A stretch of DNA of 64,000 bases, taken from assembly GCA_013349405.1 (NCBI GenBank), contig DUZS01000001.1:62001-126000 (forward strand), given 5' to 3'. Both the position numbers and the translations under genes were made by a program. How positions within the stretch are numbered: position 1 is the stretch's first letter; each line of letters opens with the position of its first letter. The DNA comes from Desulfuromonadales bacterium (lineage in GTDB: Bacteria; Desulfobacterota; Desulfuromonadia; Geobacterales; Pseudopelobacteraceae). Shown here one piece after another: positions 1 through 64,000 of this stretch. Under the pieces are notes generated by a model. The model made no database searches. It was given only the letters and a program-made list of their open reading frames with translations, and was not told the origin of the DNA.

Positions 1-568
1 AGACCAGAGGCCTGATCACCGTAATAATGCCATTGTCAGCGAGCATGGATGCAGCCATTGACTTGAGCGAGCCGACAAAAAACTGGTTCAGCAGCAGTGT
101 CTCAATAAAATCATCCTGATGATGGCCAAGCGCCAGCTTATTGCACCCGAGCGTTTGAGCAGCTTCGTAGAGTTCCCCCCGTTTCAGGCGGGAACAGATG
201 GAACAGTATGAGGAGCCGGGCCGCCGTTTTTCCTGAATGATAGCATAATGCTCGCTCGGCACCATTTTATAGGTAAAATTATGCGTCCGGAAAAAAGCTT
301 CGATGACATCGGTGCGATAACCGGGGTACCCGGAATCGATATTGACGGCAACCAGTTCAAACTGTACCGGCGCTCTTCTGCGCAGTTCTTCCAGCACAAG
401 AAGCAGTGTGTATGAATCTTTGCCGCCGGAGACAGCAACCGCAATACGGTCACCTTTTTCGATCAGTCCGAAGTCGCCGATGGCTTTGCCGACCCCGTGG
501 CGCAACTTTTTGAACAGCTGACTATCCGTAAACCCGGCTGATGCCTTTTTTGTGTCCTCCGGTTTCAT
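1..568 (-). CDS. ttcA: tRNA 2-thiocytidine(32) synthetase TtcA (3' end cut by window)
   Basis: The protein reads leftward from an ATG at 568 and runs off the window, leaving about 189 residues of an enzyme usually 250-310 long. It has the PP-loop SGGKDS, a CSICSRLKRG stretch matching the TtcA CxxC that helps hold the 4Fe-4S cluster, and LGHHQDD. These identify TtcA, which thiolates cytidine 32 of certain tRNAs using ATP and a sulfur donor in the cytoplasm. The start lies 3 bp after the metX stop codon on the same strand, so it probably shares the metX transcript and would then be under the SAM riboswitch as well. The second CxxC would lie beyond the window and cannot be checked. Confidence 0.93.
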   Translation of the reverse strand, partial: MKPEDTKKASAGFTDSQLFKKLRHGVGKAIGDFGLIEKGDRIAVAVSGGKDSYTLLLVLEELRRRAPVQFELVAVNIDSGYPGYRTDVIEAFFRTHNFTYKMVPSEHYAIIQEKRRPGSSYCSICSRLKRGELYEAAQTLGCNKLALGHHQDDFIETLLLNQFFVGSLKSMAASMLADNGIITVIRPLV

Positions 569-571
569 CGT

Positions 572-1669
572 TCAAGCCCGCTCAAGAAAATCAGACACAA
601 ACGGGGCAAAGGTCTCATGTTCCAGCAGAAAGGCGTCATGCCCGTATGCCGAAGTAATCAGGTGGTACTCAACTTTTTTCCCGAGCTCTGTGAGACAGGT
701 GACCATCTCTTCCGTCTGATACGCCGGATAGAGCCAGTCAGAGCTGAAGGCATAGAATTGAATCGGCACGCGAACCTGACTGAAGGCCTCTGCCATTGAT
801 TCATATCCCCAGGCGACATCATAGAGATCGAGCGACTTGGCCAGATATAAAAAAGAATTGGCGTCAAAGCGATCGACAAAGTTGTAGCCGTTGTAATTGA
901 GATAACGTTCCACCTCGAACTGGCCGAAAAAGTCGAACTGGCCGTCCCGGGCCGAAAAGCGCCGCCCGAATTTGGCGTTCATCGATTCGTCGGAAAGAAA
1001 GGTGATATGGCCGATACCTCGAGCCAGAGCCAGGCCATCTTTGGGATTCTGTTTGTATTCGCCCTTGCGCCAGGTGGGGTCGTTAAAGATCGCCCAGCGG
1101 GCAACGGCATTGAGGGAAATCGCCTGCGGCGAAGGACGCGGGGTTGTGGCGAGCACAATCGCGGAGGCGATGCTGTCAGGATACTGCGTGGCCCACTCAA
1201 GCGCCTGCATGCCGCCCATGCTCCCCCCCATGACCGTTAACAGGCGAGTAATGCCGAGCGCATCAAGCAACAGCTTCTGGGCACGAACCATGTCGCGAAT
1301 GGTGACGACAGGAAAGGTGAGATTATAGCGTTTGCCGGTTTTCGGGTTGATTGAGGCGGGGCCGGTAGAGCCGAAGCAGGAGCCGATGACATTCGAGCAG
1401 ATGACAAAATAGCGATTGGTATCGAGCAGGCGACCAGGGCCGACGATGGCATCCCACCAGCCGGTTTTTGTTTCAGACGCGTTCCGTTTGCCGGCAAGAT
1501 GGGCATCGCCGGTCCAGGCATGCTCAACCAGAATAGCGTTGGTTCTCTCCACGTTAAGAGTGCCGTAGGTCTCATACGCCAGTGTGATCGGCGCAAGAAT
1601 ACGGCCGCTGTCAAGACGCAGCCCCGCTTCAAAGGATATCGATTGTTCCCTGATGTACTCTTCAGACAT
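572..1669 (-). CDS. metX: Homoserine O-acetyltransferase MetX
   Basis: This 365-residue alpha/beta hydrolase transfers acetyl from acetyl-CoA to homoserine, the committing step of methionine synthesis. The nucleophile elbow GGSMGG places the catalytic serine at 150. The acid is D311 (in FSSDWLYP) and the histidine is H344 (in AYGHDAF), so the triad is complete and the length is normal for the family. Whether it uses acetyl- or succinyl-CoA cannot be settled from sequence alone, although the family name in this lineage is MetX. A SAM-I riboswitch precedes it, which supports the methionine role. The start codon follows directly on the U-tract of the leader terminator, and the only plausible Shine-Dalgarno (AAGGG) is inside that hairpin. 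Confidence 0.95.
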
Positions 1670-1703
1670 AAAAAAGCCCTTCGCATCAATATGAGAAGGG
1701 GCC
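1670..1703 (-). terminator. Riboswitch expression platform: intrinsic terminator overlapping the metX RBS
   Basis: On the minus strand a CCCTTC/GAAGGG stem, extended by CAT/ATG around a short loop, is followed by six U residues and then immediately by the metX ATG. The 3' arm carries AAGGG at Shine-Dalgarno distance. Forming this hairpin would therefore both end transcription and mask the ribosome site. Confidence 0.8.
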
Positions 1704-1717
1704 GGTTAGTTCACAGC

Positions 1718-1823
1718 ACACCTCTCATCTTTGCCTTGCGGCAGGATTTAGCACCTGACGTCAAAAGACCGGTTGCTGTGGTTTCGCAGGGCCTTTTCCC
1801 TCCACCACTCTCGATAAGCAGGT
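1718..1823 (-). promoter_or_regulatory. SAM-I (S-box) riboswitch aptamer upstream of metX
   Basis: Read on the minus strand, the leader has the S-box landmarks in order: CUUAUC followed by GAGAGUGGUGGAGGGA, GCGAAACC, CAGCAACC, AGGUGCUAAAUCCUGC and finally GAUGAGAG. CUUAUC pairs with GAUGAG to close P1, extended by ACCU/AGGU. The class binds S-adenosylmethionine and switches the downstream gene off when methionine is plentiful, which suits metX. The terminator hairpin at 1670-1703 is the likely expression platform. Confidence 0.93.
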
Positions 1824-1833
1824 TTTGTTGCCA

Positions 1834-1864
1834 GACGATACGAAATATCGTCATATTTTGTCAA
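1834..1864 (-). promoter_or_regulatory. metX promoter with palindrome in the spacer
   Basis: On the minus strand TTGACA (1864-1859) is followed after 18 bp by TATCGT (1840-1835). A perfect 7-bp inverted repeat, GACGATA/TATCGTC (1834-1852), covers the -10 and much of the spacer. It could be an operator or chance. Placement just upstream of the aptamer fits the transcription start. Confidence 0.55.
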
Positions 1865-1894
1865 TATAATTGAGTGCGCCACCATAGGGAGAGA

Positions 1895-1923
1895 TTGACA
1901 TCCCCATCACCCGGATGTAATAC
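1895..1923 (+). promoter_or_regulatory. Sigma70-type promoter for the CoA-binding protein gene
   Basis: TTGACA (1895-1900) and TAATAC (1918-1923) are separated by 17 bp, 33 bp before the start codon at 1957. It is divergent from the metX promoter. Confidence 0.6.
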
Positions 1924-1956
1924 TTTCACAAATCTCATACCTTTCGGGAGTCACCC

Positions 1957-2361
1957 ATGACAATTGAAGAGCAGATCCGGCAGTTTCTTGCATCACCCGC
2001 GTTCGGGGTCGTCGGTGCTTCCACAAACCGCGAAAAATACGGCAACAAGGTGCTGCGCTGCTACCTGCAGAACGGCAGAAAAGTAATTCCGGTCAATCCC
2101 AATGAAGCCGATATCGAAGGGATTGCCTGCGCCGCCTCGATCAGTGATCTGCCTCCCGAAGTCGAGAGTATATCAATGATTACGCCGCCGGTTGTCACCG
2201 CACAACTGGTGCCATTGGCACTGGAAAAAGGTATCCGGAATATCTGGATGCAGCCGGGCGCCGAGCATCCTGAGGCGGTGGCTCTCTGCCGGGAGAACGG
2301 TGTCAACATCATCGCTGACGGCAGTTGCCTGCTGGTTGTTCTTGGCTATCATGATCATTAA
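1957..2361 (+). CDS. CoA-binding domain protein (YccU type)
   Basis: This 134-residue protein is a single Rossmann-like CoA-binding domain (CoA_binding_2). GVVGASTNREKYGNKV near residues 18-33 is the nucleotide-binding loop, and IWMQPGAEHPEA (about 92-103) is the conserved second motif of the family. A good Shine-Dalgarno (CGGGAG) precedes the ATG. Small stand-alone members have no well established reaction; they resemble the N-terminal part of succinyl-CoA synthetase alpha. It stands alone between divergent metX and typA. Confidence 0.85.
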   Translation: MTIEEQIRQFLASPAFGVVGASTNREKYGNKVLRCYLQNGRKVIPVNPNEADIEGIACAASISDLPPEVESISMITPPVVTAQLVPLALEKGIRNIWMQPGAEHPEAVALCRENGVNIIADGSCLLVVLGYHDH

Positions 2362-2407
2362 TAAAATAAAGAAAAATGACAATTCTTCTTGACTATCGTA
2401 TAAACAG

Positions 2408-2436
2408 TTGTCAAATCAATAACAATCTGACATAGT
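2408..2436 (+). promoter_or_regulatory. Candidate typA promoter
   Basis: TTGTCA (2408-2413) and CATAGT (2431-2436) are 17 bp apart. An alternative -35, TTGACT, lies at 2389. If either is used, the transcript crosses the hairpin at 2447-2478 before reaching typA. Confidence 0.35.
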
Positions 2437-2446
2437 GACAAGCTTT

Positions 2447-2478
2447 CGACGGGCAGCAATGCCCGTCGTTTTATTTTT
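2447..2478 (+). terminator. Hairpin plus U-tract in front of typA
   Basis: CGACGGGC and GCCCGTCG form an 8-bp perfect stem around AGCAAT, followed by TTTTATTTTT. It could end the preceding transcript, or act as an attenuator in the typA leader if the promoter is at about 2408. Confidence 0.75.
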
Positions 2479-2501
2479 GTTTGAATTGAGGAGCTTTACC
2501 C

Positions 2502-4307
<1,806 letters not shown>

Positions 4308-4340
4308 TTTCTCTGCAAAGACAGGGGAGAGCAGTATTTT

Positions 4341-5357
4341 TCAGATTTTCCCCGTAACGATCAGTACCAGAAAAATAACGTAAAAGGCACCTCCCGCCAG
4401 TAATGTACCCGGCGTCAGGTGCTTTTTAATACGGATCTGCAGATAGGCCAGGCTGACTGAGGCGAACGTAAGAGCTACAGTCAGCAGGGCAGCCGTATTA
4501 AGCTGCCAGTCGGTCATCATAATACCGATGGCGGTGATGATCGACCCCTGGAAAACCATGGCTCCGGTGACATTGCCGATAGCCAGGGTGTCCTTGCCTT
4601 TGTTGATCCAGATCACGCTGTTGAATTTCTCCGGCAGTTCAGTTGCAATCGGGGCGATGATCATGGCGAGTATGAACGGTGATATCCCCATCTGCACGGA
4701 AATGATCTGAACTTTCTCCACGAAGATGTACGATCCCCACACGATCAGCAGCAATGAACTCAATACCTGGGTGCCGATGATAAACATCTGCGGGTCGTGG
4801 GATTTGGGAGCAAAGTAGCAGGGATCGATCTCGGACTCCTCAATCTCATGCGCTTCCGGTTCGCCCCCTCCTTTGAGGGTCTGCAGTACATAACCGGCGT
4901 ACGTCAATAACAGCGCCATGGCGATAAACGTCTTGATAACCGGATGCCCGCCGAGGAATGAAGCGGCGATAGCCACGGTGTAGAGAATCAGGAAATATTC
5001 CATATCACGGCGCATGACGGTCGTATCAACGCGCATGACCGGATAATCGTCGCGCTTTTTCCGGTTCCAGATCACTGCCAGACCGCTGATGAAAAAAGCC
5101 AGTGTTCCAAGCATGAACGGGGCACCAATGATGGCTCCGACACCAATTTTATGACCGGCTTCCGGCGTGCCGAACATGATGGCGACAATCGGCACCAGAG
5201 TCTCCGGCAGGGCGGTGCCGACCGCAGCGAAGATACTCCCCACCGCCCCATCGGATAGCTTCATCTTTTTTCCGAACCACTCCAGGCCATTGGTAAAAAC
5301 AGTTGCCCCCAGCAGGATAATCCCCAGAGCGACAAGTAATAACATCCAGTTTAACAT
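4341..5357 (-). CDS. Sodium/calcium exchanger-type (CaCA superfamily) membrane antiporter
   Basis: This 338-residue inner-membrane protein has two inverted repeats of about five helices. The alpha-repeat signatures are GTALPET (about residue 48) in the first half and APIATELPEKFNSV in the second, with the acidic residues expected to bind the cation. An acidic, soluble loop (HEIEESEID) joins the halves. CaCA members exchange Ca2+ or other divalent cations for Na+ or H+; the actual ion is not readable here. Its ATG follows directly on the kup stop codon (TAA-ATG), so the two are almost certainly translationally coupled. Confidence 0.85.
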   Translation of the reverse strand: MLNWMLLLVALGIILLGATVFTNGLEWFGKKMKLSDGAVGSIFAAVGTALPETLVPIVAIMFGTPEAGHKIGVGAIIGAPFMLGTLAFFISGLAVIWNRKKRDDYPVMRVDTTVMRRDMEYFLILYTVAIAASFLGGHPVIKTFIAMALLLTYAGYVLQTLKGGGEPEAHEIEESEIDPCYFAPKSHDPQMFIIGTQVLSSLLLIVWGSYIFVEKVQIISVQMGISPFILAMIIAPIATELPEKFNSVIWINKGKDTLAIGNVTGAMVFQGSIITAIGIMMTDWQLNTAALLTVALTFASVSLAYLQIRIKKHLTPGTLLAGGAFYVIFLVLIVTGKI

Positions 5358-7175
5358 TTACATCTCCACTCGGGTTACAACCCCCTGCAGTTTCGCCGCA
5401 GGTAGCTTGTTGAATTGTACGAAGTTCGGGGTGAGCTTCTTCAGAGTTGAAAAGACTTTCCACGCCGGGTTGCCGGTTGAGATGTCTTCAATCCCATAAA
5501 AAATGACCTTCTCTACAATGCCATTATCTTTAAGCAGTTGTTCGATATCAAACAACTCCATGTAGCCGGCCTTAATCTCAAAGGCATCCAGTCCGGTTCC
5601 GAGTGCGGTCGTCAGACTGCTTTCCAGGCCATACGGCTCGTCGGTGCGGAAGATGGAAATGAGCACATTACGTTCATAAATGATATTCGACCGTATTGTG
5701 CAGTGCACGAGGTAGGGGGGGATCGTGTTCCACTCTTTTACGAAAAACAGGCCGGTGCCGGCGATGTGCCCCTTTTTGTAGATCTGCTCATAGCTCATCA
5801 GATAGGTTTCCATGTCAAGCGGCCTGAGTGCTTTATAGAGCGCCCGCTGTCCTTTGGTCCAGATCAAGATTGCCGCAAGCGGAATGGACGCGAGTATCAG
5901 CGACCAGTAACCGCCGTGCGGTAGTTTGTACATATTGGAAATCAGGAAGGCAAAATCGGCCAGCGTGACGAACAGGGCAAGAGGCACCTTCCATTTTTTC
6001 TTCGTGCGGGAAAAGATCATGACCATCATGATCCCGGTTATGGTCATGGTGCCGGTAACGGCCAGGCCATAAGCTGCTGCGAGGTTTTCTGACTTCTGGA
6101 AGATCAGCATGATCATGATCACGAGAGCAAGGAGTATCCAGTTGACCGCGCCGATATAGATCTGGGATTTGAGTTGATGGGATGTATAGTCAACCTTCAG
6201 GAGCGGCAGGATGCGGGTTGTAATCCCCTGGTAGACGATGGAGAAAACGCCGCTGATCAACGCCTGTGAAGCGATGACCGTGGCCATGACCGTCAGAATC
6301 AGGAACGGAATGTACAGCATGGCAGATTGCGATTGAACCATGCCGAAAAGGATGTTCTTGGCATCGGGATGGTTGAGTATGAAAGCCCCTTGCCCGAGGT
6401 AATTAATTACCAGTGCGACAAAGACCAGATACCAGGCACGTTTGACCGGCCTGCGGCCGAGGTGCCCCATGTCCGCGTAGAGTGCCTCTCCGCCGGTCGC
6501 GCAGAGAATGACTTCTGAAAGTACGAAAAAACCGGCCATACCGTTTTTTGCCAGGAAGCCGATGGCATAATGAGGGCTGACGGCCGCAATAATACCGGGA
6601 AACGAAAAGAGGGCGATAATGCCTGATATCGTCAGGGCGGCGAACCAGACGACCATGATCGGTCCAAACGCTTTTGCCACCTTATCGGTTCCCTTGAATT
6701 GAAAAACAAAGAGGAATACGGCAATAATAGCGGCAATAAGGATCAGCATAGACTGGCTGAGCCCACTCAAAGAGGGGATCAGCAGGGCTCCTTCCACCGC
6801 AGAGAGGATGGAAATGGCGGGTGTGATGACACCGTCTCCCAAAAGCAGGGCGACGCCGAGGTAGGAGAGAAACGTCACAAAAACCATCTGCCGCCCCGGC
6901 TTGATCATACGCACCAGGATCTCGCGCAGAACGATGGTGCCACCTTCGCCTTTGCGGGAGAGGCTCATGGCAAGCAGGGCATATTCGATGTTAACGAGGA
7001 TCATCAAGGTCCAGACGATCAGCGAGATAATCCCGAAAACGTTCTCCTCGGTCGGTTTGGTCAGCGCGATGATGACAGTCAGGGTATAGATCGGGCTGGT
7101 GCCGATGTCGCCGAACACCAGACCCATTGATTTAATAATGCCGCCCCAGAAAGAGTCGGCTTCGCTATGTTTCAT
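5358..7175 (-). CDS. kup: Low-affinity K+ uptake carrier Kup
   Basis: This 605-residue Kup/HAK/KT family transporter starts at the ATG at 7175 with GGAGG upstream. The N-terminal GLVFGDIGTSPIYTL motif (about residues 18-32) is the family signature. About 12 transmembrane helices follow, including GEGGTIVL and GGEALYADMGHLG, and there is a soluble C-terminal domain of about 150 residues. The family moves K+ with protons across the inner membrane. It sits 62 bp after kdpE on the same strand, so a high-affinity pump and a low-affinity carrier are side by side. Confidence 0.95.
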   Translation of the reverse strand: MKHSEADSFWGGIIKSMGLVFGDIGTSPIYTLTVIIALTKPTEENVFGIISLIVWTLMILVNIEYALLAMSLSRKGEGGTIVLREILVRMIKPGRQMVFVTFLSYLGVALLLGDGVITPAISILSAVEGALLIPSLSGLSQSMLILIAAIIAVFLFVFQFKGTDKVAKAFGPIMVVWFAALTISGIIALFSFPGIIAAVSPHYAIGFLAKNGMAGFFVLSEVILCATGGEALYADMGHLGRRPVKRAWYLVFVALVINYLGQGAFILNHPDAKNILFGMVQSQSAMLYIPFLILTVMATVIASQALISGVFSIVYQGITTRILPLLKVDYTSHQLKSQIYIGAVNWILLALVIMIMLIFQKSENLAAAYGLAVTGTMTITGIMMVMIFSRTKKKWKVPLALFVTLADFAFLISNMYKLPHGGYWSLILASIPLAAILIWTKGQRALYKALRPLDMETYLMSYEQIYKKGHIAGTGLFFVKEWNTIPPYLVHCTIRSNIIYERNVLISIFRTDEPYGLESSLTTALGTGLDAFEIKAGYMELFDIEQLLKDNGIVEKVIFYGIEDISTGNPAWKVFSTLKKLTPNFVQFNKLPAAKLQGVVTRVEM

Positions 7176-7237
7176 GAATGCCTCCGCTAATAAAAAGAAC
7201 CCTTATACACCGGCAGGCAGATGTTCTCAATCACTTT

Positions 7238-7945
7238 CTAGGACAACAGTTTGAGCCGATAGCCAACTCCCGGTTCGGTGATAATATGCTGTGGGCGGGA
7301 AGGGTCGCACTCCAGCTTGCGTCTCAGATTACTTATGTTGACGCGCAGTACGTGGGGCTGTTCCAGGTAAGCGATGCCCCAGATCTGTTTGAGAATCTGG
7401 GTGTGGGTCATGACCTTGCCGGCGTGGGAGACCAGCAGGCGCAGAATATCATATTCGGTCGGTGTCAACGAAACGTCTGCGCCGTCAAGCATTACCCGTC
7501 TGCTGCCTAAATCCACCTGCAGGCCGCCACTGGAAAACAGCGGTTCGGGAATTTCCTGCAGCGTGCGGCGCAGCGCGGCTCTGATGCGGGCCAGCAGTTC
7601 GCCGACGCCGAACGGTTTGGTGAGATAATCGTCGGCCCCGGCATCAAGCGCTGCGACTTTATCATTCTCACGATCACGTACAGAAAGCACAATGATCGGT
7701 ACTTGGGACCATTCGCGGATCCGTCTGATTACCTCAATGCCGTCGAGATCCGGTAACCCAAGATCGAGCAGGATGACATCCGGCCTGAACGCCGCTGCCG
7801 CTGCCAGTCCGGAATGACCGTTCTCGGCTTCGTGCAGTAAAAATTCTTCACTGGATAATACCGTATGCAGAAAGCGCCTGATCGCCAGCTCATCGTCAAT
7901 AACCAGGATGCGAGGTACATTGTCCGTCGTACGTTCTGTTGTCAT
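7238..7945 (-). CDS. kdpE: Response regulator KdpE
   Basis: This 235-residue OmpR-family regulator has a receiver domain (1-125) with phospho-acceptor D61 in VILLDLGLPDLDG and acid pocket DDE near 17-19. A winged-helix DNA-binding domain (about 135-235) contains LTPTEYDILRLL and VLRVNISNLRRKLE. Its start overlaps the kdpD stop by 4 bp (ATGA), so the sensor and regulator are coupled. The family activates kdp transcription when K+ is limiting. A direct repeat at 16098-16118 upstream of the operon is a candidate binding site. Confidence 0.95.
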   Translation of the reverse strand: MTTERTTDNVPRILVIDDELAIRRFLHTVLSSEEFLLHEAENGHSGLAAAAAFRPDVILLDLGLPDLDGIEVIRRIREWSQVPIIVLSVRDRENDKVAALDAGADDYLTKPFGVGELLARIRAALRRTLQEIPEPLFSSGGLQVDLGSRRVMLDGADVSLTPTEYDILRLLVSHAGKVMTHTQILKQIWGIAYLEQPHVLRVNISNLRRKLECDPSRPQHIITEPGVGYRLKLLS

Positions 7946-10620
7946 AACTGGTGTCCCTCTAACGGCAACCGTATCACGATACTCAGTCCTCCGCCACTGC
8001 GGTTTTCCGCTGCGATTCTTCCACCATGGGCTTCAACGATCCCCTTGCAGATTGAAAGACCGAGGCCGGTACCGCCAGCCCCTTCGGGAATCGGAATACG
8101 GTAGAACTTGTCGAAGACCCGTTTCAGATCATGCTCAGGAACGCCTGGCCCTCTGTCGGCCACTTCAAGCATAAGCCACGATAAATCAGACGTAGCGATA
8201 ATCTCGATCGGACTCCCCGGCGGCGAATATTTCAGGCTGTTCTCCAGCAGGTTTACCAGCACCTGGATCATCAGTACCAGATCCATCGGGACCAGCGGCA
8301 GTATCGGCAGCATTTTGAACGAAACCTTGCGGGTATCACCCCGTGTTTCCAGTACGGCCAGGGCACAACCCACCAGTTCCTGCACATCACACCGTTCAAG
8401 GTTCAGCTTGACTGCCCCCGCTTCGATGCGGGTCATATCCAGCAGATTACCGACAAACCGGTTCAGGCGTTCCGCTTCACTGCAGGCGGTATCCAGCAGT
8501 TCCTGCCGTGCAGATTCACCTAAATGAGCCCCCTCTTCCTTGAGGCTGGTCAGGACCCCGGTAACGGTGGAGAGAGGCGTGCGCAGATCGTGTGAAATTG
8601 AGTTCAGCAGTGCGCGTTCCAGGTTTTCACGGGCCTGAAGGATCTGAGCCTGCTCCGCCTGACGGGAGAAAAAAATGCGTTCCATGGCCATGGCTGCCTG
8701 GGTAGCAAAGGCATCCAGCAGGCGGCGATTGTCCTGTGAATGGTAGTCATGCTGATGTTCCAATTTTACACCCATAACACCCAGAACAGTGGAAGGGGTC
8801 TGTAATGGAAGGTAAATCAGCTCGGCAGATACCAGCGTATCAGTGGCACGCCCGGCCGGGTGACTGTTACGAAAGGCCCAATCGGCCACGGCCTGTTCTT
8901 TCATATCCAGAGTGAGCCCATCGCTGGTTGCCATAATATCAAGCCGTTCTCCTTCCGGCAGCAGTATCACCACCTGAGCATTGAGTGCCTCTTCTACATT
9001 TTTGAGCACCGCCTTCACTACCGCATCGCTATTCACAGAGGCGGCCAGATCGCGACTCAGGTAATAGAGACTGGCGGTCTGAACCTCACGGGTACGCATT
9101 ACTTCAGCCCTCTCGCGGGCACGGGCGACAAGAGTGCTGATAACGACCCCCACCACGAACAGCCCCAGAAACGTCATAAGATACTGGGTATCAGCAACCA
9201 CAAAGGTCATGCGGGGAGGAACGAAGAAGAAGTCAAAGGCCAGCACGCCACATAAAGCACAGGCAATTGCCGGTTTGCGGCCAAGGCGCACGGAAGCGAT
9301 AACGACGGCTAAAAGGTAGAACATGACCATGTTGGTCGGTTCAAGAAACGGGCGCAACAGTTCGCACAAAACGGTAGCGGCTGAAACGAGTGCAACGCTG
9401 CCCGCATAACCGCTCAGTTCAAAAGGGGTGCGATGTTTGTGTACGGTGGCTTTGGCAGCGGTCTTATCCGGTTCGAAGCTGACGATTACGATATCTATCG
9501 CCCCGCTTCTCTGGATGATACGGTCCACAATCGGGGTTTGCAGGATTTTGCGCCAGCTGCGCCTGGTAGGTTTGCCCATCACAATCTTGGTGATGTTGTG
9601 CCGCGTGGCGTATTCCATAACCGCATCGGTTATATCGGTGGCGGACACGGATGCTACCTGGCCTCCCAGACTCTCAGCCAGTCGCAGGTCGCGCCAGATA
9701 TGCTCCCGGTTCTCCCGAACATGACGACTATCCGTCGGTGTTTCGATGTACACCGTGAACCATTGCCCCTTCAACTCTTCGGCAAGGCGGCAGGTGGCGC
9801 GAATCAATTTTTCGCTGTAGGGGCTGCCGCTGACGCATACCAGCAGCCGTTCCGTCGTCGGCCACGGACCTGCGATGGATTGCGTCTCCATGTAGGCCCG
9901 CATTTGATCATCGACGCGGGCTGCGGTACGGCGTAGCGACAGCTCTCGTAGCGCCATCAAATTGCCGGGACGGAAGAACTTTTCAATGGCCTTGGCAGCC
10001 TGGTTGGGGATGTAAATCTTCCCCTCGTTCAAACGCTGAATTAGATCTTCCGGGGATATGTCGATCAGTTTGATCTCGAAGGCAATGTCCAGCAGTCGGT
10101 CAGGTATCGTCTCACGCACGGTGATGCCGGTGATCTGGGCCACTACGTCATTCAGACTCTCGAAGTGCTGGATGTTGACCGTGGTGTAGACATCGATTCC
10201 CGTTTCCAGTATCTCTTCAACATCCTGCCAGCGCTTCTCGTGTCTCGAACCGGGGGCGTTGCTGTGGGCCAGTTCGTCCACTAGAACGATCTGTGGCTTA
10301 CGCGCAAGAATGGCATCAATATCCATTTCCGGCAGCAGGACGCCTTGATAATGAACTTCCTTGCGCGGCACGGCTTCAATTCCTTCCAGCAGTGCATCGG
10401 TCTCGCTACGACCATGGGATTCGACATAACCGACTACAACGTCGCGACCGTCTTTTTTACGCAGACGTGCCGCTTCCAGCATGGCGTAGGTCTTGCCGAC
10501 CCCGGCTGCATAGCCGAGGAAAATCTTCAGCTTGCCCAGTTCGGCCGTAACTTCTTCAGCCTGAGCCAGCTTCAGCATTGCTTCGGGGGTGGGGCGTATG
10601 TCGTTGGGGTTAGTTGGCAT
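7942..10620 (-). CDS. kdpD: K+-sensing histidine kinase KdpD
   Basis: This 892-residue sensor has the full KdpD architecture. The N-terminal KdpD domain carries a Walker A-like GYAAGVGKTYAM (about 36-47) and VDELAHSNAPGSRHEKRW. A USP-like domain (about 250-370) follows, then four membrane helices (about 395-495) and a GAF-like region. The HisKA H-box is SISHDLRTPL (about 665), and the HATPase domain has NLLENSLKYS and GTGLGLSICKGIVEAHGG. It senses K+ limitation or ionic stress and phosphorylates KdpE. In this genome kdpD is separated from kdpC by two inserted genes, with only 10 bp to the nearer one. Confidence 0.96.
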   Translation of the reverse strand: MPTNPNDIRPTPEAMLKLAQAEEVTAELGKLKIFLGYAAGVGKTYAMLEAARLRKKDGRDVVVGYVESHGRSETDALLEGIEAVPRKEVHYQGVLLPEMDIDAILARKPQIVLVDELAHSNAPGSRHEKRWQDVEEILETGIDVYTTVNIQHFESLNDVVAQITGITVRETIPDRLLDIAFEIKLIDISPEDLIQRLNEGKIYIPNQAAKAIEKFFRPGNLMALRELSLRRTAARVDDQMRAYMETQSIAGPWPTTERLLVCVSGSPYSEKLIRATCRLAEELKGQWFTVYIETPTDSRHVRENREHIWRDLRLAESLGGQVASVSATDITDAVMEYATRHNITKIVMGKPTRRSWRKILQTPIVDRIIQRSGAIDIVIVSFEPDKTAAKATVHKHRTPFELSGYAGSVALVSAATVLCELLRPFLEPTNMVMFYLLAVVIASVRLGRKPAIACALCGVLAFDFFFVPPRMTFVVADTQYLMTFLGLFVVGVVISTLVARARERAEVMRTREVQTASLYYLSRDLAASVNSDAVVKAVLKNVEEALNAQVVILLPEGERLDIMATSDGLTLDMKEQAVADWAFRNSHPAGRATDTLVSAELIYLPLQTPSTVLGVMGVKLEHQHDYHSQDNRRLLDAFATQAAMAMERIFFSRQAEQAQILQARENLERALLNSISHDLRTPLSTVTGVLTSLKEEGAHLGESARQELLDTACSEAERLNRFVGNLLDMTRIEAGAVKLNLERCDVQELVGCALAVLETRGDTRKVSFKMLPILPLVPMDLVLMIQVLVNLLENSLKYSPPGSPIEIIATSDLSWLMLEVADRGPGVPEHDLKRVFDKFYRIPIPEGAGGTGLGLSICKGIVEAHGGRIAAENRSGGGLSIVIRLPLEGHQL

Positions 10621-10630
10621 TGAGTAATCT

Positions 10631-10909
10631 TTATTTTATTTCCGGGTCATACGATTCCGAACACTCAGCCACCATTGCCGCTTCGTAGATGGTTTCCGGC
10701 GCAATGTCCACTCCACCCGGCCAGCAGAGCACACCAAGCTCCCGGTTGAGGTCAACGGCATCGAAATAGCTTTTATCGGTAAAACGGCTGAACACTCCTC
10801 CACGGGAGGCGTATGAGGCCAGATCAACGATACCTCTGCGACCATTATCAAACTCCAGCTCTAGAATATATCCGTCCATTTTTTTGAAACTTATTATGTC
10901 ATGCCACAT
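10631..10909 (-). CDS. DUF2442 domain protein
   Basis: This 92-residue protein has the DUF2442 pattern: ELEFDNGRRGIVDL, then GGVFSRFTDKSYF, then LCWPGGVDIAPETIYE near the C-terminus. Members are commonly encoded next to DUF4160 proteins, as here, in a TA-like arrangement. No biochemical function is established to my knowledge. The gene starts 11 bp after the DUF4160 stop and ends 10 bp before the kdpD start, so it lies inside the kdp operon. Confidence 0.85.
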   Translation of the reverse strand: MWHDIISFKKMDGYILELEFDNGRRGIVDLASYASRGGVFSRFTDKSYFDAVDLNRELGVLCWPGGVDIAPETIYEAAMVAECSESYDPEIK

Positions 10910-10920
10910 GATTTAACCCC

Positions 10921-11181
10921 CTATCGTAATGGAGCAATTGGTTCCAGAGGTTTGAAGTCCATTGCCAACTCCCAATTTTTCAACAACTCTTCCTGATGGA
11001 GAGAAGCCCATTCCATGACGATGCCCAAAGCCCGAGGCGGGAATGTTCCGCCAATAATCGAAAGATCCTTGATTCTTATGGAAATTTTGTCGTTTCCATA
11101 ACGAGCATGGAAATGAGGTGGGTTATGCTCGTCATGGAACATCGCGATGATGATGCCGTAGAATCGTGATATTTCGGGCAT
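10921..11181 (-). CDS. DUF4160 domain protein
   Basis: This 86-residue protein carries the DUF4160 signature: an N-terminal MPEISRFYGIIIAMF, then the hallmark HNPPHFHARYG. The histidine-rich loop may bind metal or act in catalysis, but no reaction is proven. I chose ATG 11181 because AGGAG lies 7 bp upstream; a longer reading to 11256 would run into the palindrome. It pairs with the following DUF2442 gene. The pair looks like a mobile TA-type cassette placed between kdpC and kdpD. Confidence 0.85.
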   Translation of the reverse strand: MPEISRFYGIIIAMFHDEHNPPHFHARYGNDKISIRIKDLSIIGGTFPPRALGIVMEWASLHQEELLKNWELAMDFKPLEPIAPLR

Positions 11182-11238
11182 TGATGGGCTCCTGTGATGC
11201 ATTTCTCGAACCATTCTGGATACGCGGAGTGTTGATAA

Positions 11239-11267
11239 CTCACACCAAATTATCATATTTTGGTGAG
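11239..11267 (-). promoter_or_regulatory. Near-perfect palindrome upstream of the DUF4160-DUF2442 pair
   Basis: CTCACACCAAAT and ATTTTGGTGAG flank a TATCAT centre, a 29-bp imperfect inverted repeat located 58 bp upstream of the DUF4160 start and after kdpC. Size and place fit an operator for an autoregulated small module. No U-tract follows on either strand, which argues against a terminator. Confidence 0.5.
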
Positions 11268-11311
11268 TTCAGCCGCCAAAATCAATTAAAATTGGCGATT
11301 TGAGTTTAAAT

Positions 11312-11878
11312 CTACTTCTCCCCATCCAAAGCCACATTCAACACAAGTACATTCACCCGCAGCGCCCCCATAAAACCAAACTGACGCTCTTCTATCTGTT
11401 TGCCGACAACTATGCGCAGCTGTTCTTCACTGATCCCACGCGCCTTGGCGATGCGAGGCACCTGCAGCAGGGCCGATTCAGGAGTGATGTGCGGGTCGAG
11501 TCCGCTGGCCGAGGCCTGCACCAGGTCGGCTGGAACCTTGCCAGTCACGCCGCTGTCGCGGAGCGCCTTGACCCGGTCGCCGACTGTCTTCAGGTAATCG
11601 GGGTTGGTCGGGCCAGCATTGGAACCGCCCGAGGCCATTGAGTTATAGCCAAAGTCGGTGGATGCGGAGGGACGCGGCCAGAAATATTTCGGGTCGGAGA
11701 AGGGCTGGCCGATCAGGGTTGAGCCAATTTCTTTGCCCCCCTTGTCGGATATGAAACTTCCCGCAGCCTGTTTGGGAAAGAGCGCATAGGCTACGCCGGT
11801 GACGATGGCCGGATAGATGCCGCCGCAGATGATGGTTAAAATGATGAAGAGCAGAATTGCCGGTTTTATTTCGTTCAT
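11312..11878 (-). CDS. kdpC: K+-transporting ATPase subunit KdpC
   Basis: This 188-residue subunit has one N-terminal transmembrane helix (AILLFIILTIICGGIYPAIV) and a periplasmic domain with the conserved GSTLIGQPFSDPKYFWPRPS, GGSNAGPTNP and SGLDPHITPESA. It stabilises the KdpFABC pump and helps ATP binding to KdpB. Length is normal. It begins 52 bp after kdpB, a gap that contains a GC-rich palindrome. Confidence 0.96.
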   Translation of the reverse strand: MNEIKPAILLFIILTIICGGIYPAIVTGVAYALFPKQAAGSFISDKGGKEIGSTLIGQPFSDPKYFWPRPSASTDFGYNSMASGGSNAGPTNPDYLKTVGDRVKALRDSGVTGKVPADLVQASASGLDPHITPESALLQVPRIAKARGISEEQLRIVVGKQIEERQFGFMGALRVNVLVLNVALDGEK

Positions 11879-11902
11879 GGGTTTTCTCCTTTGTTTTTAC
11901 TT

Positions 11903-11920
11903 CCCCCTTTGCAAAGGGGG
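11903..11920. repeat. Perfect GC-capped palindrome between kdpB and kdpC
   Basis: CCCCCTTTGCAAAGGGGG is a perfect 18-bp palindrome in the 52-bp kdpB-kdpC gap. Similar C5/G5-armed inverted repeats occur at 39618-39638 and 54924-54998, so it appears to be a dispersed element. As RNA it could modulate kdpC translation or mRNA stability. Confidence 0.7.
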
Positions 11921-11930
11921 GGTAACATCG

Positions 11931-13997
11931 TTACACCATCATCCCAATAACCATATCAATCACCTTGATCCCGACAAACGGGGCAATCATGCCACCTACT
12001 CCGTAGATCAGCAGGTTGTGGACCAAGAGCTTCTCAGCCGGCATGGGACGGAACTTGGTCCCCTTCAGGGCCAGCGGCACCAGCATCGGGATGATGATGG
12101 CATTGAAAATAACTGCTGACAGGATAGCGCTGAACGGGCTGGCTAGCCCCATAACGTTCAGTACGCCCAGCTGGGGATAGATCGAAAGCAGTGCCGCCGG
12201 GATTATGGCAAAGTACTTGGCGATGTCGTTGGAGATACTGAACGTGGTCAAATTGCCGCGCGTCATCAGGATCTGTTTGCCAACTTCAACGATATCAAGC
12301 AGTTTGGTCGGATTGCTGTCCAGATCGATGATATTGGCCGCCTCTCTTGCCGGTTGGGTGCCGGTGTTCATGGCAACCGCCACATCGGCCTGGGCCAGAG
12401 CCGGAGCGTCGTTAGTGCCGTCGCCGGTCATGGCGACCATAAAGCCCTGTTCCTGGTACTCGCGGATCAGGCGCAGTTTCTCTTCGGGCTTGGCCTGGGC
12501 CAGAAAATCATCCACCTGGGCCTCGGCGGCGATGGCAGCGGCGGTCAACGGGTTGTCACCGGTGATCATCACGGTTTTTATGCCCATACTGCGCAGCTGG
12601 AGGAAACGCTCCTGAATACCTGCTTTGACGATGTCTTTCAGGTTGATAACTCCGAAAATTTCGCCATCTTTGCAGACTACCAGCGGCGTGGCACCGGCAC
12701 GGGCAACACGATCGACAACTTCGGCAAGGTCAGCGGGAATGGCTGTACAACCCAGTTTTTTGACAAACGCAATAGTCGAGTCAGAAGCACCCTTACGGTA
12801 CTGGTTGTCAGCCAGGTTTATACCGGAGAGGCGTGTGTCGGCACTGAACTCCACCACCTTGGCCTCCTTGGGTGTCTCCCTGCTCAGGCCATATTTATCT
12901 TTTGCCAACAGCACAACGCTGCGCCCTTCCGGGGTCTCATCTGCCAGTGATGCCATCAGGGCTGCCTCGGCCAGTTCCCGCTCGTTTTGCCCGCCTACCG
13001 GCACAAAGGCCACCGCCTGGCGATTGCCATGGGTTATGGTGCCGGTCTTATCCAGCAGCAGCACATTGACATCACCCGCCGCCTCAATGGCGCGGCCGGA
13101 CAGGGCAATGACGTTCTTCTGAAATAGCCGGTCCATACCGGCGATGCCGATAGCTGGCAACAGCGCTGCGATGGTAGTCGGTGCCAGACAGACGAATAAG
13201 GCCACCAGGACCGTCAGCGACACCGGTGTGCCATGGCCGGCCACTTTGACACTGTAGATCGAGAGCGGACTGATGTTGGCGCAGACCAGCAGAAAGACCA
13301 GAGTCAGGGCGATCAACAATATCTCCAGAGCTACCTCGTTGGGAGTTTTACGCCGTTTTGCACCCTCAATCAGACCGATCATGCGGTCCAGGAAGGTTTC
13401 TCCCGGATTGGCGGTAATCCTGACGATAATGGCGCTGGAAATGACCGTGGTGCCACCGGTGACGGCACTGCGATCCCCGCCCGATTCGCGAATCACCGGG
13501 GCTGACTCTCCGGTCACTGCCGACTCGTTGATCAGGGCTGCTCCGGCCACGACGTCGCCATCGCCGGCGATCATTTCATTGGCCTCTACCAGAATTAAAT
13601 CACCTTTGCGGAGCTGGCTGGCACCAACAGTGGTGAAGTTACCTCCAAATTCCGGTTTTTCCACCTGTTTGGCAGTTACATCGGTGCGGCTTTTGCGCAA
13701 ACTTGCGGCACGAGCCTTGCCACGCCCCTCGGCCAGCGCCTCGGCAAAGGTTGAGAAAATAACGGTCAGCCAGAGCCAGATGGAAACACTGCCGGTAAAC
13801 CAGGCCGGTTCTTTGTTGGCGCCTGTCAGTGACATGACAAAGGTGACCAGGGTGATAAGGCTGGCAATCTCGACACAGAGCATGACCGGGTTGCGCCAGA
13901 GCGTGCGAGGATCAAGCTTTTTAAGTGAATCAATCAGAGCGCCCTTCATGAGTTTAGCATCGAAGGCCGATTTCGGTTGTTGGATAGATTTTGACAT
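11931..13997 (-). CDS. kdpB: K+-transporting P-type ATPase subunit KdpB
   Basis: This 688-residue ATP-hydrolysing subunit has the P-type ATPase motifs in order. The actuator TGES is at 162-165, and the phosphorylation site DKTGTIT has its aspartate at 316. The KGAS nucleotide-binding motif, [10 protein letters not shown] and [12 protein letters not shown] follow. Seven membrane segments are expected, with [11 protein letters not shown] in the helix before the phosphorylation domain. With KdpA and KdpC it forms the high-affinity K+ pump of the inner membrane. Its start lies 3 bp after kdpA. Confidence 0.97.
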
Positions 13998-14000
13998 GAC

Positions 14001-15785
14001 TTAGTTACCTCCCAGCATGGTCAGATGTTCAACTATCGGTCCCAAAGCCAGAGCAGGGAAGAAGGTCAGTGCTCCAACAATCAGAATTACCAGCGTCAGC
14101 CAAATGGCAAAGGGTGCCTTGTCGGTCGGCAAGGTGCCGAGACTGGGGGGGATGTACTTCTTTTCGGCCAACGAACCGGCCATGGCCAGTACCGCGATGG
14201 CCGGGACATACCGGCCAATGGTCATAGCCAGTGAGCCGAACAGGTTGTAGAAATTGACGTTGGCGTTCAACCCGGCAAAGGCACTGCCATTATTATTGGC
14301 CATCGAAGCCAGGGCATAAAGCACCTCCGACAATCCATGGGCACCCGGATTGGACATGGAAGCCACCGCTTGCGGAGTGATCATGGCTATGCCGGACAGG
14401 ATCAAAACTGAAACCCCGGCGGTCAGGATGACGAGAATCGACATCCACATCTCGCGTACCTCGATCTTTTTGCCCAAATACTCGGGTGTCCTGCCGATCA
14501 TCAACCCGGAGACAAACACTGCGATGATAGCGAAGGCCAGCATGGTGTAGAGACCGGAGCCGACTCCTCCGAAGATGATTTCGCCCAGTAAAATCAGGGA
14601 GAGCGGGATCATGCCGCCGATTGGCGTCAGCGAATCATGCATGGAGTTGACCGCGCCGCAAGAGGTGCCGGTGGTGGCAACGGTGAAGAGGTTGCTCCCG
14701 GCCATACCGAAGCGAACCTCCTTTCCTTCCATGTTGATGCTTTGTACCCCCAGTTTGGCCACCAGCGGATTACCACTGCTCTCAGCGAATTGCAGAACAC
14801 CAAAACAGCCCACGAGTACCACCAGCATCACCCCCAAGAGCATCCACCCCTGACGGGTGTTACCCACCATGACACCAAAGGTATACGTCAATGCGCCGGG
14901 GATCAGCAGGATCAGCAGTATCTCCAGCATATTGGAAAGTGGTGTGGGATTCTCAAAAGGATGGGCTGAGTTGGCATTAAAGAAGCCGCCGCCATTGGTG
15001 CCCAGTTCCTTGATCGCTTCCTGGGAGGCCACCGGCCCCATGGGGATGGTTACCTCTTTGACGATCACGTTCTCAGTAACCGGTTTGTCGGCGGCATCCT
15101 TGATCAGGTTCCCCTTGTCGTCCATCTTTGGCTTGTCATAGCTGGTGGACTGGATCAGCGGCACTGTTTTGTAGGCGCTGAAATTCTGAATCACTCCTTG
15201 GGAAACCAGTAGCAGAGCACCGATAATAGAGATGGGCAGCAGGATATAAAGGGTAGAGCGGGTCATATCGACCCAAAAGTTGCCGAGCAGGGAGGTTTTG
15301 CGCCGCACAAAGCCGCGGATCACGGCGATGGCGATGGCGATGCCGGTGGCGGCGGATACAAAGTTATGCACCGCCAAGCCTACCATCTGGGTGAAGTAGC
15401 TGGCCGCCTGTTCGCCCATATACGCCTGCCAATTGGTGTTGGTGGTGAAACTGACCGCCGTGTTGAGCGCCAATTGCCAGGTAAATGCCGGAATTTTCTG
15501 CGGATTGAGCGGCAGCAGATGCTGGGTCAATAGCATTATAAAGAGTCCCACGAACAACACCAGGTTGAAGAGCAGTACGGAGCCTGCGTAGTGCTTCCAC
15601 CCCATTTCTTTTTCAGGATTCACCCCGCTGATGCGGTAAATCACCTTTTCGCAGGGCACAAAGAGCGGTGACAGGAAAGTGCATTCTCCCTGAAAAACCT
15701 TGGCCATGAAACTGCCCAACGGCCTGATCAGAGCAAGTAATACGAGGAAAAGGAGGATTGTTTGCAGCCATTCATGCATGTTCAT
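14001..15785 (-). CDS. kdpA: K+-transporting ATPase channel subunit KdpA
   Basis: This 594-residue, highly hydrophobic subunit is related to the SKT channel/transporter superfamily, with four P-loop repeats forming the selectivity filter. [36 protein letters not shown] and [21 protein letters not shown] are the recognisable filter regions. It forms the K+ path in the pump. Its ATG overlaps the stop of the small upstream gene by 4 bp (ATGA). Confidence 0.97.
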
Positions 15786-16012
15786 GTTTTGCTCTCCCTG
15801 TTCGCTTCATCGATGTGAAGCAACTGTTTGGCGATGGCTATCGGAATTACTACCCATTCGTTATTCCGGCGGTCAAAAACCGGTACTTTGCCATGTTCAT
15901 AAGCCGGAGGGGGAATGATCGTCATTCCCTCTTCATACTGAAGCATATCAAGCTCTTCGAAAGTTTCACCTTCATAGATGCCGTTTTCGCAATTAAATAG
16001 ATAGGTTTTCAT
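15782..16012 (-). CDS. Small soluble protein leading the kdp operon
   Basis: This 76-residue acidic protein begins [16 protein letters not shown] and contains [22 protein letters not shown]. No transmembrane helix is visible, so it is not KdpF, the tiny membrane peptide often at this place. The start ATG at 16012 is preferred over an extension to 16105 because the family-like sequence begins there. It is translationally coupled to kdpA by a 4-bp overlap. I do not recognise a function; a role in kdp expression or pump assembly is only suggested by position. Confidence 0.75.
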
Positions 16013-16078
16013 AATTGACCATGCCCTTTCTCTGTAGTGCTTTATGATCTCAAGATAGCAGTGAAGAGGTAAATTGGG

Positions 16079-16118
16079 TGTCAAAATAGGTGGAGAGAAC
16101 GTCAAGAAAACATCAAGA
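16079..16118 (-). promoter_or_regulatory. Candidate kdp promoter with KdpE-type direct repeat
   Basis: On the minus strand two copies of TCTTGAYGTT (16118-16109 and 16107-16098) are spaced exactly 11 bp, the spacing used by OmpR/PhoB-family regulators. Fourteen bp further on is TTGACA (16084-16079), a good -35. The -10 is poor (around TGCTAT), as expected for an activator-dependent promoter. The kdp operon begins at 16012. Confidence 0.5.
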
Positions 16119-16251
16119 TACGTTTTTTTGCATTGATGAGGATTGTTTGAGTCGTGCTGACGGTAGGCAGGCTTTTGCCGGTTTTCTGTTTACACGGCGA
16201 TGAAAACTGGTAGACTCTCGCCTTATCGCGCACAAGGAGAACTGTGATACA

Positions 16252-16482
16252 ATGACCTGCCGCTATTTCAAGGTCGCTCATCGCGACATGGTTTTTCTCA
16301 AATTTATCCTGGAGGCATATGAGGGGATGAATGTCATGAGTACCGTTGATAACAAGGCCGGAATTATCCGCATCGCCATTATGCCCGGTTTTGTCGCTGA
16401 TATGGATGAACTGCTGGCTGACCTGGGGCGACAGGTGCCGATGGAGCCGACCGAGTGGCGTGATGAACTCTGTACTTTCTGA
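16252..16482 (+). CDS. DUF4911 domain protein
   Basis: This 76-residue protein begins MTCRYFKVAHRDMVFLKFILEAYEG and matches the DUF4911 pattern: a regulatory-domain-like small fold with an FLKFILEAYEG helix and an IRIAIMPGF strand. The fold and length recall substrate-free ACT-like domains, but that is inference. It ends 20 bp inside the start of the MFS gene in another frame, so the two form a small operon. Confidence 0.75.
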   Translation: MTCRYFKVAHRDMVFLKFILEAYEGMNVMSTVDNKAGIIRIAIMPGFVADMDELLADLGRQVPMEPTEWRDELCTF

Positions 16483-17707
16483 ACAAAACAACAGTAGAGG
16501 CCGCTATGCACTTACCCTGCTGCTCGCCGTCAATCTGCTCAACTACGTTGATCGTCAGGCGCTCTACGCGGTGTTCCCCCTGATCAAGGCCGACTTGAAT
16601 CTCTCCGACACCAGCCTCGGCTTCCTCGGCAGCGCCTTTATGCTCTGTTATATGCTCGCTGCTCCTCTTATCGGACGATTGGGTGATCGCGGCAACCGTG
16701 CCCGTCTAGCTGCGGGTGGTCTCGCGGTCTGGAGCCTGGCAACGATGCTGTCCGGTTTGGCGGGGTCCTATCGCATGCTGCTGGCGGCACGTTCACTGGT
16801 GGGGGTGGGGGAGGCCAGTTTCGGCACGGTGTCGCCCGGTCTGCTGTCGGACTATTTTCCCCGTGAGAGTCGTGGGCGGATGTTGTCGCTCTTCTTTATC
16901 GCCATCCCGGTCGGGAGCGCTCTTGGCTATATCCTCGGCGGACAGCTCGGGCAGGCGTTCGGCTGGCAGACGGCCTTTCTGCTGGTTGGGCTGCCGGGGC
17001 TGTTTCTGGCGCTGCCGCTCTATTTTCTGCACGATCCACGTCAGAAGGGCCTTCAGGCAGAGTCACACCGGCCCGAACCTCTCTTTGCCGAACTTTGCCG
17101 CTTCTGGCAGAACCGCTCCTATGTCCATGCAACGCTGTCAATGGCCGCCATGACCTTTGCGCTCGGTGGTCTTGCCCAGTGGGCCCCTTCCTTTCTCCAC
17201 CGCTCCTTCGGTCTCGAGGTCGCTCGCGGCAATACCCTGTTCGGAATGATCACGGTCGCTGCCGGTATTGTCGGCACCATGTCCGGCGGCTGGCTTGGCG
17301 ATTATTTCCAACGCCGCTCTGCCACCGGCTACCTGTACGTTTCCGCATTCGGTTTTCTCATCGGCGCACCGCTGATGATTCTGGCGTTGACAACCTCGAA
17401 TCTCACCATCTGCCTGGCCGCCATATTCGGTGCCGAGCTGTTCCTCTTTCTCAATACCGGCCCGCTCAATACCGTGCTGGTAAATGCTGTGTCTCCGGGG
17501 CGGCGCGCCATGGCTTTTGCCATCAACATTTTTGCCATTCACGCGCTCGGCGATGCCATATCACCGGCCATTATCGGTTCTCTGTCTGATCAGTGGGGGT
17601 TGTCGCGGGCGCTGCTGATTACGCCGCTGGCGGTACTTGTTGCCGCCGGCTTTGCCTTTTGGGGCGGGCGGTATGTTGAGGGGGATCAGGTATTAAGCGA
17701 TGAGTGA
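16463..17707 (+). CDS. MFS transporter (spinster-like)
   Basis: This 414-residue permease has about 12 transmembrane segments. NLLNYVDRQALYAVFPLIK at the start is typical of spinster-type/sialate-type MFS proteins, and GRLGDRGNRARLAAG is motif A. I start it at ATG 16463 because the 39 residues upstream are an out-of-frame reading of the DUF4911 gene. The substrate cannot be inferred. It overlaps the upstream gene by 20 bp. Confidence 0.85.
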   Translation: MNSVLSEQNNSRGRYALTLLLAVNLLNYVDRQALYAVFPLIKADLNLSDTSLGFLGSAFMLCYMLAAPLIGRLGDRGNRARLAAGGLAVWSLATMLSGLAGSYRMLLAARSLVGVGEASFGTVSPGLLSDYFPRESRGRMLSLFFIAIPVGSALGYILGGQLGQAFGWQTAFLLVGLPGLFLALPLYFLHDPRQKGLQAESHRPEPLFAELCRFWQNRSYVHATLSMAAMTFALGGLAQWAPSFLHRSFGLEVARGNTLFGMITVAAGIVGTMSGGWLGDYFQRRSATGYLYVSAFGFLIGAPLMILALTTSNLTICLAAIFGAELFLFLNTGPLNTVLVNAVSPGRRAMAFAINIFAIHALGDAISPAIIGSLSDQWGLSRALLITPLAVLVAAGFAFWGGRYVEGDQVLSDE

Positions 17708-17718
17708 TGAGGGGCTAA

Positions 17719-19425
17719 TTAAACCACTAACACTTGAAGGCCGCGTCCTGCGCCTGACACGTAAACGAATGTAAGCTCTGCCGGTTTTGCCTTCGCCTCT
17801 CCTGGTCGATAATCACTTATATATTCATAGCGGAATGACTTGATCCTGCTGTTTGGCGGCAATTCCAGACCCTCAGGAAGATCCCGGAGCCCCGGCCAGG
17901 AGCAGTGCTGTTGCTGGTCGGCGATAAAGGAGGGGAGCTTCCCCATCAGCGGCATCTCGACGTGGCAATAATCGAAAAACAGGGCATCGTGCAGTCTCGC
18001 TCGCTCTTCTGCGACCAACAACAGCGCTTCCGCAAGTCGCGCAAAAAGCTCGAAAACCCTCCGGCAGGAGAGGCTGGAGAGGTTTTCGGTGCCGGCCTGA
18101 CGCGCCATCAGGTCGAGAATCCCGGAAAACGGTGTATGGCGCTCCAAAACGGTAAAAGCTGCTCTCAAACCGCCATGTCTGCTGAACAGGTCAAGCAGTC
18201 GCCCGATCGTTTCGATCCGGCAGATATCTTGATATGAAAGCCACGGATTGTGCAGGATTGTGTAGGGGGGCGCTGCGGAAAAGGCATATCCGTCACGGGC
18301 GGCAATTGACCGCATCGGCGCACCTTTGAGGACTTTAAGCGGTTCGATCTGAATCATATCCGGCTTCAGAGCTGCAATGGCCTGCAGGGATTCCAGGAAG
18401 CGAGGGTAATCCTCCCCCGGCAGGCCAGCCACCAGGTCGAGGTGCAGTTCGATCCGTGTTTCAGCCTTGAGTCGCCGCACGTTTGCAAAGATGCGCTCCA
18501 GATCCGCCGTTCGTCCAACTTGTTCGAGTGTTTCTGCTGACGACGACTGGACGCCGATTTCAAAATGAAAGGTCTGCTCCGGAACGCGCGCCAGGGTCAG
18601 CAGATTCTTCTCCGTCAGAAGGTCGGCGGCGATTTCAAAATGAAAGCGGCTCCCCCGGTTATGCTCCAGTATGAACGCCCAGATGGTGTCCGCGCGTGTG
18701 GCGTCATAATTAAAGGTGCGGTCCACCAGTTTTATCTGGGCGACACCGCTGGTCATCAAAAAGAGCAGATCTTTCTGTATCCTCTCCAGGGAGAAAGAAC
18801 GCACTGCCCCTTCAACTGACGAAAGGCAGAACGCGCAGGAGAACGGACAGCCGCGAGATGTTTCGTAATAGACCAGCGGCTTGGCTAAATCCACCAGCCC
18901 CGCTGCAAACGGTGAGGGGAGTGAGTCAAGCAGCAATTGCGTGCGGCGTAACGGCCCTGCTGCCGTGTCACTGCCGTCACTGAAAAACAGGTTTTCGATC
19001 TCAGCCAGGCGCTCCTGCCGCAGAGATATCGGATCATCCAGCAGTGCTATAATCAGTTGCCTGAACGTCTCTTCTCCCTCCCCCTTGATCACGAAATCAA
19101 CTGCAGGGTTGTCATGCATAAGATCGAAGATGCCGAAGGAAACTTCCGGCCCACCCAGAACGATCATCGTCTCCGGTACAATCATTTTGATGTCGGAAAT
19201 GACTTTCAGCGTCAGTTCGATATTCCAGATGTAACAGGAAAAGGCGATCAGATCAGCCTGCTCGGCCATGACGAGTTTGAGGAGATGCTCGCGCGGTTCA
19301 TTGACAGTCCATTCGCGGATAGTGAAATCGGCATCAGGGATATCACGGCAGTACGCGGCAAGGCAGGGGAGCGCCAGCGATGCGTGCGAGTATTTGGCGT
19401 GCAGGGTGGTGAGAAGTATTTTCAT
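17719..19425 (-). CDS. B12-binding radical SAM protein (DUF4080 type)
   Basis: This 568-residue protein has an N-terminal cobalamin-binding-like Rossmann domain (about 1-150, with IVLGGPEVSFG). The radical SAM core carries CxxxCxxC at C193, C197 and C200 in RGCPFSCAFC. A C-terminal DUF4080-type region follows. The family is common in anaerobes, but its substrate is unknown. ATG 19425 gives the canonical MKILLTTLHAKYSHASLALP start; a TTG at 19443 directly after CAGGAG is the alternative. It lies downstream of the CapA-like gene on the same strand, with a 10-27 bp gap. Confidence 0.85.
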   Translation of the reverse strand: MKILLTTLHAKYSHASLALPCLAAYCRDIPDADFTIREWTVNEPREHLLKLVMAEQADLIAFSCYIWNIELTLKVISDIKMIVPETMIVLGGPEVSFGIFDLMHDNPAVDFVIKGEGEETFRQLIIALLDDPISLRQERLAEIENLFFSDGSDTAAGPLRRTQLLLDSLPSPFAAGLVDLAKPLVYYETSRGCPFSCAFCLSSVEGAVRSFSLERIQKDLLFLMTSGVAQIKLVDRTFNYDATRADTIWAFILEHNRGSRFHFEIAADLLTEKNLLTLARVPEQTFHFEIGVQSSSAETLEQVGRTADLERIFANVRRLKAETRIELHLDLVAGLPGEDYPRFLESLQAIAALKPDMIQIEPLKVLKGAPMRSIAARDGYAFSAAPPYTILHNPWLSYQDICRIETIGRLLDLFSRHGGLRAAFTVLERHTPFSGILDLMARQAGTENLSSLSCRRVFELFARLAEALLLVAEERARLHDALFFDYCHVEMPLMGKLPSFIADQQQHCSWPGLRDLPEGLELPPNSRIKSFRYEYISDYRPGEAKAKPAELTFVYVSGAGRGLQVLVV

Positions 19426-19452
19426 AAGTTGGGGTTTGCGCAACTCCTGACA

Positions 19453-20475
19453 TTAGAATGGTATCGTATATCTGCCGTCTTTACTCTGAATCCTGGTATT
19501 GAATGTTTCTGAAAGCCTGTTCAGTTTTTCAATAACGGCTGCACCCTTTGCCCCCGTCAACAACTGCGGCTGAAAACTGACCCGCCGGTTTTGGACATCG
19601 AGCGGCAGAATTTCGGCTTCCCGTCGATCTTCGGCGAATGTAAGGCGGAGTATGGCGCTGACGTCTGCAACAGAACTCTTGCTGGCAAAGGTGAAGTTAC
19701 CGAGACTGTAAAAAATAATGCCGCTCTTGTAGCGCTCAACCCCCTGTAGTATGTGTGGATGATGTCCGATAATGACATCCGCCCCGGCTTCGATGGCGCT
19801 GTGGGCAGCATTGCGCTGATACTGCTGCACAGTTTCGGTCGCCTCTTTTCCCCAATGAAAGGAGACGATGACGTAATCTGCCTGACTGCGGGCGCCGGCT
19901 ATATCGGCAATCACCAGCTTTTCATAACCGGGCGCAGTCCCTGGTCGGTCCTGCCGGGCAAAAAACTCTACCGGTTGAGTTAATGAGAAAGCAAGAAAGG
20001 CAATTTTTTTGCCTTTAATGGAATAGAGCGCCATTTTCCGGGCCTCTGAGAGGCTTTCGCCGGCGCCTATCGAGGCGATGCCATTATCACTCAGGTGCTG
20101 AAGTGTCTCTGCCAACGCTTCAGCGCCAAAGTCCATGCTATGGTTGTTGGCGAGTGTTACCAGATTGAAACCGGCGTTCCTGAGAGCTTTCGCAACCGGC
20201 GGTTCTGCCCGGAAGCGATATTTCTTTTCGGAATATTCCTTTCCGCCTGTCGCAATGGGTGATTCAAGGTTGGCAAGGTTGATATCGCCCGCTGCCAGTT
20301 CTTTTCTGACGCCATTGAACGGGTGGTCATACCCTTTCTGCCGCAGCAGTGGCGCCCATTTTCCGGCAAGCATGATGTCGCCCACCGCATTGATGATAAT
20401 CTCCTCCGCATGCAGCTGCAGCGGCTGGCAGAGGAGTGTGGCAAGCATAAGAATGTACGTCAGAATTGGTTTCAT
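19453..20475 (-). CDS. CapA-like metallophosphatase-fold protein (PGA_cap), secreted
   Basis: This protein of about 340 residues has an N-terminal signal peptide (MKPILTYILMLATLLCQPLQLHA) and a PGA_cap domain: NAVGDIMLAG, ANLESPIAT, VTLANNHSMDFG and DVIIGHHPHILQG are the metal-site loops of the calcineurin-like fold. The family includes capsule poly-gamma-glutamate protein CapA, but most members have no proven polymer and no cap genes are nearby. Starts at 20490 or 20508 are possible; 20475 leaves the tidiest signal peptide. Confidence 0.85.
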   Translation of the reverse strand: MKPILTYILMLATLLCQPLQLHAEEIIINAVGDIMLAGKWAPLLRQKGYDHPFNGVRKELAAGDINLANLESPIATGGKEYSEKKYRFRAEPPVAKALRNAGFNLVTLANNHSMDFGAEALAETLQHLSDNGIASIGAGESLSEARKMALYSIKGKKIAFLAFSLTQPVEFFARQDRPGTAPGYEKLVIADIAGARSQADYVIVSFHWGKEATETVQQYQRNAAHSAIEAGADVIIGHHPHILQGVERYKSGIIFYSLGNFTFASKSSVADVSAILRLTFAEDRREAEILPLDVQNRRVSFQPQLLTGAKGAAVIEKLNRLSETFNTRIQSKDGRYTIPF

Positions 20476-20489
20476 CGGGCTCTTTTGCA

Positions 20490-20518
20490 TTGACGTGTAC
20501 CGGCGCAAGTGCTACAAA
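20490..20518 (+). promoter_or_regulatory. Sigma70-type promoter for serS
   Basis: TTGACG (20490-20495) and TACAAA (20513-20518) are 17 bp apart, 37 bp before the serS start. Confidence 0.55.
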
Positions 20519-20555
20519 ATACACGCTTACTATCTAAAAATAAAGGTGTTTCCCC

Positions 20556-21830
20556 ATGCTTGATATGAAATACATTCGTGAAAATCTGGATGAGACTGAG
20601 CGGAGTCTCTCTACCCGAGGCGGTCAATCCTATCTCGGCGGCTTCAGTGACCTTGATGAACGTCGCCGTGCGCTGCTGAAAGAGGGCGAGGCGCTCAAAG
20701 CGCTGCGCAACTCCGTCTCGGATGAGATCGGTCGCACCAAAGACAAAAGTCAGGTTCAGGACAAGATCCTTGAGATGCGTGAAGTCTCCCAGAAAATAAA
20801 GAGTCTGGACGAGGAACTGAATCAGGTTGATGCCGAGCTGAATTTATTCCTGTTGACGGTACCGAATATTCCTCATGCAGCAACTCCGGTCGGCACTTCC
20901 GAGAACGACAATGTTCTGGTCAGATCATGGGGCGACCCCATAACATTGCCATTTGATGCGATGGCGCATTGGGACCTCGGCGAGAATCTCGGCATCCTTG
21001 ACTTTGAACGGGGCGCCAAGATAACCGGTGCGCGTTTTACGCTCTATCGTGGCTCCGGTGCCCGGTTGGAGCGGGCTCTGCTTAATTTTATGCTCGATCT
21101 GCATACCGACAGCCACGGTTATCTGGAGGTATTGCCACCTTTTATGGTAAATCGGGAGTCAATGCAGGGAACCGGGCAGCTCCCCAAATTTGAAGAGGAT
21201 CTGTTCAAGCTGGTCGATCCCGATTTTTTCCTGATTCCGACCGCCGAGGTGCCGGTAACCAATATCCATCGCGGCGAAATTCTCAAAAAAAGCGACCTCC
21301 CGATCAGCTATTGCGCGTATACCCCCTGCTTTCGCCGCGAGGCCGGTTCGTACGGGAAAGATACCCGTGGTCTGATTCGTCAGCATCAGTTTAACAAAGT
21401 TGAACTGGTAAAATTCGTCCACCCGACCGAATCGGATGCCGCTTTGGAAACATTGACCGGGCATGCCGAAAAGGTACTGCAGCTGCTCGGCCTGCCGTAC
21501 CGCGTTATGGCCCTCTGCAGCGGTGATATCGGCTTCTCAGCGGCAAAAACCTACGATATCGAAGTCTGGCTGCCGGGGCAGAGCTGTTACCGCGAAATTT
21601 CCTCGTGCAGTACGTTCGGCGACTTTCAGGCACGCCGTGCGTCGATCCGCTTCCGTGAGGACGAAAAAGCCAAGCCGGAGTTTGTCCATACTCTGAACGG
21701 TTCAGGTCTTGCCGTGGGGCGTACCGTGGTAGCGATTCTGGAAAACTATCAGCAGGAAGACGGCTCAGTCTGTATACCTCCGGTTTTGCAGCCGTATATG
21801 GGCGGTCTGGAGCGAATTACGCGTTTGTAG
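20556..21830 (+). CDS. serS: Seryl-tRNA synthetase
   Basis: This 424-residue class II synthetase charges tRNA-Ser (and tRNA-Sec where present). The N-terminal long coiled coil (about 30-100) reaches the tRNA extra arm. The catalytic domain shows TAEVPVTN, motif 2 [15 protein letters not shown] and motif 3 [16 protein letters not shown]. Length is typical. It stands directly upstream of a tRNA-Ser gene. Confidence 0.98.
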
Positions 21831-21885
21831 GCGGTTAGTATTTGAAAATCTGAAACAGCTGTGTTATAAAGTCCGCCATGACATT

Positions 21886-21973
21886 GGAGAGGTGGCCGAG
21901 TGGTTTAAGGCAGCGGTCTTGAAAACCGCCGAGTGTAACAGCTCCGTGAGTTCGAATCTCACCTTCTCCGCCA
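21886..21973 (+). tRNA. tRNA-Ser (anticodon UGA)
   Basis: The acceptor arm GGAGAGG pairs with CTTCTCC, and the D arm contains GGCCGAGTGGTTTAAGGC. The anticodon loop CTTGAAA gives UGA at 21920-21922. A long variable arm (GAGTGTAACAGCTC) marks a class II tRNA such as Ser, and the T arm has GTTCGAATC. The CCA end is encoded. An exact 57-bp copy of its 3' part lies at 23183-23239, which marks it as an integration target. Confidence 0.97.
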
Positions 21974-21974
21974 T
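21918..21974 (+). repeat. Attachment-site copy 1: 3' part of tRNA-Ser
   Basis: From the first base of the anticodon loop to one base past CCA, these 57 bp are identical to 23183-23239. Tyrosine recombinases commonly use this part of a tRNA gene, and the intact gene is retained on this side. Confidence 0.9.
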
Positions 21975-21984
21975 AAATAAAAAC

Positions 21985-22019
21985 AGCGGTTAGCTTTAAA
22001 AGAGCTGGCCGCTTTTTTT
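21985..22019 (+). terminator. Intrinsic terminator after tRNA-Ser
   Basis: AGCGG/CCGCT outer and AGCT/AGCT inner pairing form the stem, followed by seven T residues, 12 bp after the tRNA. Confidence 0.8.
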
Positions 22020-22259
22020 ATGCAGAAAACTGGCTGTGGGACACATACGGGACAAATGAAATTATATCGATGCGCGGGGCTGTAACAAAAATCAACTTCG
22101 TCATTTTACGTTCTCCAGGACGAAAACCCCTGCCTGAGTAATACAAAGCCCTGCTGTTCCCGGATGGAAATCGGGAGTATGTAACCGGCGGCCTTTTTTT
22201 GTTTCTGATTCTTGCGCTTCATGGTTTCTTGTTGTATCTTATTGCAACGGAGGTGCACC

Positions 22260-22478
22260 ATGACTGCTTTAAAATACGTGGTTTATCAAGAGGGCAAGTA
22301 TTACGTTTCACAATGCCTCAATGTCGATGTTGCCAGTTTTGGCAAAACGATCGATGAGGCGGTGAAAAACCTTGCCGATGCCGTCGAGCTGTATTTGAGG
22401 GATGATTTACCGGCAGCGCCGTACATGTTCCATGAGGTAGGAAACGCATTGATCGGAGAGTTTGCCGTCAATGCCTAA
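22260..22478 (+). CDS. hicB: HicB-family antitoxin (short)
   Basis: This 72-residue protein has the partial RNase H-like HicB fold: YVVYQEGKYYVSQCLNVDV, then FGKTIDEAVKNLADAVELYL. No C-terminal DNA-binding domain is present. A strong GGAGG precedes the ATG at 22260. It overlaps the following hicA by 8 bp, and the antitoxin-first order is typical of one hicBA class. It is expected to bind and neutralise HicA. Confidence 0.88.
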   Translation: MTALKYVVYQEGKYYVSQCLNVDVASFGKTIDEAVKNLADAVELYLRDDLPAAPYMFHEVGNALIGEFAVNA

Positions 22479-22677
22479 ACTCTACACCTCACGGCATATC
22501 ATAAGCGTTTTGATAAAAAATGGCTTTTATGAGGTATCACAGTCCGGCAGCCACAAGAAGTTTTACAACGGCATCTCTACAACCATAGTTCCGGCTGGAA
22601 AGCGTGAAATTCCCATCGGTACATTCCTTTCAATAGTCAGGCAGTCAGGAGTATCACGGACTGAATTTGATAAATGA
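22471..22677 (+). CDS. hicA: HicA-family mRNA interferase toxin
   Basis: This 68-residue dsRBD-like protein has catalytic histidine in SGSHKKF and IPIGTFLSIVRQSGVSRTEF at the C-terminus. All features of a working HicA are present. The start ATG at 22471 overlaps the end of hicB. The family cleaves mRNA when the antitoxin is lost. Confidence 0.9.
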   Translation: MPKLYTSRHIISVLIKNGFYEVSQSGSHKKFYNGISTTIVPAGKREIPIGTFLSIVRQSGVSRTEFDK

Positions 22678-22699
22678 CTGTCAGCGGGGAGTGATCGAG

Positions 22700-22951
22700 A
22701 TGAAACATTACGGCTTTGATGTTTTTTGGAGTGATGAGGATGGCGGCTATATTGCCACATGTCCGGACTTTCCCGGCCTGTCAGCTTTCGGGGAGAGTGA
22801 GGAACAGGCATTGAGCGAGGGCAAAGCGGCCTTGCGGCTGTTCCTGGAATCGATACAGACCGAAGGGAAGCGAGCGCCACGGGCTACAACTCTGCAAAAG
22901 TTTCGACGGCCTTTCAGCAGATCGACAGCACGGCGGGCGGTTGCAGCATAA
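22700..22951 (+). CDS. Second HicB-like protein lacking the DNA-binding domain
   Basis: This 83-residue protein has the HicB N-terminal domain: VFWSDEDGGYIATCPDFPGLSAFG and EEQALSEGKAALRLFLE. After TLQKF it continues as an arginine-rich tail (RRPFSRSTARRAVAA) instead of the usual ribbon-helix-helix domain. It follows hicA by 22 bp with GGGGAG upstream. It may be a truncated orphan antitoxin or a second partner of the same toxin. Confidence 0.75.
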   Translation: MKHYGFDVFWSDEDGGYIATCPDFPGLSAFGESEEQALSEGKAALRLFLESIQTEGKRAPRATTLQKFRRPFSRSTARRAVAA

Positions 22952-23182
22952 CGGCGGTAATGTCAGTATTCCGTTTAATTCAATGAAAATTATTGTATCC
23001 GCTACTAAAAATATATTCCGTGCAATTTAAACCGTCAATCGTGTTCAGTGCATTTTCAGTGCATTTAATGTCAACAACAGTCAATAATAAATAGAACTCA
23101 CTAATAAAATAAATGGAGTAAATAGCTGAATGTATTATGATAGTCTATTGTATCCAGTTGTAAATAATAGGTTTTTACCAGA

Positions 23183-23239
23183 CTTGAAAACCGCCGAGTG
23201 TAACAGCTCCGTGAGTTCGAATCTCACCTTCTCCGCCAT
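23183..23239 (+). pseudogene. tRNA-Ser 3' fragment (attachment-site copy 2)
   Basis: This 57-bp duplicate of 21918-21974 begins at the anticodon loop and includes the variable arm, T arm, acceptor 3' strand and CCA. It lacks the 5' half of the tRNA, so it cannot make a tRNA. It is followed by its own terminator, similar in plan to that after the intact gene. Confidence 0.92.
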
Positions 23240-23248
23240 TAAAAAACA

Positions 23249-23281
23249 AGCGGCTCGCTTACATGGGCAGCCGCTTTTTTG
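23249..23281 (+). terminator. Intrinsic terminator after the tRNA fragment
   Basis: AGCGGCT pairs with AGCCGCT around a loop, followed by six T residues. This is probably the original tRNA-Ser terminator displaced by the insertion. Confidence 0.8.
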
Positions 23282-23332
23282 TTAATACTGCACGAAATTT
23301 CTCCAAAACAATCAAAGAAAGCGGGGTGAGAC

Positions 23333-23590
23333 ATGCCGAGATCAATGGCAATAAATCGGATAGAGCAACAAATTGAGGCACTGCCACCGGTTGAGCAGAT
23401 CATGATGCTTGAGCGTATAGTTCAACACCTTAAACAGCTTCTATTAGCTCAGCCTATCACTGTTGCACCACAAAAAGAAGGCAAAGGGATCGCAGAAAAA
23501 CTGAATCAAGTTTATAAAACCGAGACATCCCGTTTGGATCCTCAGTTAATTAATGCCCAGTGCACCTCTTTTAGTCGGGATGAGTGGTGA
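23333..23590 (+). CDS. Antitoxin-like protein of a mazEF-type pair
   Basis: This 85-residue protein is helical, with ALPPVEQIMMLERIVQHLKQLL suggesting an amphipathic dimerisation helix, and has a charged C-terminus. I do not recognise a named family, but it overlaps a clear PemK/MazF toxin by 1 bp (TGATG), so it is very probably the antitoxin. ATG 23333 has GGGGTGAG upstream; ATG 23345 is an alternative. Confidence 0.7.
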   Translation: MPRSMAINRIEQQIEALPPVEQIMMLERIVQHLKQLLLAQPITVAPQKEGKGIAEKLNQVYKTETSRLDPQLINAQCTSFSRDEW

Positions 23591-23928
23591 TGAAACGCGG
23601 TGAAATATGGTGGGCTGATCTCCCCGACCCGGTAGCCTCGGAACCTGGGTATCGTCGGCCACTTGCCATTATCCAAGTTGATGAATTTAACCGGAGCCGT
23701 ATCAACACGGTCATGGTCGTTGTTCTGACAACAAACCTTCGGCTTGCCGAGGCTCCGGGAAATGTTCTGTTAAAATCAGTGCAAACCGGGTTGCCTAAAG
23801 ATTCAGTGGCTAACGTTTCTCAAGTACTAACAGTGGATAAGTCCTTTTTGACTGAAAAAGCTGGTAAATTGCGAAAGTTGGAACTACAGAAGATTGAGTC
23901 CGGATTACGACTGGTATTGGGTCTGTAA
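23590..23928 (+). CDS. MazF/PemK-family endoribonuclease toxin
   Basis: This 112-residue protein has the PemK fold signature: KRGEIWWADLPDP at the start, GYRRPLAIIQVDEFN, and VMVVVLTTN. TGLPKDSVANVSQVLTVDKSFL completes the usual core. Such toxins cut mRNA at short motifs. GTG codons lie just upstream, but ATG 23590, overlapping the antitoxin stop, is the natural start. The pair lies just outside the tRNA-bounded element. Confidence 0.9.
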   Translation: MKRGEIWWADLPDPVASEPGYRRPLAIIQVDEFNRSRINTVMVVVLTTNLRLAEAPGNVLLKSVQTGLPKDSVANVSQVLTVDKSFLTEKAGKLRKLELQKIESGLRLVLGL

Positions 23929-24023
23929 TTCTTGAGTGATGTACGGATGAGATGAGTATTTTGAGACTTAAATAAAGGCGAGATAAGTAGGAGTCCCGGA
24001 ATTCCCCCGAAAGGAAGATAACC

Positions 24024-24620
24024 ATGAAAGTTTATATGCCTGGGCGTGCTTTGGCTGTTATAGCTCTCTTGCTCCTCATGATGGCTTGTGCCGCTTCAAA
24101 GCCTGGCTTACGAGCATACCGCCAGGGTGACTATGCTGCTGCAATAAAGGAGAGTACACCTCATGCAGAAAATGGAGATGCATACTCTCAATGGCTGCTT
24201 GGTTCCTCCTACGCTAATGCCGAACCACCAATTAAAGACATTCGTGAAGCAGAGCGATGGATAAAAAAAGCGGCTGATCAAGATTTTGTTCCGGCAATGG
24301 TGGACCTGGCAAAAATAAGTTTATTTTATGACTCTGTGAAAAATGAACAGGTTGCGTATGGATGGTATCAGAAAGCCGCCAATTATGGTAATTCTGAAGC
24401 TCAATTCATGCTGGGCTTATATAGCTTCTCAGGAACAGGGGGATCTGCCAAAGATGATGTAAAAGCATTTACGTGGTTGCTGCTCTCGGCAAAACAGGGG
24501 CATCCGCTTGCTAAATTGATGTTGGAAAAAAGTAAGGATAAAATCAGCCAGATGGACCTTGGAAAAGCACAACAGATGGCAAGTGAGTGGAGACCGATCA
24601 ACACCAAAAAGGAGGAATAG
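24024..24620 (+). CDS. Lipoprotein with Sel1-like repeats
   Basis: This 198-residue protein has a lipoprotein signal peptide (lipobox LLMMAC, lipidated C22) and at least three Sel1/TPR-like helical repeats, for example AERWIKKAADQDFVPAMVDL, YGWYQKAANYGNSEAQFMLG and TWLLLSAKQGHPLAKLML. Such repeats are scaffolds for protein contact. No enzymatic motif is seen. It is a single gene with AAGGA before the ATG. Confidence 0.85.
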   Translation: MKVYMPGRALAVIALLLLMMACAASKPGLRAYRQGDYAAAIKESTPHAENGDAYSQWLLGSSYANAEPPIKDIREAERWIKKAADQDFVPAMVDLAKISLFYDSVKNEQVAYGWYQKAANYGNSEAQFMLGLYSFSGTGGSAKDDVKAFTWLLLSAKQGHPLAKLMLEKSKDKISQMDLGKAQQMASEWRPINTKKEE

Positions 24621-24721
24621 GGCCTGCATGCTTCAGGTCTTTTCCTCGTTTTATAAATGGTTCTGAAAGTATAACGTTTTAGTGGTCCCTACGTGAAAAC
24701 CACCCGTTGTCGGTTGCAAGG

Positions 24722-24756
24722 AGGCCGAAGTCCTTGTCTGGATAGCGGCCTTTTTT
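24722..24756 (+). terminator. Intrinsic terminator downstream of the Sel1 lipoprotein
   Basis: AGGCCG/CGGCCT with inner TCC/GGA forms the stem, followed by six T residues. A weaker hairpin (GGCCTG/CAGGTC) lies nearer the gene at about 24619-24642. Confidence 0.65.
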
Positions 24757-24815
24757 CATGAATAATTCTATAATTGAGAAGACCGCTTTGTCAAAGATTA
24801 TGGTATATAGCCACT

Positions 24816-25463
24816 ATGACCAGAACACTTTTCTCCATAATCGGTACTATTCTTTCGCTGGCACTCATGCTGAATGGTTGTGCCGCAGTCTATGTGCCGG
24901 TCAGCTGGGATTACAGCACCGAAGTACAGAAACTGTCTCGTTCAGATATGCTGCTGGTGATACTGTATGACCGCTACGACCCGGACCGGCAAACCCTGCG
25001 TGGCACCGGAGCTTCGTTTCAGGAGGTGCTCATGCCGGTCGAAGTCAAGCACCATCTCGGTGCCTACCGTAAAGATACGCAGCTTATCTACCGTAATCTC
25101 TACAACGAGTATACGACTGCCCGTTTACGCGAACTGCTCGTTCACGAATTTGCCCATCATATCTGGTTCACTTCCATGACACCGGCCCAGCGTGAGCAAT
25201 GGGAAGAGCACCTGGTGCGCAATCCGAGCCCTGTGCAGGTCATGGTGCGCCGTGCTTACGGTAGGTCAACTGATTACGCAGCTGAGGATTTCGCCTTTAC
25301 GGTTGAGTCCGCCCGGCCAGTCGATATCAAGGAGCTCGCCGATATTGGTGTGATTACGATCAAGGAGCGTGACACGCTGCTTGCAATGGGGATTCCGCAC
25401 CACGTCGGGTCGCCTCAATGTGGTCCTGGGCCTTGCGCGTCAAGAGAACGCCAATTTAATTGA
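24816..25463 (+). CDS. Putative zinc metallopeptidase lipoprotein
   Basis: This 215-residue protein has a signal peptide ending in a lipobox (LMLNGC, lipidated C22). The gluzincin-type HEFAHH motif is at 110-115, and a likely third ligand E157 lies in AAEDFAF. This arrangement is typical of small cell-envelope zinc peptidases. The substrate is unknown. I take ATG 24816 as start because it gives a correct lipoprotein signal. The C-terminus ends in a Cys-containing tail (PQCGPGPC). No partner gene is evident. Confidence 0.75.
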   Translation: MTRTLFSIIGTILSLALMLNGCAAVYVPVSWDYSTEVQKLSRSDMLLVILYDRYDPDRQTLRGTGASFQEVLMPVEVKHHLGAYRKDTQLIYRNLYNEYTTARLRELLVHEFAHHIWFTSMTPAQREQWEEHLVRNPSPVQVMVRRAYGRSTDYAAEDFAFTVESARPVDIKELADIGVITIKERDTLLAMGIPHHVGSPQCGPGPCASRERQFN

Positions 25464-25542
25464 CTATGCCTCGTATAAAGTGATAAGAATCGGGCACTAA
25501 TCATGTTGCGCGACTATACAATTGAGATAATGGAGATTGATT

Positions 25543-26127
25543 ATGGCGAGAGAATTTGAAATATGTAAATCCAGTCACTTAAAGGCGGGCTCATCTTTTG
25601 CCCGACCGACTCAGATTTTTCCTAACAATGTAAATATCAATGATCCTGCAATTACTGTAATGACTGATCTGAGCAAAGTTTCAATGGTCGTTACCCGTCC
25701 CAACATAACCATGGATACTGCTAATGCGAAGATGATCCGGTATGGAGTGCGAATGTTGCTGGTTTTGGACAGTAACGATAATATTGCAGGAGTGTTGACT
25801 GCGTCTGACATATTGGGTGAAAAACCGATACGTTTTCTGCAAAACATGGGGGGCACCCATGCGGATATTCTGGTGCGTGACCTTATGAAACCGCAGCGTG
25901 AACTGGAAGTATTCAATATTGAAGATGTTAGAAACGCAAATGTGGGCCAGATAGTTGCGTCACTCAAAGCAGCTGGCAGGCAGCACGGATTGGTCGTTGC
26001 CGAAGGTAATGATGGCAAACAGACGGTGTGCGGTATATTTTCAGTCACTCAGGTAGCCCGTCAATTACGCTTGGGATTAGATGAAATGTTTTCAGAAGTA
26101 GAGGCAGTTGTTTCCCTCAGTAACTAA
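25543..26127 (+). CDS. CBS-pair protein
   Basis: This 194-residue protein consists of two CBS domains: the first around residues 45-92 (GVRMLLVLDSNDNIAGVLTA), the second around 108-180 (HGLVVAEGNDGKQTVCGIFS). CBS pairs bind adenosine nucleotides and regulate partners. ATG 25543 has GGAG at good distance. It stands alone; its target is unknown. Confidence 0.85.
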   Translation: MAREFEICKSSHLKAGSSFARPTQIFPNNVNINDPAITVMTDLSKVSMVVTRPNITMDTANAKMIRYGVRMLLVLDSNDNIAGVLTASDILGEKPIRFLQNMGGTHADILVRDLMKPQRELEVFNIEDVRNANVGQIVASLKAAGRQHGLVVAEGNDGKQTVCGIFSVTQVARQLRLGLDEMFSEVEAVVSLSN

Positions 26128-26174
26128 TCTAATCTGCGGCGACATATCACCTTCAACACTACTATAAAATCGAG

Positions 26175-26209
26175 CGGCTGACCTTTAAATGGGTTGCCGT
26201 TTTTTTTTT
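26175..26209 (+). terminator. Intrinsic terminator after the CBS protein gene
   Basis: CGGC/GCCG and ACC/GGT pair around TTTAAAT, followed by ten T residues. Confidence 0.8.
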
Positions 26210-26257
26210 GTCAAAATCAAAGTATCCACTGTTACATTTGTGATCAGGGAGGCACAC

Positions 26258-27061
26258 ATGCCGGAACTTCCGGAAGTTGAAGTAACCCGCCGCCGGCTGG
26301 AGCGGGTACTGGTGGGAAAACGCTTCACGCAGGTGGTGCTGCGTGTGACAAAATTGCGGCTTCCGGTGCCTGCAGAACTTGCGGAGATAGTACCGGGTTT
26401 GACACTGCAGGCCATTACCCGGCGCGGCAAGTACCTGCTGTTCGACTGCGGCAGCGGCTGGCTGCTGGTACATCTCGGCATGACCGGTTTTTTGCGGCTG
26501 CTCCGTGGTGCCTCGCCGCCGGGAAAACATGATCATCTCGATTTTTTCTTTGTTGACGGCTCCCTGCTCCGCTTTCATGATCCACGCAAATTCGGCATCG
26601 TTACCTGGTTTACCGGTGATCCGAAACAGCAGCGACTATTGGCAGAGATCGGGCCGGAACCGCTGACGGGTGCGTTTAACGGCGTATACCTCTTCAACTC
26701 GGCCCGAGAGCGGAAAGTTGCAGTCAAGCAGTTTATCATGAATAGCTCCGTGGTTGCCGGTGTGGGAAATATCTATGCCAACGAGGCGTTATTCCGTGCC
26801 GGTATTCGCCCGGACCGTGCCGCCGGGACGTTGACCGCTCAGGAATGTGCTCTGCTGGCAACGGTTATTCGCGATGTCCTGGAAGAATCAATCGGTTCAG
26901 GGAGCACCTGCCGGGTTGCCGAGGGAACGGTGGACTATCATCCTCTCAACCTCAAGGTTTACGGGCGAAGCGGTGATACGTGTTCCGTGTGCGGGGAGCG
27001 CCTTGAAGAAATCCGGCTCGGAAACCGGAGCAGCGTATTTTGCCGCAGCTGTCAAAAGTGA
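26258..27061 (+). CDS. mutM: Formamidopyrimidine-DNA glycosylase MutM (Fpg)
   Basis: This 267-residue bifunctional DNA glycosylase/AP lyase removes 8-oxoguanine. After Met removal, the catalytic Pro2 and Glu3 are in MPELPEVEVTRRRLE, and KYLLFD carries the conserved Lys. The helix-two-turn-helix region VAGVGNIYANEALFRAGI and the C-terminal zinc finger (CSVCGERL ... FCRSCQK) are intact. The start must be ATG 26258, because the catalytic residue is the N-terminal proline. Confidence 0.97.
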   Translation: MPELPEVEVTRRRLERVLVGKRFTQVVLRVTKLRLPVPAELAEIVPGLTLQAITRRGKYLLFDCGSGWLLVHLGMTGFLRLLRGASPPGKHDHLDFFFVDGSLLRFHDPRKFGIVTWFTGDPKQQRLLAEIGPEPLTGAFNGVYLFNSARERKVAVKQFIMNSSVVAGVGNIYANEALFRAGIRPDRAAGTLTAQECALLATVIRDVLEESIGSGSTCRVAEGTVDYHPLNLKVYGRSGDTCSVCGERLEEIRLGNRSSVFCRSCQK

Positions 27062-27191
27062 GCAGTGATGGGAAGCCCGCACTACTTTCCCTGTCAATCC
27101 GTGTCAGATAAAACCTTGCGATACATCAGCCGGATATGCTATTTTCTACCCCCTTAATCTGCATACCCTATCCTTCAGGAGATACTCCCTC

Positions 27192-28217
27192 ATGGCAGAA
27201 AAAAACAACACAGTGGAGAAAAACAAGGCGATTGATCTGGCTTTGAGTCAGATCGAAAAACAGTTCGGTAAAGGCGCAATCATGCGGCTCGGCAATGATG
27301 AAGCACTTCCGGGGGTTGAAGCTATCTCCACCGGCTCCATCTCCCTCGACATGGCTCTCGGGGTTGGCGGTGTGCCTCGCGGCAGGGTGATTGAAGTATA
27401 CGGTCCTGAATCATCGGGTAAAACAACGCTGGCGCTGCACATTGTCGCCGAAGCGCAGAAAACGGGCGGTATTGCCGCTTTTATCGATGCCGAGCATGCC
27501 CTTGACATCGGCTATGCCCGTAAGCTTGGCGTAAAAACCGATGATCTGCTGGTATCGCAGCCGGACACCGGCGAACAGGCGCTGGAAATCACCGAAACTC
27601 TGGTCAGAAGCGGTGCCATCGACGTTCTGGTTGTTGACTCGGTTGCCGCTCTGGTGCCCAAGGCAGAGATTGAGGGCGATATGGGTGATTCCCATATGGG
27701 GCTGCAGGCCCGCCTGATGTCTCAGGCGCTGCGCAAGTTGACCGGCATTATCAGCAAGTCGAACTGCTGTGTCATTTTCATCAATCAGATCCGTATGAAG
27801 ATCGGCGTCATGTTCGGCAACCCGGAGACGACCACCGGAGGCAACGCGCTTAAATTCTATGCGTCGGTACGCATGGACATCCGCAAGATAGCCACTCTGA
27901 AACAGGGAGATCAGATTATCGGTTCCCGCACCCGCGTCAAGGTTGTCAAGAATAAGGTCGCCCCCCCGTTTAAAGAGGTTGAGTTTGATATTCTCTACGG
28001 CGAAGGGATTTCGCGTACCGGCGATGTGCTCGACCTGGCGGTGGATAAAAACATTGTTGAAAAGAGCGGTGCCTGGTACTCCTACGGCAAGGAGCGCATC
28101 GGTCAGGGCCGCGAGAATTCCCGCACCTGGTTGACCGAGCATCCGGACACGCTGTCTGAAATTGAAGGCCGACTGATGGACCTTCTCAAACCTGCCCCGG
28201 CTGTCGATAAAGTCTGA
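27192..28217 (+). CDS. recA: Recombinase RecA
   Basis: This 341-residue protein has Walker [10 protein letters not shown] at 71-79, the [10 protein letters not shown] strand, loop motifs [19 protein letters not shown] and [21 protein letters not shown]. It drives strand exchange and LexA cleavage. Length and motifs are normal. TTCAGGAGA precedes the ATG. It begins the recA-pilT-recX-alaS run. Confidence 0.99.
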
Positions 28218-28221
28218 TTTT

Positions 28222-28255
28222 TTCGGACCGGTCCGACTCGTCAGGCCGGTCCGAA
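28222..28255 (+). other. Perfect 10-bp stem-loop between recA and pilT
   Basis: TTCGGACCGG and CCGGTCCGAA flank a 14-base loop, 5 bp after the recA stop and 16 bp before pilT. No U-tract follows on either strand, so it is more likely an mRNA stabilising or processing structure than a terminator. Confidence 0.7.
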
Positions 28256-28270
28256 AGCTTGAGGTACACC

Positions 28271-29428
28271 ATGGATCTGAACGAAATACTTACCATTGCC
28301 TTTAAGGCCAAGGGTTCTGATATTCATGTCAAAACCGGTCTGCCGCCAATTGTCAGGATCGATGGCCGACTGCACCCGATTCCAAACGCCCCGCGTTTAT
28401 CGCCTGATTTTGTCTCTGATACGGCCAACTCGATGATGAATGATCGTCAGCGGCGCATATTTGAGGAGAATTTTGAAGTCGATCTGGCCTATGCCGTGCC
28501 CGGTCTGGGGCGTTTCAGAGTCAGTGTCTACCGTCAGCGCGGCACTGTGGCGATGGTATTCCGATCAATTGCTTTTGTTATTCCGACACTGGAGGGGCTC
28601 AATCTGCCTCCCGTTATCCAGAAAGTCTGTAAAGAAGAGCGCGGCCTGATTCTGGTGACCGGAACGACCGGATCGGGTAAGTCAAGTACCCTGGCCGCCA
28701 TGATTGACGCGATCAATCAATCCCGTACCAGTAACATCATCACTATTGAAGACCCGGTCGAATTTCTGCATCGGGACAACAAGAGCATCATCAGCCAGCG
28801 TGAAATCGGCACCGATACCCACACCTTCTCGGCGGCCCTGAAGAGTGCGCTCCGTCAGGATCCGGATGTCATCCTGGTGGGGGAAATGCGCGATTATGAA
28901 ACTGTTGAAACCGCCATGACAGCTGCTGAAACCGGGCATCTGGTCATGTCCACCCTCCATACCTCGGATGCGGCCGAAACCATTAACCGCATTATCGGGG
29001 TGTTTCCTCCGTATCATCAGCGCCAGGTACGGATTCAGCTTGCCAGTATTATCAAGGCGGTTATTTCCCAACGGCTGGTGCCACGGGCAGACGGTAAGGG
29101 GCGGGTTCCGGCAGTTGAGGTTATGCTGGCCTCGGCGCGTGTCAGGGAATGTATCGATGACAAGGACAAAACCAAACAGTTAAATGATGCCATTTCGCAG
29201 GGGTATGTGTCATATGGTATGCAGAGTTTTGATCAGTCACTGATGAAACTCTTTTCTCACAAACTGATTACATATGAAGAGGCGTTGCGACAAAGTTCCA
29301 ACCCGGACGATTTTGCCCTCAAGGTGTCCGGCATTTCATCAACTTCCGACGCCTCCTGGGAAGGTTTTGAAAATAAACCTGATGACCCGGCTGTCGAGTT
29401 GGAGAAGCTTGATATTGAAAAATACTGA
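28271..29428 (+). CDS. PilT-family pilus retraction ATPase
   Basis: This 385-residue secretion-superfamily ATPase has an N-terminal PAS-like domain (SDIHVKTGLPP). Walker A GTTGSGKSS is at 131-139, the Asp box IITIEDPVEFLH follows, then Walker B DVILVGEMRD and the His box TGHLVMSTLHT. These are PilT/PilU features; PilT disassembles type IV pilus fibres at the inner membrane. No pilus genes adjoin it. Several pilT paralogues are usual in this group, so the exact paralogue is not assigned. The tail after residue 350 is a variable acidic extension. Confidence 0.92.
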   Translation: MDLNEILTIAFKAKGSDIHVKTGLPPIVRIDGRLHPIPNAPRLSPDFVSDTANSMMNDRQRRIFEENFEVDLAYAVPGLGRFRVSVYRQRGTVAMVFRSIAFVIPTLEGLNLPPVIQKVCKEERGLILVTGTTGSGKSSTLAAMIDAINQSRTSNIITIEDPVEFLHRDNKSIISQREIGTDTHTFSAALKSALRQDPDVILVGEMRDYETVETAMTAAETGHLVMSTLHTSDAAETINRIIGVFPPYHQRQVRIQLASIIKAVISQRLVPRADGKGRVPAVEVMLASARVRECIDDKDKTKQLNDAISQGYVSYGMQSFDQSLMKLFSHKLITYEEALRQSSNPDDFALKVSGISSTSDASWEGFENKPDDPAVELEKLDIEKY

Positions 29429-29891
29429 ACCGTTACCGTCTGACAAGGTCTACCCGTATACCGTGCGGTTGCTGACCGGTCGGGACTACACGGTTGCCGG
29501 AATCCGGAAAAAGCTGATGCTGCGCCAGGTTGCCGGGCAGGATATTGATGACACGATTCTCCGTCTGCAGCGTGAAGGATGGCTTGATGATCAACGCTTT
29601 GCCGCCCGGTTTGCCGAGTCTGCACGTGCCTCCGGCCGTTATTTCGGAGCCCGTCTCCGCTTGGAGATGCGCCGGCGCGGATTCGATGCGGATGTCGTCA
29701 ATGAAATTCTGGCACCGCTTCTTACCGGGAGCGATGAAAATTCCGAGGTCAGGTCGGCGGCAGAGCGACGCTCCCCCGGATTTTCCTTTTCAAAGGCGAA
29801 TGAGCGAGATAAGCGACGAATGATCGGGTTTCTACAGCGGCGTGGTTTCGGGCTGTCAGCGATAGTGCGGGCGTTACGGAGTGACGAATAA
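29409..29891 (+). CDS. recX: RecA regulatory protein RecX
   Basis: This protein of about 160 residues is made of three-helix RecX repeats: YTVRLLTGRDYTVAGIRKKL, then DDTILRLQREGWLDDQRFAA and RLRLEMRRRGFDADVV. A C-terminal FLQRRGFGLSAIVRAL completes it. RecX modulates RecA filaments, and its place downstream of recA fits. The start is uncertain: TTG 29409 follows GGAG inside the end of pilT, giving a 20-bp overlap; ATG 29382 is an alternative. Confidence 0.85.
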   Translation: MILKNTEPLPSDKVYPYTVRLLTGRDYTVAGIRKKLMLRQVAGQDIDDTILRLQREGWLDDQRFAARFAESARASGRYFGARLRLEMRRRGFDADVVNEILAPLLTGSDENSEVRSAAERRSPGFSFSKANERDKRRMIGFLQRRGFGLSAIVRALRSDE

Positions 29892-29895
29892 ATAA

Positions 29896-30020
29896 TACCA
29901 ATTCCAAATCAAAGCTCCATCTTCGTTGGCTCGTCTTCGGCTCCTCAGCATACTGTTTGTATGCCTTCGTCGCCTCATTCCTCGCCGCCTTGATGGCATC
30001 TTTAATTTGAAATTTGAATA
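29896..30020. repeat. Dispersed palindromic repeat, copy 1
   Basis: About 125 bp between recX and alaS match 54448-54564 at most positions, including the cores GCTCGTCTT, CTCCTCA(G/A)CATAC, TTGTATGCCT and CGTCGCCTCA. The ends are inverted (AAATCAAAG against CTTTAATTT) and the centre can fold as CATAC/GTATG. It looks like a non-coding MITE- or REP-like element. Confidence 0.8.
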
Positions 30021-30036
30021 ATCTAGCGAGGGTGTT

Positions 30037-32679
30037 ATGACAGGAACAGAAATTCGGGCACGTTTTCTAACGTATTTTGCCGATCGTGGTCACACGGTTG
30101 TATCAAGTTCGGGGATTCTCCCCAAAAACGATCCGACCCTGATGTTTGCCAATGCCGGTATGAACCAGTTCAAGGACTGTTTTCTCGGTCTGGAGGATCG
30201 GGGTTATTACCGGGCGGCCAGTTCACAGAAGTGTGTCCGTGCGGGCGGTAAGCATAATGATCTTGAAAATGTCGGTCGGACGGCACGGCACCATACTTTT
30301 TTTGAAATGCTGGGGAATTTTTCTTTCGGTGATTATTTCAAGAAAGAGGCGATCGCCTATGCCTGGGAGTTTCTGACGGTCGAATTGAAACTCGACAAAA
30401 GCCGCCTGTATGTAACGGTGTACACCGATGATGACGAAGCGGCCGATATCTGGCATTTCCAGGAAGGCATTCCGCGTGAACGGATTTTTCGCTTCGGCGA
30501 GAAGGATAATTTCTGGTCGATGGGCGATACCGGTCCGTGCGGGCCGTGCAGTGAAATTTTCTACGATCAGGGCCCCGAGATAGGCTGTGACCGCCCGGAG
30601 TGCAACGTCGGCTGCGATTGTGACCGGTATATGGAAATCTGGAACAACGTCTTCATGCAGTTCAACCGCTCAAGTGACGGTACTCTGACACCGCTGCCGA
30701 AACCGTCGGTCGATACCGGCATGGGACTGGAGCGTGTTTCGGCGGTTATGCAGGGTGTCACATCAAACTACGACATCGATATCCTTCAGGGAATAATCCG
30801 TCATATCGAACGGTTGACCGGAAAAAAATACGGCGCTGATGAGAAAGACAATATCTCGATGCGGGTTATTGCCGACCACGCCCGTGCCGTGACGTTCCTG
30901 ATCTGCGATGGTGCACTTCCGTCCAATGAAGGTCGCGGCTATGTGCTGCGGCGTATCATGCGCCGGGCGGCCCGTCATGCCAAGATGCTCGGCTGCGCCG
31001 AACCGATGCTGTTCAACATGGTTGATGCGGTGCGTGAAGTCATGGGTGATGCCTATCCGGAGCTGCAGGAACGCGAAGAGTATATCAAAAAGGTAGTACT
31101 GGCCGAAGAACAGCGCTTTATTGAAACGCTTGACCGTGGTCTGGCTATTCTCAACGATGAGGTCACCCTGCTGCGTGGTGCCGGCAATACTGTCATTCCC
31201 GGTGAAGTGCTGTTCAAGCTGTACGACACCTACGGTTTCCCGACTGATCTGACCGCCGATATCGTCGAGAGTGAAGGTTTTACCATCGATGAAGCCGGTT
31301 TTGAAGCCTGCATGGAGCGCCAGAGAGCACAGGCCCGTGAACACTGGAAAGGTTCCGGTGAAGAGGGGATCGCCCTGATCTACAAGGAGCTTCATAACAG
31401 CGGCGTGCGCGGACGCTTTGTCGGCTATGACGAAATGTCGGCCTGTGCGCCGGTACTGGCTATTATCCGGGACGGTGTTCGTGTTGAAGCTGCTGTAGCG
31501 GGAGATTCTGTGGCGGTGATAACGGAGAAAACCCCCTTTTACGGTGATTCAGGGGGGCAGAAAGGTGACTGCGGTACCATTTCAACCGCTCACGCCCACC
31601 TTGTGGTCGATACTGCCAGCCGCCCTTTTCCCGACATGGTTGTGCACCATGCCGTAGTCACAGAAGGGGTTCTCAACGCCGGAGAGACAGCAGACCTGAA
31701 AGTGGCGCAGACGGAGCGTGACGCCACCTGTCGCAATCATACCGCGACACATCTTCTGCAGAGCGCTCTGCGCCAGGTATTGGGTGAGCATGTCAAACAG
31801 GCCGGATCGCTGGTTTCCCAGGGGCGGCTCCGTTTTGACTTTACCCACTTTTCTGCGCTGACTGATAGTGAGCTTCGCCAGGTCGAGACGATGGTCAACC
31901 GGTTGATTATGGCCAATGATCAGGTGATAACGCGTGAAATGAATATCGCTGAAGCGATCGATGCCGGCGCGACCGCACTCTTCGATGAAAAGTACGGAGA
32001 TTCTGTTCGTGTCGTTGCAGTCGGCGATGTCAGTATGGAGTTATGCGGCGGTACGCACGTGCGGGCTGCCGGCGATATCGGACTTTTCAAAATAGTCTCC
32101 GAAGCGGGCATCGCCGCCGGGGTGCGCCGCATTGAGGCATTGACCGGTCTCGGGGCGCTTGATTTTGTCCGCCAAATGGAGGACGAACAGCGGGAAATAG
32201 CGGCATTACTTAAATCTGATGCCGGCAATTCACGTGACAGAGTTGAAAAGCTACTGGCACGTCAGAAGGAACTGCAGCGGGAAATTGAAACGTTGCACGC
32301 CAAACTTAATGCTGCCGCCTCCGGAGATCTGTTGTCACAGGCGGTTGAACTGCACGGAGTCAAGCTGCTTGCCGTACAGGTCCAGGTTGAGGATATCAAG
32401 GCGTTGCGCGAGCTTTCTGATGTACTGAAGGATCGAATCGGCGCCGGGGTGATTGCTCTTGGTGCAGATATTGCTGGTAAGGCTAATCTCCTTGTTGCAG
32501 TGACGAAGGATTTGAGCCAAATCATCAAGGCCGGTGACATCATTAAACAGGTTGCCCCCCTCATTGACGGCAGTGGCGGCGGTAAACCGGAACTTGCCCA
32601 GGCTGGAGGAAGTCGTCCGGATAAGCTTGTGGATGCGTTGACAGCTGTTTCTTCACTCCTTGCCGGGCGCAATAAATAA
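30037..32679 (+). CDS. alaS: Alanyl-tRNA synthetase
   Basis: This 880-residue enzyme has an N-terminal class II catalytic core ([43 protein letters not shown]). The editing domain has zinc-binding HTATHLL and CGGTH motifs. A C-terminal coiled coil and C-Ala domain with [15 protein letters not shown] follow. It charges tRNA-Ala and clears mischarged Ser/Gly. Length is normal. Confidence 0.98.
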
Positions 32680-32702
32680 GAGGATATCGAGGGGATCTCA
32701 GT

Positions 32703-33827
32703 ATGCCGGATCGGCTCTCACATACCAGGAAACACTGCTCACGAACGTCACTGGCAACTATTTTAGTTGTTGATGATGATCCGGTAATTCGTATGATGTG
32801 TGAACGGGTTCTCAAAAATTACCGGGTCTTGCAGGCCGGTACCTGTGAAGATGGGCTCCGGATATACGAAACGGAGCACGTTGATCTGATCCTTTCCGAT
32901 ATGCAGATGCCGGGGAAATCGGGAATTGACCTTCTCAGGCAGGTGAAAAATATTGATCCAGCAGCCGCCGTGATCATTATGACCGGATTTGCGGACAAAG
33001 AGATCATACTGAATGCTCTTAAAGAAGACGCGGATGATTTTATCAGTAAACCTCTTAATCTGTTGCAAATGGAAACTGCTATTGAAAAAACCCTGGAAAA
33101 AAAGGCTCTTAAAGAAGAATTGGTTGACATAAAACATTCTGAAGAACTGAAGAATGTATTTCTTTCTCTGATATCACACAAACTTCGTACCCCGATTACC
33201 GGGATTTCTCTCCTGCTGCAGAATTTGCAGTCTGGGATGTTTACTTCGGAAGACCCTATTTTTCTCGATAGCCTTGACATGGCCATCGCAGAGACGCGCT
33301 ATCTTGACCACCTTGTTGCAGATCTGCTTGCCTTCAGCCAGGTGATGTCGAGTAGTGACGAAATCAGCAAAATTCCGGATGATTTGAATGGAATTGTTGC
33401 TGATGTGCTGATGCAGTGTCGGGAAGAGCATGGTATTTTCGATGTAGAGCTTGAGACCGCCCCGCGTACTCTGCCGCCTGTGCTGCTTGATGCTGCAAAG
33501 ATTCGCTTTGCACTGTATCAGGTGGTGGATAATGCGTTCAAGTTTTCCGGCGAGAAGGGGCACGTTTCTATCAGGATAGGAAGCCACGTTGATACGGTAT
33601 TCATCGTTGTTTCAGATTCCGGGATAGGAATTCCTGAATTCGAAATAGCCAAGGTGTTTGAAAAATTTTATCAGATTGACCCGGATAACACCGGACAGAT
33701 ACGAGGTTTTGGCCTGGGACTCTTCTATGCCCGTGAATTTGTCAGGCAGCATGGCGGCAGCATCAGTCTCACCAGCGAGGCCGGTTTAGGCACTACGGTG
33801 ACGATAAGTCTGCCGGTGAATGGGTGA
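32703..33827 (+). CDS. Receiver-histidine kinase hybrid
   Basis: This 374-residue cytoplasmic protein has an N-terminal receiver (about 18-135, phospho-acceptor D66 in LILSDMQMPGKSG). A short linker helix and HisKA with LISHKLRTPITG (about 160) follow. The HATPase domain has VDNAFKFSG, SDSGIGIP and GFGLGLFYAREFVRQHGG. There are no membrane segments, so it needs an upstream partner, which is not encoded nearby. A kinase of this kind between alaS and argB recurs in Geobacter genomes as I recall them. Confidence 0.88.
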   Translation: MPDRLSHTRKHCSRTSLATILVVDDDPVIRMMCERVLKNYRVLQAGTCEDGLRIYETEHVDLILSDMQMPGKSGIDLLRQVKNIDPAAAVIIMTGFADKEIILNALKEDADDFISKPLNLLQMETAIEKTLEKKALKEELVDIKHSEELKNVFLSLISHKLRTPITGISLLLQNLQSGMFTSEDPIFLDSLDMAIAETRYLDHLVADLLAFSQVMSSSDEISKIPDDLNGIVADVLMQCREEHGIFDVELETAPRTLPPVLLDAAKIRFALYQVVDNAFKFSGEKGHVSIRIGSHVDTVFIVVSDSGIGIPEFEIAKVFEKFYQIDPDNTGQIRGFGLGLFYAREFVRQHGGSISLTSEAGLGTTVTISLPVNG

Positions 33828-33861
33828 TGGGTGAAGGGAATTTCAGGCGTAAGGATCCAGC

Positions 33862-34740
33862 ATGAAACAGTTAATCGAAAAAGCAAATACGCTGATGGAG
33901 GCCTTACCGTACATTCGGCGCTTTTCCGGAAAAACCTTTGTCATCAAGTACGGCGGGCATGCCATGGCGGACGAAAAGCTGAAAGAATCGTTTGCACTTG
34001 ATGTTGTCCTGCTCAAGTCATTGGGGATCAATACCGTTATCGTTCATGGCGGCGGGCCGCAGATCAATGATACGTTGAAGCGATACGGGATTGTTTCCGA
34101 GTTTGTGCGCGGCATGCGTGTCACCGACACAGAAACGATGCAGGTCGTCGAAATGGTGCTGGCGGGTCAGGTCAACAAAGAGGTAGTCGGCTATCTCAAC
34201 CAGCATGGCGGTCGTGCGGTCGGTCTCTCCGGAAAAGATGGTACCCTGCTGCTGGCGAAAAAACTGCTGCAGGAAGTCAAAAATGATGACGGTTCCCATA
34301 GTATGGTTGATATCGGCTATGTCGGTGACGTGGTCAAGGTAAACACCGACCTGATCAGCACACTGGAACAGGGGAAATATATTCCGGTTATTGCGCCGAT
34401 CGGTGTCGGGCCGGAAGGGGAGAGCTACAACATTAACGCCGACCTGGTCGCGGGCAGAGTCGCTGCGGCGCTCAATGCCGAAAAGCTGATCCTGCTGACC
34501 GATATCAACGGCGTCAAGGACACCAGTGGCACCCTTCTGGCGAGTCTGACGGTGGCGGAACTGCACCGCCTGATAGAAGAAGAGGCAATCACCGGAGGCA
34601 TGATACCCAAGGTAATCTGCTGCGCCGACGCGCTCAAGGAGGGGGTCAAAAAAGCACATATCATCGATGGCCGCATGGAGCATGCCGTGCTGCTGGAGAT
34701 TTTCACGGATGTAGGAATCGGTACGGAGATTACCAAATGA
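33862..34740 (+). CDS. argB: Acetylglutamate kinase
   Basis: This 292-residue amino-acid kinase has KYGGHAM (about 30-36), [18 protein letters not shown], and [15 protein letters not shown] for nucleotide binding. It phosphorylates N-acetylglutamate, the second step of arginine synthesis. Its stop overlaps argD by 4 bp. The N-terminal helix region resembles arginine-inhibited hexameric forms, so feedback inhibition is possible. Confidence 0.97.
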
Positions 34741-35939
34741 ACAGTCAACAATGGATTGAAAAATCTGACAAATATATCATGAAAACATACGGTCGCTACC
34801 CGATTGTTCCCGTCAAAGGTAAGGGGTGCCGGTTGTGGGATGCCGACGGTAAGGAGTATCTTGATTTTCTTGGCGGTGTTGCGGTGAACAACCTCGGGCA
34901 TTGTCATCCAAAGGTGGTCGCTGCCCTGCAAAAGCAGGCTGCCGAGTTGATCCACTGCTCCAATTACTACCAGATTCCCCAGCAGATTGAGCTGGCGGAG
35001 CTGCTCTGCAGGCACTCTTTTGCCGATAAGGCCTTCTTCTGCAACAGCGGTGCCGAGGCCAACGAAGCGGCGATCAAGCTGGCGCGTAAACACAGTCGCG
35101 ACACCTTTGGCCCTGAACGCTACGAGATTATTACCGCCGCCGATTCCTTCCATGGCCGCACCATGGCGACAGTTTCGGCGACCGGCCAGGAAAAGGTGCA
35201 GCGCTTCTTTGATCCGCTCCTGCACGGTTTCAAACATGTTCCGTTCGATGATGTCGCCGCGCTGGAAGCGGCGATAACACCAACTACCTGTGCCGTTATG
35301 CTGGAGCCTATTCAGGGTGAGGGTGGCGTGAACATGCCGTCACCCGGCTATTTTCAGGCGGTGCGTGAATTATGCGACCGGCATGGCTTGCTGTTGATCT
35401 TCGACGAAGTTCAGGTCGGCATGGGGCGTACCGGCAAAATGTTTGCCTATGAACATTTTGATGTGACCCCGGATATCATGACTCTTGCCAAGGCACTGGC
35501 CGGCGGAGCGCCAATCGGAACCATGCTGGCAAAGGATACCTTTGCCGCCGCTTTTGTCCCCGGCACCCACGGCTCAACGTTCGGCGGTAACCCGCTTGTC
35601 TGCGCCGCTGCCATCGCCACGATCAGGACTATTCTGGAAGATGGCCTGCTCAATCGCTGCGAGGAGATCGGTGACTATCTGACCGGAGAACTGGAAGCAC
35701 TTGGCCGGAAGTATCCCTTTGTCACCGAAGTGCGCGGAGTCGGCCTCATGATCGGTATGGCGCTGACAATACCGGCGGGAGATATCGTGAAGAAGGGCCA
35801 TGCCCGTGGTGTTCTGCTCAACGTCACCCATGACTCGGTTCTCCGTTTCGTGCCACCGCTGGTCGTGACCAAGCAGGAAATAAACACCATGATTACAATC
35901 CTCGACGGGATTTTTGCCGAGGTAGAGGAAATAAAGTAA
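34737..35939 (+). CDS. argD: Acetylornithine aminotransferase
   Basis: This 400-residue class III PLP aminotransferase has the phosphate-binding [24 protein letters not shown] holds the Asp that contacts the cofactor ring, and the PLP-linking lysine is K252 in TLAKALAGG. It converts acetylglutamate semialdehyde to acetylornithine. The stop codon overlaps the start of a brnT-like toxin gene by one base. Confidence 0.96.
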
Positions 35940-36214
35940 TGCACGTTGAATGGGAACCGGAAAAAGCTGCCGCAAACATCAACAAGCACCGTGGAATAAC
36001 TTTTGAAGAGGCTGCAAGTGTATTTTTAGACCCGTTGGAGTATACATTTCACGACCCTGACCACTCAGCAGATGAAATGAGATATCTTACTATCGGAGTT
36101 TCGGATCGAGGTCGTTTGCTAATTGTTTCCTACACGGAGCGGAATAAAACTATTCGCATCATCAGCGCAAGGCGTGTCGTGCGCGCAGAAAGGAAAATAT
36201 ATGAGGAACTCTGA
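35939..36214 (+). CDS. brnT: BrnT-family toxin
   Basis: This 91-residue RelE-like toxin has the family opening VEWEPEKAAANINKHRGITFEEAASVF, then YLTIGVSDRGRLLIVSYTER and the terminal IRIISARRVVRAERKIYE. BrnT cleaves RNA. It starts on the last base of the argD stop (TAATG), so its translation is coupled to an arginine biosynthesis enzyme. Confidence 0.92.
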   Translation: MHVEWEPEKAAANINKHRGITFEEAASVFLDPLEYTFHDPDHSADEMRYLTIGVSDRGRLLIVSYTERNKTIRIISARRVVRAERKIYEEL

Positions 36215-36458
36215 GGAAGATACACTCCGTTCCGAATACAGTCGTGCAGTGCTTGGTAAAGGAGTTCGTGGCAAGCACAGCGCTGCATTTCAAAAAGGCT
36301 CAAATCTGGTTGTGCTCCAGGATGATGTTGCAAAGGCATTTTCAACATCAGAAGCGGTCAATGAAGCATTAAGAGCGCTCTTGCGGGTAACCGCTGACAC
36401 GTACCGCCTCACACATTGCTCAAGCAAGGCCACTCGCAAGCAGGTTACTTCTTCATAA
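36201..36458 (+). CDS. Antitoxin partner of BrnT-like toxin
   Basis: This 85-residue protein overlaps brnT by 14 bp. LRSEYSRAVLGKGVRGKH and NLVVLQDDVAKAFSTSEAVNEALRAL match the antitoxin type found with BrnT toxins that lack a classic BrnA. VNEALRAL fits a ribbon-helix-helix dimerisation helix. It is followed by a 51-bp gap to argF. Confidence 0.78.
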   Translation: MRNSEEDTLRSEYSRAVLGKGVRGKHSAAFQKGSNLVVLQDDVAKAFSTSEAVNEALRALLRVTADTYRLTHCSSKATRKQVTSS

Positions 36459-36509
36459 TAAATTGAATAGCACATTCGCTCGTATCTTAAATGCAAAGGA
36501 TATAATTTG

Positions 36510-37421
36510 ATGACGCGACATTTTCTGGCGCTGCACGATTACACAAAGAATGAACTGGACGAGCTGCTGCTGCTGGCTGCCGAACTGAAGACCAAGCAGA
36601 AGAGTGGTACTCCGCACCGGTTGTTGGAAGGAAAAGCCGTTGCGCTCATCTTTGAAAAATCATCAACGCGCACCCGTGTTTCCTTTGAAGTAGGTGTTTT
36701 TCAGTTAGGCGGCCACGCGCTGTTCATGCCATCCGGTTCGTCCCAGATGGGGCGTGGCGAGCCGATCAAGGACAGTGCCCGTGTCATGGGGCGCTATTGT
36801 GACGGGGTGATGATCAGGACCTTTGGACAGGAAATTGTCGATGAGTTCGCAAAATTTTCTGACGTGCCGGTCATTAACGGTCTGACCGACCTGTTCCATC
36901 CCTGCCAGGTTATGGCGGATCTGCAGACGGTTATTGAACATAAGGGCGGTTACCAAGGGCTTACATTTGCGTGGGTTGGTGACGGCAACAATATGGCCAA
37001 CACCTGGATCGAAGCGGCGGCGATCTTTGGTTTTGCCTTGAAGCTCGCCTGTCCCGCAGGCTATGAACCGGATCGGGACGTCATGGAGTGGGCCCAGTCT
37101 AAAGCTCCCGGTCTGATCACCCTGACGGCCGATCCGAAGATTGCGGTTGCCGGTGCAGATGTTATCAACACCGATGTCTGGGCGAGCATGGGACAGGAAG
37201 CGGAGCAGAAAGAGCGTGAAAAAGCATTTGTCGGCTACTGTCTGGATGATGAGCTGCTCGCTGTGGCACAGTCGAATTGCATCGTGCTGCACTGTCTCCC
37301 GGCCCATCGTGGCGAAGAGATTTCAGACTCGGTCATCGAAGGGAAGCACTCGGTTGTCTGGGATGAAGCGGAGAACCGGCTGCATATACAGAAGGCTATT
37401 ATGGCTACGCTAATAAAATAA
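36510..37421 (+). CDS. argF: Ornithine carbamoyltransferase
   Basis: This 303-residue enzyme has the carbamoyl-phosphate site SSTRTRVSFEVG (about 52-63), DLFHPCQVMADLQT, and the ornithine-binding HCLPAHRGEE near the C-terminus. It makes citrulline. ATG 36510 is preferred; a TTG just before it is possible. Confidence 0.97.
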   Translation: MTRHFLALHDYTKNELDELLLLAAELKTKQKSGTPHRLLEGKAVALIFEKSSTRTRVSFEVGVFQLGGHALFMPSGSSQMGRGEPIKDSARVMGRYCDGVMIRTFGQEIVDEFAKFSDVPVINGLTDLFHPCQVMADLQTVIEHKGGYQGLTFAWVGDGNNMANTWIEAAAIFGFALKLACPAGYEPDRDVMEWAQSKAPGLITLTADPKIAVAGADVINTDVWASMGQEAEQKEREKAFVGYCLDDELLAVAQSNCIVLHCLPAHRGEEISDSVIEGKHSVVWDEAENRLHIQKAIMATLIK

Positions 37422-37451
37422 CCAGCCTACAAACTAAAGGAGACTACGCAG

Positions 37452-38681
37452 ATGGCACCAACCAAAAAACAGGAAATCAAAAAAATCGTCCTCGCCTATT
37501 CCGGCGGCCTGGACACCTCCATCATTCTGAAATGGCTGAAAAATGAGTACGGCTGCAAAGTGGTCGCCTTTTCGGCTGATCTTGGCCAGGGGGAGGAGCT
37601 TGACCCGGTTCGTGAAAAGGCTCTGGCAACAGGCGCTGACAAGGTCTACATCGATGACCTGAAAGAAGAATTCGTGCGCGACTTTGTCTACCCGATGTTC
37701 CGTGCCAATGCCATCTATGAGGGGCATTACCTGCTCGGTACTTCCATTGCCCGTCCGCTTATTGCCAAGCGCCAGATGGAGATTGCCGCCAAAGAGAAAT
37801 GCGATGCGGTTTCTCATGGTGCAACCGGCAAAGGGAACGATCAGGTTCGTTTCGAGCTGGCCTATTACCACTTTGATCCGTCCATAAAAGTCATCGCTCC
37901 CTGGAGAATGTGGGATTTGAACAGTCGTATGGCGCTGATCGACTATGCCAAGAAGAATGACATTCCCATTCCGACCATCAAAAAGCGTCCCTGGTCATCA
38001 GACCGCAATCTGCTGCATATCTCCTTTGAAGGGGGCATTCTCGAAGATACCTGGGCCGAGGCGCCGGAAGAGATGTATGTGCTGACAAAGCCGCCCGAGA
38101 AAGCTCCCAATAAGCCGCAGTATGTTGAAATAGAGTTTGTGAACGGGAATGCCGTGGCTGTTGACGGTGAAAAAATGACTCCGGCACAGTTGCTGGCTCA
38201 CCTGAATTTCCTTGGCGGCCAGCATGGCGTCGGTCGTGTTGATCTGCTCGAGAACCGCTCGGTCGGCATGAAGTCGCGCGGCGTGTACGAAACCCCCGGC
38301 GGCACGATACTGCGTGAAGCGCATTCAGCGGTGGAGCAGATCACCATGGACCGTGAGGTTATGCGTATCCGCGACAGCCTGATTCCGGAATATGCCAAAC
38401 AGATTTACTCCGGCTACTGGTTCTCTCCCGAGCGCCAGATGCTGCAGACCCTGATCGACGACTCGCAGAAATGCGTCAACGGTGTCGCCCGGATCAAGTT
38501 ATACAAAGGGCATTGCCGTACGGTCGGTCGCAAGTCCGAGACAGATTCGCTCTTTAACCTCGACTTTGCTACCTTTGAGAAGGATCAGGTCTTTAATCAG
38601 GCCGATGCGGAAGGGTTTATCAAGATCAACTCTCTGCGGTTGCGGATACGTTCACTGATGAACGCCAACCGGAAGAAGTAA
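37452..38681 (+). CDS. argG: Argininosuccinate synthase
   Basis: This 409-residue enzyme has the ATP pyrophosphatase motif [15 protein letters not shown] near the N-terminus, [15 protein letters not shown], and the citrulline/aspartate site region [18 protein letters not shown]. It joins citrulline and aspartate. It ends the argBDFG run, and a terminator follows 64 bp later. Confidence 0.98.
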
Positions 38682-38744
38682 TGTGAGGGCATACATCTCA
38701 CAGATACGGAACTGCTGATATACTGATATAAAAGTATACAAATC

Positions 38745-38777
38745 AGGCGTAACGTTCTTCGTGCGCCTTTTTTGTTT
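38745..38777 (+). terminator. Intrinsic terminator after argG
   Basis: AGGCG/CGCCT and ACG/CGT pair around TTCTT, followed by TTTTTTGTTTTT. Confidence 0.8.
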
Positions 38778-38916
38778 TTACTCCGAAGACGCCAGTGCAT
38801 GGAAAATCTGTTGCAGGTGTGCCCGGAAATCGCGGTTCCGGCACAACTATCCAGGGATTGGTGTCGCGGTATAATCTTGAACGCTGAAGGTATTGTGTTT
38901 CGTTACAGGGGGTGAA

Positions 38917-39987
38917 ATGAGAAATAATGAATTGCACCGTGAGCAGAATGAATGTGAATCTGAACTAAAACGCTACGTTGAACTGTTCGATCTTGCGCCG
39001 GTCGGCTATCTGGTTATTGATGACACCGGCCTGATACGCTCTGCCAATCTTGCCGTCGTCACGATGCTTGGTGTAAGTCGTACCGCACTGCTCAATAAAC
39101 AGGTTATTCAGTTCATCTGTGCTGAAGATCAGGAAATGTATGCTCTGCGGCGCACACAATGCTTCGAATCACATACGCCACAGGCCTGGGAGATGCGCCT
39201 GGTGCGGGGGGATGGCTCTCTGCTGTGGGCTCTTGTTCAGGCTACTCCGGCGCGCAGCGGTGAATACTGGATTACGCTGCATGATGTTACGCTGAAGAAA
39301 CTGGCCGATGCGTTTGCAGAAACCGGCAGGAAAGTCGGGCAGATTTTCCTTGAACCGTTGTGTATGTATGACTCGATGCAGCGGGCCCTTGAGGTATTGA
39401 AGTCGGGTACCGGGTTCGATGCCGTCGGTATTCGCCTTCAGGATGGCGAGGACTTCCCGTATTTCGTCCAGAATGGTTTTTCTGCCGATTTTCTGCAGAC
39501 CGAAAACACGTTGATCGAGCGGAATGCAGATGGCAGGATATGCCGTGGCGAAGACGGCACCATAAGCCTTGAATGCACCTGCGGACTGGTCGTCAGCGGC
39601 AAAACCGATCCGGACAGCCCCCTCTTCACGAAAGGGGGAAGCTGCTGGACAAACGATTCCTTTCCAATCCTGGCCATTCCGCCAGACAGAGATCCCCGCC
39701 TTCATCCCCGCAACCAATGCATCCATCAAAACTACGCCTCCATTGCTCTGATCCCCATTCGTGTCAATGATAAAATTCTCGGTCTGGTGCATCTCAACGA
39801 CCGGCGCAAAGAGTGTTTCACACTTGAAATTATAGAAATCCTGGAAGGGGTGGCAAATCTCCTTGGAGAGGCGATTGTGCGTAAGCAGATGGAAGTCGCA
39901 TTACGCGAGTTAGAGATGGAGCTGCAGGCCAAAAACAGGGAAATCGAGCGGTTAACTCACACCAACCCGCACGATTTACCCGGGTAG
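38917..39987 (+). CDS. PAS-GAF protein, a sensor kinase that lost its catalytic core
   Basis: This 356-residue protein has an N-terminal helix, a PAS domain (about 25-140, YVELFDLAPVGYLVIDDTG) and a GAF domain (about 150-330). A coiled coil then ends in IERLTHTNPHDLPG. That end resembles the beginning of a HisKA H-box (xxxHDL) cut short. About 100 bp of HATPase-like sequence follow at 39983-40089 out of frame, so most of the kinase core seems to have been deleted. A stretch reading SPLFTKGG in the GAF region is encoded by a C5/G5 palindrome (39618-39638). The product may still signal as a sensory fragment. GGGGTG precedes ATG 38917. Confidence 0.8.
   Translation: MRNNELHREQNECESELKRYVELFDLAPVGYLVIDDTGLIRSANLAVVTMLGVSRTALLNKQVIQFICAEDQEMYALRRTQCFESHTPQAWEMRLVRGDGSLLWALVQATPARSGEYWITLHDVTLKKLADAFAETGRKVGQIFLEPLCMYDSMQRALEVLKSGTGFDAVGIRLQDGEDFPYFVQNGFSADFLQTENTLIERNADGRICRGEDGTISLECTCGLVVSGKTDPDSPLFTKGGSCWTNDSFPILAIPPDRDPRLHPRNQCIHQNYASIALIPIRVNDKILGLVHLNDRRKECFTLEIIEILEGVANLLGEAIVRKQMEVALRELEMELQAKNREIERLTHTNPHDLPG
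39618..39638. repeat. C5/G5 palindrome inside the PAS-GAF gene
   Basis: CCCCCTCTTC and GAAAGGGGG arms form an imperfect inverted repeat inside coding sequence, in frame, encoding PLFTKGG. It resembles the palindrome at 11903-11920 and the arms of that at 54924-54998. Confidence 0.55.
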
Positions 39988-40089
39988 TCTCGTGGTGGCG
40001 GGCCGATTGGTAGAAATGCATGGCGGTCGGCTCTGAGTTGAGTCGGAAAGTGAAAGGCAGAGGGAGTCGGTTTTGTTTTACGCGTGATC
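39983..40089 (+). pseudogene. Remnant of a histidine kinase HATPase C-terminus
   Basis: Translated in the frame +1 to the PAS-GAF gene, the DNA reads GSLVVAGRLVEMHGGRL, a stop, then VESESE, where intact kinases have GLAxxRLVEMHGGRLWVESE. A TGG-to-TGA change explains the stop. A one-base shift after SES restores KGRGSRFCFT, the usual final strand. This is the decayed end of the kinase whose sensor part is 38917-39987. Confidence 0.75.
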
Positions 40090-40186
40090 GTTTTAATGGT
40101 ACAAAGTGGGCATGACAATGTTCGGTACACTGTTGACGATTTTTACCGGCTGGCGGAGAAGTTTTTGATTTTTATAAGGAATAAAC

Positions 40187-42529
40187 ATGCTCACAGATAA
40201 TCCAACGGTACCGCTGATACTGGTTGTAGAAGACGATGACAGCCATGCCCTGCTTATTCGTCGCTCTCTTGAGCAGACGCCGACAGAGTATCGACTGGAA
40301 CGGGTCAACACTGTCGCTGCCGCCGTGGCGGCGTCAGAGGAACACACTCCCGGCTTGATACTGACTGATTACCATCTTCCGGACGGTGAAGGCATTGAGT
40401 TTGTCTCTTTGGTGAACGGAGTATGTCCGGTTGTTGTCATGACATCACACGGCAGCGAACAACTCGCCGTGGAGGCCATGAAAATCGGCGTCCAGGATTA
40501 CATTGTAAAATCGCCGGAAGCGTTCGAGGCGTTGCCCCACACGGTGGCACTTGCCTTGAAGGTCTGGTCCCTTATTCAATCGCGCAGGCAGGCTGATAAA
40601 GCTGTTCTCCGGGCAAAAAGGGACTGGGAACGTACATTCGATGCGGTTCCTGACCTGATTGCCACTATTGATATCAATAACACTATTACCCGTGTCAACA
40701 GAGCTATGGCTGACCGCTGCGGCCTGACAGCGGATGAGATCGTTGGGCGTAAATGTTACGAAGTTGTGCACGCTTTGGACACTGCCCGGTGTAACTGCCC
40801 CAAAGTTGATATGATGCAGGATGGCCGGGCGCTTACGGTGAAAGTGAAAGAAAAAATATTGAACGGTTTCTTTGATGTGACAGTCTCTCCCCTTTTTAAT
40901 GAACAGGGCCGCATTACATCCTTTGTCCATGTCATGCGGGATATCACCGAGCGCGTTCAGATGGAGGAAAAGCTGCTGGAGAGTGAGGAAAAGTTCCGGC
41001 ATCTCGCAAACGAGCGGCAGATAATATTGAACGCATCATCCGTGGGGATCATCTTTGTCAAAAATCGAAAAGTGCTCTGGGCCAATCCTGCGCATTGTAA
41101 AATATTCGGCTATGAATCTGAAGCAGCTATAGGCATGTCTACGGCAGAATACTATGCCGACGAGGCATCGTATGAGTACGTCGGAGAAAAAGGCTATGCA
41201 CTTATTGCCTCCGGCGGCATTTTTTCAGAAGATATATTGATGAAAAAGAAGGACGGGTCGCAGCTCTGGTGCAATCTGGTCGGTCAGGCAATAAATCCTG
41301 AAAATACCGAGGAAGGTTCCATCTGGAGCATGCTGGATATCAGTCTCCGTAAACGGGCTGAAGAAGAGCGCCAACAACTGGAGCATCAGTTCCACCAGGC
41401 CCAGAAACTGGAGAGTCTCGGGGTGCTGTCCAGTGGCATCGCCCACGATTTCAATAATATTCTGACGGTCATTCTGGGGCATTGTTATATGGCCGGAGAG
41501 GGGTATACCCCGGAGCAGGAATTTAAAATATCGTTCAAGCAGATTGAAGCTGCCGGAAACCGCGCTGCCATGTTGTGTCGACAGATGCTGACGTACGCCA
41601 GCAAGAGTCCACTGCTCCAGACGCACGTTAATCTGTGGCTGCTGGTCGATGAAGTCGTCAAGATGCTGCAGTCGGCAATCAAGAAGAATGTGACAATCGA
41701 ACTTGATATGAAGCGGGTCGTCCCCGAGATAATGGGTGACGCCGGACAGATTCAGCAGATTGTCATGAACCTGATTATAAATGCCGCCGAGGCGATCGGT
41801 GAGGCCAACGGCACCATCCGGGTCTCACTGATAAGAGTGCTGGTCAGCGATGAACTCCTTGAAACGGATATGTTTGGCGCGGTTATTCAGGCAGGAGGAT
41901 ATATCTGTCTGGAGGTGGCCGACAGCGGCAGCGGCATGGATGATGAAACGCAGAAACGGATCTTTGAGCCGTTCTTTACCACTAAACTCAACGGGCGCGG
42001 CCTCGGCATGTCGGCTATACAAGGCATCGTAACAGGGCATGGAGCGTTCCTGCAAATGACCAGCGCCCCGGATGCCGGTACGACTTTCAAGGTGTTTTTC
42101 CCGGTGCCGGCGGCACCGGATACCACTGAAATGTCTGCGCATCGGACAGTTGCTGCAGAAATAACGAGCGGCACTGTTTTGCTGGTTGACGATGAACAGG
42201 TATTGCGCGATATGGGTGCTGACCTGCTGGCAGCGTTGGGATTTACGACGGTAACTGCAGAGAATGGCAGCACGGCGGTTGCAATCTACCGCGAGCGTGG
42301 CGACAAAATAGACGTGGTCCTGCTGGATCTGACCATGCCGGAAATGGGCGGTATCGAAACCTATCATGAACTGCGCGCCATCAATCCGGTCCTCCCGGTC
42401 ATCATCTGCAGTGGTTACAGCATGGAGTCGGTCAAGAATGTCATCAGCCATGATCCGCATGCATGTTTTGTGCAGAAACCATACAACCCTGTCGAGCTGC
42501 GGAGTGCGCTTACGGGGATGATGGGATAA
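40187..42529 (+). CDS. Hybrid sensor kinase (REC-PAS-PAS-HisKA-HATPase-REC)
   Basis: This 780-residue cytoplasmic protein has an N-terminal receiver with D61 in LILTDYHLPDGEG. Two PAS domains follow (about 145-265, with a CNCP motif, and about 285-400). The NtrB-like H-box is SSGIAHDFNNILT (about 420), and the HATPase domain has NLIINAAEAIGEANG and GRGLGMSAIQGIVTGHGA. A C-terminal receiver has LLDLTMPEMGG. The histidine and both phospho-acceptors are present. No output regulator is adjacent. Ligand and target are unknown. Confidence 0.9.
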   Translation: MLTDNPTVPLILVVEDDDSHALLIRRSLEQTPTEYRLERVNTVAAAVAASEEHTPGLILTDYHLPDGEGIEFVSLVNGVCPVVVMTSHGSEQLAVEAMKIGVQDYIVKSPEAFEALPHTVALALKVWSLIQSRRQADKAVLRAKRDWERTFDAVPDLIATIDINNTITRVNRAMADRCGLTADEIVGRKCYEVVHALDTARCNCPKVDMMQDGRALTVKVKEKILNGFFDVTVSPLFNEQGRITSFVHVMRDITERVQMEEKLLESEEKFRHLANERQIILNASSVGIIFVKNRKVLWANPAHCKIFGYESEAAIGMSTAEYYADEASYEYVGEKGYALIASGGIFSEDILMKKKDGSQLWCNLVGQAINPENTEEGSIWSMLDISLRKRAEEERQQLEHQFHQAQKLESLGVLSSGIAHDFNNILTVILGHCYMAGEGYTPEQEFKISFKQIEAAGNRAAMLCRQMLTYASKSPLLQTHVNLWLLVDEVVKMLQSAIKKNVTIELDMKRVVPEIMGDAGQIQQIVMNLIINAAEAIGEANGTIRVSLIRVLVSDELLETDMFGAVIQAGGYICLEVADSGSGMDDETQKRIFEPFFTTKLNGRGLGMSAIQGIVTGHGAFLQMTSAPDAGTTFKVFFPVPAAPDTTEMSAHRTVAAEITSGTVLLVDDEQVLRDMGADLLAALGFTTVTAENGSTAVAIYRERGDKIDVVLLDLTMPEMGGIETYHELRAINPVLPVIICSGYSMESVKNVISHDPHACFVQKPYNPVELRSALTGMMG

Positions 42530-42555
42530 GCAGCCGTTTTGTGAAGGATCATTGC

Positions 42556-44340
42556 GTGAAGAATAACTCACTCCTGCCGGGACTCCTGCTACGTAGTATC
42601 CTCCTTGCACTGCTCTTGCTTGCCGTCGTCCCCCCCCGGCTTTTTGCTGCTGAACCGGTCGAGGTACGTGTTGTCGGACTCGAAGGTGATCCGCTTAAAA
42701 ACGTGATTTCCGCCCTGGCTCTCCCTGCCGGACTTGTCAAAGATGGCTCCGTAGACAAACTCTGGCTCGATTATTTCAACCGTCAGGCAGAGTCGAAAGT
42801 CCGGCTGGCGCTGGAACCTTTTGGTTACTACGGATCACTTGTAACCACCGCCCTTGAAGAGAAAAAAGAGGGGGGCTATACCCTGCTGGTCACCGTGACA
42901 GCCGGTGAGATGGTTCGTCTTGGTGAGGTGGCTGTGAAGATCGAGGGTGACGGGTCGGCAGAACCGCTTCTCCTTGAAAAAGCCGCAACCTTTCCGCTTC
43001 GCACGGGTGATCAGCTTCAGCATGATCTGTACGAGAAAGCCAAAAGTGAAATTCTCTCCACGTCCCGGGAGTTGGGGTATCTGGACGCTCATTTTTCTAC
43101 TCATGAAATTCTGGTTGATCCCAAGACTGTATCAGCCCGGATCCATCTGATTCTGGCAAGCGGTTCCCGCTATCTGTTCGGTACAACAACTATATCAGGG
43201 GCTACCTATTACCCCGATGAACTGCTGCGGCGCTATATCCCGTTCAAGGTGGGAGAGCCGTTTTCCTATAAAGCGGTGGGAATAACGCAGCTCAATTTTA
43301 CCAGCAGCCCCTATTTTAAAAGTGTCAGTGTCGTTCCCGACAAAGCGGCAGCGACAGCACTGCAGGTGCCGGTGATCATTACGGTGGTTCCGGCGCCGCG
43401 CCTCACCATACGCCCCGGTATCGGCTACGGCACCGACACCGGGGCTCGCGCCTCGGTCGGCTTCAAACATTTAAGCCTGTTCGCACCGGGCAATACATTT
43501 ACCAGCGAGATTGCCGTTGCCGAGCGCTTACAGGGAATCGGCTCCGCCTACACCATACCGAGCGATCAGAACATTGAAACATTTTCCACTATCCAGCTCA
43601 ATCTTCAACGGGAAAAGGGTACTGACACCGTCAGCAAACTGGCCTATCTGGAGCCGGGCCGAACAACCGGGTTCGGTGAAAAACGTCTTGGTACGGCCTC
43701 TGTTAGACTCATGTATGAAGAGTACAGTGTCGGTCTTGAGGGTAAAAGTACCTCCCTGCTGCTGCTCCCGGGCATCCGCTTTTCCCAGCATGACTATGAC
43801 GATCTGATCCGCCCCGCAAAAGGTTGGCACTATTCTCTGGAAACTCGCGGCGCCCACCGGATGGTCATTTCAGATGCCTCTTTCATCCAGTTCATTGCCG
43901 ATTGCGGTGTTATTGTACCGCTCCCGTGGCGTCTCTCCGCCAAAAGCAGGGTAAAAGGGGCAACAACGGTCATCAATGACCCCTTTACGAGCGTGCCGAG
44001 TTCGCTGCGATTCTTTGCCGGCGGTGACAGCAGTGTCCGTGGCTATGCTTACAAATCTCTCGGTCCGAAGGATGCCACCGGCGACGTGGTTGGCGGCAAG
44101 CACCTGTTGCAGGGGAGTATGGAGCTGCAGCGGGCGCTGTTTGACAACTGGGCCGTGTCGCTCTTTTATGACACCGGAAACGCCTTTGATGACGTCGCGA
44201 ATTTTAAACTCTACCAGGGGGTCGGCATCGGTATTCACTACGGAACCCCGATCGGTGCGCTCAACCTGAATCTGGCCCGGCAGATCGGCGTACCCGACCC
44301 CCGCTTCAGAATCCATTTCACCATCGGATTCCAGCTGTGA
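42556..44340 (+). CDS. tamA: Outer-membrane assembly protein TamA (Omp85 family)
   Basis: This 594-residue protein has a signal peptide (LLLRSILLALLLLAVVPPRLFA), three POTRA-like domains (about 35-270) and a C-terminal 16-stranded barrel. It shows GGDSSVRGYAYKSLGP, the lid-lock loop signature of Omp85 proteins, and ends in a strand with terminal hydrophobic IHFTIGFQL. I start at GTG 42556, which has AAGGA 7 bp upstream; a longer ATG reading begins inside the previous gene. It is coupled to tamB by a 4-bp overlap. TamA and TamB help insert outer-membrane proteins and move lipids. Confidence 0.9.
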   Translation: MKNNSLLPGLLLRSILLALLLLAVVPPRLFAAEPVEVRVVGLEGDPLKNVISALALPAGLVKDGSVDKLWLDYFNRQAESKVRLALEPFGYYGSLVTTALEEKKEGGYTLLVTVTAGEMVRLGEVAVKIEGDGSAEPLLLEKAATFPLRTGDQLQHDLYEKAKSEILSTSRELGYLDAHFSTHEILVDPKTVSARIHLILASGSRYLFGTTTISGATYYPDELLRRYIPFKVGEPFSYKAVGITQLNFTSSPYFKSVSVVPDKAAATALQVPVIITVVPAPRLTIRPGIGYGTDTGARASVGFKHLSLFAPGNTFTSEIAVAERLQGIGSAYTIPSDQNIETFSTIQLNLQREKGTDTVSKLAYLEPGRTTGFGEKRLGTASVRLMYEEYSVGLEGKSTSLLLLPGIRFSQHDYDDLIRPAKGWHYSLETRGAHRMVISDASFIQFIADCGVIVPLPWRLSAKSRVKGATTVINDPFTSVPSSLRFFAGGDSSVRGYAYKSLGPKDATGDVVGGKHLLQGSMELQRALFDNWAVSLFYDTGNAFDDVANFKLYQGVGIGIHYGTPIGALNLNLARQIGVPDPRFRIHFTIGFQL

Positions 44341-47300
44341 AACGCTTCATTGTCTACAGCTCGCTCGTCATGCTCCTCAGCACGGTTCTGGGGGGCGAAC
44401 TTGCCTTGAAGTGGCTGCTGGGGAGCCCTGACGGGGTCAGATGGCTTCTCGGGACAGTTTCGCGGAATACGCCGGTAACGATTTCTGCCCGTACCGTCAC
44501 CGGCGACCTTGATTCAACCGTTCGTCTGGAAGGTGTTGCCGCCCAATGGCCCGGCGGAGATATCTCTATAGCAGACGTACGCCTCCACTGTCGGCCGATG
44601 CGTATCCCCTTTGGCTACGTAGCGATACGGGAACTGTCGCTCCGGGGGGTCCGATTCCGGGACAGTTTGCCACCTGCGAGCAGCGAACCTGAGATTGTCT
44701 GGCCGCACATCACCGGGATTCCGGCCCAATTAAGCGGCTGGATAGATCTCTTCACGGTCGAGGATGCTCTCTACCAGAAACTGAAGCAGCCGCCGCTTAA
44801 AATCCCCGACATTTCCGCTTCCCTCTCATGGCGGAGCTCCCAGCTGAGCGTGAACAAACTTTCGCTTAAAACGGTGCAGGGAGTGGTCTCAGGGAGAGCC
44901 ACGGCAGGCTTTGACACCCCTTCGCTCGATTCCTCTCTAACGTTTGAGCCGCTCACTCCACTCGCCGGCTGTAGCAAATTTCAACTGCGCACCAGGCTCC
45001 ACGCCGGGCAGTTGCCGGAGCAGGTGGCCGGTGATATGACGGTCACTGCTTTGTCCGGTACCAACCTGAAATACAGCATGACCGGTGATATCGGGCTGAC
45101 CGGAAAAGAGCTGAGCCTGCACCGGTTGACCGCCTTCGAAAAAGGGCGCAGCGGTACGGTCAACGTGACCGGTGTCCTGCCGCTCAGGGGTGATGTCCGC
45201 GTGCAGCTGGAGGCTGTCGGAGTTGATATCACGCGGGAACTGGGTAAAAAAGGCGCCTTATCCGGGATGCTTGACCTGAAATGGGACGGTAAAGAGTATT
45301 CCGGTAAGCTTACTGGCAACAGCAGTGGTGACGGCTGGCTGAAAGCACGTGCCGCGGGTCAATTGCGCGGCAATGCCGAGAGTGCAGAACTGTCGGCTCT
45401 TGACGCGTCGGTTCTTAACGGTGTCGTCCGGGGAGACCTCCGCTTCAACTGGCGCAGCGGGGTGATGGTAACAGGAGCTCTGCGTGGAGAGGGATTAAAC
45501 CCTGCCATCCTCGACCCTGCGTGGCTCGGAGTAGTTAATTTCGCCGTGGAGCGCTTTATGGTTGCATTGGATGGAGGCCGGTTACAGCAGGGAGAGCTGC
45601 ATGGCCGCCTGAAGGAAAGCCGTCTTCGCGGCAAGGCTCTTTCCGGAGAGGTTGCCGCCGTCCTGAAAAACAATGACCTTACCATTAACCGCCTGTTCCT
45701 TCGCGGTAACGGTTTTGACATCGCAGCATCCGGCATTCTCAGTCAGCGTCTCGAAATGAAAGCACAGATCAGTGACCTCTCGGGTCTCATTCCGCAGGCA
45801 AGCGGCTCTCTTGCTCTTCAGGGATGGGGGCGTTATGCCGCAGGGGTTGTCAGCGGCACTGTTACCGGCCATGGTGCACAGCTGAGTGCGGAGGGACTGC
45901 AGATCTCGTCGGCCACTTTTTCCGCGAGATCCGCTGACGGACCGGAGCGTGCCGTAATTGCCGCTGCCGAGGTGAATGGCCTGACGTATCAGGATTTACA
46001 GCTGCTGAAGTCAACCCTGAACATCCGGCTTACCGATGGGCCAAAGCGCCTTTTAACTGCCGTCGCACTGCTGTACAACGTGACCTATCGTGGCGTACAC
46101 GCCGATACCGCCTCGCTGAAGGTCGATGGAGCGCTGCTGAATCACCGACTGGAGGTGGCGCTTACATCATCAGATGCCGTTGGTACCGGGAAACTGTCCG
46201 GTGGCTATGCCGATGGCCGCTGGCAGGGGAGGTTGACCGATTTTTCGGGGCATGACACGGTTGGCCCCTACACGCTTGCAGCTCCGGCAGCGCTGATATT
46301 CTCGGCAGAGTACCTTGAGATCGCCCCGCTTGTGCTGACCGGAATGGCTTCCGAGCGGGCTGAGCTGTCCGGTCGGCTTCACCTGAAACCGCGTACAGGC
46401 ACGGCACAGGCGAGCTGGAACAAGCTGAGCCTGGCCCGGGGCAACAAATGGCTTAATGGCATCAGCCTCGCCGGGGAGAGCTCAGGGCAGCTTCGTCTCG
46501 GCCTGAGCGGCGACGAACACTTCAATCTGAAAGGGAAAGCGTCTGCGACCGGTTCGGTGACGCTTGACAGACAGTCCGTGACCATCACGAAAGCGACCAT
46601 TGATCTGGATGCCGGAGGGGGGGGGACAGCCGCCCTGTTTGAGCTTCGCACCAATGAGGGGATCTCTGCCACGGGGAGATTCATTTCGCCCGCACCGGCC
46701 ACTCTGTCCGTTCCGACCAGTGGCGAGCTGCATGCCACCTGGGAAGGTCTCGATCCGGCACTTGCACGGCGCTGGCTCCCCAAGGGAAGCGAACTGCGCG
46801 GACAGCTTTCCGGGAATATCGCAGGAAAATTGCTGCCGGAGCAGCGCTGCGATCTGACCGGTAGTGTCACCCTGGCAAACGGATCTGGAGGTTGGCGGGA
46901 TAACGGGCGCGAATTGACGGTTGCCGTCCGGAGCGCAGAGGTGCGCTGGAACTGGCGTGACGACTCCCTCCGCGGTACGTTTTCAGTGGCACTGGCACAG
47001 CTGGGCGAGTCAAGAGGGAATTTTCAACTGCCGCTGCCGGCGCGCTTCGGAGCAGCCATCAACCCGGGGGGCCAGATTAAAGGGGGAATCAGCGGCACTT
47101 TCCAGGAGAGCGGAGTCGTCAATGCACTGTTTCCGGGACTGTTGCAGGAGGCCAAAAGCCTGGTGAAGGTAGATCTTCAGGCCGGGGGGACGTGGCAGAC
47201 ACCAGTTGTGAGCGGGACCGTCAGTATGACTCAGGCGGGTGCCTACATTCCGTCGGCCGGAATCAGGCTTACCGATGTCCAGCTGGATGCGCATCTGGAT

Positions 47301-48428
47301 GCCGGCAGCAGGGGGACGCACATACAGATTGAAAATTTCCGGCTCACGTCCGGTAAAGGTTCGCTGGAGGGAACTGCCGGAATCTCTTTTACGGGAAACA
47401 GCTTGACAGGCTATCGCGGCACTCTGCGCGGCGACCGTTTTCAGGCGTTGAACCTCCCGGAACAGCAGCTGATAATCGCTCCGGACCTCACGTTCTCCGG
47501 CGACCGGGAGACCTTTTCCGCCCGCGGGGTGATCCGGGTTCCCGAGATGCTGCTCCGTCGTTTCAGCTCTTCAGCGGATATCAAGCCGAGCGGAGACGTT
47601 GTCGTGGCAGGGAGGGAAAGCGCTGCGTCGCGGGCGACCGGTTTTCCGCTCGATCTGCAGCTCCAGATCCTGCTTGGAGATAAGGTGTTTGTGAGGTACG
47701 GGGGATTGGACGCCCGTCTGGCGGGAGGCATAAAACTTGTCATGGCAGATTTTTCAACGGCAACCGCAACCGGTGAGATCAAAGTTGCCAAGGGGACCTA
47801 CCGGATCTATGGCGTCAGTCTGGAGATACAGCGGGGACGGGCACTTTTTTCAGGCGGACCGGTAGAACGGCCGACCCTCGATATTCTCGCGCTGCGCACG
47901 GTTGATGATGTCAAGGCAGGGGTGACGGTAACCGGTACCCCTGAAGAACCATTGATCAAGCTCTATTCAGAACCCACGCTGCCGGATAGGGAGATTTTGT
48001 CCTATGTTGTTCTTGGTCGCAGCCTCGGAGAAAGCGGGAGCCAGGGGGGCAAGCTGATGGAGGCGGCGTCGCTGTTTGTTTCTTCCGACAATTCGCTGGG
48101 ACTTCAAGAACAGCTTAAAGAGTGGATCGCCCTCGATACCTTAAGCGTTTCTTCCGGGAAGGATCAGCGTCCCGGCTACAAAGCCATTGAGCCGTCGCTG
48201 CGAAGCAGTTCACAGAACAGTACGAATACCAATGGCGTGTCCCAGACCATGCTTGAGCTCGGAAAATATCTGACTCCCAGGCTCTATGTCAGCTATGGGA
48301 AGTCGCTCTTCGATCAGAGTCAACAGGTTCGAGCCCGATATTCAATCAGCAAACGGTGGGAGGTCGAATCGAAGGTCAGTGCCGTTGCGACCGGTGGCGA
48401 CCTGCTGTACCGGATCGAACTGAAATGA
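44337..48428 (+). CDS. tamB: Translocation and assembly module protein TamB
   Basis: This 1363-residue protein has one N-terminal signal anchor (IVYSSLVMLLSTVLGGELALKWLLG) and a very long repetitive beta-structure that forms the periplasm-spanning hydrophobic groove. The C-terminal TamB domain (about 1020-1363) has the usual conserved stretches ATGEIKVAKGTYRIYG, GVTVTGTPEEPLIKLYSEP and LPDREILSYVVLGR, and ends in SYGKSLFDQSQQVRARYSIS. It joins TamA in the outer membrane to the inner membrane. Length is typical. Confidence 0.93.
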   Translation: MKRFIVYSSLVMLLSTVLGGELALKWLLGSPDGVRWLLGTVSRNTPVTISARTVTGDLDSTVRLEGVAAQWPGGDISIADVRLHCRPMRIPFGYVAIRELSLRGVRFRDSLPPASSEPEIVWPHITGIPAQLSGWIDLFTVEDALYQKLKQPPLKIPDISASLSWRSSQLSVNKLSLKTVQGVVSGRATAGFDTPSLDSSLTFEPLTPLAGCSKFQLRTRLHAGQLPEQVAGDMTVTALSGTNLKYSMTGDIGLTGKELSLHRLTAFEKGRSGTVNVTGVLPLRGDVRVQLEAVGVDITRELGKKGALSGMLDLKWDGKEYSGKLTGNSSGDGWLKARAAGQLRGNAESAELSALDASVLNGVVRGDLRFNWRSGVMVTGALRGEGLNPAILDPAWLGVVNFAVERFMVALDGGRLQQGELHGRLKESRLRGKALSGEVAAVLKNNDLTINRLFLRGNGFDIAASGILSQRLEMKAQISDLSGLIPQASGSLALQGWGRYAAGVVSGTVTGHGAQLSAEGLQISSATFSARSADGPERAVIAAAEVNGLTYQDLQLLKSTLNIRLTDGPKRLLTAVALLYNVTYRGVHADTASLKVDGALLNHRLEVALTSSDAVGTGKLSGGYADGRWQGRLTDFSGHDTVGPYTLAAPAALIFSAEYLEIAPLVLTGMASERAELSGRLHLKPRTGTAQASWNKLSLARGNKWLNGISLAGESSGQLRLGLSGDEHFNLKGKASATGSVTLDRQSVTITKATIDLDAGGGGTAALFELRTNEGISATGRFISPAPATLSVPTSGELHATWEGLDPALARRWLPKGSELRGQLSGNIAGKLLPEQRCDLTGSVTLANGSGGWRDNGRELTVAVRSAEVRWNWRDDSLRGTFSVALAQLGESRGNFQLPLPARFGAAINPGGQIKGGISGTFQESGVVNALFPGLLQEAKSLVKVDLQAGGTWQTPVVSGTVSMTQAGAYIPSAGIRLTDVQLDAHLDAGSRGTHIQIENFRLTSGKGSLEGTAGISFTGNSLTGYRGTLRGDRFQALNLPEQQLIIAPDLTFSGDRETFSARGVIRVPEMLLRRFSSSADIKPSGDVVVAGRESAASRATGFPLDLQLQILLGDKVFVRYGGLDARLAGGIKLVMADFSTATATGEIKVAKGTYRIYGVSLEIQRGRALFSGGPVERPTLDILALRTVDDVKAGVTVTGTPEEPLIKLYSEPTLPDREILSYVVLGRSLGESGSQGGKLMEAASLFVSSDNSLGLQEQLKEWIALDTLSVSSGKDQRPGYKAIEPSLRSSSQNSTNTNGVSQTMLELGKYLTPRLYVSYGKSLFDQSQQVRARYSISKRWEVESKVSAVATGGDLLYRIELK

Positions 48429-48451
48429 CACATTAAAACCCTCATTCTCAG

Positions 48452-48480
48452 TTGACCAGTACCAATAAATATTATAGAAT
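48452..48480 (+). promoter_or_regulatory. Sigma70-type promoter for parDE
   Basis: TTGACC (48452-48457) and TAGAAT (48475-48480) are 17 bp apart, 31 bp before parD, so the module does not depend on tamB transcription. Confidence 0.6.
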
Positions 48481-48511
48481 TATCCGCCACTAAGTCGAGG
48501 GAGGTTACTCC

Positions 48512-48754
48512 ATGCAAAAAAATACCAGTGTTTCTTTAGGCGCTCACTACGAAAAGTTCATTTCTCAACAGGTTGCTCATGGTCGTTTCGGTTCAGCAAG
48601 TGAGATGATTCGTGCTGGTCTGCGACTTTTGGAAGAACGTGAGACAAAACAGTACTTGCTACGCCAAGCGCTTATAAAAGGTGAAGAAAGCGGCACCTCT
48701 GATTATTCTCTCCAAAGTTTAATTGATGAAATTGATGGCGAGGCTTTCAACTGA
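48512..48754 (+). CDS. parD: ParD-family antitoxin
   Basis: This 80-residue ribbon-helix-helix protein has TSVSLGAHYEKFISQQV then GRFGSASEMIRAGLRLLEERE, the ParD signature. The acidic C-terminal region would wrap the toxin. GGGAGG precedes the ATG. It overlaps parE by one base. Confidence 0.92.
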   Translation: MQKNTSVSLGAHYEKFISQQVAHGRFGSASEMIRAGLRLLEERETKQYLLRQALIKGEESGTSDYSLQSLIDEIDGEAFN

Positions 48755-49074
48755 TGCCCTCATTTACCCTTACCAACATGGCGAAGGCTGATTTGAAATA
48801 TATTGGTCGCTACACACTCAATAAATGGGGACGAGAGCAACGCAATCATTATCTTTCAATTCTTGATGCCTGTTTCCGTCAGCTTGCTGGAAATCCTTTC
48901 AACGGTAAGGATTGTAGCGAAATCCGCAGCGGCTACCGCAAATTCAATGTTGGCAGTCATATTGTTTTCTATCGCCAGATTGTCTCTGATTCAATTGAGA
49001 TTGTTCGTGTTCTGCACGGGCATATGGATGTTGAAAATCATTTATCTGGGGTCGGAGACGCTATTGATTTTTAG
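48754..49074 (+). CDS. parE: ParE/RelE-superfamily toxin
   Basis: This 106-residue toxin shows TNMAKADLKYIGRYTLNKWG, then RQLAGNPFNGKDCSEIRSGYRKFNVGSHIVFYR and IEIVRVLHGHMDVENHL. It is a typical ParE, expected to target DNA gyrase, though RelE-like activity is not excluded. It is full length and intact. Confidence 0.92.
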   Translation: MPSFTLTNMAKADLKYIGRYTLNKWGREQRNHYLSILDACFRQLAGNPFNGKDCSEIRSGYRKFNVGSHIVFYRQIVSDSIEIVRVLHGHMDVENHLSGVGDAIDF

Positions 49075-49125
49075 TATGACGCCGAGGTAGTCAACTAATC
49101 AACAACTCTACCCTCAGGCCCTTAC

Positions 49126-49272
49126 AAGCCGGAAAGCAAGCCGGTCATAGCAGGCTCTCGAATTCCTGTTACGGTAATTCTTGATCAAATGATTGAAACC
49201 TGTTCAATCGAAAACGTACATGCTTTATATCCGAACTGGAGCCGCTCTGCGGTATTGCCATTTAGTCATTGA
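49126..49272 (+). pseudogene. DUF433 antitoxin remnant
   Basis: One open stretch reads KPVIAGSRIPVTVILDQMIE, then TCSIENVHALYPN. This is the middle of a DUF433 domain (usual form GKPVIKGTRIPVxxILELLxxG). No start codon or N-terminus is found and it ends at a TGA after a shifted tail, so the gene is broken. Confidence 0.75.
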
Positions 49273-49299
49273 TCATACTGAATTTGAGCCCCTTGCCGC

Positions 49300-49392
49300 A
49301 TGAAGGTAGCGCAAAAATTTCTACTGGATCAAATGTTTGATCGCGCCGTACTCAACAGATTATGCGAGCTTGGCTCTGGCCATGATTCTTGA
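49300..49392 (+). pseudogene. DUF5615 (PIN-like) toxin remnant
   Basis: From ATG 49300 the frame reads MKVAQKFLLDQMFDRAVLNR, then LCELGSGHDS and a stop. This matches the opening of DUF5615 PIN-like proteins (KFLIDENLP...LRELGHDV), which normally follow DUF433 genes. Only about 30 of roughly 115 residues remain. Confidence 0.6.
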
Positions 49393-49417
49393 CTTTCTTC
49401 TTTGTGTAATAGATAGT
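49389..49417 (+). promoter_or_regulatory. Sigma70-type promoter for the second hicBA
   Basis: TTGACT (49389-49394) and GATAGT (49412-49417) are 17 bp apart, 32 bp before hicB. The -35 overlaps the end of the DUF5615 remnant. Confidence 0.5.
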
Positions 49418-49449
49418 TACCCACAAATCCACATTCAAACGGGGCGTAT

Positions 49450-49656
49450 ATGGAATTCACCATTGAAACCGAACAGGAAAATGATGGCCGTTGGATTGCT
49501 GAAATAGGGGATCTTCCGGGCGCTCTTGCCTATGGAACTACCGAGGAAGAGGCAATGACCAAAGTAGAAGCCCTTGCTTTGCGGGTTTTGGCGGAACGGC
49601 TTGAGACTCATGAGTGTCGCCCCATGCCGATTAGCATTTCTCTTGCCCACGCATGA
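49450..49656 (+). CDS. hicB: HicB-family antitoxin (second locus)
   Basis: This 68-residue single-domain HicB has FTIETEQENDGRWIAEIGDLPGALAYG and TEEEAMTKVEALALRVLAERLE. It lacks a DNA-binding domain. It precedes and overlaps hicA by 4 bp (ATGA). Confidence 0.88.
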   Translation: MEFTIETEQENDGRWIAEIGDLPGALAYGTTEEEAMTKVEALALRVLAERLETHECRPMPISISLAHA

Positions 49657-49865
49657 GCGAATGGCCTGCGGGAAAAGCCAGACGAGTGCTTGCTTCACTG
49701 CTGACTATCGGCTGGCACGTCAAGCGCCAGAGCGGTTCACACAAAACCTTGTCACGCCCCGGATATCCTGATTTTGTGTTTGCCTTTCATGACAGTGAAG
49801 AAATTGGCCCGAGAATGCTTGCCAGAATTGCCAAACATACCGGCTTGAAACCGCTCGATCTTTGA
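49653..49865 (+). CDS. hicA: HicA-family toxin (second locus)
   Basis: This 70-residue protein has the catalytic histidine in QSGSHKTLSRPGYPDFVFAF and a C-terminal IGPRMLARIAKHTGLKP. Fold and length fit HicA mRNA interferase. It differs clearly from the copy at 22471, so the two loci are separate acquisitions rather than a recent duplication. Confidence 0.87.
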   Translation: MSEWPAGKARRVLASLLTIGWHVKRQSGSHKTLSRPGYPDFVFAFHDSEEIGPRMLARIAKHTGLKPLDL

Positions 49866-49961
49866 TTCCCTCATACCTCAATCCAATCCCGGCAAAACCA
49901 GCGTTTCCCGCGACAGCGCCCAGACCGCCTCGGGCGGAAGCCCTGAAGGTAAACTCATGGT

Positions 49962-49989
49962 TTGATTTTACCCGGTTTTCGCGTATAGT
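49962..49989 (+). promoter_or_regulatory. Sigma70-type promoter for argH
   Basis: TTGATT (49962-49967) and TATAGT (49984-49989) are 16 bp apart, 46 bp before argH. Confidence 0.55.
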
Positions 49990-50034
49990 GCCCATTCTTT
50001 AAATTTAAAACTCCAGCAGAAGGAACAGTACATC

Positions 50035-51411
50035 ATGTCTAAAGATAAGCTCTGGGGGGGACGCTTTACCCAGCCCACGGACAAATTTGTTGAGGAGTTC
50101 ACCGCTTCCATTCAATTTGACAAACGCCTCTATCATCAGGATATCCGGGGGTCCGTTGCTCACGCCCGGATGCTCGGCAAGCAGGGGATCATTCCGCTTG
50201 AAGATGTGGAACGGATAGTTCATGGTCTGCATGCCATTCTGGAGCAGATAGAATCCGGGGAATTTGATTTTTCCATCAGTCTTGAAGATATCCATATGAA
50301 CATTGAGGCGCGTCTCTCTGTCGCCATCGGTGAAGCGGGCAAACGGCTGCACACCGGACGTTCGCGCAATGACCAGGTGGCGCTTGACATCCGGCTCTAC
50401 CTGCGCGACGAAATCACTGAAATTACCACATATATCGACCTGCTGATTGACGCCCTGCTGAGTCAGGCAGAAGGCAATATTGATACGCTTATGCCCGGTT
50501 TCACCCATCTGCAGACCGCTCAGCCGATTCTGTTCGCCCATCATCTGATGGCGTATGTCGAGATGTTCAAACGCGACAAGGGGCGTCTGGAAGATTGCTT
50601 CAAACGGGTCAACGTTCTGCCGCTCGGAGCCGGTGCGCTCGCCGGTACGACCTTCCCTATTGACCGTGACTATGTGGCGGAACAGCTCGATTTTCCAGCG
50701 ATTACCCGTAACTCGCTCGACTCCGTTTCCGATCGCGACTTTGCATTGGAGTTCCTGGCAGACGCCTCCATTCTGATGATGCATCTCTCCCGCTTTTCAG
50801 AAGAACTGATTCTCTGGTCAACCAGTGCGTTTCAATTTATCGAGTTGTCGGACGGTTTCTGTACCGGCTCATCAATCATGCCGCAGAAGAAGAACCCTGA
50901 TGTGCCGGAACTGGTGCGCGGCAAGACCGGACGTGTCTACGGCAATCTGATGGCACTTCTTACCACCATGAAATCGCTCCCGCTTGCATACAATAAGGAT
51001 ATGCAGGAAGATAAGGAACCGCTTTTTGATACTATCGATACGGTCAAGGGGAGTCTCAAGATTTTTGCCGATATGATTCGAGAAATGCGGGTGAATGTCA
51101 GCGCAATGCGTAAAGCGGCAGGGCTCGGCTTTTCAACCGCCACCGATGTCGCTGACTATCTGGTGCGCAAGGGCCTGCCATTTCGCGATGCTCATGAGGT
51201 GGTTGGTAAGGCGGTTGCCTACTGTGTGGAAAAAGAGATGGATATTACTGAGTTGTCGCTAGCCGAGTGGCATCTGTTTTCAACGAAGATCGATGCCGAT
51301 ATATGTGCCTGTATTACGGTTGAAGCGAGTGTCAATGCCCGCAATATCCCGGGTGGAACAGCCCGTGAGCGGGTATGGCGTGAAATTCAGAATGCGCTGG
51401 CAGGAAACTGA
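50035..51411 (+). CDS. argH: Argininosuccinate lyase
   Basis: This 458-residue fumarase/aspartase superfamily enzyme begins [20 protein letters not shown]. It has [26 protein letters not shown] and the signature [20 protein letters not shown]. It releases arginine and fumarate, the last step of the pathway. It is separated from argG by about 11 kb of other genes but is on the same strand, with its own promoter. Confidence 0.98.
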
Positions 51412-51417
51412 GATACG

Positions 51418-52281
51418 ATGTATTGCGATTTCTTCGGTTTTACAGAAAAACCATTCACGATCACTCCGAATCCACATTTTATTTTTCTGAGCAGCATTCA
51501 CCGTGAAGCGTATGCCCGTCTGCTTTATGGCGTTGACAGCCATGCCGGTTTCATCGCCCTGACCGGCGAAGTCGGCACCGGAAAGACCACACTGCTGCGC
51601 ACACTGCTGACTCAGCTCGATCTGGAAAAATACCGAAGCGCTCTTATCTTTAACTCCTGCGTCTCAGCAGAACAGCTGCTCGCCAGTATCTGCCGGGAAT
51701 TTGCTGTTGAGGCGGAAGAGCAGACCCGCTTTGGCTATCTCGATGCGCTTAATCTCTTTCTTGTTGAACAGCATAGTGCCGGGCGAACGGTTCTGCTTGT
51801 CATTGACGAAGCACAGAATCTGGAACCGGAGGTTCTGGAACAGGTGCGGATGATTTCCAACCTCGAAACTGAACGGGACAAGCTGATTCAGATCATTCTG
51901 GCCGGTCAGCCGGAGCTGAACGCGGTGCTCAAACGGCATGACCTGCGCCAGCTGAACCAGCGTATTACCGTACGTTGTCGTCTTGCCCCGATGAAGATTG
52001 CTGATGTATCACAGTACATTCAGCACCGGGTGGCAGTCGCCGGAAGTCGCATCCCGGATATCTTTTCAGCTGGCGCAATCAGGAAGATATATCGCTTTTC
52101 ACGCGGAATTCCCCGACTCATCAATGTTGCCTGTGAACAGGCACTCGTTTTAGCCTGGACCCGTGAAGCCCGTACGGTGTCACCATCAATGGCGACAGAG
52201 ATCATCCTGGAACTGCAGCAGGATCATGAACGCGAAGGGTTCTGGCATACTATTTCACGCTGGCTGTTGAGCGGAAAGTGA
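51418..52281 (+). CDS. ExeA/GspA-like AAA ATPase
   Basis: This 287-residue protein begins MYCDFFGFTEKPFTITPNP, typical of ExeA/MshM proteins. Walker A GEVGTGKTT is at 50-58 and Walker B with D130-E131 is in LLVIDEAQNLEPE. The sensor region LNQRITVRCRLAPM follows. No membrane helix or peptidoglycan-binding domain is seen, unlike long ExeA. It begins 6 bp after argH and pairs with the GspB-like gene that follows. Family members assist secretin or pilus assembly. Confidence 0.88.
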   Translation: MYCDFFGFTEKPFTITPNPHFIFLSSIHREAYARLLYGVDSHAGFIALTGEVGTGKTTLLRTLLTQLDLEKYRSALIFNSCVSAEQLLASICREFAVEAEEQTRFGYLDALNLFLVEQHSAGRTVLLVIDEAQNLEPEVLEQVRMISNLETERDKLIQIILAGQPELNAVLKRHDLRQLNQRITVRCRLAPMKIADVSQYIQHRVAVAGSRIPDIFSAGAIRKIYRFSRGIPRLINVACEQALVLAWTREARTVSPSMATEIILELQQDHEREGFWHTISRWLLSGK

Positions 52282-52291
52282 CCTGACTTAT

Positions 52292-52993
52292 ATGAGTTAT
52301 ATTCTTGATGCCCTGAAAAAAATCGAGCATGAAAAAAACAAAAACCGTTCAGACGGCAGGCGCAGTATTACCAACGATCTGTTTCATGAACGGAAGCAGT
52401 CTGCTTCCGCATTGAGCCTCTGGAAAATAGCAGCAGTTGTTGTTGTGGCGACCATGCTTGCCGGTGGCGGTACCTGGTTTGTTCTCCAGAGGAAGAATGC
52501 CGGGAGTGCCGCTGTTGTCCAGTCATCGGCAGCGCCTCAAGCGGTTCCTGTCGTCCCGCCGGTTGTTACTCCGCCTGCTCCGCTACCGGTTCAGACGGCG
52601 GTTCCTGCAGTCGTACCGACGACAGTGCCGCTACCCGTTGCCCACGTTCCTCAAAAAGCAGCCGCCGGTGATGAAGACGATGATGCCCCCTCGAGCAGAA
52701 GAGTCAGGCGAACCGCTGCACCGGTCAAGCTCCTGCCGGTTGTTCAGAAACAACCTTTACAGACCATAGCGGCGCCTGCCGACATCAAGCTGTCAGGAAT
52801 TGCCTGGCAGGATGAGCATAGCGGACGCAGAGCAGTGATTAACGGTTTTTTGCTCAAGGAAGGTGCCGTCATTTCCGGCGCGAAAATAATAGATATCGAG
52901 GCGGACAGGGTGCGTTTTTCATCTCCCGGCGGGCAGTTCGAAATACGTCTTGACGCGGTGCTCCCTGCTGATACAAGGGTGCCGTCAAAATGA
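52292..52993 (+). CDS. GspB-like general secretion protein
   Basis: This 233-residue protein starts MSYILDALKKIEHEKNKNRS, the typical cytoplasmic head of GspB/ExeB. One membrane helix (about 45-65, IAAVVVVATMLAGGGTWFVL) and a proline-rich periplasmic linker (70-120) follow. The C-terminal GspB domain has IKLSGIAWQDEHSGRRAVING. With the preceding ATPase it would form an ExeAB-type complex helping a secretin through the cell wall. Confidence 0.85.
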   Translation: MSYILDALKKIEHEKNKNRSDGRRSITNDLFHERKQSASALSLWKIAAVVVVATMLAGGGTWFVLQRKNAGSAAVVQSSAAPQAVPVVPPVVTPPAPLPVQTAVPAVVPTTVPLPVAHVPQKAAAGDEDDDAPSSRRVRRTAAPVKLLPVVQKQPLQTIAAPADIKLSGIAWQDEHSGRRAVINGFLLKEGAVISGAKIIDIEADRVRFSSPGGQFEIRLDAVLPADTRVPSK

Positions 52994-53754
52994 GGCCGCG
53001 CCATTCTGCACTGATTTTCTGCTTTGCGCTGCTCACAGCTGCATGCGGCAGGAAAGGAGCGTTGATCTATCCTGATATGCTTGTTCCGGCTGCACCATCA
53101 TATGCCTCAGGCCAACAGAGCGGTTTAGCGGTGAAACTCAAATTTGCTCTTCCTGATAAAGATATCTCCGGAAAATCGCTTCAGGGCGTTACCGGTGTGA
53201 AAATAAGCAGAATGGAGTCTGAAACAGGAAAGGTTGTTTGTCGCTCATGCCTGGCCGATTATCTGCTGCTGCGAACGGTATACCTTGGCAATCTGCCGCC
53301 AGGCATTCAGCGTTTCGGAAACCGGCTCATACTGCTTGATAGCGAAGTGAAACCGAGCCACTCCTATTCATACCGTATCGCTGCATTTACAGCCGACGGT
53401 GCTGACGGTGCTTCAGCCGCCATTGATGGCGTACACATCGGATCACCCTTTTCCGGACCTGTTTTGACAGCTGAATCACATCAAACCGAAATACGGCTGC
53501 AGTACGCCATGCCGTCTCCAGCCTCAGGGAGGGTGCTCGGCTACAACCTGTACCGTTCAACCACTGCAGGCGGCATATCTTTTCAGCCGCTTAACAGGGA
53601 ACTGTTGAAGGATAAGGAGTTCGTTGACCGCAGTCTTGCGCGCGGCGTGAAGTATCGTTACACCGCCCGGGCTTTACTGGAGGTTACTACGGAGAATGTT
53701 GTAGAAAGTCTCGGCTCTGCTGAGGTTGAGGTGATGCTGAAGGATGATGAATAG
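52990..53754 (+). CDS. Lipoprotein with fibronectin type III-like region
   Basis: This 254-residue protein overlaps the previous gene by 4 bp. The signal peptide ends in LLTAAC (lipidated C19), then GRKGALIYPDM, resembling the start of small LptM-type lipoproteins. The rest has two beta-rich repeats with YSYRIAAFTADGADG and YNLYRSTTAGG ... YRYTARALLE, typical of FN3 domains. Function is unknown, but it is third in the operon with the GspA/B-like genes. Confidence 0.75.
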   Translation: MRPRHSALIFCFALLTAACGRKGALIYPDMLVPAAPSYASGQQSGLAVKLKFALPDKDISGKSLQGVTGVKISRMESETGKVVCRSCLADYLLLRTVYLGNLPPGIQRFGNRLILLDSEVKPSHSYSYRIAAFTADGADGASAAIDGVHIGSPFSGPVLTAESHQTEIRLQYAMPSPASGRVLGYNLYRSTTAGGISFQPLNRELLKDKEFVDRSLARGVKYRYTARALLEVTTENVVESLGSAEVEVMLKDDE

Positions 53755-53816
53755 CGTCGTGTATGCCATCTGAAAAACAAGAAACGGCAGCGACGAAAGG
53801 ATGTCATTTCTCGTTA
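53738..53816 (+). repeat. Direct repeat flanking the dsrE-like gene, left copy
   Basis: From the last codons of the lipoprotein gene (TGAAGGATGATGAATAG) through ATCTGAAA and GGATGTCATTTCTCGTTA, this matches 54375-54449 with scattered differences. The hairpin that the right copy forms is degraded here. Confidence 0.7.
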
Positions 53817-53822
53817 AACGGG

Positions 53823-53851
53823 TTGACATATGTTTATTCGAATAGTATGGT
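53823..53851 (+). promoter_or_regulatory. Sigma70-type promoter for the dsrE-like gene
   Basis: TTGACA (53823-53828) and TATGGT (53846-53851) are 17 bp apart, about 40 bp upstream of the start codon at 53892. Confidence 0.65.
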
Positions 53852-53891
53852 AAGCTTACTTAAGATGAAAATTGAAACCTCTGGAGGCCAA

Positions 53892-54314
53892 ATGAAAAAA
53901 CTAACACTGGCGATTGCATTCAGTCTTGCGTGCGTATTGCCCGCTCAAGCGGAAGGCCCTGCTGAACTTCTGGTCGCGCTTAACAGCGGCGACCTGCAAA
54001 CGCAAGGTTTTGCATTCGTACTCGCCGGGCAAGCCATGGAACAGAAGGCGAACGTTCGTATCCTACTCTGCTCTGCTGCAGGACAATTAGCCGTAACAGC
54101 CAAAGAGTCAGCCCCGCTCAAGCCGAAGAATGTGTCCCCCAAGCAAATGTTGCAGGGATTAATGAAGAAAGGCGCCCACGTAGAGGTATGTGCGCTGTTT
54201 CTGCCAAATAGCGATCTGAAGCCGACTGATCTGTTAGAGGGTGTGAGCGTTGCCAAGCCGCCAGAGGTTGCGGCACATCTTTTGAAACCTAACGTTCGGA
54301 TGCTCACGTTCTAG
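53892..54314 (+). CDS. Secreted DsrE-family protein
   Basis: This 140-residue protein has an N-terminal signal peptide (MKKLTLAIAFSLACVLPAQA) and a DsrE/YchN-like fold: LLVALNSGDLQTQGFAFVLAGQA, then VRILLCSAAGQLAVT and VEVCALFLPNSDLKPTDLLEGV. Cytoplasmic relatives carry sulfur on a cysteine; here one lies in VCALFL. A periplasmic role is inferred from the signal peptide. GGAGG precedes ATG 53892. The gene is bounded by direct repeats, which suggests insertion after the lipoprotein gene. Confidence 0.8.
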   Translation: MKKLTLAIAFSLACVLPAQAEGPAELLVALNSGDLQTQGFAFVLAGQAMEQKANVRILLCSAAGQLAVTAKESAPLKPKNVSPKQMLQGLMKKGAHVEVCALFLPNSDLKPTDLLEGVSVAKPPEVAAHLLKPNVRMLTF

Positions 54315-54374
54315 ACACGCGGACTTTCTGCCTGAGGAATTCTTTACATTGAATCGGCGGCAGCTGAAGGATAT

Positions 54375-54449
54375 TGAAGGATGATGAATAGACAATTGTG
54401 AAATCTGAAACGAGAAATGGCATCCACCAGTGGATGCCATTTCTCGTTA
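54375..54449 (+). repeat. Direct repeat flanking the dsrE-like gene, right copy
   Basis: This repeats the end of the lipoprotein gene (TGAAGGATGATGAATAG) and the sequence beyond it, though no open lipoprotein frame leads into it. It includes the perfect hairpin at 54409-54448. Confidence 0.7.
54409..54448. terminator. Perfect 19-bp inverted repeat after the dsrE-like gene
   Basis: Arms 54409-54427 and 54430-54448 are perfect complements with a CA between them. There is no U-tract on either strand, so termination would be weak or rely on other factors. It lies between convergent dsrE and atpE. Confidence 0.5.
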
Positions 54450-54564
54450 TACCAACTGTAAATCAAGGCGCTATTCTGGTTGCTCGTCTTTGACTCCTCA
54501 ACATACCGGTGTTGTATGCCTACGTCGCCTCAAACAAAGCCGCCTTGATTGCACTCTTGAGAAT
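54448..54564. repeat. Dispersed palindromic repeat, copy 2
   Basis: This is homologous to 29896-30020 (shared TACCAA, AAATCAA, GCTCGTCTT, CTCCTCAACATAC, TTGTATGCCT, CGTCGCCTCA, GCCGCCTTGAT). The ends AATCAAGGCG and CGCCTTGATT are perfect inverted repeats, about 90 bp apart. Confidence 0.8.
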
Positions 54565-54585
54565 TACACGGGTTTGAAGCCGCAA

Positions 54586-54861
54586 TTACTTGGCTACGGT
54601 TTCAGCCAGTTTGATCGCGATATCCTTGTAGGGGTTGGCGAACAGGATGATCAGGCAGACAACCAGCGCATAAATTGCGAGGGACTCGATCATGGCCAGA
54701 CCGATCATCATGGTGGTCAGGATTTTCCCGGAAGCGCCGGGATTGCGGGAAACGCCCTCAACGGCGCGTGCAACTGCCATACCCTGGCCAATACCGGTGC
54801 CGAGTGTACCAAGTGCCATACCAATACCTGCTGCCAGAATGCACATCGTGAAAAAGCTCAT
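54586..54861 (-). CDS. atpE: F0 ATP synthase subunit c
   Basis: This 91-residue hairpin of two membrane helices has a GIGQGMAVARAVEGVSRNP loop. The ion-binding carboxylate is E59 in IGLAMIESLAIY. Q26, E59, S60 and Y64 align with residues that coordinate Na+ in the Ilyobacter c-ring, though T67 is replaced by L61. It forms the rotor ring. It follows atpB after 140 bp that contain a large nested palindrome. Confidence 0.96.
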   Translation of the reverse strand: MSFFTMCILAAGIGMALGTLGTGIGQGMAVARAVEGVSRNPGASGKILTTMMIGLAMIESLAIYALVVCLIILFANPYKDIAIKLAETVAK

Positions 54862-54923
54862 CTTTACTACCTCCGTATGGTTTTGTCTCCTAAACAGTAT
54901 AGGAGTAAATTAGTTATGTGACA

Positions 54924-54998
54924 AACCCCCTCCAAACCTCCCCTTATCAGGGGAGGCTTAAAGGCCTCCCCCCTGATAAGGGGGGACTGAGGGGGGTT
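54924..54998. repeat. Nested 75-bp palindrome between atpB and atpE
   Basis: Outer arms AACCCCCTCC / GGGGGGTT enclose CCTCCCCTTATCAGGGG and CCCCTGATAAGGGG units around TTAAA. Both the whole element and its halves can fold. It shares the C5/G5 character with those at 11903 and 39618. As RNA it might set relative atpB and atpE expression. Confidence 0.8.
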
Positions 54999-55001
54999 AT
55001 T

Positions 55002-55691
55002 TTAGTGTGCATGCTCCAGCGAGCCCTGGATATAAATCATTGCGAGCAGCATGAAGACGAATGCCTGAATGAACGAAACCAGAACACCCATCAGCATCAT
55101 CGGCAGTGGCACAAGAAACGGTGCGAGGCCGAAGAATATCATCAGTACGAGTTCGTGACCGTTCATGTTGCCGAACAGACGCAGCGTCAGGGAAACGGGA
55201 CGGCTCAGGTGGCCGATCACTTCAATGAAGAACATGACCGGAGCCAGCCAGGCGATTGGTCCGAGAAAGTGCTTGATATACCCGGCGCCATGGTGCTTGA
55301 TTCCGACAACGTGGGTCGATACGAATACGATTACCGCACAGGCGGCAGTGGTATTAATATTTGCTGTCGGCGGGAAGAAACCGGGAATCAGGCCGATGAG
55401 GTTCGATACAAGCACAAAGATGGCAAGTGTGGCAATCAAGGGGAAGAAGGGTCGGCCATGCTCGCCCATGGTGTCGACAATCATCCCTTCGATGCCGCCG
55501 ATCACCGTTTCCATGAAGTTCTGCATACCGCTTGGTATCGACTTGAGCGCCGAAGTTGCCATCAGTGAAAGTACCAGCAGCAGCACAATGATCAGCCATG
55601 TGTAGCTGATTGCGTCAGCACTTGCGGCAGGCAAGTGGAGCGGAGCCAGCAGTTTGCGGAAAAATTCAAGAAACAGTAACGGGTGAACCAT
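55002..55691 (-). CDS. atpB: F0 ATP synthase subunit a
   Basis: This 229-residue membrane protein has the essential arginine R171 in [16 protein letters not shown], facing the c-ring, and the C-terminal helix with [19 protein letters not shown]. It forms the ion half-channels. It follows atpI by 4 bp. Confidence 0.96.
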
Positions 55692-55695
55692 GGAG

Positions 55696-56076
55696 CTAAC
55701 CTCCTGCGCGCATGGCGCTGTATAGTGAAAGTGCGATTATATTGATTACAATGACTGAAAGCCCGACCAAAAGACCGGCCAGGGAAAACCAGCCAGACGT
55801 TAAAATAAAATAAAGCAGCACCGCGGTCACGCTTAAACGGGCAATGAAGCGGAGCTGGGCATAGGTAGCTGCATTCGCAGGCAGCTGACAGAGAATCCGT
55901 TGGAGAACGTTGCGCATCCAGAAAAAATTGACTATGGCAATACCGCCCCCAGCGGCTGCGCCCAAACCGAACGGAAGGGAAAAAACGGCCCAGCCGGCCA
56001 GACCCAAAATCACCGTTAAGCCGAGGCTGCCCTTGATGATGACCGCACAGAGGTTATCCTCGTTGATCGCCATCAT
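55696..56076 (-). CDS. atpI: ATP synthase protein I
   Basis: This protein of about 126 residues has four membrane helices, with [18 protein letters not shown] near the middle. It is the AtpI family, implicated in c-ring assembly. Start at ATG 56076 (or the adjacent 56073) overlaps the atpZ stop by about 20 bp. The longer reading to 56190 is out-of-frame atpZ sequence. Confidence 0.8.
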
Positions 56077-56296
56077 CACTTTTACGGATCTCCCTGCCGG
56101 CGATAACGTAGACATTCTTAAAGCCGGCGGCAATGCCGATAAACAGAAAAATATAAAAGAACCAGGGCTTTGTGCCGAGCCATCGATCAAGGGTCAGGCC
56201 GAACCAGACCCCTATGGCAATCGCCAGCACTACGGAAATGCCCATGCTGGAAACCATTGCAAGGCTTTGAAAAAGCTGGCGTTTATTTTCAGCCAT
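56054..56296 (-). CDS. atpZ: AtpZ/AtpI-like small membrane protein
   Basis: This 80-residue protein has two membrane helices (SMGISVVLAIAIGVWFGLTL and FFYIFLFIGIAAGFKNVYVI) joined by DRWLGTKP, the AtpZ/gene 1 signature. Such proteins are encoded first in ATP synthase operons and may help assembly or Mg2+/Ca2+ transport. It is the first gene of this F0 operon. Confidence 0.85.
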   Translation of the reverse strand: MAENKRQLFQSLAMVSSMGISVVLAIAIGVWFGLTLDRWLGTKPWFFYIFLFIGIAAGFKNVYVIAGREIRKSDDGDQRG

Positions 56297-56332
56297 GAAA
56301 GCTCAGTGGTAAAACAGGTGTAAAACCGGTAC

Positions 56333-56362
56333 TGCATACCATAGATGTGACCGTTCTGTCAA
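56333..56362 (-). promoter_or_regulatory. Candidate promoter for the F0 operon
   Basis: On the minus strand TTGACA (56362-56357) and TATGCA (56338-56333) are 18 bp apart, 37 bp before atpZ. Confidence 0.4.
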
Positions 56363-56381
56363 ACAGAAATGAACGCACCCG

Positions 56382-57668
56382 TTACGCGATCATTTTGAAG
56401 CATTTTGCCGCCGCAGCAATGGTCTTTTCGATGTCAGCCTCACTGTGCGCCGCCGAAACGAAGGCTGTTTCAAACTGAGACGGGGCAAGGTAGACCCCTT
56501 CATCGAGCATGCCGAGGAAGTATCTGGCGAAGGCCCTGGTATCGCACTGCGATGCCGTCGGCCAGTCAAAAACCTCACCTTTGCTGAAAAAGGCGCAGAA
56601 CATGCTGCCGATACGGGTTGAGTAGATCGGGTAGCCGGCGTCTTTAGCCGCCTTGGCAATACCTTCGGCAACGGCACGGCTCTTCTCTTCCAATGCTTCG
56701 TAGAAACCGGGCTGCTTGAGGATGTTCAGTGTTGCGATCCCCGCCGACATGGCCAGCGGATTCCCGGACAGGGTTCCTGCCTGGTAGATTCCGCCTGCCG
56801 GCGAGAGCTTTTCCATGATTTCGCGCGTGCCGCCGAAGGCGCCGACCGGAAGGCCGCCGCCGATTATTTTGCCGAGCGTTGTCATGTCCGGAGTGACGCC
56901 GGTCAACTCCTGCATCCCGCCGTAGGCAACCCGGAAGCCGCACATTACCTCATCAAAAATCAGGATAATGCCTTCATTGGTGCAGATCTCCCGCAGTCCT
57001 TCCAGAAAACCTTCGCGTGGCGGTACCGTTCCCATATTTCCGGCAATCGGTTCAACAATGATGCAGGCAATTGCTCCCCTGTTACCGGCAACCAGCTCTT
57101 TGACCGATGCAAGCGAATTAAATTCCGCGGTGAGGGTATGCTTTGCAAAGTCGGCCGGAACGCCGGGGGAGTCAGGCACGCCGAATGTGGCCATCCCGGA
57201 TCCGGCCTTGACCAGCAGCGAGTCTGAATGACCGTGATAGCAGCCGGAGAACTTCATGATCTTGTCACGTCCCGTATAGCCGCGGGCAAGTCTGATGGCA
57301 CTCATGGTTGCTTCCGTGCCGGAGCTGACCATGCGTACCATTTCAATTGACGGAACCGCATCAATGACCATGTTTGCAAGAATGGTTTCGCGCTCTGTCG
57401 GCGCTCCGAAGCTGGCGCCGCTGGCCATGGTGTCCTGAACCGCTTTGAGGATGTCCGGATGGCAGTGGCCGACGATCATCGGCCCCCAGGAACCGACATA
57501 GTCAACAAAATCATTACCATCCTCATCATAGATATGTGAGCCGGCAGCTTTTTTGATGAAGAGAGGGTCAGCACCGACCGATTTGAATGCCCGCACCGGG
57601 CTGTTTACTCCGCCGGGAATTACAGCTTTTGCCTGCTGAAAAAGTACACTGGAACGTTCGTGATTCAT
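56382..57668 (-). CDS. hemL: Glutamate-1-semialdehyde 2,1-aminomutase
   Basis: This 428-residue class III PLP enzyme has [38 protein letters not shown], and the PLP-binding lysine K267 in [18 protein letters not shown]. It makes 5-aminolevulinate for heme and B12, the C5 route. It lies upstream of the F0 operon on the same strand, 86 bp away, and divergent from nuoA. Confidence 0.97.
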
Positions 57669-57821
57669 AAATCAACCTCGCATTGAATTGAAGATAAAGA
57701 GTAACGTGGGGAGAAGTGTCTACCATATAAACACCGGATGTGTCAATGGTAAAGCGCTAATTTTATTTGTAATTTAGATTGCGTGGGATCATTAAAACAT
57801 TCATCCGGAGTAAAAAAACTA

Positions 57822-57850
57822 TTGACAAAGAACGCCAGATACCCTATTTA
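57822..57850 (+). promoter_or_regulatory. Sigma70-type promoter for the nuo operon
   Basis: TTGACA (57822-57827) and TATTTA (57845-57850) are 17 bp apart, 48 bp before nuoA, which has AAGGAGG. Confidence 0.65.
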
Positions 57851-57898
57851 GGTGCGTCCTTTGTATACAGTATTCCGTCCGCAGTAAGGAGGTTTTTA

Positions 57899-58255
57899 AT
57901 GCTTGGTGCATACCTGCCAATACTACTATTGGTGCTCGTAGCGATAGGTTTCGGGGCTTGCTCGCTCATTTTCTCTTCCCTGATCGGCCCGAAAAAACCG
58001 TCGAAAGTAAAGCTGCAGCCGTACGAAAGCGGCTGTGATCCTGTCGGGACGGCTCGGGAGCGCTATTCGATCAAATTTTATATGATCGCAGTGCTGTTCA
58101 TATTGTTTGATATTGAGGCGGTGTTTCTCTACCCATGGGCTATTCTCTACAAGAAGCTCGGCGTTTTCGGCCTGGTTGAGATGGGACTTTTCATTGTCAT
58201 TCTTTTTGTTGGTTATATTTATGTCTGGAAAAAAGGAGCGCTGGAATGGGAGTAG
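57899..58255 (+). CDS. nuoA: NADH-quinone oxidoreductase subunit A
   Basis: This 118-residue protein has three membrane helices. [21 protein letters not shown] and [12 protein letters not shown] are the subunit A signatures (the loop Cys and the acidic residues in helix 2). AAGGAGG before ATG 57899 sets the start; longer readings enter the promoter. It overlaps nuoB by 10 bp. Confidence 0.96.
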
Positions 58256-58761
58256 ACAATCCGCTTGGCGATAACGTTATCACCACGTCACTGGATCTTT
58301 TGGTTAACTGGTCCCGGAAGTCGTCCATCTGGCCTATGACCTTTGGTCTGGCATGCTGCGCTATTGAGATGATGGCCACCGGCGCCTCGCACAATGACCT
58401 GGACCGTTTCGGAATAATTTTTCGCGCCTCGCCACGTCAGTCAGACTGCATCATTATTGCCGGCACGGTAACCAAAAAAATGCTGCCGGTAATCATGACG
58501 GTGTATGAGCAGATGCCGGAACCAAAATGGGTTATTGCCATGGGTGCCTGCGCCTGTTCGGGCGGCATTTTTGACACTTACAGTGTCGTGCAGGGTATCG
58601 ATGAAGCGCTGCCGGTCGATGTCTATATCCCCGGCTGCCCGCCGCGTCCCGAAGCATTATTGTTCGGTCTGTTGAAGCTTCAGGACAAAATCATGCAGGA
58701 AAGAAACTCATTCGGCAATGCTATTGGCCTGGGCGAACGCTATATCCCTGAAGCCGCCTGA
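58246..58761 (+). CDS. nuoB: NADH-quinone oxidoreductase subunit B
   Basis: This 171-residue peripheral subunit holds the terminal cluster N2: [12 protein letters not shown] provides the two adjacent cysteines, CACSGGIFD and [10 protein letters not shown] the others. The Q site lies between it and NuoD. Confidence 0.97.
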
Positions 58762-58810
58762 CCGTTCAAATAACCTGACACACACAAATCCCACAAAAGG
58801 GTTGGATATC

Positions 58811-59299
58811 ATGGCAGAAAACAATAGAGCAGTAGTTAAACTGAAGGAAACGTTTGCCGCTTCGATCATTGATGTCGTCGAATTCAGAGGGGAAGTGACG
58901 GTAACGGTAGCGAAGAATGCTATTATTGAAATTCTTTCGTTTCTCAAACAGTCACTTCAGTACAACCTGCTTACCGATCTTACCGCAGTTGACTATCTGG
59001 GTAAGAAAGAAGAGCGCTTTATGATGGTGTATCTGCTCTATTCGATTCCGAACAAAGACCGGCTGCGTATCAAAACGCCGGTAACTGAAGCTGATTGTAC
59101 CATACCTACTGCAATTCCGGTCTGGAAGACGGCCAACTGGCTGGAGCGCGAAGTATTCGACCTGTTCGGCATCACCTTCAGCGGCCATCCCGACCTCCGG
59201 CGCATTCTCATGACCGACGACTGGGTCGGTCATCCGCTCCGCAAGGACTACCCGCTGCAGGGTCCTGACCGTGAACCCTACAAAGGGCGCTTGTCATAG
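58811..59299 (+). CDS. nuoC: NADH-quinone oxidoreductase subunit C
   Basis: This 162-residue subunit has the 30-kDa signature ANWLEREVFDLFGITFSGHPDLRRI and ends RKDYPLQGPDREPY. It is separate from NuoD, not fused. ATG 58811 gives the expected length; upstream codons overlap nuoB. Confidence 0.94.
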   Translation: MAENNRAVVKLKETFAASIIDVVEFRGEVTVTVAKNAIIEILSFLKQSLQYNLLTDLTAVDYLGKKEERFMMVYLLYSIPNKDRLRIKTPVTEADCTIPTAIPVWKTANWLEREVFDLFGITFSGHPDLRRILMTDDWVGHPLRKDYPLQGPDREPYKGRLS

Positions 59300-59342
59300 T
59301 TTAACTTCATCGTTTGTAATTCGATCATAGAAGAGGCGATAC

Positions 59343-60515
59343 ATGGCTGCTACTGAAACAATGACACTGAATATGGGTCCACAGCATCCCAGTACTCACG
59401 GAGTTCTGCGGCTTGTTCTCGAGCTTGACGGCGAGGTAATCGTTAAAGTCACTCCTCATATCGGCTTTCTGCACCGCGGTGTAGAGAAACTTTCCGAACA
59501 CCGGACCTATCACCAGATCCTTCCGCTGACCGACCGCCTCGACTATCTGGCACCGATGAGCAACAATCTGGGCTACATTCTGGCTGTTGAAAAGCTGATG
59601 GCCGTCGAGGTGCCTGACCGTGCTGAGACGATCCGTATTATCATGGCCGAGTTGACCCGACTTGAATCGCATCTCGTCTGGATTGCCTGCCATGCTCTTG
59701 ATATCGGTGCCATGACCGTTTTCATCTACGCTTTCCGTGAGCGTGAAACAGTTATGGAAATTTACGAACTGATTTCCGGCGCCCGCATGACGTCAAACTT
59801 CTTCCGGGTCGGCGGCCTTTCTCAGGATGTTCCGGACGAATTTGTCAAGAAAGTCAGTGACTTTATCGATGTCATGCCCGGCTACCTCGACCAGTATGAA
59901 GGTCTGCTGACCACAAACCCGATCTGGCTCAAGCGTACCGTCGGCAACGGCGTTATTTCCGCAGAGGATGCCATTGATATCGGCCTTACCGGTCCTGCCC
60001 TCCGTGGCTCAGGTGTTGATTGGGATCTGCGCCGGGATAATCCGTACAGCGGCTATGAAAAGTATCAGTTCAAAGTACCGACCGGTGAAAATTGTGACAC
60101 GTTTGACCGCTATAAAGTGCGCCTCATTGAAATGCGTGAAGCATGCAAGATCGTCCGCCAGGCTCTTGATCGACTTACGCCGGGACCGGTGCTTGCCGAC
60201 TGCCCGCAGGTCTGTTACCCGCCCAAGGAAAATGTCTACAACAGTATTGAGGGCTTGATCCATCACTTCAAGATCGCTTCCGAAGGTTTTGTTGCACCGG
60301 AAGGTGAAGTGTACCAGGGTGTTGAAGCTCCCAAGGGTGAACTTGGCTTCTATATTGTCAGCGATGGCGGCAACATGCCTGAGCGCCTGAGAATTCGTCC
60401 GCCATCATTCGTGAATCTGCAGGCCATCGAACAGATGAGTGTCGGTTCCATGATTGCCGACCTGGTGGCTGTAATTGGTACTCTGGACATTGTTCTTGGT
60501 GAAATTGACAGATAA
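59343..60515 (+). CDS. nuoD: NADH-quinone oxidoreductase subunit D
   Basis: This 390-residue 49-kDa subunit begins MTLNMGPQHPSTHGVLRLVL with the Q-site histidines. It has GFLHRGVEKL, GSGVDWDLRRDNPY, and ends in DLVAVIGTLDIVLGEIDR. It contributes the quinone pocket. Confidence 0.97.
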   Translation: MAATETMTLNMGPQHPSTHGVLRLVLELDGEVIVKVTPHIGFLHRGVEKLSEHRTYHQILPLTDRLDYLAPMSNNLGYILAVEKLMAVEVPDRAETIRIIMAELTRLESHLVWIACHALDIGAMTVFIYAFRERETVMEIYELISGARMTSNFFRVGGLSQDVPDEFVKKVSDFIDVMPGYLDQYEGLLTTNPIWLKRTVGNGVISAEDAIDIGLTGPALRGSGVDWDLRRDNPYSGYEKYQFKVPTGENCDTFDRYKVRLIEMREACKIVRQALDRLTPGPVLADCPQVCYPPKENVYNSIEGLIHHFKIASEGFVAPEGEVYQGVEAPKGELGFYIVSDGGNMPERLRIRPPSFVNLQAIEQMSVGSMIADLVAVIGTLDIVLGEIDR

Positions 60516-60544
60516 CTCCGCACGATTCAAAGGAGATGGGGCGC

Positions 60545-61057
60545 ATGAGTGACGTAGCAGCGCAGCAGGCCACAGAGCAGGAACCGGTAATTGACCTTTC
60601 ACTGGCCGATGCAATTATCGACAAATATATAGACTTACCGGGAAACCTGATGCCGGTTCTCCAGGCCGCTCAGGATGAATATGGCTACATTCCGCGGATA
60701 GTGGCCGATCATATTGCTGAGCGTCTCAATGTGTATCCGAGTCAGATCTACGGAGTGCTTACCTTTTATGCTCAGTTTCATCTCAAGCCGCGCGGCAAAT
60801 TCATCATCAGAGTCTGCGTCGGTACCGCCTGTCACGTACAGGGTGCTCCCCGAATCGTTGAAACTTTTTTTGATAAACTCGGTATCGGTCATGCAGAGAC
60901 TACCCCCGATCTTCGCTTCACCTTTGAGAAGGTTGCCTGTCTTGGGGCATGCGGAATGGCGCCGTTGGCAATGGTTAATGATTCAACGTACGGTGGCATG
61001 ACTGTACAGAAAGTTGATGAAATCGTAACCGACTACTGTCAGCGGCCAATGAAGTAG
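60545..61057 (+). CDS. nuoE: NADH-quinone oxidoreductase subunit E
   Basis: This 170-residue thioredoxin-like 2Fe-2S protein has VCVGTACHVQGAP and VACLGACGMAP providing the four cysteines of cluster N1a. The N-terminal helical domain has LMPVLQAAQDEYGYIP. AAGGAGA precedes ATG 60545. Confidence 0.95.
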   Translation: MSDVAAQQATEQEPVIDLSLADAIIDKYIDLPGNLMPVLQAAQDEYGYIPRIVADHIAERLNVYPSQIYGVLTFYAQFHLKPRGKFIIRVCVGTACHVQGAPRIVETFFDKLGIGHAETTPDLRFTFEKVACLGACGMAPLAMVNDSTYGGMTVQKVDEIVTDYCQRPMK

Positions 61058-61096
61058 CCAGTAGCTCGAAACTATCCAGCAAGGGACAATTGAGTC

Positions 61097-62878
61097 ATGA
61101 GCGAAAACACAGGAATAAAAATTCTGATCTGCCAGGGTACCGGCGGAGTTTCGATGGGTGCCAAAGAAGTCGAGGCGGCCTTCGTAAAAATTCTCGCGGA
61201 AAAGGGTGTTGACGCCCAGGTCGGCAAGCGATGTGATGTCATCAAGACCGGCTGCCGCGGACTCTGCGCCAACGACGTTCTGGTTGATATTATTACCCCT
61301 GATCAGGGGCGTGTGACCTATGACTTTGTCAAACCCGAAGAGGTTGAGAAGATAATTGACGAGCATATCGTCAATCATGCAGTAATTGAAAAACGAAAAG
61401 CCAAGCCGTACTACAACCAGTTTGTTGATGCCCAGATGCGTGTCGTTATGACCGGCTGTGGTCAGATCGATCCGGATAGTATTGACGCTTATAAAGAAGA
61501 AGATGGTTTCAAGGCGATTGAGAAATGCATCAAGAGCATGAAACCGGAAGAGGTTATTGAAGAAGTCAAGAAGTCTGGCCTCCGCGGTCGTGGGGGCGGC
61601 GGATTTCCCACCGGTATGAAATGGTCTTTCTGCAAGGCATCACCCGGAGATCACAAGTATCTGATCTGCAACGCCGACGAGGGCGATCCCGGTGCGTTTA
61701 TGGACCGTTCGCTCCTTGAAGGCGACCCGTACTGCATCATTGAAGGGATGATGATCGCCGCGTATGCAATCGGCTGCGATTTCGGCTATGTCTATGTCCG
61801 CGCGGAGTATCCGCTGGCCGTTCAGCGACTCCAGCATGCCATCGATATCTGCTATGAAAAGGGGTACCTCGGCAAGAATATCCAGGGTTGGGGCCTTGAT
61901 TTTGACATGCGCATCAAGATGGGTGCCGGCGCTTTCGTCTGTGGTGAAGAGACCGCTCTGATGGCTTCAATCGAGGGCTTCCGCGGCATGAGTCGCCCCC
62001 GCCCCCCTTTCCCCGCTGTACGCGGACTCTGGGGCAAACCCACAAATATCAACAACGTAGAAACGTTTGGTAACGTGCGCCACATAATCAACAAAGGTGG
62101 TGACTGGTACGCTTCGCTCGGTACCGAAACGACAAAGGGCACCAAAATTTTTGCGGTAACCGGCAAAGTAAAGCATACCGGTCTCGTTGAAGTTCCTGCC
62201 GGCATGAAAATCCGCGAAGTTATTTACGATGTCTGCGGCGGTATCGCCAATAATCGCAAATTCAAGGCTGTCCAGGCTGGTGGCCCATCGGGCGGCTGTA
62301 TTCCTGCCGAAATTCTCGATACTCCCGTTGACTATGATTCACTGATTAAAGCCGGAGCCATGATGGGATCCGGTGGCCTGGTTGTCATGGACGAGACTAC
62401 CTGTATGGTCGACGTATCGCGCTTCTTCCTGAATTTTACCCGGGACGAGTCCTGCGGCAAATGCGTTCCCTGCCGTATCGGTCTCAAGGTCATGCTTGAT
62501 ATTCTTGAGCGCATCACCGAAGGTCGCGGTGAGCCGACTGACATCGCCACACTTCAGGATCTGGGCATTGCCATCAAAAAGGCGTCGTTATGCGGTCTCG
62601 GGCAGACCGCCCCCAACCCGATCCTCTCCACCATAAATTATTTCCGAGATGAGTATGAAGCTCATATCAACGATAAACGCTGCCCGTCCAATTGCTGCAA
62701 AGAGCTGCTGCTGTGGCAGGTGGTTGAGGATAAGTGTGTCAAGTGCGGCGCGTGCAAGAAAGCCTGTCCGGTTGATGCGATCATCTGGGAAAAAGGACAA
62801 CTGGCTGTTCTTGATAAAGAAAAATGTACGAAATGTAAATCGTGCTACGACGCCTGCCGTTTTATGGCACTTGAATAG
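61097..62878 (+). CDS. nuoF: NADH-quinone oxidoreductase subunit F with C-terminal ferredoxin domain
   Basis: This 593-residue protein is longer than the E. coli protein (about 445). A thioredoxin-like 2Fe-2S domain is at 1-110 (TGCRGLCANDV). The FMN/NADH core follows (GRGGGGFPTGMKW, NADEGDPGAFMDR, GEETALMASIEG) and the N3 cluster ESCGKCVPCRIG. A C-terminal double 4Fe-4S ferredoxin domain has CVKCGACKKACPVDAI and CTKCKSCYDACRF. The plan is like NuoF/HydB proteins of anaerobes. The extra clusters suggest electron exchange with ferredoxin or an additional partner. Confidence 0.95.
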   Translation: MSENTGIKILICQGTGGVSMGAKEVEAAFVKILAEKGVDAQVGKRCDVIKTGCRGLCANDVLVDIITPDQGRVTYDFVKPEEVEKIIDEHIVNHAVIEKRKAKPYYNQFVDAQMRVVMTGCGQIDPDSIDAYKEEDGFKAIEKCIKSMKPEEVIEEVKKSGLRGRGGGGFPTGMKWSFCKASPGDHKYLICNADEGDPGAFMDRSLLEGDPYCIIEGMMIAAYAIGCDFGYVYVRAEYPLAVQRLQHAIDICYEKGYLGKNIQGWGLDFDMRIKMGAGAFVCGEETALMASIEGFRGMSRPRPPFPAVRGLWGKPTNINNVETFGNVRHIINKGGDWYASLGTETTKGTKIFAVTGKVKHTGLVEVPAGMKIREVIYDVCGGIANNRKFKAVQAGGPSGGCIPAEILDTPVDYDSLIKAGAMMGSGGLVVMDETTCMVDVSRFFLNFTRDESCGKCVPCRIGLKVMLDILERITEGRGEPTDIATLQDLGIAIKKASLCGLGQTAPNPILSTINYFRDEYEAHINDKRCPSNCCKELLLWQVVEDKCVKCGACKKACPVDAIIWEKGQLAVLDKEKCTKCKSCYDACRFMALE

Positions 62879-62923
62879 AATCAATTTCGCGCACTCGGTC
62901 AAACTCACTGAACAGAGGTTGAG

Positions 62924-64000
62924 ATGGTAAATCTTACAATAGATGACAAGCAGGTTACTGCACCAAAAAGTGCGACTATTTACGAAGCGGCCAAGCTGAA
63001 CGGGATCAAGATTCCGATTCTGTGCCATGATAAAAAGTTGAAGCCGTTCGGCGCGTGCCGCATGTGTCTGGTTGAAGTTGAGCAGATGAAAGGTCGCCAG
63101 ATTCCGGCCTGTACAACCCCGGTAACGGAAGGCATGATTATCCGCACCTCGACAGCGGATATCGTCAAAGCCCGTAAAATGGTTCTGGAGCTGCTGCTGC
63201 TCAACCATCCGCTTGACTGTCCGGTCTGTGATAAATCGGGTGACTGCGATCTGCAGAATCTCACCTATGAATACCAGGTTAACAGCAACCGCTTTACCGA
63301 TGAAAAATTCAGCCATGAGATTGATTACAATAATCCATTGATTGAACGGGACATGAACCGTTGTGTGTTATGCGGCAAATGCGCCCGTATCTGTGACGAG
63401 ATCGTCAGCTATGGCGCATTGACATTTATCGATCGCGGTATTGAAACAAAAATCGGCTGTGAATTTGATGACGGCCTGAACTGCGAATTCTGCGGTTCTT
63501 GTATTGCCGTCTGTCCGGTCGGTTCACTGCTGGCCCGTCCATTCAAACATAAAGCCCGCTTCTGGGCGATGACCAAACATCCATCGGTTTGTGGCTATTG
63601 CGGAACCGGCTGCAATATTACGCTCGGCGTTAAAGACAACAAGGTTCTGACGACTATTTATGATGAGGAGCAGGGGTTCCATAAAGGGCAGCTCTGTGTC
63701 CGTGGGCGCTTTGGCTATCAGTTCATCAGCAGTGAAAAACGCCTCACTACACCGCTGATCAAGAAAAACGGCAGACTGATTGAATCAACCTGGGATGAGG
63801 CTCTTGAGCTTGTCGCAGGGCGCCTGAAGGGGGGCAATTCGGTTGCTGCTCTGGCAACGCCGCGTCTGACCAATGAAGAACTGGCGCTCTTTAAAAAACT
63901 GCTCGTAGAGAATGTGGGGACGAAAAATTTCGATCACGCTGCCGGCTATGCGCACACCGCACTTACCGGGGGATTTGCCCGAAGCTTCGGGACGAGCGCT
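62924..64000 (+). CDS. nuoG: NADH-quinone oxidoreductase subunit G (3' end cut by window)
   Basis: About 359 residues are visible. The N-terminal 2Fe-2S domain has LCHDKKLKPFGACRMC. The HxxxCxxCxxxxxC cluster is in HPLDCPVCDKSGDC. Two 4Fe-4S clusters (CVLCGKCARIC, CEFCGSCIAVCPVGS) and a 4Fe-4S motif CGYCGTGCN, which opens the molybdopterin-oxidoreductase-like domain, follow. All N-terminal clusters are intact. GAGG precedes ATG 62924. The end lies beyond the window. Confidence 0.95.
   Translation, partial: MVNLTIDDKQVTAPKSATIYEAAKLNGIKIPILCHDKKLKPFGACRMCLVEVEQMKGRQIPACTTPVTEGMIIRTSTADIVKARKMVLELLLLNHPLDCPVCDKSGDCDLQNLTYEYQVNSNRFTDEKFSHEIDYNNPLIERDMNRCVLCGKCARICDEIVSYGALTFIDRGIETKIGCEFDDGLNCEFCGSCIAVCPVGSLLARPFKHKARFWAMTKHPSVCGYCGTGCNITLGVKDNKVLTTIYDEEQGFHKGQLCVRGRFGYQFISSEKRLTTPLIKKNGRLIESTWDEALELVAGRLKGGNSVAALATPRLTNEELALFKKLLVENVGTKNFDHAAGYAHTALTGGFARSFGTSA

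Follow-up and report, generated by a model that had tools for sequence, protein, structure and literature searches.

The interval at positions 21975-23239 of the window (the window being the whole 64,000-nucleotide stretch of DNA that was analysed) is best explained as an integrase-less, CIME-like remnant, with chimeric ends, of satellite-like elements that use the 3' parts of tRNA genes, a reading to which we assign a probability of roughly 0.78. Full-length relatives and other stripped copies, all in a host lineage of Geobacter and Desulfuromonas relatives, lead to this view of the window element as internally deleted. The preliminary description of this DNA had called it a minimal element; it is indeed small, devoid of an integrase and bounded by att repeats, but it is better read as what a deletion has left behind.

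A single tRNA gene is present in the window, an intact tRNA-Ser (anticodon TGA) with an encoded CCA, located on the forward strand at 21886-21973 (ARAGORN; Rfam tRNA, 58.7 bits) directly downstream of serS (20556-21830). This is the target gene of the element, and Rfam gave no other match that reaches its cut-off. The attL core, 57 bp in length (21918-21974, forward strand), runs from base 1 of the 7-nt anticodon loop (CTTGAAA) to one base past the CCA, and this copy of the tRNA 3' part recurs on the same strand at 23183-23239 (attR core) with 57/57 identity, just as the preliminary description had it. The start-to-start distance of the two copies is 1265 bp, which corresponds to an interval of about 1.27 kb, and an exact 57-bp repeat of a tRNA end lies far beyond what chance would produce. 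Perfect identity had also been taken as a sign of a recent event or of conversion; as an argument for recency it is weak, since full-length elements likewise have repeats of 56/57 and 47/47. The similarity of the att copies extends beyond the 57 bp because each has its own related terminator downstream, AGCGGTTAGC...GGCCGCTTTTTTT at 21984-22020 on the left, of the type seen in the genomes G029, G031, G002 and G013, and a second one at 23247-23283 on the right (both on the forward strand).

A match to the tRNA-Ser was present in 54 of the 58 relatives that were compared for the site. The preliminary description had proposed looking among relatives for an empty tRNA-Ser site, and one is found in G030, the closest relative found by serS (94.6% amino acid identity). 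Window positions 21850-21917, joined to 23183-23310, match G030 colinearly across both the tRNA and the terminator, past which G030 runs into the gene located at 24783 in the window. The boundaries of the element are therefore the two cores, the right terminator is the native chromosomal terminator of tRNA-Ser, which matches the empty site of G030, and the left terminator is element-borne. These data support the assignment of the left copy, with the whole tRNA, as attL and of the right copy as attR of an element integrated at a tyrosine-recombinase tRNA target, as had been proposed. As the element supplies both the 3' part of the tRNA and its own terminator, the tRNA stays functional.

Elements that combine a related right end with an integrase, for which a search had been suggested, exist in other genomes. 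In G036, an 8-kb element occupies the same tRNA-Ser, its second att core being 56/57 identical, and carries in this order an integrase (PF00589, E 9e-36), a Phg_2220_C/DnaD-like replication protein, a DnaB-like helicase, a Rha-type regulator, hicA', hicB2 and att. The right end of the window element (22682-23239) is 86% identical to it over 562 bp. G061 (CAIPTY010000080.1, a Desulfuromonadales MAG) has a 9-kb element in tRNA-Gln(TTG), flanked by 47/47 att repeats, with an open integrase frame and the gene order of G036. The full-length relatives have phage-type replication genes and gave no match to a relaxase or a conjugation gene, although three ORFs of the G036 element lack a clear family. 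The size of these elements and the absence of recognised capsid or conjugation genes from them suggest that they are phage-satellite-like. Among viral contigs the G036 integrase had no relative and hicB2 only distant ones, and plasmid DNA gave only short matches, covering at most 10% of the query, the best of which lay in the tRNA part.

No integrase was found in the interval itself, whose content is hicB1, hicA, hicB2 and non-coding DNA, nor on the 255-kb contig that carries the window, the eight Phage_integrase matches of the genome all being off this contig. The accompanying idea that an integrase elsewhere in the same genome moves the element is not supported. Seven integrase genes of the genome were considered as candidate movers and rejected, since none is of the G036 or G029 type and their sites are elsewhere (one each at tRNA-Phe, tRNA-Gly and tRNA-Leu, the last with a 24-bp copy of its own, two with no tRNA nearby and two that are Xer-sized), the best of them being 31% identical to the integrase of G036. 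The genome is a draft that is 96% complete, and an unassembled integrase is therefore possible.

The cargo, previously described as hicB-hicA-hicB', was recovered as such, all three genes lying on the forward strand. The toxin gene hicA (22471-22677; 68 aa, GSHKK motif) contains the HicA_toxin domain PF07927 (E 3e-13; 50 bits versus a cut-off of 27), and hicB2 (22700-22951) encodes an antitoxin with a PF15919 (HicB_lk_antitox) match at E 6e-7 and 92-95% amino acid identity to HicB2 of G036, G013 and G008. For hicB1 (22260-22478; 72 aa) the PHROG matches are weak (2e-4 to a nameless family and 0.03 to a HicB-like family), and Pfam and NCBIfam gave none; from these matches and its position overlapping hicA, it is a probable HicB-type antitoxin. 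Although hicB2 is the clear HicB-like antitoxin of the interval, it is the partner of the lost hicA', and it is hicB1 that adjoins hicA.

Comparison with the full-length relatives indicates how this arrangement may have come about. The block that holds the terminator and the promoter of the hic operon (22183-22253, forward strand) is 89-94% identical to the block that precedes hicA' in G036, G008 and G013. Window positions 22178-22274 and 22682 onward align with G036 on either side of its hicA', and the last codons of the replaced hicA' (SGE-stop; 22682-22694, forward strand) persist as a remnant identical to G036 here and into hicB2. Because the block before hicA' is kept and homology is back at 22682, hicA' alone was swapped for hicB1-hicA. 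As the alignment shows, the replacement left hicB2 without its own toxin; it would have occurred at the deletion or earlier. A genome search found no hicA', the cognate toxin of hicB2, in the genome of the window. G008:C439 contains, close to a transposase-like gene, a relative of the hicB1-hicA pair that is 85% identical in nucleotides (94% in amino acids for HicB1). Four of the five codons found only in the hicB2 of the window change the amino acid, whereas the other copies differ mostly silently; these few changes hint that hicB2 may be under relaxed constraint here. From its family, HicA would be expected to be an mRNA interferase that HicB1 keeps in check. Because the toxin would be set free if the hic locus were lost, the operon is probably resistant to deletion. 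Retention of the interval by toxin-antitoxin addiction is hence a plausible, if putative, role of the pair. PADLOC gave no match of weight for anti-phage defence.

The ends of the full-length elements have, just inside, a pair of identical hexamers with an 11-bp period. The hexamer differs between integrase types, being GGGACA for the G029 type (G029, G008 C472 and G008 C289), AGTGCA for G036 and GGCGCA for G061, and the pairs are direct on the left and inverted further in, with another direct pair on the right in every element of which both ends are known. Arm-type sites of lambda-like integrases are arranged in this way, and the sites described here are predicted from sequence. Such pairs are otherwise almost absent from the 1.42 Mb of loci. 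The window element carries a predicted left pair of int_G029 type, GGGACA-N5-GGGACA (22038-22054), and a predicted right pair of int_G036 type, TTCAGTGCATT twice (23044-23066; AGTGCA with an 11-bp period, hexamers at 23047-23063), both on the forward strand; in the 3.43-Mb genome both exact pairs are unique, and both lie inside this element. The left end also aligns with a score of 39 to G029 versus 12 to G036. The element thus appears to be a chimera between the left end of a G029-type and the right end of a G036-type element, although the left pair could also be a drifted one, or belong to another integrase type for which the right end is the proper partner. Between the left arm motif and the hic operon lies a junction segment (22060-22180, no strand assigned) that must contain the internal deletion; no source for it was found among genus relatives, so that the junction can be placed within it but not at a given base.

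We propose that the right side (hicB2, arm motif and attR) would derive from a G036-like element and the left side (terminator and arm motif) from a second element type, with a G029-type integrase, that used the same tRNA-Ser. The two would most likely have stood in tandem at this tRNA, and a deletion would then have taken both integrases and the replication module, so that a left end, the hic operon and a right end stayed between identical cores. Excision of what is left would require an integrase from outside. In none of the genomes compared did a GGGACA-type element stand in tandem with an AGTGCA-type one.

Stripped copies are not confined to the window. G013 has in tRNA-Ser a 0.88-kb interval without an integrase, with only hicA'-hicB2 and att copies identical at 54/56 positions, which stands in tandem with a different, integrase-bearing element. 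In G008, a 1.46-kb integrase-less interval, again with only hicA'-hicB2, lies in tRNA-Gln between exact 45-bp repeats (45/45). On the left it can be aligned with G061 between the tRNA and the start of the integrase gene, beyond which it continues with the sequence just upstream of hicA', and it is therefore an internal deletion of a G061-type element. Two further loci have kept less, L105 having hicA'-hicB2 with the AGTGCA arm pair and L107 hicB2 alone, and around these no convincing tRNA or repeats were found. As all these copies were found via searches with hic sequences, their number gives no frequency of remnants devoid of hic genes.

The three integrase-less intervals of similar layout, located in two tRNA genes (window, G013 and G008), could also be viewed as working non-autonomous mini-elements that retain att cores and arm sites and that a full-length relative, on entering the cell, would excise and integrate in trans with its integrase, in the way MITEs depend on a helper transposase. 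The G008 copy lends itself best to this view, as its arms match (GGCGCA at either end), its left end is preserved over 326 bp and its att copies agree at 45/45 positions, and the integrases of full-length elements at both tRNA sites look intact. However, a matching integrase was found in 0/3 of the genomes that carry such an interval, each interval was single copy in the searches made, the arms of the window element are of two types, and each interval shares its tRNA with a full-length relative of the same right end, which an in-place deletion would fit too. We consider this explanation unlikely for the window element. Since its left and right arm motifs belong to two integrase types, clean excision by one integrase is doubtful, and mobilisation in trans, possible in principle, would be likelier for the matched-arm G008 interval. 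The broader proposal that integrase-less toxin-antitoxin elements with arm sites, att cores and hicAB form a recurrent, trans-mobilised class in this lineage, with exchangeable arm types, appears to us quite unlikely; if it were true, the exchange of arm types between elements would change which helper integrase can move them.

Another way to account for the two hexamers would be a single integrase type with asymmetric arms, GGGACA on the left and AGTGCA on the right, the interval then being a simple deletion of one unseen element. The integrase family is sampled in part and its motifs vary freely among types, which leaves room for such an enzyme, but in the three types for which both ends were seen (G036, G061 and G008 C289) the same hexamer stands on both sides, and we hold this explanation to be decidedly improbable. 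That the hic operon entered alone, the repeat having arisen incidentally when the tRNA was duplicated or through gene conversion, is barely credible and largely refuted already by the comparison with G036, for although the hicB1-hicA relative in G008:C439 does lie at an unrelated locus, next to a transposase-like gene, the empty G030 site, the arm-type motifs at both ends and the 86% identical right end in an integrase-bearing element all stand against it.

Read as a deletion remnant, the window element finds its closest counterpart in CIMEs, which keep attL and attR, have lost their integration genes, arise by decay and accretion and are prevalent; the classical ones in S. salivarius measure 1.2-13 kb with their cargo and are linked to tandem accretion at tRNA and other 3' ends (PMC5704250, PMC7563491). 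Similarly, the window element keeps attL, attR (57/57, with an empty site in G030) and cargo, and has neither integration nor transfer genes. However, CIMEs are decayed ICEs or IMEs, whereas the full-length relatives considered here look satellite-like, with no conjugation gene recognised, and the two ends of the window element would come from two integrase types. The relatives in G036 and G061 resemble phage satellites in layout and size, with an integrase, DnaD-like or DnaB replication functions, Rha, a length of 8-9 kb and no recognised structural genes; the window element itself is devoid of such genes. It differs from autonomous integrative elements in having no integrase of its own. Toxin-antitoxin operons that stabilise islands include HipAB on CGI48 of Shewanella (PMC8978831) and SgiAT on SGI1 (cited in PMC5704250); like these, the hic operon sits on an integrated element and may be able to hold it in the population, but those islands measure many kb and have an integrase, whereas here the toxin-antitoxin genes are nearly everything left.

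No literature on integrase-less tRNA mini-elements as a class was found with the terms used. Decayed att-bounded elements and toxin-antitoxin-stabilised islands are already known; the window element is therefore a variant of these, and its interest lies in the series and in the arm chimera. Taken together, the complete and the stripped relatives that share tRNA sites trace the decay of a satellite-like element to little beyond its ends and a toxin-antitoxin pair. A simple sequence rule for predicting which integrase matches which end is given by the paired hexamers and their 11-bp period, which here seem to reveal the joined ends of two elements. The old idea that addiction modules outlast their carrier elements becomes directly testable on 1.3 kb of DNA.

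Several other loci deserve mention. At 23285-24780 of the window, genes for a MazF/PemK-type toxin, a small upstream ORF and a Sel1-repeat gene separate attR from the gene that directly follows the tRNA in G030, and they therefore make up a second differing stretch of DNA. Further on, downstream of the CBS-domain gene, the window (26145-26216) and G030 (L055, about 5330-5413 in tRNA orientation) both contain what resembles a degraded tRNA-Ser 3' end with its terminator, a hint that this tRNA had earlier received a larger insertion, which now lies behind the current one. A third integrase type, int_G013 (97% identical between G006 and G013), occurs beside a distal att of the same tRNA-Ser (L058/L059 in G006, L067 in G013), the G006 element with this integrase type being about 32 kb long. 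An integrase relative in G029:C110 (L150, 5457-5496 and 10722-10809) is flanked on one side by a complete tRNA-Ser(CGA) and on the other by a repeat of the 5' 40 bases of this tRNA, not of its 3' part. In the genome of the window itself, tRNA-Leu(CAG) harbours an element with an integrase, whose 24-bp att copy lies at a distance of 7 kb (L097, G000:C3, 3029-3052 and 10052-10138), and an 8-kb element with a G029-type integrase is found at a selenocysteine tRNA gene in G008:C289 (L151, 7111-7208 and 15288-15353), its att copy being identical at 60/66 positions.
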